Part shown: positions 1-34,634 of the stretch, piece after piece
How positions within the stretch are numbered: position 1 is the stretch's first letter
Layout of the letters: each line of letters begins with the position of its first letter
Position numbers and translations under genes: made by a program
Notes under the pieces: generated by a model
Told to the model about the DNA's origin: nothing
The model's database searches: none
Seen by the model: the letters and a program-made list of their open reading frames with translations, nothing else
Source of the DNA: Bacteroidota bacterium
GTDB lineage: Bacteria > Bacteroidota > Bacteroidia > Chitinophagales > Saprospiraceae
Direction: 5' to 3'
Assembly: GCA_006226345.1 (NCBI GenBank)
Contig: SBHD01000127.1
Coordinates: 1-34,634, forward strand
DNA: 34,634 nucleotides

Positions 1-1132
1 GTGAAAACAACGGGAACAGCGAAGCAAAGACCATCAATCCGCTATCCGGGTTCCGGATACCGACAAAAGCCACGATGTAGAACGCCAGAATGATCGGAAT
101 GGTCACCGGTAGCACCAGGGCCTGGCCTTCACCGTAGTCATCGCCCATAGCCGACCCGATGGCGGCAAACAGGGAGGAATAGATAAAGTATCCACCCAGA
201 AAAAAGATAACAAAAGAAGTGGCGATCAGTGTCCAGTTTTGCCGGCCCAGTTCAGCGATCAGGCGAAATGCTTCACCCTGGGCAAGTTCCGGATCGATCT
301 GCGGTTGTCCTGCTGTGACCGGCGGTTGCATCGCCTGCGGATCAACATCGACCAACAACGGCAACAGGAACATCACGCCGCCGCTCAGCACGATCCAGGC
401 CAACACCTGTGTGAGGCCCACGGCACCGGCGCCAATGATCTTGCCCAGCATCAGCTGGAACGGCCGGACACTCGACATCATCACCTCGACGATCCGGTTG
501 GTTTTTTCTTCCATCACCGAGCGCATGACCATCTGACCATACATCATGACCATGAAAAACATGATAAACGCCATGATACCTCCAATGGCCAGGCCAACTC
601 CGGCAGTATACTTGCTTTCATCATCGCCCTTTTCCGTGATCTTCTCCGGATCAATGGAAATGTCGGTGTTCAGGTTTTCCAGGCTGGCCCGGTCGAGGTG
701 CAGGGAGTCTATCTTGAAATCCCGGATCTTCCCCGAAATGCGCCGCTCGATCAGCTCCCGTTTTTCAGGCGCCAATTTATCATCGGAATAGTAGAAAATG
801 GTCAGGTCCTTCTGCTTCAGCGTAGCCAATGCCGGGATGCGCAACACACCGTCGTATTTGCCATCCGTGACCTCGGACTTCAGTTGTTCCAGTGACTTAT
901 CAGCCGAGGGAAGGTACCGGACGCCCTTTTCGTCGGGGATCGTACCTACGACACCGGCCTCATCCAGTACGGCTACCTTGATCTCGCCGCCGCCTTCGTA
1001 TTTGGTCAGCCCGACGATCACCAGGAAATAGACCAACAGGCCAACCGGCGCCAGCAGCGTACCGATGATAAATGATTTTTTGCGGACACGCGTGAGATAT
1101 TCGCGTTTTATGATGAGTTGCAATTTGCTCAT
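1..1132 (-). CDS. ABC-2 family transporter permease (NatB-like), C-terminus outside window
   Basis: This is the membrane subunit of an ABC exporter. The start is the ATG at 1132 (MSKLQLIIKREYLTRVRKKS), and about 377 codons lie in the window before the left edge cuts the gene. A first membrane segment covers roughly residues 22-42. It is followed by a soluble extracytoplasmic stretch of about 130 residues, then a second hydrophobic block (GIMAFIMFFMVMMYGQMVMR). Next comes the sequence EEKTNRIVEVMMSSVRPFQLMLGK, shortened here to its core TNRIVEVMMSS, which is a hallmark of the NatB/ABC2_membrane_3 family. Further membrane helices follow. The ATPase gene ends 57 bases upstream on the same strand, so the two form one transport unit. 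NatA/NatB systems export sodium or other small substrates; the substrate here cannot be read from sequence. Confidence 0.9.
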   Translation of the reverse strand, partial: MSKLQLIIKREYLTRVRKKSFIIGTLLAPVGLLVYFLVIVGLTKYEGGGEIKVAVLDEAGVVGTIPDEKGVRYLPSADKSLEQLKSEVTDGKYDGVLRIPALATLKQKDLTIFYYSDDKLAPEKRELIERRISGKIRDFKIDSLHLDRASLENLNTDISIDPEKITEKGDDESKYTAGVGLAIGGIMAFIMFFMVMMYGQMVMRSVMEEKTNRIVEVMMSSVRPFQLMLGKIIGAGAVGLTQVLAWIVLSGGVMFLLPLLVDVDPQAMQPPVTAGQPQIDPELAQGEAFRLIAELGRQNWTLIATSFVIFFLGGYFIYSSLFAAIGSAMGDDYGEGQALVLPVTIPIILAFYIVAFVGIRNPDSGLMVFASLFPLFS

Positions 1133-1189
1133 AATGATCAGATGGTTGGATAGTTAATGGCATAAAAGGAGGAACCGTCAACCGGCAGT

Positions 1190-2089
1190 TTACATGCCGG
1201 TTTCCTCCACCCTCCGGATGAAGACCTCATTAAACGTCGGCAGGAGTTCTTCAAAATGGGTCAGGTGGATATTATGCTGTACCAGATAGCGCAGCAACTC
1301 CGGACTTTGACTGTCGTCATCCAACTGGACGACAACCGAACCGTTCAGGGAATCTATTACTGAAAACTTATCGGAAAAACCTTCCGGCAGCGGATCAGAG
1401 GTAACAACCTTGAACCGGTTTTGCTTGAACTCATTCTTGATCGCCTGCACTTCTCCGAACAGCACATTCCTCCCCTGGTTGATGAGCACGATATGGTCGC
1501 ACATCTCCTCCACCTGTTCCATCCGGTGGGTGGAAAAAATAATGCTCGTGCCTTGTTCATTGAGTTGCCGGATCTCATCTTTGATCAACGTGGTATTGAT
1601 CGGATCAAGGCCGGAAAACGGTTCGTCGAGGATCAGCAATTTGGGCTTATGGACGATAGTGGTGATAAACTGGATCTTTTGCTGCATACCTTTGGACAGC
1701 TCATCCACTTTCTTGTCCCACCAGTGGGAGATCTCGAATTTTTCCAACCAATGGCTGATCTCCTTTCGGGCGGTTGCCGCCGGCAACCCTTTCAACTGGG
1801 CCAGGTAAAGCAGGTGTTCCCCTACTTTCATCTTTTTATACAAACCACGCTCTTCGGGCATGTAACCGATCTGTTCCGGTGTACGCTCGTTGAGTTTTTC
1901 ACCGTCCAGCCTGATCACGCCCTCATCCGGACCAGTGATCGTAGTGATCATCCGGATCAGCGAGGTTTTTCCGGCTCCATTAGGCCCTAGCAGCCCGAAT
2001 ATACTCCCCTTGGGAACTTCAAAACTCACATTGTCTACTGCGATGTGTTTATCGTACCGCTTGACAACATTTTCAATAGAAAGAATCAT
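1190..2089 (-). CDS. ABC transporter ATP-binding protein (NatA-like)
   Basis: This is the ATPase partner of the permease just downstream. From the ATG at 2089 (MILSIENVVKRYDKH) the protein is 299 residues. Visible motifs are Walker A GPNGAGKT (35-42), YMPEERGLY in the Q-loop region (glutamate where Gln is usual, as in NatA-type proteins), signature LSKGM (131-135), Walker B LLILDEP (151-157) and the switch His in FSTH (188). The C-terminal ~80 residues match in position the DUF4162-like tail of this class. The frame stays open upstream to 2221, but that extension shows no ABC homology, and family members begin at the MILSIENVVK-type strand, so the inner ATG is preferred. Function as an exporter ATPase is secure; the substrate is unknown. 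Confidence 0.93.
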   Translation of the reverse strand: MILSIENVVKRYDKHIAVDNVSFEVPKGSIFGLLGPNGAGKTSLIRMITTITGPDEGVIRLDGEKLNERTPEQIGYMPEERGLYKKMKVGEHLLYLAQLKGLPAATARKEISHWLEKFEISHWWDKKVDELSKGMQQKIQFITTIVHKPKLLILDEPFSGLDPINTTLIKDEIRQLNEQGTSIIFSTHRMEQVEEMCDHIVLINQGRNVLFGEVQAIKNEFKQNRFKVVTSDPLPEGFSDKFSVIDSLNGSVVVQLDDDSQSPELLRYLVQHNIHLTHFEELLPTFNEVFIRRVEETGM

Positions 2090-2299
2090 AACTGGGTTCG
2101 TTTCATTTTTCGGACCGGCAATTTCGGCACGTTTGCCCAGTATTGGGACAATAAATCGGCGAAAGGCCGGAAAAACTATTTTTACCCGGGCAAAAACTCG
2201 GCTAACGCCAATCAGCGACATACTGCAGCCTGTCCAATCGGAAAACCTCCGGGGCTGATTTCAGTCCTCGCCGGCCATAACCGGCTCCGGAAAAGTCGG

Positions 2300-2307
2300 T
2301 ACCTTCA
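2300..2307 (+). promoter_or_regulatory. Possible -7 element TACCTTCA for the aldehyde dehydrogenase gene
   Basis: TACCTTCA resembles the Bacteroidota -7 consensus TAnnTTTG with two changes at the 3' end. It lies 21 bases before the ATG at 2329. No convincing TTG was seen at the -33 position. The surrounding 2090-2328 segment separates two divergent genes and holds no other recognised feature. Confidence 0.35.
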
Positions 2308-2328
2308 CCCTCGAAGAAAAACGACCAT

Positions 2329-3768
2329 ATGCGCACCATTCAAAATTATATCAACGGCACGAATAAACCACCTCAGAACGGACAATATCTCGACAATTTC
2401 AACCCTGCCACCGGTGCGGTGTATGGTTTGATTCCCGACTCGGGTGCAGAGGATGTCGATGCGGCGGTGGAAGCCGCTTCCGCGGCCTTCCCAGCCTGGG
2501 CTGGGTTGCCGCTGGAACAACGCCATGATATCCTGCGCGCTATCAGCGATGGCATTCTGGCCAATCTGGACCAACTGGCAGAAGCCGAAAGCATGGATTC
2601 CGGCAAAACCATCACAGCGGCACGCACGGTGGATATTCCGAGGGCAGCGCTGAACTTCAAGTTTTTTGCAACGGCATTGCTACATTTTGCCTCCGAAAGC
2701 CATTCGATGCCCGGCGCCCTGAGTTACACGCTTCGGCAGCCACTGGGTGTAGTCGGCGGCATTTCGCCCTGGAACCTGCCGTTGTACCTGTTTACCTGGA
2801 AGGTGGCACCGGCACTTGCTGCCGGCAACTGCGTAGTAGGCAAGCCATCCGAGGTAACCCCCTATACGGCCTACCTGCTGGGCGACATTTGCACCAAAGC
2901 AGGCCTTCCACCCGGTGTGTTCAATATTGTGCATGGACTGGGCCCAAGGGCAGGTGAAGCTATCGTCCGGCATCCGAAAGTAAAAGCCATATCCTTTACC
3001 GGCAGCACCCGCGCCGGCGCCGAGATCGCCCGGATCGCAGCGCCGATGTTCAAAAAACTCTCCCTCGAGCTGGGCGGCAAAAACCCCAACCTGATCTTTG
3101 CCGACTGCGACTACGAAACGATGCTGAAGACAACGATTGGCTCGTCGTTCAACAATCAGGGACAGATCTGCCTGTGTGGTTCCCGCATCTACGTGGAGCG
3201 ATCTTTATATGCTAAATTCAAAAAAGATTTTGTGGAACAGGTCCGCGCCATGCGGGTCGGCAATCCGGCTGATCCTGCCAGTCGGCTGGGCGCTGTCGTT
3301 TCAAAAGGCCACTATGAAAAAGTACTGTCGTACATCGAACTGGCCAAACAGGAGGGCGGCACCATTCTCTGCGGAGGGCACCCGGTGCCCCAAACCGGTG
3401 ATCTGGCCGGTGGCTGGTATATCGCCCCTACCGTCATAGAAGGTCTTCCGCTGGAATGCCGCACCAACCAGGAAGAGATCTTCGGGCCGGTGGTCACCAT
3501 CCAGCCTTTTGACTCCGACGAAGAAGCCCTGGCACTGGCCAACGGCGCGCCTTACGGCCTGAGCACCACACTCTGGACAAATGACCTGAAACGCACGCAA
3601 CATTTTGCCAGCGCCCTGCAGGCCGGGATCGTTTGGGTCAACTGCTGGCTCCTGCGCGATTTGCGCACTCCTTTTGGGGGCGTTAAACAGTCCGGAGTCG
3701 GACGTGAGGGCGGCTGGGAAGCCATGCGTTTTTTCACCGAGGTGAAGAATGTTACCATTGCACAGTGA
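2329..3768 (+). CDS. NAD(P)-dependent aldehyde dehydrogenase, ALDH8 / 2-aminomuconic semialdehyde dehydrogenase-like
   Basis: This 479-residue cytoplasmic enzyme oxidises an aldehyde to the acid using NAD(P). All catalytic landmarks are present: Asn149 in SPWN, Glu247 in LELGGK, the nucleophile Cys281 in NQGQICLCGSR, and Glu383 in EEIFGP. The combination QICLCGSR plus NCWLLRDLRTPFGGVKQSG near the C-terminus resembles the ALDH8A1 and 2-hydroxymuconic/2-aminomuconic semialdehyde dehydrogenase branch more than betaine aldehyde dehydrogenases. That branch works in kynurenine or catechol meta-cleavage degradation. No other gene of those pathways is in the window, so the substrate is an inference from motifs only. 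The S41 peptidase gene starts 29 bases after the stop on the same strand, so co-transcription is possible without an evident functional link. Confidence 0.93.
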   Translation: MRTIQNYINGTNKPPQNGQYLDNFNPATGAVYGLIPDSGAEDVDAAVEAASAAFPAWAGLPLEQRHDILRAISDGILANLDQLAEAESMDSGKTITAARTVDIPRAALNFKFFATALLHFASESHSMPGALSYTLRQPLGVVGGISPWNLPLYLFTWKVAPALAAGNCVVGKPSEVTPYTAYLLGDICTKAGLPPGVFNIVHGLGPRAGEAIVRHPKVKAISFTGSTRAGAEIARIAAPMFKKLSLELGGKNPNLIFADCDYETMLKTTIGSSFNNQGQICLCGSRIYVERSLYAKFKKDFVEQVRAMRVGNPADPASRLGAVVSKGHYEKVLSYIELAKQEGGTILCGGHPVPQTGDLAGGWYIAPTVIEGLPLECRTNQEEIFGPVVTIQPFDSDEEALALANGAPYGLSTTLWTNDLKRTQHFASALQAGIVWVNCWLLRDLRTPFGGVKQSGVGREGGWEAMRFFTEVKNVTIAQ

Positions 3769-3797
3769 ATCCATTTATTTTTTTAATACAAACAACT

Positions 3798-5213
3798 ATG
3801 AAACCAATTCTGTCCCTTTTTCTTTTCATCCCCGGTTTCGCGCTGGCACAGGACTGCACCTGTACGAGCCAATTTGACTGGCTTCAGGAAAAGTTATCGC
3901 TAAACTATTCCGGCTACCGGGATAAGGTGACTCCTGAGAACCAGGAGGCCTTTGACCAACATACCACAACCTACCGGTCACAGATTGCCAGTGCGACTTC
4001 CGACACCGCCTGCTTTCGCCTGCTGACCGAATGGGCTAAATGGTTCCGCGACGGCCATGTACAGATCGGCGCCCGCAGTAGTGCCGGCTCCGAATCACCG
4101 GAAACGATCCGCCAGCGCTATGCGGACTGGGAATCGTTTGACATGTCCGAACAGGAAGCCAGGATCTGGCTGCGACAGCCTAATATCGACCCGGTTGAAG
4201 GAATCTACCAAAACGACGGCGGGCAATACCGGGTGGCCCTGCTCCAACAGGCAAAACCGGACCGGGACTTCGTTGCGATCGTATTGAAGGCCGACAGTAT
4301 CTGGTGGGTACCCGGTCAGGTGAAATTTTCGCTGAAGCGCAACGAGAACGGCTCTTTCTCATCGCGGTACTATATGCGTGATCACTCCGAACGCAACCCT
4401 GCGGCCCGTATAGAGAATGGAATTCTGGAATTTGATGAACTCGGCAACTGGTACCGCCAATATCCGGGTGACCCCGTAGCAGCCGTGCCGGATCAGCTCT
4501 TTTCCCTGCGCCAGCTGGATGCCTCGACGCTGTTGCTCAAAGTTCCTACCATGAATGAAAGTGTCCGGCAGGAGCTCGACAGCCTCATCCGGGCCAACCA
4601 GCCGATGCTGGACCAGTGTACCAACCTGATTATCGACTGCCGGAACAATGGAGGCGGCAGCGACATCACCTTTTCCCCGCTCCGGCCCTATGTATATTCC
4701 GGCAACGTGACGGGATATCATACCCAGATTTACGCAACCACCGATAACCTGCAGAAGTATACCCGGCTGGAACAGGATCAAAGTTTCCCGAAAAAGTACC
4801 GCAAATACTTCGGTAAACTGGCGCGCAAAATGAAGCGAAACATGGGCGGCTACATCGGTAAGAAAGGGCCGTTCAAACAAAAGTTCAGAAAGATAAAACC
4901 GAACCCGAAAAGGGTTGCTATCCTGATTAATGGCGGCTGTGCCAGCAGTTGTGAGCAGTTTGTATACTATGCCGGACAAAGCAACCGGGTCACCCTCATC
5001 GGCGAAAATACGGCCGGCATTATGGATTACGGCAACCTGCACAGCCTGGAATTCCCCTGTGGCAACCTGGGTCTGGCCTACCCCACTTCCCGGTCTAGCC
5101 GCGTCGAAGCGGGCAAAGGGATTGACGGGGTTGGCATTCCGCCTGATGTCCGGATCGAGGATAAAGGTTCCGACTGGGTGGAATTTGCCCGCAGTTACCT
5201 GGAGCGGCAGTGA
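3798..5213 (+). CDS. Exported S41 family (C-terminal processing-type) peptidase
   Basis: This is a 471-residue protein with a clear signal peptide (MKPILSLFLFIPGFALA, cleavage near residue 18 before QDC). The start at 3798 puts the signal peptide at the N-terminus. An upstream in-frame ATG at 3765 overlaps the stop of the preceding gene and adds 11 residues, so it is less likely. The S41 core lies in the C-terminal half: LIIDCRNNGGG (278-287) and VAILINGGCASSCEQF (373-388), where the serine pair 383/384 contains the candidate nucleophile. The motif GENTAG (402-407) follows, as in tail-specific proteases and retinoid-binding-like S41 proteins. The first ~230 residues are a family-variable lead domain with no PDZ domain evident. 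A basic stretch at about 332-370 (KKYRKYFGKLARKMKR) interrupts the catalytic domain. Substrate is unknown; it probably acts in the periplasm. Confidence 0.87.
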   Translation: MKPILSLFLFIPGFALAQDCTCTSQFDWLQEKLSLNYSGYRDKVTPENQEAFDQHTTTYRSQIASATSDTACFRLLTEWAKWFRDGHVQIGARSSAGSESPETIRQRYADWESFDMSEQEARIWLRQPNIDPVEGIYQNDGGQYRVALLQQAKPDRDFVAIVLKADSIWWVPGQVKFSLKRNENGSFSSRYYMRDHSERNPAARIENGILEFDELGNWYRQYPGDPVAAVPDQLFSLRQLDASTLLLKVPTMNESVRQELDSLIRANQPMLDQCTNLIIDCRNNGGGSDITFSPLRPYVYSGNVTGYHTQIYATTDNLQKYTRLEQDQSFPKKYRKYFGKLARKMKRNMGGYIGKKGPFKQKFRKIKPNPKRVAILINGGCASSCEQFVYYAGQSNRVTLIGENTAGIMDYGNLHSLEFPCGNLGLAYPTSRSSRVEAGKGIDGVGIPPDVRIEDKGSDWVEFARSYLERQ

Positions 5214-5222
5214 TACCGCATT

Positions 5223-5264
5223 TTTCCAATTTGAAATTTGAAATTTCCAATTGGAAATTGGAAA
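5223..5264. terminator. Palindromic terminator between convergent genes
   Basis: This A/T-rich stretch fills the gap between the convergent S41 (+) and M14 (-) genes. It contains the perfect 18-bp palindrome AATTTCCAATTGGAAATT (5242-5259). Outer arms TTTCCAATTT (5223-5232) and AAATTGGAAA (5255-5264) allow an alternative, larger hairpin. Being self-complementary, it could end transcription from both sides. The repeated TTTCCAATT/GAAATTT words also suggest a dispersed intergenic repeat. Confidence 0.55.
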
Positions 5265-5278
5265 CGTGCGGGTGCGGA

Positions 5279-7792
5279 CTAGAAAAACAGGGCGTTGGCA
5301 AACAACAGTTTCCCCTGTTCCCAGAAACTACGGAACAGCGGATTATCAACAAAGTATACAACTTCACCGCTACCCATCCGCTGAACAACCGCAATCGGAG
5401 TATTCTCCAGTTTGGGTTTCAACCGGCTCCCTACAAATCCTACCGCCCGGTAATTCTCGCCCAGCCAGAGGGCACAGGTTGCATTGGCAGGCATTTCAAA
5501 CAGGTTGGAAGTTGTCTTCAGGGAGAAATACCGGCCGCCGAAACCAAAGGCCAGCGGGTGTGTGGCATCCACCTTCGCTTGCACGATCGCCCCGGGTACC
5601 TGATCGCTCACAGCATCCCGCTCCCGCGACTGATAGGGCTTGGGCGCGGCATTGGAAGAATCCGGTTTGGATCCCGGTTTTGATTTCAATTCGAAGCCGT
5701 CCCGATCGGCAAATGCCTTCACGCCATTTTCAAAAGCAATGATGCGGCCGCCCTGCCGGACCCATTCCTCCAGCGCTTTCATGGCTGGCTCCGGCAGGTT
5801 GTAACTGCCATTTGGAAAGATCAGTGTCGTGTATGCACTCCAACGCAACCGGTGCAGGCGTTCGACCGATACCGGTGTAACCGGATACCCGAGCTCCTGT
5901 TCAAAAAAGTACCAGGTATGACCAAAGGAGTTGTCGTCTACCTCATCGCCATAAACGATCGCCGCAGAAGGCTTGTTGATCGGTACAAAGTTATCCGAAC
6001 CCAGATCCCGGCCGGTACCACCCCAACCCGAAAAGATCGGATGCAGGGTAACGTTGGTATTGGCCCCGGCTTCCTGGACAAGCGCGTCCAGCTGCCCGTT
6101 GATCTGGTGGTTGTCGGCCCGGGTGATGATCAACGCCCCGGCGGCATATTGCTGATCAGCTAAAGCAAAAGGTTGCATGGCATACCGGACTTTCACACCG
6201 TTGTCCAACAGCCGGGCCAGAAACCGGGCCTCTGCCATGGAATTTCGGTGCACACACCAGGCATACGGTGCTGCAGCCAACCGGATTTCAGGTGTCCGGA
6301 ACGGCTCCCGCGTCCATTTGGGCTCCAGTCGCTCCCGAAGGGCATATGTTTCAAGACCATAAACATACGGAAGCGCCCAGGCCGTAATATCGTAGGTGAG
6401 CGAATCGCTTAATCGATGTTCGGGCTCAAACAACACCTGTAATAAAACAGAATGGGGCTGATAGGCAGTGATCACGAGGTCTTTACTATCTATATCGACT
6501 GTTGTTTCCTTGCCGTTCATGTAATCAAATGCCTTAAGCCCGGTTTGCGGTGCACCGGCCCGGCCATAGTGGATATGGTGGCGATCGAGCAGCTCGCAAA
6601 GTGTATTGACCTTATTCGGATCATTGGAAGCCCGAATAACAAATGTCTTAAATGCCCCCTGGGGTTCCCGGGCGCTGCGGTCAAAGTAGTTGCGGAACTT
6701 TTCTACAACCCCACGGGCGTTTTTACTGGAAATTTCGATGGTTGATCTGCTGGTGGTCAGATGATGCAGGATACGATCGTGCAGGGTAAGGGTATCGCCG
6801 GTAGCTGTAATGATTGCACGTCCGGCCGTAGAGTGCCCGGCCTGTTCGTACGTCATTCCGATAGCGCCATTGAACATCGGATACGTATCACCATAAGACG
6901 GATAAAACAGGTCGAATACCTCCCGGGTAAAATACAACCAGCCATTTTGATCAAAATATTCTGCATGGTTCTGACCGATCCGGGTCTGAAACTCCCGTTG
7001 CCAGGGTGTGATATAATCATGCATGGGCTCGGCTGCCGGCGCAAAATAGTAGGGGTTGTCTACGTACTGTTCATGCAGATCGGCATGCACATGCGGGAGC
7101 CAGCGCTGATAGATTTCCAGCCGCTGCCGGGTTTCGACCTGGGTAGCCCAGGCCCAGTCGCGATTAAGGTCGAAATAGTAATGATTGGTCCTGCCACCCG
7201 GCCAGGGCTCCCGGTGCTCCCGGGCATCGCCATGCGGATTCTTCATCAGGTTACTGGCGCCCCGATACCAGTGTGTATACCGATCATACCCGTCGGGGTT
7301 GAGGGAGGGGTCCAGGATCACGACAGTGTTTTTTAGCCAGGTTTGGATATCGGGGTCTGTTTGTCCGGCCAGTTGCCAGGCCAGCTCCATACTGCATTCG
7401 GAGCCGGAGGGCTCGTTACCATGCACGCTCATGCTCAACCAGACAATCGCGACCGGCAGCGTAAGATCGGGAGTGCCGGTTTCCAGGCCTGCCAGACGCA
7501 GGTTGTTCAGCCGGATATCCTCCAGGCGGGCCATGTTTTCCGGAGCGGAAAATATGGCCAGTTGCAGCGGTCGCGCCTCATTGGTGGAGCCATATCGCTC
7601 CAACCGCATCGTGGCAGGTGCCGCCCCTGCCAGATATTCAAAATAGTCGGTGAGCATATGGTGTGGCGTAAACTGCTCCCCCAGTTTGTGGGGTAAAAAC
7701 GCATCCGGACTTTTCAGCACCTCCTGTGCATGAAACAATACAGGTAAACTGCAAAGCGATAAAGCTAGGACAAGGCGAGACAGTTGCATCAT
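5279..7792 (-). CDS. Exported M14 family zinc carboxypeptidase-like protein with C-terminal amidotransferase-like domain
   Basis: This 837-residue protein has a signal peptide (MMQLSRLVLALSLCSLPVLF, cleavage near HAQ). The ATG at 7792 or 7789 gives this signal peptide; the frame is open up to 7978, but the added 62 residues are not signal-like. The M14 zinc site is visible: His124 and Glu127 in VHGNEPSG, a third His in HADLHEQY (probably His240), and the catalytic Glu316 in GMTYEQAG. The last ~200 residues contain TTLIFPNGSYNLPEPAMKAL and a GGRIIAFENG stretch typical of the glutamine-amidotransferase-like domain seen at the end of large Bacteroidota M14 proteins. It is likely a periplasmic or secreted peptidase. 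No partner gene adjoins it; the SNF2 gene starts divergently. Confidence 0.88.
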   Translation of the reverse strand: MMQLSRLVLALSLCSLPVLFHAQEVLKSPDAFLPHKLGEQFTPHHMLTDYFEYLAGAAPATMRLERYGSTNEARPLQLAIFSAPENMARLEDIRLNNLRLAGLETGTPDLTLPVAIVWLSMSVHGNEPSGSECSMELAWQLAGQTDPDIQTWLKNTVVILDPSLNPDGYDRYTHWYRGASNLMKNPHGDAREHREPWPGGRTNHYYFDLNRDWAWATQVETRQRLEIYQRWLPHVHADLHEQYVDNPYYFAPAAEPMHDYITPWQREFQTRIGQNHAEYFDQNGWLYFTREVFDLFYPSYGDTYPMFNGAIGMTYEQAGHSTAGRAIITATGDTLTLHDRILHHLTTSRSTIEISSKNARGVVEKFRNYFDRSAREPQGAFKTFVIRASNDPNKVNTLCELLDRHHIHYGRAGAPQTGLKAFDYMNGKETTVDIDSKDLVITAYQPHSVLLQVLFEPEHRLSDSLTYDITAWALPYVYGLETYALRERLEPKWTREPFRTPEIRLAAAPYAWCVHRNSMAEARFLARLLDNGVKVRYAMQPFALADQQYAAGALIITRADNHQINGQLDALVQEAGANTNVTLHPIFSGWGGTGRDLGSDNFVPINKPSAAIVYGDEVDDNSFGHTWYFFEQELGYPVTPVSVERLHRLRWSAYTTLIFPNGSYNLPEPAMKALEEWVRQGGRIIAFENGVKAFADRDGFELKSKPGSKPDSSNAAPKPYQSRERDAVSDQVPGAIVQAKVDATHPLAFGFGGRYFSLKTTSNLFEMPANATCALWLGENYRAVGFVGSRLKPKLENTPIAVVQRMGSGEVVYFVDNPLFRSFWEQGKLLFANALFF

Positions 7793-7961
7793 ATGATTTT
7801 TCAATAAAAATATAGAGCAGCACGGGTGTATTCCGGGGCCTGGTTTCCGATGCATGTAGACAAAATGATCAAAAACCGCACGATACCCCGGCAAACATCC
7901 TGTATTTAAAGAACGGCACAAGATACACCGCGTTTTTTTACCTGCCGGTTCCGGTCTTTCC

Positions 7962-7992
7962 TTTTTGGGTTTCGGCAAAGCCCCTACCTTTG
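7962..7992 (+). promoter_or_regulatory. Bacteroidota-type promoter of the SNF2 gene
   Basis: The -7 element TACCTTTG (7985-7992) is a perfect match to TAnnTTTG. A TTTTTG (7962-7967) stands 17 bases upstream as the -33 element. The ATG at 8029 follows 36 bases later. The TTG inside the -7 box (7990) happens to be in frame with the gene and should not be taken as the start. Confidence 0.75.
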
Positions 7993-8028
7993 GCGGCTTT
8001 GTTTCATCCTCGGCCCCCTGTCCGATCC

Positions 8029-10959
8029 ATGCGCATTGTTTTTAACCTTTACCCGTTTTCGGAAACCTTGTACCTCCCGTCAGCCAATCTCGTTCGTACG
8101 GACCCCGGCGGGCAACTGACACACCTGGTGCAGCGCGCTACACCGGATACAATCGGCGGATATGGCCTCGAAACAACACCGGTACTGCAACGCTTATTTG
8201 CACTGATCGATCAACTGTCGCCCAAAGCACTGGAAAGCAGGTTCAAACCACCCAGAAGTAAAAAACCAACCCCTTTGCCGGAATTGCTGCAACAGCCGGA
8301 AACCAGACCGATCGTCCTGCGCCATATCCACCACCAGCTGGACCAGTTCCTGGCAGAGGTAGTACGCAATCAGTTCCCGATCACCCTCGATGCCGAAAGG
8401 CGAACACTGGCCAAGGACGTCCAGCTGCATATTGGTAAAGCCGAACTGATCCCGCATTTATCCTTCCATAAAACTGCCGAGGGTATCGATTACCGGTTTC
8501 AGTTGGGCACTGAAACAGAAAAATGGAACATCCGCGAATACGATGTGCTGCCGGTCACCAATACTGATCCTGCCTGGATTGTTGCCAATTACACCCTGTT
8601 TCGGGTACCGGGTATCAATGGCAATATGGTGCAACCGTTCCGGAAAAAAGATGTGATCCGGATCCCGCCGGATAAAGAGCGCGTCTATTTCCGGCAATTC
8701 ATCCTGAAAAACGCCGGCCGTACCCACATCGAAGCGGAAGGTTTCGCCCTGGAAAAAACCGAGCAGCTGGAATCCGTGCTCCTGGAAGCAACGGAGAATG
8801 TATTCGAAAATTGCTGGCTGCTCCGGCCGGTTTTCCACTACCCCGGAGCAGCATTTCAGTACGGCGAACGCCGCGACCGAGTAACAAGTCTCGAGATACC
8901 GGAAACGGAAACAGCCGGGATCACCGTGCACCTCGTATGCCGCGACAACCAGGCCGAACAGGGATATATCGAACACCTGCAAAGTGCCGGCCTGGAGGAA
9001 GACCACCGGTTATTCCGGGTACCAGGAAGCCATACGCTAGCCGGGTTGCTCGACTGGCTGACCCGCAACCGCAGCAGGCTGGAGAAGGCCGGGTTTATCC
9101 TGCAGCCTCCCCAGATAGACGGTCATCCGTTGGCGCTATTGCCAGCCAACATAGCCGTAGAAAGCCGGGCTTCCGGCGACTGGTTTGATGTGCAGGGCAG
9201 CATCGGGATCGGAACGTTTAACATCCCTTTTAAAAACTTCATCCCGAACCTCCGGGCCGGAAACAACCTCTATCTGCTACCGGATGACAGTTACTTCCTG
9301 ATCCCGGATGAATGGTTCTCCCGCTACAGCGAACTCGCCCGTGCACTCCGCATAGAGCCGGATGGCCTGAAGCTCCCCAAGGCGCTGTTCACGGTCTTGC
9401 AGGAAGGTGATACGGAAGCCGCCCCTTCCTCCGGCTTCCCAACTATTGACCCCGAACAGGTGGCATACCAGCCACCGCCAGAACTCAAAGCAACCCTGCG
9501 CAGCTACCAGCTACAGGGGGTCCGGTGGCTGATCGGGCATTACCAACACGGTTTCGGCGCCTGCCTGGCAGACGATATGGGCCTGGGTAAAACACTCCAG
9601 ACGATCGCTGCGCTGTTGTTTCTGAAATCGGAAGCGGTAGCTGCGACCTCCCTGCAGGATGCACATGACGGCAAGGAAGGCCCCGGCATCCAGGGTTCCC
9701 TGTTTCAGGCCTACCGGGAAGACCTGAAGCCCCTGCAGGCACTGATCATTCTGCCAGCCTCGCTGGTGTTCAACTGGCAACGTGAGCTGGCCCAATTTGC
9801 CCCTTCCCTGTTTGTATATGTGCATACCGGTCCCAAACGCCTCCGGGACATGCGTGCGATCGCCGGGCATGATGTGGTGCTGACCACCTATCATACTGCC
9901 CGGCAGGACCTCAACCTGCTCGGGCAACAGGAGTGGCGGGCCATCGTGCTGGATGAAAGCCAGCAGATCAAAAACCGCGAATCCGGAGTTTCCAGAGTCG
10001 TTCGGGCATTGCGTGGGCAGTACCGGGTATCCCTTTCCGGTACCCCGATCGAAAACTCACTCGCAGACCTCTGGACACAAATGGAGTTTATCAACCCCGA
10101 CACCCTGGGTAGTTTCAAATCTTTTCGGGAAGAGTTTTTGGTCCCAATTGAAAAGACCGGGGACGAGCAGGCCAAACAACGGTTATTCTCCCGCATCCGG
10201 CCGTTTTTCCTGCGCCGCACCAAGGAGGAGGTCGCGCCTGACCTGCCGAGCCTGAGTGAACAGGTATTTTATTCTGAAATGAGCCCGGCCCAGGAAAAAC
10301 AATATGAAAAGATCCGGTCTGCAGTCCGCAATGAGATTCTCAGCTTGTTTGAAAATCCGGGCACCCGGCTGATGGCCCTGCAGGCCCTGACCCGGTTGCG
10401 GCAGATGGCCAATCATCCGGTACTTGCCGATCAGGCATATAGTGGAGACAGTGGAAAGTTCGCCGACGTATTGGCGCAATGGGAAACGATCCGGCGGGCC
10501 GGACACAAAGTGCTCTTCTTCAGTAGTTTTGAAAAACACCTTCGCCTGTTCAGGCAGGTATTTGACAAGCAGCAGCACGCTTATGCCTGGCTGACGGGGG
10601 ATACCGCCACTGCCGACCGCGCCAAAGTTGTGGAGCGCTTTCAGCGGGATCCCGGGGTGCAGGCCTTTTTCATGACCGTGAAAGCCGGCGGCGTAGGGTT
10701 GAACCTGACCGCTGCCGATTATGTCTTTCTGCTCGATCCGTGGTGGAATCCGGCTGCAGAAGATCAGGCCATTGCCCGGGCACACCGGATCGGACAAGAC
10801 CGGCCGGTCACCGTCCTGCGGTTCATTGCGCGAAATACGATAGAGGAAAAGATCCGCCGGCTCCAGGAACAGAAAAAACAACTGGGCATCGATTTCTTCG
10901 CCACAGGCAAGGAAACGCCCGCGCTGAGTCGGGAAGAACTGGAAGTGTTGTTAAGCTAA
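8029..10959 (+). CDS. SNF2-family DEAD/DEAH-box helicase (Swi2/Snf2 ATPase)
   Basis: This 976-residue nucleic-acid-dependent ATPase is predicted to remodel protein-DNA or RNA polymerase complexes. The ATG at 8029 (MRIVFNLYPFSETLYLPS) is chosen because the longer frame starts at a TTG that lies inside the promoter. The first ~480 residues form the bacterial SNF2-associated N-terminal region. Then follow motif I ADDMGLGKTLQT (about residue 514), motif II LDESQ (about 642; DESQ in place of DEAH/DEAQ), motif III SLSGTPIENSLADLW and the C-terminal helicase lobe, ending in DPWWNPAAEDQAIARAHRIG (about 903). An insertion of roughly 40 residues sits between motifs I and Ia. No restriction, toxin or phage-defence genes surround it, so a housekeeping transcription or repair role is more likely than defence. 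Confidence 0.93.
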   Translation: MRIVFNLYPFSETLYLPSANLVRTDPGGQLTHLVQRATPDTIGGYGLETTPVLQRLFALIDQLSPKALESRFKPPRSKKPTPLPELLQQPETRPIVLRHIHHQLDQFLAEVVRNQFPITLDAERRTLAKDVQLHIGKAELIPHLSFHKTAEGIDYRFQLGTETEKWNIREYDVLPVTNTDPAWIVANYTLFRVPGINGNMVQPFRKKDVIRIPPDKERVYFRQFILKNAGRTHIEAEGFALEKTEQLESVLLEATENVFENCWLLRPVFHYPGAAFQYGERRDRVTSLEIPETETAGITVHLVCRDNQAEQGYIEHLQSAGLEEDHRLFRVPGSHTLAGLLDWLTRNRSRLEKAGFILQPPQIDGHPLALLPANIAVESRASGDWFDVQGSIGIGTFNIPFKNFIPNLRAGNNLYLLPDDSYFLIPDEWFSRYSELARALRIEPDGLKLPKALFTVLQEGDTEAAPSSGFPTIDPEQVAYQPPPELKATLRSYQLQGVRWLIGHYQHGFGACLADDMGLGKTLQTIAALLFLKSEAVAATSLQDAHDGKEGPGIQGSLFQAYREDLKPLQALIILPASLVFNWQRELAQFAPSLFVYVHTGPKRLRDMRAIAGHDVVLTTYHTARQDLNLLGQQEWRAIVLDESQQIKNRESGVSRVVRALRGQYRVSLSGTPIENSLADLWTQMEFINPDTLGSFKSFREEFLVPIEKTGDEQAKQRLFSRIRPFFLRRTKEEVAPDLPSLSEQVFYSEMSPAQEKQYEKIRSAVRNEILSLFENPGTRLMALQALTRLRQMANHPVLADQAYSGDSGKFADVLAQWETIRRAGHKVLFFSSFEKHLRLFRQVFDKQQHAYAWLTGDTATADRAKVVERFQRDPGVQAFFMTVKAGGVGLNLTAADYVFLLDPWWNPAAEDQAIARAHRIGQDRPVTVLRFIARNTIEEKIRRLQEQKKQLGIDFFATGKETPALSREELEVLLS

Positions 10960-10963
10960 AGAG

Positions 10964-10979
10964 CCGGCGGATCTGCCGG
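10964..10979. terminator. Short hairpin between convergent SNF2 and redoxin genes
   Basis: CCGGC (10964-10968) pairs with GCCGG (10975-10979) around a six-base loop in the 36-base gap between two convergent stops. There is no strong T-tract on either strand, so termination is only suggested. Confidence 0.3.
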
Positions 10980-10995
10980 AAAAGACCTGCTAAGG

Positions 10996-11604
10996 CTATT
11001 TCCGCTTGCGTTTGATCGTACACCCGATCGCCCGGGTGTAATCAGGATGCGGGCGTTCACCGCGCAGGATTGCCTGTACTGCGTCTTCTACGTAACGATG
11101 GCGTACGGCAGTGGGGTTTTCCGGATTGTCGTCAATAGCACCGATGTAACGGAGGATCCGGTCCTGGCTCACAACAAACACATGCGGTGTACGGTTGGCA
11201 CCAAAGCGCGGATATACCGTTTGTGTGGAATCAAACAGGTAAGCAAAGGGGTACCGCTTTTCAGTGGCACGCGCAACCATTTCCTCGAAACTGTCTTCCG
11301 GCACGATGTCCGGATCGTTTGGATTGATGGCGATCACCGGCACGCCCATCGGGCTGAACCTGCGGTGCAGGTTGATGATACGCTGCTCATACAGCTGCGC
11401 ATACGGGCAGTGGTTGCAGGTAAAAACGATGATATAGCCTTTGGCGTCCGGATAGTCTGCAAGCGAGACCATACGGCCATCGACATTGCGCAAGGAGAAG
11501 TCATCGATCTTATCACCGATAACATACGTTTCGGGACCGGTTGCGGCAACGTACAAAACAAATACGCCGGCAAGTAAAAACAGCGTGTGGATGGCTCGTT
11601 TCAT
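10996..11604 (-). CDS. Thioredoxin-fold (AhpC/TSA-like, PRX_like) protein, membrane-anchored or exported
   Basis: This 202-residue protein starts with a hydrophobic signal or anchor segment (about residues 4-22, HTLFLLAGVFVLYVAATG). A thioredoxin fold follows, with FTCNHCPYA holding a CxxC pair (Cys63, Cys66) after the strand GYIIVF. The order GDKIDDFSLRNVDGRMVSLAD then VFTCNHCPYA and later TPHVFVVS (cis-Pro) matches the PRX_like1 redoxin group rather than classical peroxiredoxins. The C-terminal IGCTIKRKRK contains a further conserved-looking Cys. It probably performs thiol redox or peroxide chemistry outside the cytoplasm. A second thioredoxin-fold gene lies upstream on the same strand, separated by 231 bases and a terminator, so the two are likely separate transcripts. 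Confidence 0.87.
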   Translation of the reverse strand: MKRAIHTLFLLAGVFVLYVAATGPETYVIGDKIDDFSLRNVDGRMVSLADYPDAKGYIIVFTCNHCPYAQLYEQRIINLHRRFSPMGVPVIAINPNDPDIVPEDSFEEMVARATEKRYPFAYLFDSTQTVYPRFGANRTPHVFVVSQDRILRYIGAIDDNPENPTAVRHRYVEDAVQAILRGERPHPDYTRAIGCTIKRKRK

Positions 11605-11701
11605 GAATGTAGGGAGTATTAAATTGTAAACAGATTGCTGCGAATAGCTTTCCCAAAAGTCTGTACCGCTAAGCGTTTGTTTACATATTCCTGCCGGAAG
11701 G

Positions 11702-11756
11702 AAAAAACTCAGGAGCCTGCCCAGGTTAAATCTGCTTTGGGTACCTGCAGGGCTCC
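11702..11756 (-). terminator. Intrinsic terminator downstream of the TlpA-like gene
   Basis: Read on the minus strand, GGAGCC (11751-11756) pairs with GGCTCC (11712-11717). The stem is extended with one bulge through GCA/TGC and ACCT/AGGT. A T6 tract follows (A-run 11702-11707 on the plus strand) after four bases. It lies about 80 bases past the TlpA-like stop. Confidence 0.6.
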
Positions 11757-11835
11757 CGCCACAGGGTGCCGCAACCAGGCTTCAGATGCCTTTTATTGAC
11801 CGGAGAGGAAGGATTAAACAATCGTCACCAGGGGA

Positions 11836-12366
11836 TCACCGGGTGCCCTTGCTATCCAGACACATCGCTTTGCGTGTCTTTTTGACGAAATCAAATACAA
11901 AAGTTTCCAGTTCCTGATAATTTTCAAACTGATCCGGGTAAAAAGCCCGCTGACCGCCCCGGATCACTACTGTGGCCGGCAGCGCACCTTCCCACTTCGG
12001 ATGAACCTTGGGAATCCAGGAGTCAGCATCCTGATCAGCCAGAAGTACCACTTCCGATTTCAGTTGCTGTTTTTCCAAAAAAGGCAGGAACCGCTTATCC
12101 AGCTGGCTTTTAAAATCCAGGCTGACCAGGATGACTTCAAAACCGGGGCCGGTAAAATTGCGGTTCAGTTCTTCAAAACAAGGCAACTCTTCCACACAAG
12201 GCGAACACCACGTTGCCCAGAAATTGAGCACAAGTGTGGTATTGGCGTCGGCTTTCTGGATGCGCTTTTCCAGGTCCGAAAAACTATCAAAGACCGTAAA
12301 GGCCTGCGCTCGTATAGCACAGGGGGTTAAAAGGAACAAAATGGAAACCAAATACAGATTCCGCAT
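11836..12366 (-). CDS. TlpA-like thiol-disulfide oxidoreductase, exported
   Basis: This 176-residue protein has a signal peptide (MRNLYLVSILFLLTPCAIRA, cleavage before QAF) and a thioredoxin domain. The ATG at 12366 is preferred because it places the signal peptide at the N-terminus; the frame is open to 12465, but the extension lacks similarity to anything expected. The active site is NFWATWCSPCVEELPC with the WCSPC pair at Cys54/Cys57, the classic TlpA/ResA signature. A conserved-type LPATVVIRGG (cis-Pro region) follows later. Such proteins keep periplasmic cysteines reduced, for example in cytochrome c maturation or lipoprotein repair. No cytochrome genes adjoin it, so its target is not indicated. 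Confidence 0.88.
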   Translation of the reverse strand: MRNLYLVSILFLLTPCAIRAQAFTVFDSFSDLEKRIQKADANTTLVLNFWATWCSPCVEELPCFEELNRNFTGPGFEVILVSLDFKSQLDKRFLPFLEKQQLKSEVVLLADQDADSWIPKVHPKWEGALPATVVIRGGQRAFYPDQFENYQELETFVFDFVKKTRKAMCLDSKGTR

Positions 12367-12480
12367 GGCAGGAACACAATGTGACGTATTAAAAAAAGGC
12401 CATGCAAGAAACGAATTACTGTTGGAAAGCACATTAGCTTTAACAGTTTTTACGATAAAAAACACGGATTAAACCTTTTC

Positions 12481-12519
12481 TTAATAAAAATCCCGTGAAC
12501 AAATAACTATTCACGGGAT
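12481..12519 (-). terminator. Intrinsic terminator of the zinc-ribbon gene
   Basis: A perfect 10-bp stem ATCCCGTGAA (12490-12499) / TTCACGGGAT (12510-12519) with a 10-base loop. Read on the minus strand it is followed directly by TTTTTATTAAG. It begins 28 bases past the stop of the minus-strand gene ending at 12548, so it is a textbook rho-independent terminator. Confidence 0.85.
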
Positions 12520-12547
12520 CATATTCAAAAAAAGTGCCAATTTAAAA

Positions 12548-13303
12548 TCACGCTTCTACGGTAGCGCCCGGATTGGCAATAGATTGGTCTACCAAAATGC
12601 GTCCACAGTGCTCACAGGCAATAATTTTTTTGTGTAGGCAAACTTCTAACTGCACCTGAGGTGGTACATTATTAAAGCATCCGCCACAGGATTCCCGTTC
12701 GATCGTCACTACTGCAAGGCCGTTGCGGTAAGTCGTCCGGGTTTTATCATAAGCCTTGAGCAGCCGGTCTTCAATGCCCTTGCGCGCTTTCTCACTCTGG
12801 TTGCGCAGTTTATTCTCTTCTTTCTCCGTCTTTTCAATGATGCTCTGCAATTCTACCTTTTTGGCATCCAGGTCCTTCTGTTTGGCGTCCTTTTTAGCCT
12901 CGGCGATTGTCAGGCTATCCTTCTGATGGTCCAGTTTGGCCTTGGCATCGCGGATCTTTTTTTCCGACAGCTGAATATCCAGGTGGGCCAGTTCGATCTC
13001 TTTTTGCAGTGCTTCGTATTCGCGGTTATTCTTCACTTCGTCCAGCTGTCGCTGATACTTTTTGATGTTGTTTTCCGCGTCTTTAGCACCGGCCTGCAGT
13101 TTGTTGATCTCCTGTTCGTCTTCCTTGATACTGGCACCCAGTTTTTTACAGCGGGTTTCCAAACCGGCAATTTCGTCCTCCAGATCGGCAACTTCCATGG
13201 GCAATTCACCCTTCAGGATCTGGATTTCGTCCAGTTGGGAATCGACTTGCTGCAGGTCCCAGAGTCTTTGCAGTTTTTCGGTGATAGTTGTTTCAACTGA
13301 CAT
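12548..13303 (-). CDS. Coiled-coil protein with C4-type zinc ribbon (CT398/zf-RING_7 family)
   Basis: This 251-residue cytoplasmic protein consists of a long charged coiled coil (about residues 15-185, rich in E, K, L and Q heptads) followed by a zinc ribbon. The metal ligands are Cys206 and Cys209 in SCGGC, and Cys230 and Cys233 in CEHC. This is the architecture of the CT398/HP0958-like family, which in other bacteria has been linked to flagellar or sigma-54-related factors and often neighbours nif3. Here the Nif3/DUF34 gene lies directly upstream on the same strand with 122 bases between, which is the expected synteny. Exact function in Bacteroidota is unknown. Confidence 0.9.
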   Translation of the reverse strand: MSVETTITEKLQRLWDLQQVDSQLDEIQILKGELPMEVADLEDEIAGLETRCKKLGASIKEDEQEINKLQAGAKDAENNIKKYQRQLDEVKNNREYEALQKEIELAHLDIQLSEKKIRDAKAKLDHQKDSLTIAEAKKDAKQKDLDAKKVELQSIIEKTEKEENKLRNQSEKARKGIEDRLLKAYDKTRTTYRNGLAVVTIERESCGGCFNNVPPQVQLEVCLHKKIIACEHCGRILVDQSIANPGATVEA

Positions 13304-13334
13304 TGTAAATGCGTGATGGTTGAGTTTACAAAAT

Positions 13335-13409
13335 CCCGGATCGAACCGGGAAGAGCGCCGGTTTGCTGAACAATGCCCGGCAAGGCGGCGGTACCCGGTT
13401 CGATCCGGG
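13335..13409. repeat. 16-bp perfect inverted repeat between nif3-like and zinc-ribbon genes
   Basis: CCCGGATCGAACCGGG (13335-13350) is the exact reverse complement of CCCGGTTCGATCCGGG (13394-13409), with a 43-base spacer. Each arm can also fold on itself through its CCCGG/CCGGG ends. It sits in the intercistronic gap of two same-strand genes, so it may be an RNA processing or attenuation structure. No T-tract follows on the minus strand. Confidence 0.7.
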
Positions 13410-13425
13410 CCGAAATCCGGCGATT

Positions 13426-14211
13426 TTAGTGGTAAAAGACCGGATTTGTGTTCACCTCCGTCAAATGGAGCGCAAAATTAGGGAATTTTTCGTGGATTAT
13501 CTCGTATAAAAGTTCAATGGTAAATTGCTCGCTTTCAAAGTGTCCAACATCGGCAATGACCAGCCGGCCTTCTGCATCGAAAAACTCGTGGTACTTGAAG
13601 TCGGCTGTTACAAAGGCGTCGGCCTGGGCGCGCAGAGCGAAGGGCAATAAAAAACTGCCGCTTCCGCCGCAAACTGCCACCCGGTGCACCGGCTTTCCAC
13701 GCAAGGCTGTATGGCGGACACATCCTGTCCGCAGTGCCTGTTTGGTATGCGCCAGAAAGGCCGCCTCGTCCATCGGAACCGGCAGGTTGCCCAACAGGCC
13801 CGAGCCAATATCCGCCGCTTCGGTTTTTGGTGCCAGCACCTGCGTATTGATCAGCCCCAGTTTTTCTGCGATCCGGGAGTTGACCCCTTGCCGGTGCACA
13901 TTATCCAGGTTCGTATGAATGGCATAAATGGCAATATCCTGTCGGATGGCTTCCATGACCGTGCGCTCGACATACGTAGTTCCATTGAGGCGTTTCAACC
14001 CGCGAAATACGATGGGATGGTGGGCAACGATCAGGTTGCAGCCCTTCCTGCGGGCCTCCTCCACGACCGCTTCGGTCGAATCCAGGCAGAACAATACGCC
14101 GGTCAGCGCCGCGTCCGGATCACCGACGATCAGGCCGGCATTGTCATAGGATTCTTGCAGTGCCGGTGGCGCGATCGCTTCCAAAACAGTAAGAATGTCC
14201 TGTATTTGCAT
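13426..14211 (-). CDS. Nif3-like dinuclear metal centre protein (DUF34/NIF3, GTP cyclohydrolase I type 2 homolog)
   Basis: This is a 261-residue protein of the very widespread Nif3/DUF34 family. Predicted metal ligands are all present: His64 and His65 in IVAHHPIVF, Asp103 in HTNLDNV, His224 and Glu228 in DVGHFESE. The start at 14211 (MQIQDILTVLEAI) matches the family's first helix; an upstream frame to 14277 adds 22 unlikely residues. The length is that of the short form (as in E. coli YbgI), without the ~110-residue CutA-like insert common in longer homologs. Biochemical role is unsettled; metal handling or nucleotide and cofactor maintenance have been proposed. It precedes the zinc-ribbon gene on the same strand. 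Confidence 0.93.
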   Translation of the reverse strand: MQIQDILTVLEAIAPPALQESYDNAGLIVGDPDAALTGVLFCLDSTEAVVEEARRKGCNLIVAHHPIVFRGLKRLNGTTYVERTVMEAIRQDIAIYAIHTNLDNVHRQGVNSRIAEKLGLINTQVLAPKTEAADIGSGLLGNLPVPMDEAAFLAHTKQALRTGCVRHTALRGKPVHRVAVCGGSGSFLLPFALRAQADAFVTADFKYHEFFDAEGRLVIADVGHFESEQFTIELLYEIIHEKFPNFALHLTEVNTNPVFYH

Positions 14212-14355
14212 AGACAAGGATGATTTAAAACACGTTTCCCGGGGTTGATCACGTTGAACGTACAGCAACAGAGCCAAAGATGCGGAAAAAAGGCTGCTGC
14301 CGGGGCTGGTTCGGTTAAATTAGAACACAACCTTTCTTTTGCACAACAGCCTGTG

Positions 14356-14363
14356 TAACTTTG
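14356..14363 (+). promoter_or_regulatory. -7 promoter element TAACTTTG upstream of tatA
   Basis: A perfect TAnnTTTG match 92 bases upstream of the tatA ATG. A TTTTG (14337-14341) lies 14 bases before it, slightly short for a -33 element. Confidence 0.6.
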
Positions 14364-14455
14364 CAGCACATTTCCGGTCTAAACCGGGTCGGCCCAAGTA
14401 TTCCGCCCCTTATCCCGGCCGGCACATCACATTTGGATCTAAAATTTTGACAACT

Positions 14456-14671
14456 ATGACTTCCACCCTTTTGTTCATCGGCAACCTTGGCGCAACCGAG
14501 CTGACCCTTATCTTTTTGGTGGTATTGTTAATGTTCGGCGGCAACAAGATCCCCGAGCTCATGCGTGGGCTGGGTAAAGGTATCCGCGAATTTAACTCTG
14601 CCAAGAATTCGGTTGAAGAGGAGATCCGGCAGGGTATGCGCGACGCTGAGAAAAAGTCGATCGACAAGTAA
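14456..14671 (+). CDS. tatA: Twin-arginine translocase subunit TatA/TatE family
   Basis: This 71-residue protein starts at the ATG at 14456 ([20 protein letters not shown]). It has the TatA plan: a short periplasmic N-terminus, one membrane helix (about residues 12-28, [15 protein letters not shown]), the FG hinge, then the amphipathic helix [20 protein letters not shown] and a charged tail. TatA forms the size-variable pore that moves folded proteins carrying twin-arginine signals across the inner membrane. No tatC adjoins it here, which is common in Bacteroidota. TatA and TatB cannot be separated firmly by sequence alone, but the short tail favours TatA. Confidence 0.92.
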
Positions 14672-14702
14672 GCGCCTGCCTGTATCCGTTTTCCCTTTTA
14701 AC

Positions 14703-14770
14703 ACAAGACGCAAAGATGCCAGGTTCCTGTTTTATACAGGAATTACTTCTGGTGGTCTTTGCGTCTTTGT
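14703..14770. repeat. Nested palindrome between convergent tatA and dnaB, dispersed-repeat-like
   Basis: The outer arms AAGACGCAAAGA (14705-14716) and TCTTTGCGTCTT (14756-14767) pair perfectly. Inner arms CCAG/CTGG and CCTGT (14726-14730) / ACAGG (14736-14740) extend the structure. The word GACGCAAAGA recalls the GCAAAGACGC-type palindromic repeats scattered between genes in many genomes. It could also serve as a bidirectional terminator. A related element is at 19205-19273. Confidence 0.65.
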
Positions 14771-14806
14771 CATTTCAAACGGCAACGCACGCCAGGCCAG
14801 ATGTGT

Positions 14807-16345
14807 TTAGAACGGAATATCCTCGTCGTTCATCCGGGAGGGCATCGTGATCGAGCTCGGCGAAAAGGGTCCGGTCAGCGGGTCGCCAAGGCCGGCGAAG
14901 GCCGGATCGTCCAGGTTGCCGAACTTGGCAAACTGATCGGTAAACTTCAGTTTGACGGTATCCAGGGCACCATGCCGGTGCTTGGCCACGATAAATTCCG
15001 CCACCCCTTTTAACGACATCCCCTGCTCGTCTTCCAGGATGCCATAATATTCGGGCCGGTAGATAAAGGACACTATATCCGCATCCTGTTCAATGGCGCC
15101 CGATTCGCGCAGGTCACTAAGTTGCGGGCGCTTGCTGCCGCCCCGCACCTCCACTGCCCGGCTGAGCTGCGAAAGGGCAATGACCGGCACCGACAATTCT
15201 TTCGCCATGTTTTTCAGCGCCCGTGAAATACCGGCAATCTCCTGTTCCCGGTTAGCGTTCCGGTTGTTTTCCGAAGCCCCCGTCATCAGCTGCAGGTAGT
15301 CGATAATGACTAACTGGATATCGTGCTGCATCTTTAGACGGCGGCACTTGGCTCGTAATTCAAAAATATTGATACCAGGCGTATCGTCGATGAAGATCGG
15401 CACATTGGACAGCCGCTCGACTGTTGTCTGGAGTTGCTGCCATTCGTAATCCTCCAACTTGCCGTTCCGCATTTTCGAACCTGCGATTTCAGATTCCATG
15501 GAGATCAGGCGCTGCACCAACTGGGTGCTGGCCATCTCCAGGGAGAATACAGCCACACCTTTTTCGAAGTCCCGGGCAGCATTCAGCGCCATTGCCAGCA
15601 CACAAGAGGTTTTACCCATACCCGGCCGGGCGGCAAGAATGATCAAGTCGGACGGCTGCCAGCCTGACGTAAGCCGGTCGAGGTCGGTAAATCCGGTGGG
15701 CACACCAGTCAGGCCATCGGCTTTGGTCGACAGTTCCTCGACCTGCTTCAGCACCCGGCTGCTGAGCGTACCCATGCTCTCAAACGTACGGCTCAGGTTG
15801 TTTTGGGTGATGGCAAACAGGCCTTTCTCGGCATCGTCCAGCAGGTTAAACACATCGGTGGTGTCCTCATAGGCATCCTTGATAGTCCGCGTGCTTACCT
15901 GGATAAGTTCGCGCTGGATGTGTTTCTGGGCAATGATCCGGGCATGGTACTCGATATTGGCGGCGGAAGCCACCCGGTTGGTGAGTTCGACAAGATAGTA
16001 ACTGCCGCCTATCCGGTCCAGTTCGCCGGTTTTGCGCAATTCTTCCGTGACTGTCAGGATATCTACCGGATTAGAGCGTTCAAAAAGCCGGATGATCGCC
16101 TGGTAAATATATTTGTGGGCTTCCAGGTAAAAACTTTCCGGCCGGAGGATATCCATGACGACCGGGAGCGCCTCCCGGTCTAGCATCAACGCACCCAATA
16201 CGGCCTCCTCCAGGGGCAGTGCCTGGGGCTGTACTTTACCAAAAACATAGTTGGACAGGGCCTCTCCGCCGCCGGAAGTGTTCCGTTGGGATTTCCCCTT
16301 GGTGGAGCCACTGCGTGTTTCCCTGTTTTCGTTCATTTCCGCCAT
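14807..16345 (-). CDS. dnaB: Replicative DNA helicase DnaB
   Basis: This 512-residue hexameric helicase unwinds DNA 5'->3' at the replication fork and interacts with primase. An N-terminal basic, low-complexity stretch of about 30 residues precedes the DnaB N-terminal domain (PLEEAVLGALMLDREALP, about 44-61). The RecA-like domain has Walker A AARPGMGKTS (Lys245, Thr246), a glutamate in VFSLEM (270), Walker B VIIDYLQLM (Asp349) and the DnaB-specific SQLSRAVE and DLRESGAIEQDAD motifs. No intein interrupts it. The start at 16345 (MAEMNENRE) lies 25 bases after a -7 element; the Met at 16336 is an alternative. DnaA boxes lie just upstream, which suits replication-linked control. Confidence 0.97.
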   Translation of the reverse strand: MAEMNENRETRSGSTKGKSQRNTSGGGEALSNYVFGKVQPQALPLEEAVLGALMLDREALPVVMDILRPESFYLEAHKYIYQAIIRLFERSNPVDILTVTEELRKTGELDRIGGSYYLVELTNRVASAANIEYHARIIAQKHIQRELIQVSTRTIKDAYEDTTDVFNLLDDAEKGLFAITQNNLSRTFESMGTLSSRVLKQVEELSTKADGLTGVPTGFTDLDRLTSGWQPSDLIILAARPGMGKTSCVLAMALNAARDFEKGVAVFSLEMASTQLVQRLISMESEIAGSKMRNGKLEDYEWQQLQTTVERLSNVPIFIDDTPGINIFELRAKCRRLKMQHDIQLVIIDYLQLMTGASENNRNANREQEIAGISRALKNMAKELSVPVIALSQLSRAVEVRGGSKRPQLSDLRESGAIEQDADIVSFIYRPEYYGILEDEQGMSLKGVAEFIVAKHRHGALDTVKLKFTDQFAKFGNLDDPAFAGLGDPLTGPFSPSSITMPSRMNDEDIPF

Positions 16346-16370
16346 GGTTTTGCTCGACGTTTGCCGGATA

Positions 16371-16378
16371 CAAACCTA
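16371..16378 (-). promoter_or_regulatory. -7 promoter element for dnaB
   Basis: CAAACCTA on the plus strand reads TAGGTTTG on the minus strand, a perfect TAnnTTTG, 25 bases upstream of the dnaB ATG. No well-spaced -33 element was found. The cluster of DnaA boxes begins about 54 bases further upstream. Confidence 0.6.
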
Positions 16379-16431
16379 GTTCTTAATCTGCAATCTGTTT
16401 ATTTCCAAACATTCCGTATCACCCGAATCCT

Positions 16432-16508
16432 GTGGAAAACCCCTGCAAATTTTGTGGATAAATAAAAAAACAATGCAAGTTATCCACAATCACCGACCTT
16501 TTTCCACA
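16432..16508. other. Symmetric cluster of four DnaA boxes (candidate origin or DnaA-controlled region)
   Basis: Four 9-mers match the DnaA box consensus TTWTNCACA. They are TTTTCCACA on minus (16432-16440), TTATCCACA on minus (16453-16461), TTATCCACA on plus (16480-16488) and TTTTCCACA on plus (16500-16508). The pairs are nested around a common centre near 16470, with gaps of 12, 18 and 11 bases. An A-rich stretch (AATAAAAAAACAA) lies between the two perfect boxes. The rest of the 588-base gene-free region 16346-16933 holds A/T-rich tracts (16661-16740), the dnaB promoter at one end and a terminator at the other. Confidence 0.8.
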
Positions 16509-16660
16509 CTGTTCAGGCCAGCAAAAAAATTCCGTTTGGAATTAACCGCATGTGTTAAAAGCGTGACCTGTAATACTTTACATTGGCTTAACATTCGGCG
16601 TTTCCAGCCGTTCGGTCAGCCGTAATTTTCATATTCCACAATGCCGTCAAAGGGCTGCAG

Positions 16661-16740
16661 AAAAATCCGGCCTGTGAAAAAAAAATTGGTACGCAATTTC
16701 GTCTCTCAAAGTTAACAACTTTTGTTTTAAACAGCAAATA
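16661..16740. other. A/T-rich segment in the intergenic region next to the DnaA-box cluster
   Basis: Runs of A and T dominate here (for example GAAAAAAAAATTGG, then AAAGTTAACAACTTTTG, which can form a small hairpin, then GTTTTAAACAG). It is a candidate duplex-unwinding element if the DnaA-box cluster is an origin. This is assigned by position and composition only. Confidence 0.3.
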
Positions 16741-16870
16741 TCTCCCGGGCACCGGATAAAACTTTTTGATTGATCAATTTCTGCACGGTATCCGGTTTTA
16801 AAGGTGTTTTTTTAGGCTGGTTTTGCGGTCCGGGGTATTTTGTTAAACTAATGATCCGGCAAGGTTCAAC

Positions 16871-16906
16871 AAAAAAGCCACCCCCGTACCGGGATGGCTT
16901 TTTTTT
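16871..16906 (-). terminator. Intrinsic terminator of the coiled-coil exported protein gene
   Basis: AAAAAAGCCA (16871-16880) pairs with TGGCTTTTTT (within 16895-16906) around an inner CCC/GGG stem. On the minus strand the stem ends in a T-run. It lies about 28 bases past the stop at 16934. The symmetric A/T flanks would also stop plus-strand transcription. Confidence 0.8.
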
Positions 16907-16933
16907 GAAACAAAATGTATCTGGCGGACCGGG

Positions 16934-17620
16934 CTACTGGCGTTCATTCTCCACATTGCCCTGTCGGACACGAGCCTGTTCTACTGCCTCGCGCTGCTTC
17001 TCGATATCGATCAGGGTGGCCTCCTGGTCTTTCTGGTTTTGAACTAGGTCCTCCTCTGCCTGCTTCAGGCGGGACTTATAGGTTTCGATATTGCTGTTCA
17101 GGTTATTGTTGTCCCGCTCCAGCCGCCGCAGTTTATTCTCCAGGTCCTTGAGTTTCTTTTCTTCATCCTTGACCTCAAGACCGACAACGGACCGGCGCAC
17201 TTCGTAGTAAAAGGTAGTCAGCAGCTCGGTAGTGGAATTCGTGTGCACTGCATCATCGCGCCGGTTGAGAAAATACTGCCCTACGTCAAACCAGGCATTC
17301 AGCCGGGCCCCGTCGCCGATACTCTCTACTTCGGAATACACCGAGAAGCCCGACGAACTTACACTGGCCGAGGAGCACCCCGTGGCCGACTTTTCACCGC
17401 GTTTGCCGCGCTTGAGTTTGCTGCTGAAGTTATTCCGGACAAAATCAGTCCATACATCCTCCACCACCCGTTTATCCGTATTGGGGAAATCCACCGAAAA
17501 CCCCGGACGGGTCCCAAACGACATGGACTTTTCCATTTCACTGACCATATTGAACTGCGAAAAAGCCGGGCAAGCTAGTGTACCGGCCAATGCAAGGATC
17601 AAAAAGACTTTTAATCGCAT
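16934..17620 (-). CDS. Exported coiled-coil protein of unknown function
   Basis: I do not recognise this 228-residue protein. It begins with a good signal peptide (MRLKVFLILALAGTLACPAF, cleavage near SQF); the ATG at 17620 is chosen for that reason over the longer frame to 17662. A middle part of about 110 residues follows, holding a basic KLKRGKRGEKSATG stretch then a Ser-rich patch. The last ~75 residues (about 150-228) are a highly charged coiled coil (KDEEKKLKDLENKLRRLERD then more heptads to the end). It is probably periplasmic or surface-associated, possibly oligomeric. It is transcribed away from the response regulator gene, with a shared 400-base intergenic region containing a 25-base dyad. 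Confidence 0.72.
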   Translation of the reverse strand: MRLKVFLILALAGTLACPAFSQFNMVSEMEKSMSFGTRPGFSVDFPNTDKRVVEDVWTDFVRNNFSSKLKRGKRGEKSATGCSSASVSSSGFSVYSEVESIGDGARLNAWFDVGQYFLNRRDDAVHTNSTTELLTTFYYEVRRSVVGLEVKDEEKKLKDLENKLRRLERDNNNLNSNIETYKSRLKQAEEDLVQNQKDQEATLIDIEKQREAVEQARVRQGNVENERQ

Positions 17621-17741
17621 AATGTGTTTTATTGGTGAAAAAATCCGCACGCCAGACACCACGACCTGCAGCGCAACGCACGACCGGGCCCCGGCTGTTT
17701 TATCTTGTTACGAAGAGAAACAGCCGAGGTCACCCTGTCCT

Positions 17742-17749
17742 CAAAGATA
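17742..17749 (-). promoter_or_regulatory. -7 promoter element upstream of the exported coiled-coil protein
   Basis: CAAAGATA on plus reads TATCTTTG on minus, a perfect TAnnTTTG, about 120 bases upstream of the ATG at 17620. The -33 element is not clear. Confidence 0.5.
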
Positions 17750-17799
17750 AACCACTCCGGCCAATCGCCGGAAGCCGTTAAAAAAAATTAAATGTGTTT

Positions 17800-17824
17800 G
17801 GCTTGTGTCAAATTGACAAAAGCC
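17800..17824. promoter_or_regulatory. 25-base dyad between divergent genes, candidate operator
   Basis: GGCTT-G-TGTCAA-A-TTGACA-A-AAGCC is symmetric apart from one mismatch pair (17805/17819) and the central base. The core TGTCAAATTGACA (17806-17818) is a typical binding-site shape for a dimeric regulator. It lies between the divergent promoters at 17742-17749 (minus) and 17946-17953 (plus). No plus-strand gene ends upstream of it, so a terminator is less likely. The rest of 17621-18020 holds nothing else that I can identify. Confidence 0.5.
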
Positions 17825-17945
17825 TGTTTTCTTTGTCCTTTCGCTGCCCGATCCGGTCTTTACCCGTCTGGTTCAGCAGCACCGGAAAAACTGCCGTTCA
17901 GGCGGTGCGACTACTCAAACCGATCCTAATTCAATTTCCTGGCTA

Positions 17946-17953
17946 TATTTTTG
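17946..17953 (+). promoter_or_regulatory. -7 promoter element TATTTTTG of the response regulator gene
   Basis: A perfect TAnnTTTG match 67 bases upstream of the ATG at 18021. A clear TTG at -33 was not seen. Confidence 0.5.
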
Positions 17954-18020
17954 CTACATTTCCAATCCGGCAAAAAACCAGGTTATTCGCTTTAACCAAT
18001 CCTTTTTGAATCTGTAGCAC

Positions 18021-19187
18021 ATGGCCAAGATCCTGATTGTTGACGACGAAATGCCTATCCGCCGGACCCTGCGGGAAATCCTGGAGTTTGAACAATACGA
18101 TGTGGAGGAAGCCACGGATGGCATGGAGTGTATCGCCAAGGCCCAGAAAGAAAAATATGATGTTATCATCATGGACATCAAAATGCCCAAGATGGATGGC
18201 ATCGAAGCGCTCGAACGCCTGCAGATCCTCACTCCTGAAACGCCGGTGGTGATGATCTCCGGCCACGGCAATATCGAAACTGCCGTGGATGCGGTCAAAA
18301 AAGGTGCATTTGACTATATCTCCAAGCCACCGGATCTCAACCGGATGCTGATCACCATCCGCAACGCGATGGAAAAGGCCGAGTTGGTGACGACCACCCG
18401 TGTACTCCAAAAACAGGTACGCTCCAATAAAGGTGTGACCATGATCGGCGAAAGCGCTCCTATCGTGGAGATCAAGCGTATGCTGGAAAAAGTTGCACCC
18501 ACCGACAGCCGGGTACTTATCACCGGCCAAAACGGCACCGGAAAAGAACTCGTCGCCCGCTGGATACACGAAAAGAGCAACCGCGCCGACGGCCCTATTG
18601 TTGAAGTCAACTGTGCGGCCATCCCTGCCGAACTTATCGAAAGTGAACTGTTCGGCCATAAAAAAGGCTCCTTTACCGGTGCCATTGCCGACCGCCCCGG
18701 TAAATTTGAGCAGGCCAATGGCGGCACCCTCTTTCTCGACGAGATCGGCGACATGAGTCTCGACGCCCAGGCCAAGGTGCTGCGTGCCCTCCAGGAAAAC
18801 AAGATCACCCGCGTGGGCGATAACAAAGAGATCAAAGTAGATGTGCGCGTACTTGCCGCCACCAACAAAAACCTTCGGGAGGAGATCGACGGTGGCCGTT
18901 TTCGCGAAGACCTCTACCACCGCCTGGCGGTGATCGTCGTGCAGGTTCCCTCTCTCAATGAACGCCGCGAAGATATTCCGCTCCTCATCGAGCACTTCAA
19001 CCGCCGCATCAGCGACGACTACGGCCATCCGCCTAAAACGTTCACTCCTGAGGCTATAAAGGCCCTGCAGGAATACAACTGGACCGGGAACATCCGCGAA
19101 CTTGCCAACGTGGTCGAACGCCTGCTTATCCTCTGCGACCAATCGGTAAAAGAAGAGGATGTACGGCAGTATGTATTTCCGAAGTAG
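18021..19187 (+). CDS. Sigma-54-type response regulator (receiver + AAA+) lacking the C-terminal HTH
   Basis: This 388-residue two-component regulator has a receiver domain with phospho-acceptor Asp52 in IIMDIKMP, the acidic pair Asp8/Asp9, and Lys102 in YISKP. An NtrC-type AAA+ domain follows, with Walker A GQNGTGKE (169-176), the sigma-54 contact loop GSFTGA (216-221; Ser for the usual Ala) and Walker B GGTLFLDEIG (234-243). The Arg-rich sensor region FREDLYHRL and NWTGNIRELANVVERLL come next. The protein ends at VRQYVFPK, just after the AAA+ lid. The Fis-type helix-turn-helix present in NtrC is absent, and no HTH-coding sequence follows the stop. It may therefore act from solution or through a partner. 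No sensor kinase gene adjoins it. Confidence 0.95.
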   Translation: MAKILIVDDEMPIRRTLREILEFEQYDVEEATDGMECIAKAQKEKYDVIIMDIKMPKMDGIEALERLQILTPETPVVMISGHGNIETAVDAVKKGAFDYISKPPDLNRMLITIRNAMEKAELVTTTRVLQKQVRSNKGVTMIGESAPIVEIKRMLEKVAPTDSRVLITGQNGTGKELVARWIHEKSNRADGPIVEVNCAAIPAELIESELFGHKKGSFTGAIADRPGKFEQANGGTLFLDEIGDMSLDAQAKVLRALQENKITRVGDNKEIKVDVRVLAATNKNLREEIDGGRFREDLYHRLAVIVVQVPSLNERREDIPLLIEHFNRRISDDYGHPPKTFTPEAIKALQEYNWTGNIRELANVVERLLILCDQSVKEEDVRQYVFPK

Positions 19188-19204
19188 CGACATATCGCAT
19201 AACG

Positions 19205-19273
19205 TTTTTCACCGCAGAGGTGCTAAGACGCGAATCTCAGTTCTCCGCATCTTAGCGCCTTTGCAGTGAAAAA
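19205..19273. repeat. Imperfect palindromic intergenic repeat downstream of the response regulator
   Basis: The left arm (19205-19234, starting TTTTTCACCGCAGAGG) pairs with the right arm (19241-19273, ending CTTTGCAGTGAAAAA) with four mismatches in about 24 positions. The words TTTTTCACCGCA, CTAAGACGCG and GCATCTTAGCGCC belong to the GCAAAGACGC-like dispersed palindromes. It probably also acts as terminator for the gene ending at 19187. Confidence 0.7.
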
Positions 19274-19497
19274 AGGATATGCAATGCAGGTGGCACTTTG
19301 CTACGCCTTCCCGCCATCAATAAAAACTCGCTTCCCGGCACGGACAATACCCGTTTTACTTCTCCACTATAAATACCGGCAGCTACAGTACAGGCGCATT
19401 CCCAACCCTGGGCATGGTTTTCGTTGGGGATCCAAACAAGGATTACAAGCCAAAAGGCAAGCCGCAATGTGTCTGGTTTTTCGATGACAAAAAGTCA
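19252..19497 (-). pseudogene. Possible short exported ORF or gene remnant
   Basis: A minus-strand frame open from 19494 down to 19252 has no ATG but a TTG at 19467. It reads LRLAFWLVILVWIPNENHAQ, which looks like a signal peptide with cleavage near AQ-G. About 45 protein-like residues follow (ECACTVAAGIYSGEVKR and so on), and the frame then ends inside the palindromic repeat. It may be the decayed 5' end of a secreted protein gene cut by the repeat, or a chance frame. Apart from this and the repeat, the 19188-19597 gap shows only the promoter of the next gene. Confidence 0.2.
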
Positions 19498-19573
19498 TAT
19501 AGGCGTCGTATGCGGCCATAGTGCCTGAACATCTGCCGCGCGCAAGAAACAATTACCTACATTTATCAAAAAG

Positions 19574-19581
19574 TAAATTTG
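19574..19581 (+). promoter_or_regulatory. -7 promoter element TAAATTTG of the 462-residue protein gene
   Basis: A perfect TAnnTTTG match 16 bases before the ATG at 19598, giving a leader of only about ten bases. Confidence 0.55.
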
Positions 19582-19597
19582 CCCATTATCTATATAA

Positions 19598-20986
19598 ATG
19601 CCTGATAAAAAATCATTTGAACTATTCGAATCTCTGACAGGGGTTGAAAAACGGGAATGCACAAAATACTTGGAAAGCCCGTATTTCAACCAGCGGGAGG
19701 ATGTCCTGCGGCTCTGGCACCTGCTGCTCCAATCCCCGGGCGAGGCCGGCAACCCGGAACTGGCCTGGAAAACAGCATATCCCGGCGAACGGTTTGATCC
19801 TGCCCGGTGGCGGCACCTGCAATCCTTCCTGGTCGCCCGGATCGAGCAATTTCTGGCGCAGCGGGCCTGGGAACAACACCCGCTAACTGCCGATCTGCAA
19901 TTAGCGTCGGCATTGCGCAAAAAGCAACTGGACAAGGCGCACCGGTACACCCTGCAGCGCGCCGGAAAACGCCTCGGACAGTTACCGCACGACCAATGGT
20001 ACTACCAACAGTTATATCAGCTGGAATGGGAAAAATATACTGCTGCTGAATCACAGACCCGCTCCAGGGAGAACAACCTGGCTGCCGCCGGACATGCCCA
20101 GGATGTGTACCTGGTAGCAAGCAAGCTGCGGCTGGCCTGCCTGATGGAGTCCCGCCAGGCAGTATCCAGTAAACAGTATGACCAGACCTTTCTGCCTGCC
20201 CTGATGGCTTACCTGGAAACCTCCAGGCTCCGGGAAGAACCGCTGGTAGCGCTCTATTATTACTGTTATCGGATGCTGATTGCCGGCACGGAGACTGATT
20301 TCCGGGCTTTTCGACGGCAGCTCGAACGGCAATCAGGGCAGCTGCCGGCAGACGAGCGCCGAACCTTTCTTCTGCTGGCGGTCGACTTTTGCATCCGCCG
20401 GCTCAACAGCGGCGAGCAGCGGTATATCCGGGAAGCCTTTGACCTGTACAAGGTCGGGCTGGATACCGAAGCCCTTTGGGAAAACGGTTACCTCAGCCGG
20501 TTTGTCTTTAAAGATATTGTTGCCCTCGGACTCCGCCTCGAGGCGTATGATTGGGTGGAATCGTTTATTAACCAGAACGCCCAACATCTGGAGGAAAAAT
20601 ACCGCGTAGCCAACCGCAACTACAACCTTGCCCGGTTGTTCTTTACCCGAAAAAACTACGACCGTGCCATACCCCTGTTGGCGCAGGTAGATGAACGTGA
20701 TTTACTACTCAACCTCGACAGCCGGGTTATGCTGCTGAGAATGTACTTCGAAACCGGCGAATGGGATGCCCTGGATGCCCTGATCTCCAGCTTCCGTATC
20801 CTGCTCCTGCGGAAAAAGCGGGTGATCGGCTACCACCAAAGTCACTACCTGAACACCCTGCGGTATATCCAGAAACTGACCCGGCTTAATACCAACGACA
20901 GACAGGCTGTGGCCCGGTTTCGGCAGGATGTAGAATCCAACAAGGCCGTGATCGAAAAAGAGTGGCTACTTTTACATGCCCGTTGA
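19598..20986 (+). CDS. Helical, TPR-like protein of unknown function
   Basis: This 462-residue soluble protein has no signal peptide or membrane segment. It is helical throughout, with many Leu, Gln, Arg and aromatic residues and repeated helix pairs such as YNLARLFFTRKNYDRAIPLL and LDSRVMLLRMYFETGEWDAL in the last third, which look like tetratricopeptide-type repeats. The N-terminus (FELFESLTGVEKRECTKYLE) resembles a recurrent opening of long hypothetical proteins in Saprospiraceae-like genomes; this is recognition only, not a search. Aromatic clusters (YYQQLYQLEWEKY; LYYYCYRML) suggest tight helix packing. It is followed 122 bases later by the polyprenyl synthase gene, which has its own candidate promoter. 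I cannot assign a function. Confidence 0.8.
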   Translation: MPDKKSFELFESLTGVEKRECTKYLESPYFNQREDVLRLWHLLLQSPGEAGNPELAWKTAYPGERFDPARWRHLQSFLVARIEQFLAQRAWEQHPLTADLQLASALRKKQLDKAHRYTLQRAGKRLGQLPHDQWYYQQLYQLEWEKYTAAESQTRSRENNLAAAGHAQDVYLVASKLRLACLMESRQAVSSKQYDQTFLPALMAYLETSRLREEPLVALYYYCYRMLIAGTETDFRAFRRQLERQSGQLPADERRTFLLLAVDFCIRRLNSGEQRYIREAFDLYKVGLDTEALWENGYLSRFVFKDIVALGLRLEAYDWVESFINQNAQHLEEKYRVANRNYNLARLFFTRKNYDRAIPLLAQVDERDLLLNLDSRVMLLRMYFETGEWDALDALISSFRILLLRKKRVIGYHQSHYLNTLRYIQKLTRLNTNDRQAVARFRQDVESNKAVIEKEWLLLHAR

Positions 20987-21031
20987 GCAGAAGTACTGCG
21001 CCTAACAATCGGCTTTCTGATCCAACCTTCC

Positions 21032-21039
21032 TACCTTCG
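21032..21039 (+). promoter_or_regulatory. Near-consensus -7 element TACCTTCG before the polyprenyl synthase gene
   Basis: One mismatch to TAnnTTTG. It lies 69 bases upstream of the ATG at 21109. Confidence 0.4.
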
Positions 21040-21108
21040 CGCTGTTTATGCTTCGTGCTGTAGGCACGATATACACTGTCACTATCAATTACCAACCAGG
21101 CGCCCTGC

Positions 21109-22077
21109 ATGAGCCTTGAAACGATCAAACAGCCGATTGCCGCCGAACTGGAGGTGTTTGAAAAACGCTTCCGGGAGGCCATGCGCAGCAACGTCCCCCT
21201 GCTGGATAAGATCACCTGGTATATTGTTCAGCGCAAAGGCAAGCAGGTGCGGCCCATGCTGGTGCTGCTCAGCGCCCGGCTGTTCGGCCCGATCTCCGAA
21301 GCCTCCTATACAGCGGCATCGCTCGTTGAATTGTTGCACACCGCCACTTTGGTGCATGATGATGTTGTTGACGATGCTTACGAACGTCGGGGCTTCTTTT
21401 CGATCAATGCCTTGTGGAAGAATAAAGTAGCAGTGCTGGTTGGCGATTTCTTACTCTCGCAGGGACTGCTGCTCAGTGTGCGCCACGAGCAGTACCGGCT
21501 CCTGGAAATAGTCAGCCGGGCGGTGAAGGAAATGGCTGAAGGTGAACTGCTGCAAATGGAGAAAGCCCGCCGGCTGGATATCCGAGAAGAAGTCTATTAC
21601 GATATCATCCGGCAAAAGACCGCTTCCCTTATCGCTGCCGCCTGCAGCGCCGGAGCAGCCAGTACCGCCACCGATCCGGCGGATGTGGAACGCATCCGGC
21701 AGTTTGGTGAAAAGACCGGCATGGCTTTCCAGATCCGGGATGACCTGTTTGATTTCGGCACCGATGATGTCGGCAAGCCGCTTGGAATCGATATCAAGGA
21801 AAAAAAGATGACCCTGCCGCTTATTTACGCACTTGCGCAAACAGACCGCTCCACACGCCGGCACATCATCAACCTCGTCCGGAATGAAAGTGATAAAACC
21901 GATAAAGTGGCCGAAGTGATCGAATTTGTCCGCCAGAGTGGCGGACTGGACTACGCCCGGGAAGCCATGTATCGCTTCCGGGAAGAAGCCTTTGAGTTAC
22001 TGGACGGTGTTCCCGACAGCCCGGCCCGGCAATCGCTCCGGGACCTCCTCTCTTACGTTACCGAACGGAAAAAATGA
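21109..22077 (+). CDS. Polyprenyl diphosphate synthase (long-chain trans-isoprenyl type)
   Basis: This 322-residue cytoplasmic enzyme condenses isopentenyl diphosphate with allylic diphosphates to make the side chain of quinones. The first Asp-rich motif is DDVVD (84-88) within LVHDDVVDDAYERRG; the second is DDLFD (211-215). KGKQVRP (44-50) binds the IPP diphosphate. A small residue (Ala79) five positions before the first motif fits a long product such as an octaprenyl chain rather than C15 or C20; chain length is thus an inference. Bacteroidota commonly use menaquinone, which suits this role. The gene stands alone, convergent with the CorC-like gene. Confidence 0.93.
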   Translation: MSLETIKQPIAAELEVFEKRFREAMRSNVPLLDKITWYIVQRKGKQVRPMLVLLSARLFGPISEASYTAASLVELLHTATLVHDDVVDDAYERRGFFSINALWKNKVAVLVGDFLLSQGLLLSVRHEQYRLLEIVSRAVKEMAEGELLQMEKARRLDIREEVYYDIIRQKTASLIAAACSAGAASTATDPADVERIRQFGEKTGMAFQIRDDLFDFGTDDVGKPLGIDIKEKKMTLPLIYALAQTDRSTRRHIINLVRNESDKTDKVAEVIEFVRQSGGLDYAREAMYRFREEAFELLDGVPDSPARQSLRDLLSYVTERKK

Positions 22078-22083
22078 TGAGTT

Positions 22084-22216
22084 ATGAATGATGAATGATA
22101 AATGGGTTCACCTTTCCGGAACAGGGAGGTTTGCCATATTTGGGGCGATAACCGGATATACCAACCAATCTTACCCGGAAAGATGACCCCATTTATCATT
22201 TATCATTCTTCATTCT
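22084..22216. repeat. Long imperfect palindrome filling the gap between convergent genes
   Basis: The left arm has repeated ATGAATG/ATGATAAATGGG words (22084-22108). The right arm (22188-22216) has the complement CCCCATTTATCATTTATCATTC. Inner arms CTTTCCGG (22112-22119) and CCGGAAAG (22175-22182) also pair. The right arm runs into the last codons of the CorC-like gene. This is the style of ATGATAAATG dispersed intergenic repeats and likely doubles as a bidirectional terminator. Confidence 0.6.
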
Positions 22217-23502
22217 TCCTCCACCGCTTCTGTTTTCGACACCAGCACCTTGTCGATCTTGCTTTTGTCCATATCCATGATCTCAAACCGGTATCCCTCC
22301 GATTCAAAGTAATCGCCAGCGACTGGTATCTCGCTCATTTTGTAGAGAATATAACCAGCCAGTGTGGCATAATCAGCATCCTCCAGGTCAAATTCCTTCA
22401 GGCTGACCACTTCCCGCAATTCATCGATCGGGATACCACCTTCCACCAGCAGGCTGCCATCTTCCCGGGTGACAATAGCCGGCGACTCGATATCATCAAT
22501 ATCAGGCAGCGTACCAAAAATGTTTTCGGTAAGGTCGTGCAGGGTAATGATCCCCTGGATTGAACCGTATTCATCTACCACGATCGCGAAATAGTTGCGC
22601 TCTTTGCGGAATCGTTCCAGGATCTTCAGGGCATTCATGGTTTCCGGCACATAAAGCGGCGGCGTTATAATATCCCGCAGGTCGTAGCCGGGTTGCTGAC
22701 AATGGTCAATGTAATCGCGCAGTTTGAGTACCCCCAGTATATTTTCCACACTGCCGTCACAGACCAGGAACTTGGTAAATCCGCTATCCCGTATGATCTT
22801 GTCGGTTTCTTCAGCCGGCTCATTAATATCGATCCATTCGATATCGTTCCGGTGGGTCATGATCGTGTAGGCATCGCGGTCGGCAAAGCGCAGAATATTC
22901 TGGATAAACTCGCTTTCCTTTTGTTCGAGCACTCCCTGCTGATTGGCCATTTTAACCATGAGTTTGATCTCTTCCTCCGAAATATTCTGTTCTGCGCTGG
23001 GTTTGATGAACAGCAGGCGCATAAACAACTTGGTCGACCAACTGAGGAACGACGAGATCGGGCCGGTAATCCGGGTAATGAGGTCCATCACCGGAGCAAA
23101 GGTAAGGGCCAGATTTTCAGCATGTTGTATGGCAATATACTTAGGTGCCAGTTCCCCCACCACCAATGACAGGTAGGTAATGATGGTCACAACCAGGGAA
23201 ATGGAGATCTGATACGCATAGGGCTCCAGATGGGGGATGGCTGCAATAAGCGGGGCGAGTTGTTCACCGATCTTGACCCCACCGTATGCCCCCTCTATAA
23301 TACTGATCAGTGTAATCCCGATCTGCATCGCAGAGAGGTAATTATCAATATTATCCAGCAGATTTACGGCAATGGCAGCATTGCGGTTCCCCTTTGCTTT
23401 GTCGCTTTCCAGCCGGGCGCGTTTCGCTGTGATCAGGGCGATTTCGCCCAGCACTAAAAAGCCGTGCAGGACGATCAGGACGAGAATTATGGCTATTTCC
23501 AT
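22210..23502 (-). CDS. CNNM/CorC-like (hemolysin C family) membrane protein with CBS pair
   Basis: This 430-residue protein starts at the ATG at 23502 (MEIAIILVLIVLHGFLVLGE). A longer frame begins at a TTG (23517) that lies inside the promoter box and is rejected. The order is: DUF21/CNNM membrane domain (about residues 1-190, with HGFLVLGEIALITAKRAR and LVVGELAPK), a tandem CBS domain (about 200-325, including DIEWIDINEP, FLVCDGSVENILGVLKLRDY and VVDEYGSIQGIITLHDL), and a C-terminal CorC_HlyC domain that binds FAD-like or nucleotide ligands in relatives (about 345-425). Such proteins are linked to magnesium or cobalt transport and ion homeostasis. The substrate cannot be fixed from sequence. 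Confidence 0.92.
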   Translation of the reverse strand: MEIAIILVLIVLHGFLVLGEIALITAKRARLESDKAKGNRNAAIAVNLLDNIDNYLSAMQIGITLISIIEGAYGGVKIGEQLAPLIAAIPHLEPYAYQISISLVVTIITYLSLVVGELAPKYIAIQHAENLALTFAPVMDLITRITGPISSFLSWSTKLFMRLLFIKPSAEQNISEEEIKLMVKMANQQGVLEQKESEFIQNILRFADRDAYTIMTHRNDIEWIDINEPAEETDKIIRDSGFTKFLVCDGSVENILGVLKLRDYIDHCQQPGYDLRDIITPPLYVPETMNALKILERFRKERNYFAIVVDEYGSIQGIITLHDLTENIFGTLPDIDDIESPAIVTREDGSLLVEGGIPIDELREVVSLKEFDLEDADYATLAGYILYKMSEIPVAGDYFESEGYRFEIMDMDKSKIDKVLVSKTEAVEEE

Positions 23503-23514
23503 GGAAATCTGCCG

Positions 23515-23522
23515 CAAAGGTA
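23515..23522 (-). promoter_or_regulatory. -7 promoter element of the CorC-like gene
   Basis: CAAAGGTA on plus reads TACCTTTG on minus, a perfect TAnnTTTG. The ATG is only 12 bases downstream, so the leader is nearly absent. Confidence 0.6.
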
Positions 23523-23592
23523 GGGAAGTTGTCTATAGTTTTGTCGGGTTGCCTGCATTGCTGTTAAAAAATGTTAAAGCCGCAAATTTTTT

Positions 23593-23623
23593 TTTGCTCA
23601 AATACAATATCTGCTTACATTTG
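23593..23623 (+). promoter_or_regulatory. Well-formed Bacteroidota promoter of the sigma factor gene
   Basis: TTTG (23593-23596), a 19-base spacer, then TACATTTG (23616-23623) match the -33/-7 pattern of the main Bacteroidota sigma factor very well. The ATG is at 23753, giving a 5' leader of about 120 bases that is rich in T and C and holds no obvious hairpin. Confidence 0.75.
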
Positions 23624-23752
23624 GGTTCACAAAACAGTTCATCACAACTCATTTTTCTTTCCAAATTTTCTTTGCTTATCGGCTAAAACTTGTACACCAC
23701 TTAAATGCTCTTCTTTATTTAACTGGTAAAACAGCAAATAAATCTTTTGCTC

Positions 23753-24337
23753 ATGCAAGTTATGCCGATGGTCAACGATCATGAACTGATCGCTCGTTAT
23801 GTTGATGGTGATGAACAAGCCTTTGAGGTTCTCCTGCACCGTTATAAATCGAAAATTTTCACCTCTATTTACCTGTTCGTAAAAGATCAGGCCCTTGCTG
23901 AAGATATCTTTCAGGAGGTTTTCATAAAAATTATTGATACCCTGCGTAAAGGGAAATATAACCACGAAGGTAAGTTCGTGCAGTGGGCCATGCGTATTGC
24001 CTACAACATGTGTGTGGACTACCACCGGCGCAATAAACGCCGCTCCCATATCAATCCGACCGAAGAGTTCGACATTTTTGAGGTACTTCGCCTCAGTGAT
24101 GATGGTCCGGATACCGATATTATGCGCAGTGAAATGCACACGCGTATCCGTCGCCTGGTAGATTCCCTTCCGCCCGAACAACGCGAAGTGGTCATCCTGC
24201 GGCACTATGCCGATATGAGTTTCAAAGAAATCGCTGCGCTCACCCGCGTAAGCATCAACACTGCGCTAGGCCGTATGCGCTACGCCCTCATCAATATTCG
24301 CAAAATGATGGCGGAAAAGGATGTAGTGTTGCAGTAA
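23753..24337 (+). CDS. RNA polymerase sigma-70 family factor, ECF-like
   Basis: This factor of about 194 residues contains only regions 2 and 4. Region 2 is in KDQALAEDIFQEVFIKIID with downstream FVQWAMRIAYNMCVDYHRR, which recognises the -10 and melts DNA. Region 4 is in LPPEQREVVILRHYADMSFK followed by EIAALTRVSINTALGRMRYA, the helix-turn-helix for the -35. The ATG at 23753 (MQVMPMVNDHELIARYVDGD) is preferred to the TTG at 23747; the Met at 23768 (MVNDHELI) is an equally good start. No anti-sigma factor gene adjoins it, so control may be at transcription or by a distant partner. Closely similar orphan factors are widespread in Bacteroidota. Confidence 0.93.
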   Translation: MQVMPMVNDHELIARYVDGDEQAFEVLLHRYKSKIFTSIYLFVKDQALAEDIFQEVFIKIIDTLRKGKYNHEGKFVQWAMRIAYNMCVDYHRRNKRRSHINPTEEFDIFEVLRLSDDGPDTDIMRSEMHTRIRRLVDSLPPEQREVVILRHYADMSFKEIAALTRVSINTALGRMRYALINIRKMMAEKDVVLQ

Positions 24338-24360
24338 ACCTCCTATTGGCTTACCCAGCA

Positions 24361-24404
24361 ATGCGCTCTGTGTAACGTTGTTTGCACAGGGCGCATCGCT
24401 TTTT
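24361..24404 (+). terminator. Intrinsic terminator of the sigma factor gene
   Basis: ATGCGCTCTGTG (24361-24372) pairs with CACAGGGCGCAT (24385-24396) with one mismatch and a 12-base loop. CGCTTTTT follows. It lies 24 bases past the stop at 24337. Confidence 0.8.
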
Positions 24405-24440
24405 ACATTTTGACTTTTACCTTTGACTTGCTCCCCCGGC

Positions 24441-24992
24441 TTACCAGCCCCGGTAACGCGGCGGTTTGACACCGTTCAAACGCAAATACACCACCAGCTG
24501 TCCCCGGTGATGCGTATGATGGTCATGCATCAGGGCGATGATCTGCCGCCTCGTCATAGGGCCGGCAAAAAACTTCCGGGTCACCTCCAATGAATCAGCC
24601 GGCGTAGTAGCGATCGCTTCCCGGGCAAATGCCAGGGAGGCCTCCAGCAACTCCAGCGTCTCGGCAGGAAGCCGGTGCTCTTTCGCCAGTAGCGGGTGTT
24701 CAAACTTTTTCCCTAACAGGTAATCGCCAGCTAACCAGGTCATATTCCGGCCAATATGATCCAATTGCTCGGCAAAACTGAACATCTCAGGTGTGGGTTT
24801 GAATCCATACACCGAATCCGGAATGGCCCGGGCCGTTTCCAGGGTATACGCCATGGCATTATCCCATTTTTTTACGGACTCTGCCAGAAATGCATCAGTT
24901 TGGGCCAGCAAAAAGCGTGGGGCGGTCAGAAGAAAAAAGGCCAGGGCAAACAAACGCACCGGTTGAATGGCAGAAAAAGATGTCAGGACCAT
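24441..24992 (-). CDS. Exported DinB-family (four-helix metal-binding) protein
   Basis: This 183-residue protein has a signal peptide (VRLFALAFFLLTAPRFLLAQ, residues 12-31, cleavage near AQ-T). The DinB/DfsB-like four-helix bundle is recognised by QLDHIGRNMTWL with His79 as first metal ligand and HDHHTHHRGQ (156-165) with the remaining ligands, His158 and His162. FKPTPEMFSFAEQLDHI is the usual DinB lead-in. Family members include thiol-dependent S-transferases using mycothiol or bacillithiol, but most have no known activity. Export of a DinB protein is a less usual feature; in Bacteroidota several secreted members exist, with unknown role. Confidence 0.87.
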   Translation of the reverse strand: MVLTSFSAIQPVRLFALAFFLLTAPRFLLAQTDAFLAESVKKWDNAMAYTLETARAIPDSVYGFKPTPEMFSFAEQLDHIGRNMTWLAGDYLLGKKFEHPLLAKEHRLPAETLELLEASLAFAREAIATTPADSLEVTRKFFAGPMTRRQIIALMHDHHTHHRGQLVVYLRLNGVKPPRYRGW

Positions 24993-25109
24993 AATGAATT
25001 CGATGAAGTAAAGACGACAGGTAATAAATGCACAATTCCGGCAAAAGATAACCTTTCAGGGTGATTAAACAGGATATTCCGGGAAAAGGATGCTATTTGC
25101 CATAAAAAC

Positions 25110-25628
25110 ATGAAAAATCTCTGGCCTGTCCTTTTCCTCCTCCTGCCTGCTACCGACAGCTATGCGCAGGATAGCACTGCCGTAACCCCCGAACACCAAC
25201 TTGATTTCTGGATCGGCACCTGGGAACTCCGCTGGCAGGATGCCGACGGCCGGGAAGCCACCGGAACAAACCGGATCGTCCGCGAACTCAGCGATCAGGT
25301 GGTCTGCGAGTATTTCCAGGCTCATGACGGACAGTTGGCCGGCTTTGTCGGCCGTAGCTGGTCGGTTTATGACCGGAACAGTAAAACCTGGAAGCAAACC
25401 TGGGTCGATAATCAGGGTGGCTATCTCGACTTTACCGGCGGCCCGGAAGGCGATACCTTTATTTTTCAACGGCAGGTAACCAAGCCCGACGGGACAGCTA
25501 TACACCAGAAAATGGTGTTTTATGATATCCGTGCAGATCGCTTTACCTGGGACTGGATGCGCAGCACCGACGGCGGCACCAACTGGCAGCTCGCCTGGCG
25601 GATAAACTACACGCGGCAAAAACCCTGA
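25110..25628 (+). CDS. Small exported DUF1579-like (calycin-type) protein
   Basis: This 172-residue protein has a signal peptide (MKNLWPVLFLLLPATDSYA, cleavage before QDS). The mature part starts with HQLDFWIGTWEL (about 29-40) and continues as a beta-rich fold (VCEYFQAHDGQLAGFVGRSW, then YDRNSKTWKQTWVDNQGGYL). The DFWIGTWE opening plus SWSVYD and KTWKQTWVD is the hallmark of DUF1579-like proteins, probably small-ligand-binding barrels. No enzyme activity can be assigned. It is divergent from the DinB gene upstream and co-directional with the glycosyltransferase gene, which has its own promoter. Confidence 0.8.
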   Translation: MKNLWPVLFLLLPATDSYAQDSTAVTPEHQLDFWIGTWELRWQDADGREATGTNRIVRELSDQVVCEYFQAHDGQLAGFVGRSWSVYDRNSKTWKQTWVDNQGGYLDFTGGPEGDTFIFQRQVTKPDGTAIHQKMVFYDIRADRFTWDWMRSTDGGTNWQLAWRINYTRQKP

Positions 25629-25690
25629 TAAGCCGGCACCAGGAAACCGGTTTTCCCGGGGTTGGCTACCTTAAAACCGGCACTTCGACC

Positions 25691-25698
25691 TACCTTTG
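25691..25698 (+). promoter_or_regulatory. -7 promoter element TACCTTTG of the glycosyltransferase gene
   Basis: A perfect TAnnTTTG match 31 bases before the ATG at 25730. The nearest upstream TTG (25662) is too far to be a convincing -33 element. Confidence 0.6.
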
Positions 25699-25729
25699 CC
25701 GGCATATCAAATAAAACCGATCTGCCTGG

Positions 25730-26476
25730 ATGGAAAAGGCCCACATCAGTATTGTCATACCCACTAAAAATGAGGGTAAGTACATCGGACCTACGCTTGA
25801 ACAGTTTCGTACGCTGCTCGAACCATTCCGGTTGGAAATTATTGTTTCGGATGCCGACAGCAAGGATGAGACCCCCAGTATCGTCCGGAAATACCAGGCA
25901 GAATGGGGAGCGCACCGGGTAAAACTGGTACAGGCAACCGGAAAGCAGAATATCGCGATCGGTCGAAACCTGGGCGCTGCCGCCGCCACCGGTGACATCC
26001 TGTTCCATACTGATGCGGATGTACAGATCCCCAATCCGGAGGCCTTCTTCAACCAGATCCTGGAAACATTCAAACGACCGGAGGTAGTAGCGGCCACAAC
26101 ACCGATCTGGGTGTATCCTGCTGAAGCTCGGCTTTCAGACCAGTTGTATCACACGATCATGAACGGCGTGATCCGCCTGTCCTTTCCTGTCGGAGTCTAC
26201 CTGGCAAAAGGCGAATGCCAACTGGTACGCCGTTCGGTATTTGAACGCATAGAAGGCTACAATGAAACGATCATAGCCGGCGAGGACTGTAATTTATTTT
26301 ACCGCCTGAACAAAGAAGGAAAAATTGCCTACCTCCACCGCCTGAAAGTCTATCATTCTCCCCGCCGTTTTCGTGAATACGGTTATATCCGGGTGAGCCT
26401 GATCTATTTCCGCGAAGGCTTGTCCCTGCTGTTTTTACGCCGCTCGTATGTGGACGAGTGGAAACCCAGCCGGTAG
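25730..26476 (+). CDS. Family 2 glycosyltransferase
   Basis: This 248-residue GT-A fold enzyme transfers sugar from a nucleotide donor. It opens with ISIVIPTKNEGKYIGPTLEQ (6-25), has a VSDADSKDET nucleotide-binding segment (39-48), the metal-binding DxD as TDAD (94-97), and the acceptor-side GEDCNLFYRL with Glu185-Asp186. The C-terminus has a basic RRFREYGYIRVSLIYFREGL helix but no membrane span, so it is a short, possibly membrane-associated form. No polysaccharide gene cluster surrounds it, and the acceptor is unknown. It converges on malQ with 29 bases between stops. Confidence 0.9.
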   Translation: MEKAHISIVIPTKNEGKYIGPTLEQFRTLLEPFRLEIIVSDADSKDETPSIVRKYQAEWGAHRVKLVQATGKQNIAIGRNLGAAAATGDILFHTDADVQIPNPEAFFNQILETFKRPEVVAATTPIWVYPAEARLSDQLYHTIMNGVIRLSFPVGVYLAKGECQLVRRSVFERIEGYNETIIAGEDCNLFYRLNKEGKIAYLHRLKVYHSPRRFREYGYIRVSLIYFREGLSLLFLRRSYVDEWKPSR

Positions 26477-26505
26477 ATCCGGCAGGGGTGCAATCTCCAG
26501 AGGTA

Positions 26506-29235
26506 TTACCGTCCGCTGGATTTCACCAACTGCTCCAATGCAGCATTGAAGTCTTTTGCTTTTTGCAACACTTCCAGAGCCAGGTGCATCCGGTACCGCC
26601 AGTAATGGCGCGGGTTGGCCGGAATATTAATGCGCTCCTCCTGTGGGTTTTCCCGGCGCATTGCGCCATCCATCCCCAGCAGGTCCTGCAGTTGAAAAAT
26701 GGCCCACATGGCTGGCGAATACAGGTGTTGGGCAACGATCCGCTGATTCACCCAGGGCTCACAGAAAAAAGGCGCACTGCCTTCAAAACCCAGCATCTCG
26801 GTAAAAAACTGCTGGGAAAGCCGGGGATCCTCTTCCCACCAACCGCGGATCGTGCTCATATCATGCGTAGACGGGGTAACGACTGACAGATACGGCGCAT
26901 CCTTGGGGTTGAAAAAAGTAATACCGGTTTTCTTGGGCATCCGTTGTACCTCCAGGCTGAGAATACCCAACTCAGCCATTACCTCCGGGACTCCGTCCGG
27001 CACCATGCCCAGGTCTTCGCCGCAGATCAGCATATTAGTCGCTCGTTTGAGCGCTGGAAGCTTATCCATGGCTTCCGCTTTCCAAAAGGTGTCCTGCCGG
27101 CGGAAGAAATAATCGACGTATAAGGCTTTCATCGGCCCCTTCACCTCATCCGGCAGATATTCGAACGAGCCGGTATTTTCCATGCTGATCCGGAAGGCAT
27201 AGTGACGTTCTGCAGCCACATCCGGGGTTACATCCAATAAAATGACATTGGAGAGCAAAGCAAAAATTCCCACCTTTACGGTTTCACCGGCCAGTACATG
27301 ATCAGTAGCGATATCACCTTCGCCCCGGATCACCTGTTGAAAATAAGCCTCCACTTTTGCCTGAGTGTCGAAGGCCGGTTTCAGCTGGTACTGACTTACG
27401 CCCGACCAGTGCCCGCCATCGGGTGTACGGTCGAGAAAGTGTCCGATCACCAGATCTGCCAGGTTGCCGAACAGGCCTTGGAGAATGTCGTCGTTGATAT
27501 ACGGCGCGCACAGGCGGTCGTGATTGAAGCCGATACCTGCCTGGCGAAAGTCTCGTTCGGTAATCGGAATAGCAGGCACAAAATATCCCAGGATTCCCTC
27601 CACTGCAGACATTGGGATACTCCAGATCCGGAAAAAGCCCAGGATATGGTCGATCCGGAAGGCATCGAAATACAGGCCCATCTGCCGGAAACGCTGTTGC
27701 CACCAGGCAAAGCCATTGTGTTTCATCCGGGCCCAGTTGTATGTAGGGAAGCCCCAGTTCTGCCCCTGTACGGCAAAATCATCCGGTGGCGCGCCGGCCT
27801 GCATATCCATATTATACAATTCGGGTGCGACCCAGGCATCACAGCTAAAGCGGTAAATTCCGATCGGGATATCGCCTTTCAGAACTAGACCCTTGCTGTG
27901 TACATGTTCCACTGCCGCCTTTAGCTGGCAGTGCAGGTGCCATTGCACAAAATAATGGACTGCCACATCGTCGTAATGCGCCGATTTTGGTGACACCAAC
28001 TTCTCGATTGCTTTTGCGGAATATTCCGAATGTGCGGTCCACTGGTTAAAATCGGAGGTGCCGTGCTGATCCCGCAGGTAACAAAATGCAGCGTAAGGCA
28101 CGAGCCAGTGCCTGTTTTCTGTAAAATAGCGGATAAAGGCGGGATCGGTCAGAAATCCTGTTTTCTGTACCGCAAATAACTTCCGGATAATTTCCCATTT
28201 GGTCTGGACCACCGCTTCATAGTCAACCGAATCCAGGTTGTTGAGGGCTTTTTTCTTCCGGGCATAGGGCTTCAATAAAGCGGCCTGAGCCTGTCCGGCT
28301 ACTGCCTCCAGATTCAGGTACATGGGGTGCAGGGCAAATGCCGAGATCGCCGAATAAGGATAGGAATCAGCCCAGGTACCTGTGGCCGACGTATCATTGA
28401 TCGGCAGGAGTTGGATCAACTTGAGGCCTACTCCGGCCGCCCAGTCAGCCAGCGCCGGGAGATCGGCAAACTCCCCTACCCCAAAACTGTTGTTGCTGCG
28501 CAGGCTGAATACCGGGATAGCCACACCGGCGCCACGCCAGGTGGTATTGGGCAACCGCATGAATCCATCGTGCAGCAGCACCCGGCTGACCTCCGGTATA
28601 TGCAACACCCGGTTGCTGCCCAGCTCAAAGCCCCCGAATGTTTTCGTTTTTTTATTCCACACCCCGTATTTGTAGGCCAACGGGAACCCGACGTCGGCCA
28701 GGTCTACCTCTACCGACCAGCCCTGATCGTCCGGGGTAAGCAGTAAGGGTGCTTCCGTATTCCAGTCGCCCAGCGCTGCCCCGTGCCCAAGCAGGCACGG
28801 AATTTCATCGGATTGCAGCAGGGGAGCTTTCACCCGAAACAAATGCGTCGGCGCACCCGCCTTTTTCTTCCGGGTACGGGATAGCGGCTGGTTGAAAAAC
28901 ACCTGGAACGGCTGCGTCTCAAATGCATTTTCCACCGCACCAGCCGGATTCCAGTAATCATGGACCTCTACTGCAGTTGCCACCTGCTTCAGATCGATCT
29001 GCCGGTGCCCCCATTCGGCTTTAGCCGCACCGTACTGATTCCGATATGCATAGTGGTAAATCAGGGTATCAGCCCCCGCATCACCCAAATCGGCAACAAC
29101 ATGCCAGGTGGTGTCGTCAAGGTATTCGAGTGGATACTCCCGGGTAGTGGTCTTACCTCCCGTATGCAATTCGGCGAGGAGAAAAAGTTCTTCACCGAAC
29201 TGAGTGGAATAGTATACGTGAAAATGGATTTTCAT
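26506..29235 (-). CDS. malQ: 4-alpha-glucanotransferase, DPE2 type with two CBM20 domains
   Basis: This 909-residue GH77 disproportionating enzyme transfers alpha-1,4-glucan segments in maltose and glycogen metabolism. From the ATG at 29235 (MKIHFHVYYSTQFGEELFLL) it carries two starch-binding CBM20 modules (about 1-105 and 130-215). The catalytic barrel follows. Key residues are the nucleophile Asp529 in FRIDHILGF, the acid/base Glu740 in ICGEDLGM and the third acid Asp792 in STHDMST. The long segment (about 580-735) between nucleophile and acid/base is the insertion typical of plant DPE2 and Bacteroides-type MalQ. The frame is open upstream to 29745, but that stretch lies antisense to a probable small gene and has no GH77 or CBM character. 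No other maltose genes adjoin it. Confidence 0.95.
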   Translation of the reverse strand: MKIHFHVYYSTQFGEELFLLAELHTGGKTTTREYPLEYLDDTTWHVVADLGDAGADTLIYHYAYRNQYGAAKAEWGHRQIDLKQVATAVEVHDYWNPAGAVENAFETQPFQVFFNQPLSRTRKKKAGAPTHLFRVKAPLLQSDEIPCLLGHGAALGDWNTEAPLLLTPDDQGWSVEVDLADVGFPLAYKYGVWNKKTKTFGGFELGSNRVLHIPEVSRVLLHDGFMRLPNTTWRGAGVAIPVFSLRSNNSFGVGEFADLPALADWAAGVGLKLIQLLPINDTSATGTWADSYPYSAISAFALHPMYLNLEAVAGQAQAALLKPYARKKKALNNLDSVDYEAVVQTKWEIIRKLFAVQKTGFLTDPAFIRYFTENRHWLVPYAAFCYLRDQHGTSDFNQWTAHSEYSAKAIEKLVSPKSAHYDDVAVHYFVQWHLHCQLKAAVEHVHSKGLVLKGDIPIGIYRFSCDAWVAPELYNMDMQAGAPPDDFAVQGQNWGFPTYNWARMKHNGFAWWQQRFRQMGLYFDAFRIDHILGFFRIWSIPMSAVEGILGYFVPAIPITERDFRQAGIGFNHDRLCAPYINDDILQGLFGNLADLVIGHFLDRTPDGGHWSGVSQYQLKPAFDTQAKVEAYFQQVIRGEGDIATDHVLAGETVKVGIFALLSNVILLDVTPDVAAERHYAFRISMENTGSFEYLPDEVKGPMKALYVDYFFRRQDTFWKAEAMDKLPALKRATNMLICGEDLGMVPDGVPEVMAELGILSLEVQRMPKKTGITFFNPKDAPYLSVVTPSTHDMSTIRGWWEEDPRLSQQFFTEMLGFEGSAPFFCEPWVNQRIVAQHLYSPAMWAIFQLQDLLGMDGAMRRENPQEERINIPANPRHYWRYRMHLALEVLQKAKDFNAALEQLVKSSGR

Positions 29236-29329
29236 CAGTGCAGCATATTTTAACAAAGGCGAAAAATACGCGGAATCAGGCATCCAAGGAACCAAATCCA
29301 GGATAATCCGGACAATCACCTGTTTCCAC

Positions 29330-29361
29330 TTGCCCTGTATACCCCCAAGCGGATATATTTG
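29330..29361 (+). promoter_or_regulatory. Promoter of the small 133-residue protein gene
   Basis: TTG (29330-29332), a 21-base spacer and TATATTTG (29354-29361) match the -33/-7 pattern. The ATG at 29369 is only seven bases further, so the message would be almost leaderless. Confidence 0.6.
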
Positions 29362-29368
29362 CCTGCAA

Positions 29369-29770
29369 ATGGCCCATATACTTTCCCCATTCCCGGACCG
29401 GCAGTTGAGCCGGATATTGGTACTCCTGGCTTTTATCGGCCAGTCTGTCGCCTTCACCGGATATGTGCCGCCTGCCTTATCCCGGCGCCCGCATGCCGAG
29501 CAGACCGAGCTGCCGGTACCGCGACGCGCTATGGCCCAGCCCTTCGATGGGAGGCAGGAGAATACTTGTGTGCTTCCCCCAGTGCATAACGCGGCACTTT
29601 TGTCTGCCCGAACCCGGATACTATTACTGACCCGGTCATATTCCAGGCTTTCCCGTGTACAGGTAGTTCGGCTGCAATGCCAGTACCTGGCTACCCGACA
29701 AACCTGCCCGGACCGGCCATTGAAGTCCGGCCCGCACGCTTCCAATGAAGAAGACCTGCCCCGTAGTTAA
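29369..29770 (+). CDS. Small predicted exported or membrane-anchored protein of unknown function
   Basis: I do not recognise this 133-residue product. Its N-terminus MAHILSPFPDRQLSRILVLL followed by AFIGQSVAFTG has a positively charged start and a hydrophobic core (about 15-30), fitting a signal or anchor. The rest is polar and Arg/Pro-rich with four Cys (NTCVLPP, LQCQYL, QTCPDR). A good promoter stands directly upstream, and codon third positions are G/C-rich as in neighbouring genes; both support coding. Against it, the amino-acid make-up is unusual, and the opposite strand is also open in the malQ frame. It is followed after 113 bases by another small membrane protein gene on the same strand. 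Confidence 0.45.
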   Translation: MAHILSPFPDRQLSRILVLLAFIGQSVAFTGYVPPALSRRPHAEQTELPVPRRAMAQPFDGRQENTCVLPPVHNAALLSARTRILLLTRSYSRLSRVQVVRLQCQYLATRQTCPDRPLKSGPHASNEEDLPRS

Positions 29771-29834
29771 TGGGCCGTACTGTTCGCACGCATGCTTTTT
29801 GTTCCCTTATATGCTATAGCGGCCCTTACTCCAC

Positions 29835-29865
29835 GGCGCATTTAAGCGCCTGCACTTTCTCTTTT
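29835..29865 (+). terminator. Weak hairpin after the small protein gene
   Basis: GGCGC (29835-29839) and GCGCC (29846-29850) pair around ATTTAA, followed by TGCACTTTCTCTTTT. It may end the transcript of the gene stopping at 29770 or lie in the leader of the next gene. Confidence 0.35.
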
Positions 29866-29883
29866 CAGGCTAAATCACAAAAT

Positions 29884-30084
29884 ATGAACAAGGTGCGAAA
29901 TGCGCTCCGGTTCGCAGCACTGGTCTTTCTGATCTTTCTGGCCTGCCTGGGCATGGGCATCGCCGGCGCGGTACCGATCCCCTTCAGCAGTCCCAAACGG
30001 GATGCCGAGCGCGAAAAAAACGAATACGTGGAGCGCCCGCAAAAACGAACACCCCATGCCGGAGCCACGTACCGGCCGGGGTAG
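29884..30084 (+). CDS. Small single-span membrane protein
   Basis: A 66-residue protein starts at the ATG at 29884 (MNKVRNALRFAALVFLIFLA). A basic N-terminus precedes one hydrophobic helix (about 9-32, ending in GMGIAGAVPIP). A charged, probably cytoplasmic or periplasmic tail follows (KRDAEREKNEYVERPQKRTP). The GAVPIPFSSPKRDAEREKN pattern resembles short uncharacterised Bacteroidota proteins with a GVPIP turn after the membrane span; this is recognition only. The longer frame from 29770 adds 38 residues without membrane logic and is not preferred. It converges on the large signalling gene with 14 bases between stops. Confidence 0.65.
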   Translation: MNKVRNALRFAALVFLIFLACLGMGIAGAVPIPFSSPKRDAEREKNEYVERPQKRTPHAGATYRPG

Positions 30085-30098
30085 AAAATCCAATCGGT

Positions 30099-33000
30099 CT
30101 ATTTGGTTCCGGACCGGCCTTTTTTTGTTTTGGAAACCGGGCCGTCGACAAAATACATGTCGATCTCGCCTTTGTGTTTAGCTTTGATCTTGCCACGATA
30201 CGTACAAGCAAAGTCATCGCAGATATGGGCAAAGGTGGCACCGGAGATATTGATCTTGCCGGGCACGCCATGCTGCTCAAGCCGAGCGGCAGTATTGACC
30301 GTATCGCCCCAGATATCATAGGCAAACTTGCGCAGTCCTACCACACCGGCAATGACCGGTCCGGTGTGGATGCCGATACGGAGTTCGAAGGAAGGCTCCC
30401 CCATTGCTTCCCTTTCCTGTCGCAGGCGCTCGGCCATGGCCTGCATTTCGATCGCTACCTGTACGACCTCGGCAGGCCGTCCTTTTTCCGGGTCGGGCAG
30501 ACCGCCGGCAGCAATGTAGGCATCGCCGACAGTTTTGATCTTTTCAATGCCGTGCTGCTGCATAAGTTCGTCAAAGGCACTGAAGTACATATCGATCAGT
30601 TTAACCAGCTGGGTCGGCTGGGTATTTTCGGCCAGTTGGGTGAAGTTGCGGAAATCACAGAACAGGATCGTCGCCTCTTCATACAATTTGGCGGAAGCCT
30701 GGCCCTTTTCCTTCAGCTCTTCGGCGATCTCTGCCGGCAGAATATTCAACAGGAGTTCATCCGTTTTCTTTTTCTCACTGGCAAGTTCACGGGTACGCTC
30801 CTCCACCATGCGCTCCAGGTTGTTGTACAACATGGCATTATCGATCGAGATCGCCGCCTGGGAGGCCAGCAGAGTGGCCATATTCAGCCGTTGCTCGGTA
30901 AAAGCGTTTGCGGCCAGGTTATTCTCAAAATAGACGATGGCATTGATCTTGCCCTGGTTCTTGACCGGTACACACAACAGCGAGCGCACCTGGTGCAGGT
31001 TCAGATAAGTATCCGAGCTGAATGCGCTGGCCTGTTGAGCATCGTCGAGCAATACATTTTCGCCGGTACGCCAGACGTAATGGACGATAGCCCCCGACAA
31101 CTTACTGCTTTCAGCCACTGGTTCAGACTGCAGCACCTGTGGAGCCTGTTTGCCTGCACCTGTGGTATACTCGGCTTCAATCATCAGCTGATCACCGCGA
31201 TTGAGGATGAGAAACCCCCGCTGCGCACCGACATTTTCCATGAGTATGCCCAGAAGGTTGCTCAAGAGGTTTTCCAGGACGATCTCCCCGGAGATGGCGC
31301 GGGAAGCACGAAGCACGGTCTCCATATCCAGCAGATCGCCCAATGAGCCCTGGGAGGTCTCTTTTGTCTGGGCGGCGGAAGTTTCGAGATAAGGCCGGAA
31401 TTCCCGGGTGAGTTGTTTGACTTTTGTCGCAGCACCCCAATGGCCGTAGCTGTCGGTGGCCGCCACAATTTTCTCGGCAGCATCACCTACCCGGCCGGTC
31501 CGGAACAGGCTTTTTGCCCAATGTTCCAGCGTAAGCCCCTGCAACTGCAGATTATTGTCTTCACGGGCCAGTTCCAGCGTTTTCTGAAAGGCATCGTCCT
31601 GTGCAGTGCCGGTAGTGACGGCAGCCCAGGCCGTGGCAGCCAGGTGATAACGGGTGCTAAAGTTTACCGGACAGCCCTTCATCCACTTTTTCAGTTTACC
31701 GATGTGCTTCTGTGCGCGGCGGCGGCTGGCGATCCGGGCAGAAAAGGACAGTCCGGGATAACGCTCCACTTCGAGCAGCACATTGTAAAAGTGATGTTCG
31801 ATCTGTGCCATGGTAGTCGGCGCCACGTCATCTACGATCACAGCCTCCCTGGCGTAAGCCGTTGCTTTTTCCAGGTCGCCAAGTTGGTAATAGAGCATCT
31901 GGTTATAGACATAATGCCAGGCGACTGCCATCAAAAGGCGTTTTTCACGCAGCATCTGCAGGTATGAGGCTTCTTCCAGCACGGCATCGGCCTCCTTGTA
32001 GTGCTCGTAATAAATACCGGTCAGACCGGATACATAGCGGCGCAGGATCAGCAACAGGTTTTGGGAGAAAAACTCCTTTACCCGGTCGGTATACAGGGAA
32101 TACTCGACCAATTCTTCATAATTGCTGGTCAGGGACTGTCCCAGGTACAGTTGTTTGCCGATGATCGTATGCAGCGTATAGGTAGCGAAGGTGTAACTAC
32201 CCGAATAATCCAGGGTTTTAAAGGCATCTTTCAGCAACGGGATGGCCTCGGGGATCGGCTCAAACCAGTGCTGGGTGGAAAAGGCTTTGAGAAACTTCAC
32301 TTTTGCCCGGATGATCGGGTCATCAAATTTTTCACTAACCTTCAGGGATAGTTCGGCAAACTTCCGGCACTGCTCTACATTGCCAAGTGCGGCGCCTTCC
32401 ACGAAACCAAACAGGCCGTAGCCAAATGCCGATTCGGCAGTGTTGCCGTATTTCACCGACAACTGCAGCATCCGGATCACCAGCAGCAACATCGTGTTGC
32501 TGTTGTACACATAAGCCGTTGCGGAAATATTCATCAGCGTCTGAATGGCAAAGGCTTTCTCCCTGACCGTCACCGCCGGCAGATCCACAAACGCTTCCAC
32601 ATCCTTACCCTGCAACATGGCCTTTGCAGCGATCAGCTGCGGGAAGACCTGCAACAGCGAAGGTTCGGCAATAAAGGACACCCCGTACTTGCGCAGTACT
32701 GTCGCGCCCAGGCGGAGTGTTTCCTTGTTCCGGCCCTGTTGTGCATACTGACGCAACCGGATGTCGTATACCCGGGCTATGAACTCCGGCACATCAGATT
32801 TTTCCAGGATCAGGGAGTATAACTGGTCGGAAGCATCGTATTCACCACAGATGTATTCACATTCGGCCAGATCAAGATACGCCCGGGCGGTGCGTTCATG
32901 GTCGTTTTCCCAGGCATCAGGCTCAAACAACTCGGTGGCGATCCGGAAAAAATTGAGCGCCACCGGGAAAGAAGCAGCCTCTTTGGCTTTTACGGCAGCG

Positions 33001-34634
33001 CGCAGATTAAGGGCGCAGATCATACTTTTTTCCCGGGGCTGATCAACCAGGGACAACGCGGTATTGTAATGATTGACGACCTCAAAGATCCGTTCCTCCA
33101 CCTCATTATCGCTCAACGCCTGCAACAGTTTTTGGGCGATCAGATGGTGCATTTGCAGGCGCTCGCCCTGGCTAAGCATATTGTATGTGGCCTGTTGTAC
33201 CCGGTCGTGCGCGAATTGATACCGCACGTTAATATAAGCATCATCTGAATCCAGGGTCTCAGCCGTCTTGTAGGCATCATCCAGCGGTATGATAAACCGG
33301 TGGGACAAAGGCTCCCAGAGCCGCAATGCAATTTTACTGGTCTGCAGGCCGGTCACCTCCTTCAATGTAGCCAGGTCAAACCGGTTGCCCAGGCAGGCCG
33401 CGATCTTTAGCAGGTCCTGCGACTCCCTGGGCAGCCGCTTTAGTTGCTGCATCATGAGCTCCACCACATTTTCTGTGATACCTGCCTGCAGGATCTTTTG
33501 TGTGTTCCACTTCCAGGAAAAAGAGCGCTGGTCCAGCCAGATCAGGCCATCTTCCACCAACCGGCGGATAAACATCCGGATAAAGAAGGGGTTGGCGCCC
33601 GTTTGCTTGCTAACCACCTCTGCCAACTCCACGGTCGTACCTTTAGCACACTTCAGGGTATCTGCCAGGAGCTGGTTGACACTTTCGTCCGAAAGCGGTT
33701 TGATGGCCAGCAGGTGCAACGGAAACCCCTGCTCCCGGATCTCCTCGATGGCCAGCATTAACGGGTGCAGGGCAGACACTTCGTTGTCCCGGTACGCGCC
33801 GATGAAATAAATGTAGTGGTTATGTTCATCCTGCGCCAAACGGCTGATAAACTGGATCGTGGACAAGTCGGCCCACTGCAGGTCATCAATAAAGATCGTC
33901 AACGGATGATCGGCAGAAGCAAAACTGCTGATAAACCGCCGGAGAAAATCACGGAACCGGTTTTGCGCTTCGGCTACCGGCAGTTCCGCTACTTCGGGCT
34001 GTTTGCCGATCAGCAATTCCAGTTCAGGCACCACTTCGATCATAAGCGCTCCATGTCCGTCCAACTCTTCCAGCACCTTTTGTGCAAAGGCGCGGGTCAG
34101 GTGTTCGGGCTCAGACAGGATCTGCTGGATCAGCTGCCGAATGGCATCGATCAGCGCACTGTAGGGTATGTTCTTTTTCAGCTGATCGTATTTCCCGCTG
34201 ATAAAATAACCATTGCGGGCAAGGATGGATTTATGCACCTCATGCACCAGAGCGGTCTTGCCTATGCCCGAGTACCCACCTACGAGCAGCATGGCAAAAC
34301 TTCCCTGGCTCACCATCTCAAACGTGTCCAGCAGCAGTTGTACTTCCTGCTCCCGGCCATATAGTTTCTGCGGGAAAGACAGTTTGTCCGTCACATCCTG
34401 TTGGGCGACCGCAAAGGTCTCGATCGTGCCGGTCTTCGCCAGCTGGCGCCTGCATTCCTCCAGATCGAGCAGCAGACCTTTGGTTCCCTGATAACGCTCT
34501 TCCGCGTTTTTGTTCAATAGTTTCAGAACGATCTCGTCGAGAATTGCCGGCAGCCCGGGTTGTTGCTGGGACGGCGGGACCGGTGGCTTTGCCATGTGGG
34601 CGTACACGAGATCGACAATGTTTTCAGCTGAAAA
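30099..34634 (-). CDS. Ser/Thr kinase - AAA ATPase - GAF - adenylate cyclase fusion, N-terminus outside window
   Basis: This giant cytoplasmic signalling protein has at least 1511 residues in the window. The frame is open to the right edge, so the start is missing. The first visible part (LVYAHMAKPPVPPSQ then LLNKNAEERYQGTKGLLLDL) is the end of a Hanks-type protein kinase domain. An AAA-type predicted ATPase follows, with Walker A GGYSGIGKTAL and Walker B IFIDDLQWAD, then some 600 residues of helical repeats. A GAF domain lies at about 30.8-31.4 kb. A class III cyclase (about 30.1-30.7 kb) follows a linking helix. Cyclase metal Asp residues are in LFCDFRNF and TVGDAYIA. The Lys of KIKTVGD and the Asp of YDIWGD mark ATP specificity, and NTAAR supplies the transition-state Asn and Arg. 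Relatives in cyanobacteria usually end in a histidine kinase instead. Confidence 0.92.
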   Translation of the reverse strand, partial: FSAENIVDLVYAHMAKPPVPPSQQQPGLPAILDEIVLKLLNKNAEERYQGTKGLLLDLEECRRQLAKTGTIETFAVAQQDVTDKLSFPQKLYGREQEVQLLLDTFEMVSQGSFAMLLVGGYSGIGKTALVHEVHKSILARNGYFISGKYDQLKKNIPYSALIDAIRQLIQQILSEPEHLTRAFAQKVLEELDGHGALMIEVVPELELLIGKQPEVAELPVAEAQNRFRDFLRRFISSFASADHPLTIFIDDLQWADLSTIQFISRLAQDEHNHYIYFIGAYRDNEVSALHPLMLAIEEIREQGFPLHLLAIKPLSDESVNQLLADTLKCAKGTTVELAEVVSKQTGANPFFIRMFIRRLVEDGLIWLDQRSFSWKWNTQKILQAGITENVVELMMQQLKRLPRESQDLLKIAACLGNRFDLATLKEVTGLQTSKIALRLWEPLSHRFIIPLDDAYKTAETLDSDDAYINVRYQFAHDRVQQATYNMLSQGERLQMHHLIAQKLLQALSDNEVEERIFEVVNHYNTALSLVDQPREKSMICALNLRAAVKAKEAASFPVALNFFRIATELFEPDAWENDHERTARAYLDLAECEYICGEYDASDQLYSLILEKSDVPEFIARVYDIRLRQYAQQGRNKETLRLGATVLRKYGVSFIAEPSLLQVFPQLIAAKAMLQGKDVEAFVDLPAVTVREKAFAIQTLMNISATAYVYNSNTMLLLVIRMLQLSVKYGNTAESAFGYGLFGFVEGAALGNVEQCRKFAELSLKVSEKFDDPIIRAKVKFLKAFSTQHWFEPIPEAIPLLKDAFKTLDYSGSYTFATYTLHTIIGKQLYLGQSLTSNYEELVEYSLYTDRVKEFFSQNLLLILRRYVSGLTGIYYEHYKEADAVLEEASYLQMLREKRLLMAVAWHYVYNQMLYYQLGDLEKATAYAREAVIVDDVAPTTMAQIEHHFYNVLLEVERYPGLSFSARIASRRRAQKHIGKLKKWMKGCPVNFSTRYHLAATAWAAVTTGTAQDDAFQKTLELAREDNNLQLQGLTLEHWAKSLFRTGRVGDAAEKIVAATDSYGHWGAATKVKQLTREFRPYLETSAAQTKETSQGSLGDLLDMETVLRASRAISGEIVLENLLSNLLGILMENVGAQRGFLILNRGDQLMIEAEYTTGAGKQAPQVLQSEPVAESSKLSGAIVHYVWRTGENVLLDDAQQASAFSSDTYLNLHQVRSLLCVPVKNQGKINAIVYFENNLAANAFTEQRLNMATLLASQAAISIDNAMLYNNLERMVEERTRELASEKKKTDELLLNILPAEIAEELKEKGQASAKLYEEATILFCDFRNFTQLAENTQPTQLVKLIDMYFSAFDELMQQHGIEKIKTVGDAYIAAGGLPDPEKGRPAEVVQVAIEMQAMAERLRQEREAMGEPSFELRIGIHTGPVIAGVVGLRKFAYDIWGDTVNTAARLEQHGVPGKINISGATFAHICDDFACTYRGKIKAKHKGEIDMYFVDGPVSKTKKGRSGTK

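What the first reader, a model, noticed from the sequence alone, without database searches (positions are those of the whole stretch)
16346..16933. Nested symmetric DnaA boxes in a gene-free region upstream of dnaB: candidate chromosomal origin
Seen: four exact DnaA-box-type 9-mers in 77 bases form two nested inverted pairs. The inner pair is TTATCCACA and the outer pair TTTTCCACA, both centred near 16470, with an A-rich stretch between the inner boxes and A/T-rich tracts at 16661-16740. The 588-base region carries no gene and abuts dnaB. Known: bacterial origins combine clustered DnaA boxes with an A/T-rich unwinding element, and in Bacteroidota the origin need not lie beside dnaA. Inference: this is oriC, or a DnaA-titrating or dnaB-regulating site. 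Weak support: 8 of 12 genes to the left run on the minus strand and 8 of 13 to the right on the plus strand.
Basis: partly seen in the sequence, partly recalled or inferred. Interest (0 to 1): 0.72.

Follow-up and report, generated by a model that had tools for sequence, protein, structure and literature searches.

The report
DnaA-box array controlling dnaB promoter
Four binding sites for the replication starter protein DnaA sit in a fixed pattern in front of the gene for the replication helicase, not as the chromosome's starting point but most likely as a switch that ties helicase production to the replication cycle in this family of bacteria.

Summary
The four DnaA boxes (16431-16508) are real, exact and unlikely by chance; the nested arrangement occurs once in the genome. 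They are probably not oriC. In three closed or near-closed relatives of the same family the GC-skew origin falls at or next to COX15/ctaA, 0.46-1.1 Mb from dnaB; a closer relative shows no skew step at dnaB, and neither does the window. Instead the boxes form a conserved element tied to the dnaB promoter: 28 of 106 distinct dnaB upstream regions carry four boxes at 20/27/21-22 bp. In 27 of those 28 a Bacteroidota-type -7 motif (TAnnTTTG) lies 59-63 bp past the start of box 4 (0.21 expected), while that motif's distance to the start codon varies from 12 to 252 bp. A further 28 of 42 Saprospiraceae-like regions keep only the promoter-proximal direct pair. Box clusters also lie upstream of nrdB, including this genome's own. 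Best explanation: a DnaA-responsive promoter element for dnaB, probably activating; a new variant of a known kind, since DnaA control of dnaB is reported for Caulobacter. DnaA binding, the direction of regulation and the origin of the window's own genus are inferred, not shown.

The parts
16500..16508 (+). box 1 (outer, promoter-distal), TTTTCCACA; about -142 to -134 from the predicted start of transcription
   Evidence: conserved spacing
16480..16488 (+). box 2 (inner), TTATCCACA
16462..16479 (.). A-rich spacer between the inner boxes (78% A+T)
16453..16461 (-). box 3 (inner), TTATCCACA
16431..16439 (-). box 4 (outer, promoter-proximal), TTTTCCACA; about -73 to -65 from the predicted start of transcription
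16403..16420 (-). conserved block ACGGAwTGTTT(g)gAA, beginning 20-23 bp after the start of box 4; second regulator site or extended promoter element (function unknown)
   Evidence: alignment of 22 regions; motif found in 25 of 28 array loci
16371..16378 (-). predicted -7 promoter element TAGGTTTG (Bacteroidota TAnnTTTG), 61 bp after the start of box 4; predicted transcription start near 16366
   Evidence: consensus and 4-5 nt spacing to the start site from passages of PMC6847099
14807..16345 (-). dnaB, replicative helicase, 512 aa, the regulated gene
   Evidence: Pfam PF00772 and PF03796
16882..16894 (-). terminator-like hairpin with T tail between the upstream co-directional ORF (16934-17662) and the dnaB promoter
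   Evidence: 3 such sites found in the region, 1.4 expected in shuffles, so weak

Best explanation
The four boxes are the operator of the dnaB promoter. DnaA binds the two outward-facing pairs in a fixed geometry (20/27/22 bp) about 65-142 bp upstream of the dnaB transcription start, and controls transcription of the replicative helicase gene. The array lies upstream of the core promoter at a fixed and perhaps helix-phased distance, so activation by contact with RNA polymerase is more likely (my estimate 65:35) than repression. dnaB would then belong to a DnaA regulon that also includes nrdB, so helicase and dNTP supply follow DnaA activity. Shown here: the boxes, their conservation, the fixed spacing to a Bacteroidota-type promoter motif, and an origin elsewhere in relatives. 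Inferred: that DnaA is the binder, the direction of regulation, and that this genome's own origin is not here.
For: 28 of 106 distinct dnaB upstream regions carry the array with 7 or fewer of 36 box positions mismatched; at 5 or fewer the count is 27, spaced 20/27/22 in 24 and 20/27/21 in 3. In one search ten shuffles per region gave no score below 11.2 in the rows printed (the output was cut). In 27 of 28 array regions TAnnTTTG lies 59-63 bp after the start of box 4 (sd 0.9; 0.21 expected within 55-66), while that motif's distance to the ATG varies from 12 to 252 bp. Of 42 Saprospiraceae-like regions (DnaB identity 66% or more) without the full array, 28 keep the promoter-proximal pair at 21-22 bp with 2 or fewer mismatches in 18 positions (none of 840 shuffles did; 1% had 3); 15 of these 28 have TAnnTTTG at 57-65 bp (0.21 expected), 9 others at 42-84 bp, 4 none in range. 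The 9 lie near 10.5-bp phase (R 0.89; p about 0.03 if independent). Own DnaA has a normal DNA-binding domain (PF08299). Boxes upstream of nrdB: 51 in 22 loci, 3.3 per kb against 0.029 per kb in the own genome; 14 of 22 loci have two or more, including the own genome.
Against: No binding or expression data. The -7 motif here is TAGGTTTG, and most of the 22 relatives aligned have G at the fourth position, whereas the refined Flavobacterium johnsoniae consensus excludes G at the two middle positions (PMC6847099 passage); I saw no conserved TTTG -33 element at the usual spacing. The full array is missing from 78 of 106 regions (42 Saprospiraceae-like, 36 more distant), and no boxes were found upstream of dnaB in G057 and G062 (exact boxes for G062, variant boxes too for G057). 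Boxes 1-3 in relatives often deviate from the DnaA consensus (C to A at position 6 in 19 of 112 boxes), so another protein could be the binder.
Confidence: 0.8

Rival explanations
1. Chromosomal origin of replication (oriC) with the DnaA boxes as initiator sites and the A/T-rich tract as unwinding element.
For: Clustered exact boxes, A/T-rich tract. In the same-genus genomes G040 and G141 the COX15 locus has only 0 and 1 exact boxes within 1.5 kb of the domain, and 8 of 25 COX15 loci have one or none, so the origin of the window's own genus is not placed directly. The skew step measured at dnaB in the three closed or near-closed genomes is also positive, though within 1.5 standard errors of zero (0.015 +/- 0.014, 0.007 +/- 0.012, 0.013 +/- 0.009).
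Against: GC-skew fits place the origin at or next to COX15 in G057 (about 740 kb from dnaB), G062 (1.1 Mb) and G174 (about 460 kb, although its dnaB has three upstream boxes); residual sums of squares are 1.85 to 3.0 times larger with the origin at dnaB. G199, whose DnaB is 84-86% identical, shows no step at dnaB: -0.004 +/- 0.007 against +0.025 to +0.031 at COX15 in the other three. The own genome has 5 exact boxes in 4 kb at COX15 with an 88% A+T 50-mer, against at most 72% here. Coupling to the dnaB promoter is not expected of an origin.
Confidence: 0.07
2. DnaA-titrating or reactivating site of the datA/DARS type that happens to lie upstream of dnaB.
For: Ordered DnaA boxes outside the inferred origin.
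Against: The array keeps a fixed distance to a promoter motif, not just a location near dnaB, and similar clusters lie upstream of nrdB. Four boxes are few for titration in a genome with 152 exact boxes.
Confidence: 0.07
3. Operator of the dnaB promoter bound by a protein other than DnaA that recognises TTWTCMACA-like sites.
For: Systematic variants such as TTACCAACA and TTATCAACA in relatives, and a second conserved block next to the promoter.
Against: The commonest word at all four sites is TTWTCCACA, the canonical DnaA box, the same word clusters at the COX15/skew origin, and the own DnaA has the standard DNA-binding domain.
Confidence: 0.06

Closest known systems
DnaA regulon promoters: dnaB of Caulobacter crescentus (Hottes et al. 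2005, as cited in review PMC8203912; passage seen)
   Same: predicted DnaA boxes upstream of dnaB; [quoted passage not shown]
   Different: here, an ordered four-box nested array with conserved 20/27/22 spacing tied to a Bacteroidota-type promoter motif; different phylum; I did not compare with the Caulobacter sequence
E. coli nrdAB promoter regulated by DnaA (PMC8203912 passages)
   Same: multiple DnaA boxes at a promoter for a replication-supply gene; in this family box clusters also lie upstream of nrdB
   Different: other gene, box number and geometry; nucleotide-state dependence untested here
Bacterial oriC
   Same: clustered DnaA boxes and A/T-rich DNA
   Different: no skew step; origin maps to COX15 in three relatives; promoter-coupled
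E. coli datA/DARS (recalled)
   Same: DnaA boxes outside oriC
   Different: no sign of the other defining parts was sought; location tied to a promoter

Membership tests
bacterial oriC | cluster of DnaA boxes | tested here: met
bacterial oriC | A/T-rich unwinding element next to the boxes | tested here: inconclusive
   69-72% A+T tracts against 47% window mean; own COX15 locus reaches 88%
bacterial oriC | GC-skew change from negative to positive at the site | tested here: not met
   window negative on both sides; no step at dnaB in G199; origin at or next to COX15 in G057, G062, G174. The own genome is in 410 contigs and could not be tested whole
bacterial oriC | replication starts there (marker frequency, autonomous replication) | not testable with these tools
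   needs cells
DnaA-regulated promoter | DnaA boxes upstream of the gene, conserved in relatives | tested here: met
   28 of 106 regions with full array; 28 of 42 further Saprospiraceae-like regions with the direct pair
DnaA-regulated promoter | boxes at a constrained distance from the promoter | tested here: met
   27 of 28 at 59-63 bp; promoter itself predicted, not mapped
DnaA-regulated promoter | genome encodes a DnaA with box-binding domain | tested here: met
   PF00308 and PF08299
DnaA-regulated promoter | DnaA binds and transcription depends on it | not testable with these tools
   needs footprinting and reporter assays
datA/DARS | changes DnaA availability or nucleotide state | not testable with these tools
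   needs initiation assays

The most novel reading that the evidence does not exclude
Saprospiraceae use a DnaA-driven feed-forward regulon in which an ordered, helix-phased DnaA array activates the replicative helicase gene, with parallel arrays at nrdB (and perhaps smc), so that DnaA sets helicase and dNTP supply together with initiation. This would be a promoter architecture not described for this phylum as far as my searches show.
Probability: 0.43. Interest if true: 0.6.

Novelty: new variant of a known kind. Interest (0 to 1): 0.48.

Why it matters
Little seems to be in print on DnaA as a transcription regulator in Bacteroidota: in the listings no title or shown start of an abstract is about it, and in the DnaA transcription review PMC8203912 the word stem 'bacteroid' does not occur in the main text. 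A four-site element with a fixed geometry and a fixed promoter distance is a ready-made test system for how DnaA might act on the unusual Bacteroidota RNA polymerase. The work also points to COX15/ctaA as the likely origin in part of the family, which makes origin annotation in fragmented Saprospiraceae genomes testable.

Tried and rejected
oriC at dnaB: rejected on skew in three closed or near-closed relatives and one closer relative. oriC at dnaA: the own dnaA locus (3.5 kb held) has no exact box. Sigma-70 promoters in 16200-17050: none found. GC skew inside the window: uninformative for a fine map because skew follows gene strand. A breakpoint scan of the G199 contig gave its largest step near 600 kb (0.030 +/- 0.012, only two samples beyond it), which I do not interpret. 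The nested box pattern as an oriC marker across the family: 8 of 199 genomes match; 5 at dnaB (G000, G040, G141, G131, G151), 2 in the box-rich COX15 region (G057, G152), 1 elsewhere (G046; gene context not identified). G174's dnaB boxes are three direct repeats, not the nested array, so it shows a non-origin dnaB cluster but not the exact array. Helix phasing of the off-peak distances rests on 9 regions, some from related genomes; 6 of 9 were in phase under the strict rule, and for L049, which has TAnnTTTG at both 32 and 53 bp, I used 53 only. Regions dropped before counts: duplicates with the same last 200 bases and loci with under 150 bases upstream of dnaB; two G174 samples over 55% GC; one G199 sample at dnaB. 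Three of the 25 COX15 genomes (G016, G153, G154) and three of the 22 nrdB genomes (G040, G141, G123) were in the list after their cluster had been seen, which inflates those densities somewhat.

Full report
Observation. The four boxes are at 16431-16508, exactly as described, in the gap between dnaB (start at 16345, minus strand) and the end of the next minus-strand ORF at 16934. The window holds 5 TTWTCCACA against 0.73 expected; the largest of 100 shuffles has 3. The own genome (5.2 Mb, 410 contigs) holds 152 such words; the nested arrangement occurs only here.

Is it the origin? The own genome is too fragmented for a skew curve, so I used relatives of the same family but other genera. In G057 (4.35 Mb main contig of two) 20-kb samples change from mostly negative to mostly positive skew; the best fit puts the origin at 2.06-2.24 Mb, the resolution of the samples. 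All 20 boxes of the 2.036-2.056 Mb sample lie within 8 kb around COX15 (2.051 Mb). dnaB, at 2.788 Mb, is about 740 kb away and has no box. In closed G062 (7.5 Mb) the change lies between 2.27 and 2.63 Mb, where a box pair sits at COX15 (2.348 Mb); dnaB is at 1.23 Mb. In closed G174 (3.9 Mb) a two-breakpoint fit with a gene-strand covariate on 38 of 40 samples puts the origin at 3.68 Mb, where COX15 lies (3,678,438-3,679,427); dnaB, with three upstream boxes, is about 460 kb off. In the three genomes the residual sum of squares is 1.85 to 3.0 times larger with the origin at dnaB. The local step at dnaB in these genomes is weakly positive (0.007-0.015, each within 1.5 standard errors of zero) against 0.025-0.031 at COX15. 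In G199, whose DnaB is 84-86% identical, 19 of 20 samples of a 660-kb contig show no step at dnaB (-0.004 +/- 0.007). The 25 COX15 loci hold 77 exact boxes in 98.5 kb (0.78 per kb) against 0.029 per kb in the own genome; the own COX15 locus has 5. Against this: 8 of 25 COX15 loci have one box or none, among them same-genus G040 (0) and G141 (1), and one of 26 genomes had no COX15 match. So the origin of the window's own genus is inferred rather than placed.

What it is instead. I collected dnaB upstream regions from four searches, 116 in all and 106 distinct. Twenty-eight carry the four boxes at 20/27/21-22 bp with at most 7 of 36 positions mismatched, 27 of them with 5 or fewer. Among 22 distinct regions with DnaB identity of 78% or more, 20 score 5 or less; the exceptions are L047 (11) and L064 (6). 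An alignment of 22 regions shows the array, then a conserved ACGGAwTGTTT block, then TAnnTTTG, mostly with G before TTTG. TAnnTTTG is the published -7 element of Bacteroidota promoters (PMC6847099, passages seen). In 27 of 28 array regions this element starts 59-63 bp after box 4 starts (0.21 expected by shuffling; L064 lacks it), whereas its distance to the start codon runs from 12 to 252 bp. The array therefore keeps its register with the promoter motif, not with the start codon.

Wider family. Of 42 Saprospiraceae-like regions (DnaB identity 66% or more; taxonomy not checked one by one) without the full array, 28 keep two direct boxes (TTWTCMACA, 2 or fewer mismatches in 18 positions) at 21 or 22 bp; none of 840 shuffles did. 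In 15 of these 28 the -7 motif again lies at 57-65 bp (0.21 expected); 9 others have it at 42-84 bp and 4 have none in range. The 9 lie near one or two helical turns off, which is suggestive only. Of 36 more distant regions 9 have such a pair, there at 21-23 bp. The commonest word at all four array sites is TTWTCCACA, with C-to-A at position 6 in 19 of 112 boxes.

A regulon. A TTWTCCACA direct-pair search in 13 genomes hit every one. Besides dnaB and COX15, hits lay upstream of nrdB (G040, G141, G062, G123; confirmed by Pfam for G040, G141 and G123, by eye for G062) and, by eye only, of smc (G153). Other hits had other contexts, for example inside an ORF (G127) or between convergent genes (G123, beside a dihydrofolate reductase gene), and some I did not examine. 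A Pfam search found the nrdB family in 22 of 26 genomes; 14 of the 22 have two or more exact boxes in the 700 bp before the domain (51 boxes in all), among them the own genome (C161, three boxes); three have none. DnaA control of nrdAB is known in E. coli, and dnaB is reported in the DnaA regulon of Caulobacter (PMC8203912, passages).

Mechanism. With the start site placed 4-5 nt after the -7 element (PMC6847099 passage), transcription would begin near 16366 and the boxes would lie at about -142 to -65. That position leaves the core promoter free, which fits activation from upstream better than occlusion. Steps shown: boxes, conservation, promoter register, origin elsewhere in relatives. Steps inferred: DnaA as binder, activation, cell-cycle coupling. 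Doubts: the -7 motif has G where F. johnsoniae avoids it, I saw no conserved -33 element, and nothing was measured.

Verdict. Real, conserved, misread as an origin. It is a promoter element of a known kind (DnaA-controlled replication gene) in a new, ordered form.

Noticed in passing
own genome G000:C264:13223-14859 (locus L280, 1372-3008): COX15/ctaA locus with 5 exact DnaA boxes and an 88% A+T 50-mer: best candidate for this genome's own oriC.
   Followed up: partly
own genome G000:C161:23481-23702 (L305): Three exact boxes plus variant boxes upstream of nrdB (ribonucleotide reductase small subunit); similar clusters with recurrent 10/12/14/54/64 bp spacings in relatives.
   Followed up: partly
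window 16403-16420 (minus strand): Conserved block ACGGAwTGTTTgGAA between array and -7 element in 25 of 28 array-bearing regions; binder unknown.
   Followed up: partly
L116 and L121 (G046:C139:81.9-83.0 kb): 28-29 exact DnaA boxes within 3 kb, no dnaB or COX15 match within the 3 kb held; perhaps an origin or a strong titration site.
   Followed up: no
L234, L236 (G062), L232, L238 (G125), L064-L068 and others: DnaB matches split by, or ending in, long in-frame extensions (open frames of about 850-970 aa in several genomes), which look like inteins in the helicase.
   Followed up: no
L239, L338 (G174:C1:1-40000): 61-62% GC at the start of a genome otherwise mostly 35-46% in my samples: foreign DNA, contamination or misassembly.
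   Followed up: no
several of L078-L104 (Bacteroidales dnaB loci): A recurrent GTTATCAACATCTTATAAACA-like motif close upstream of dnaB (rows), possibly a remnant or variant of the same control.
   Followed up: no
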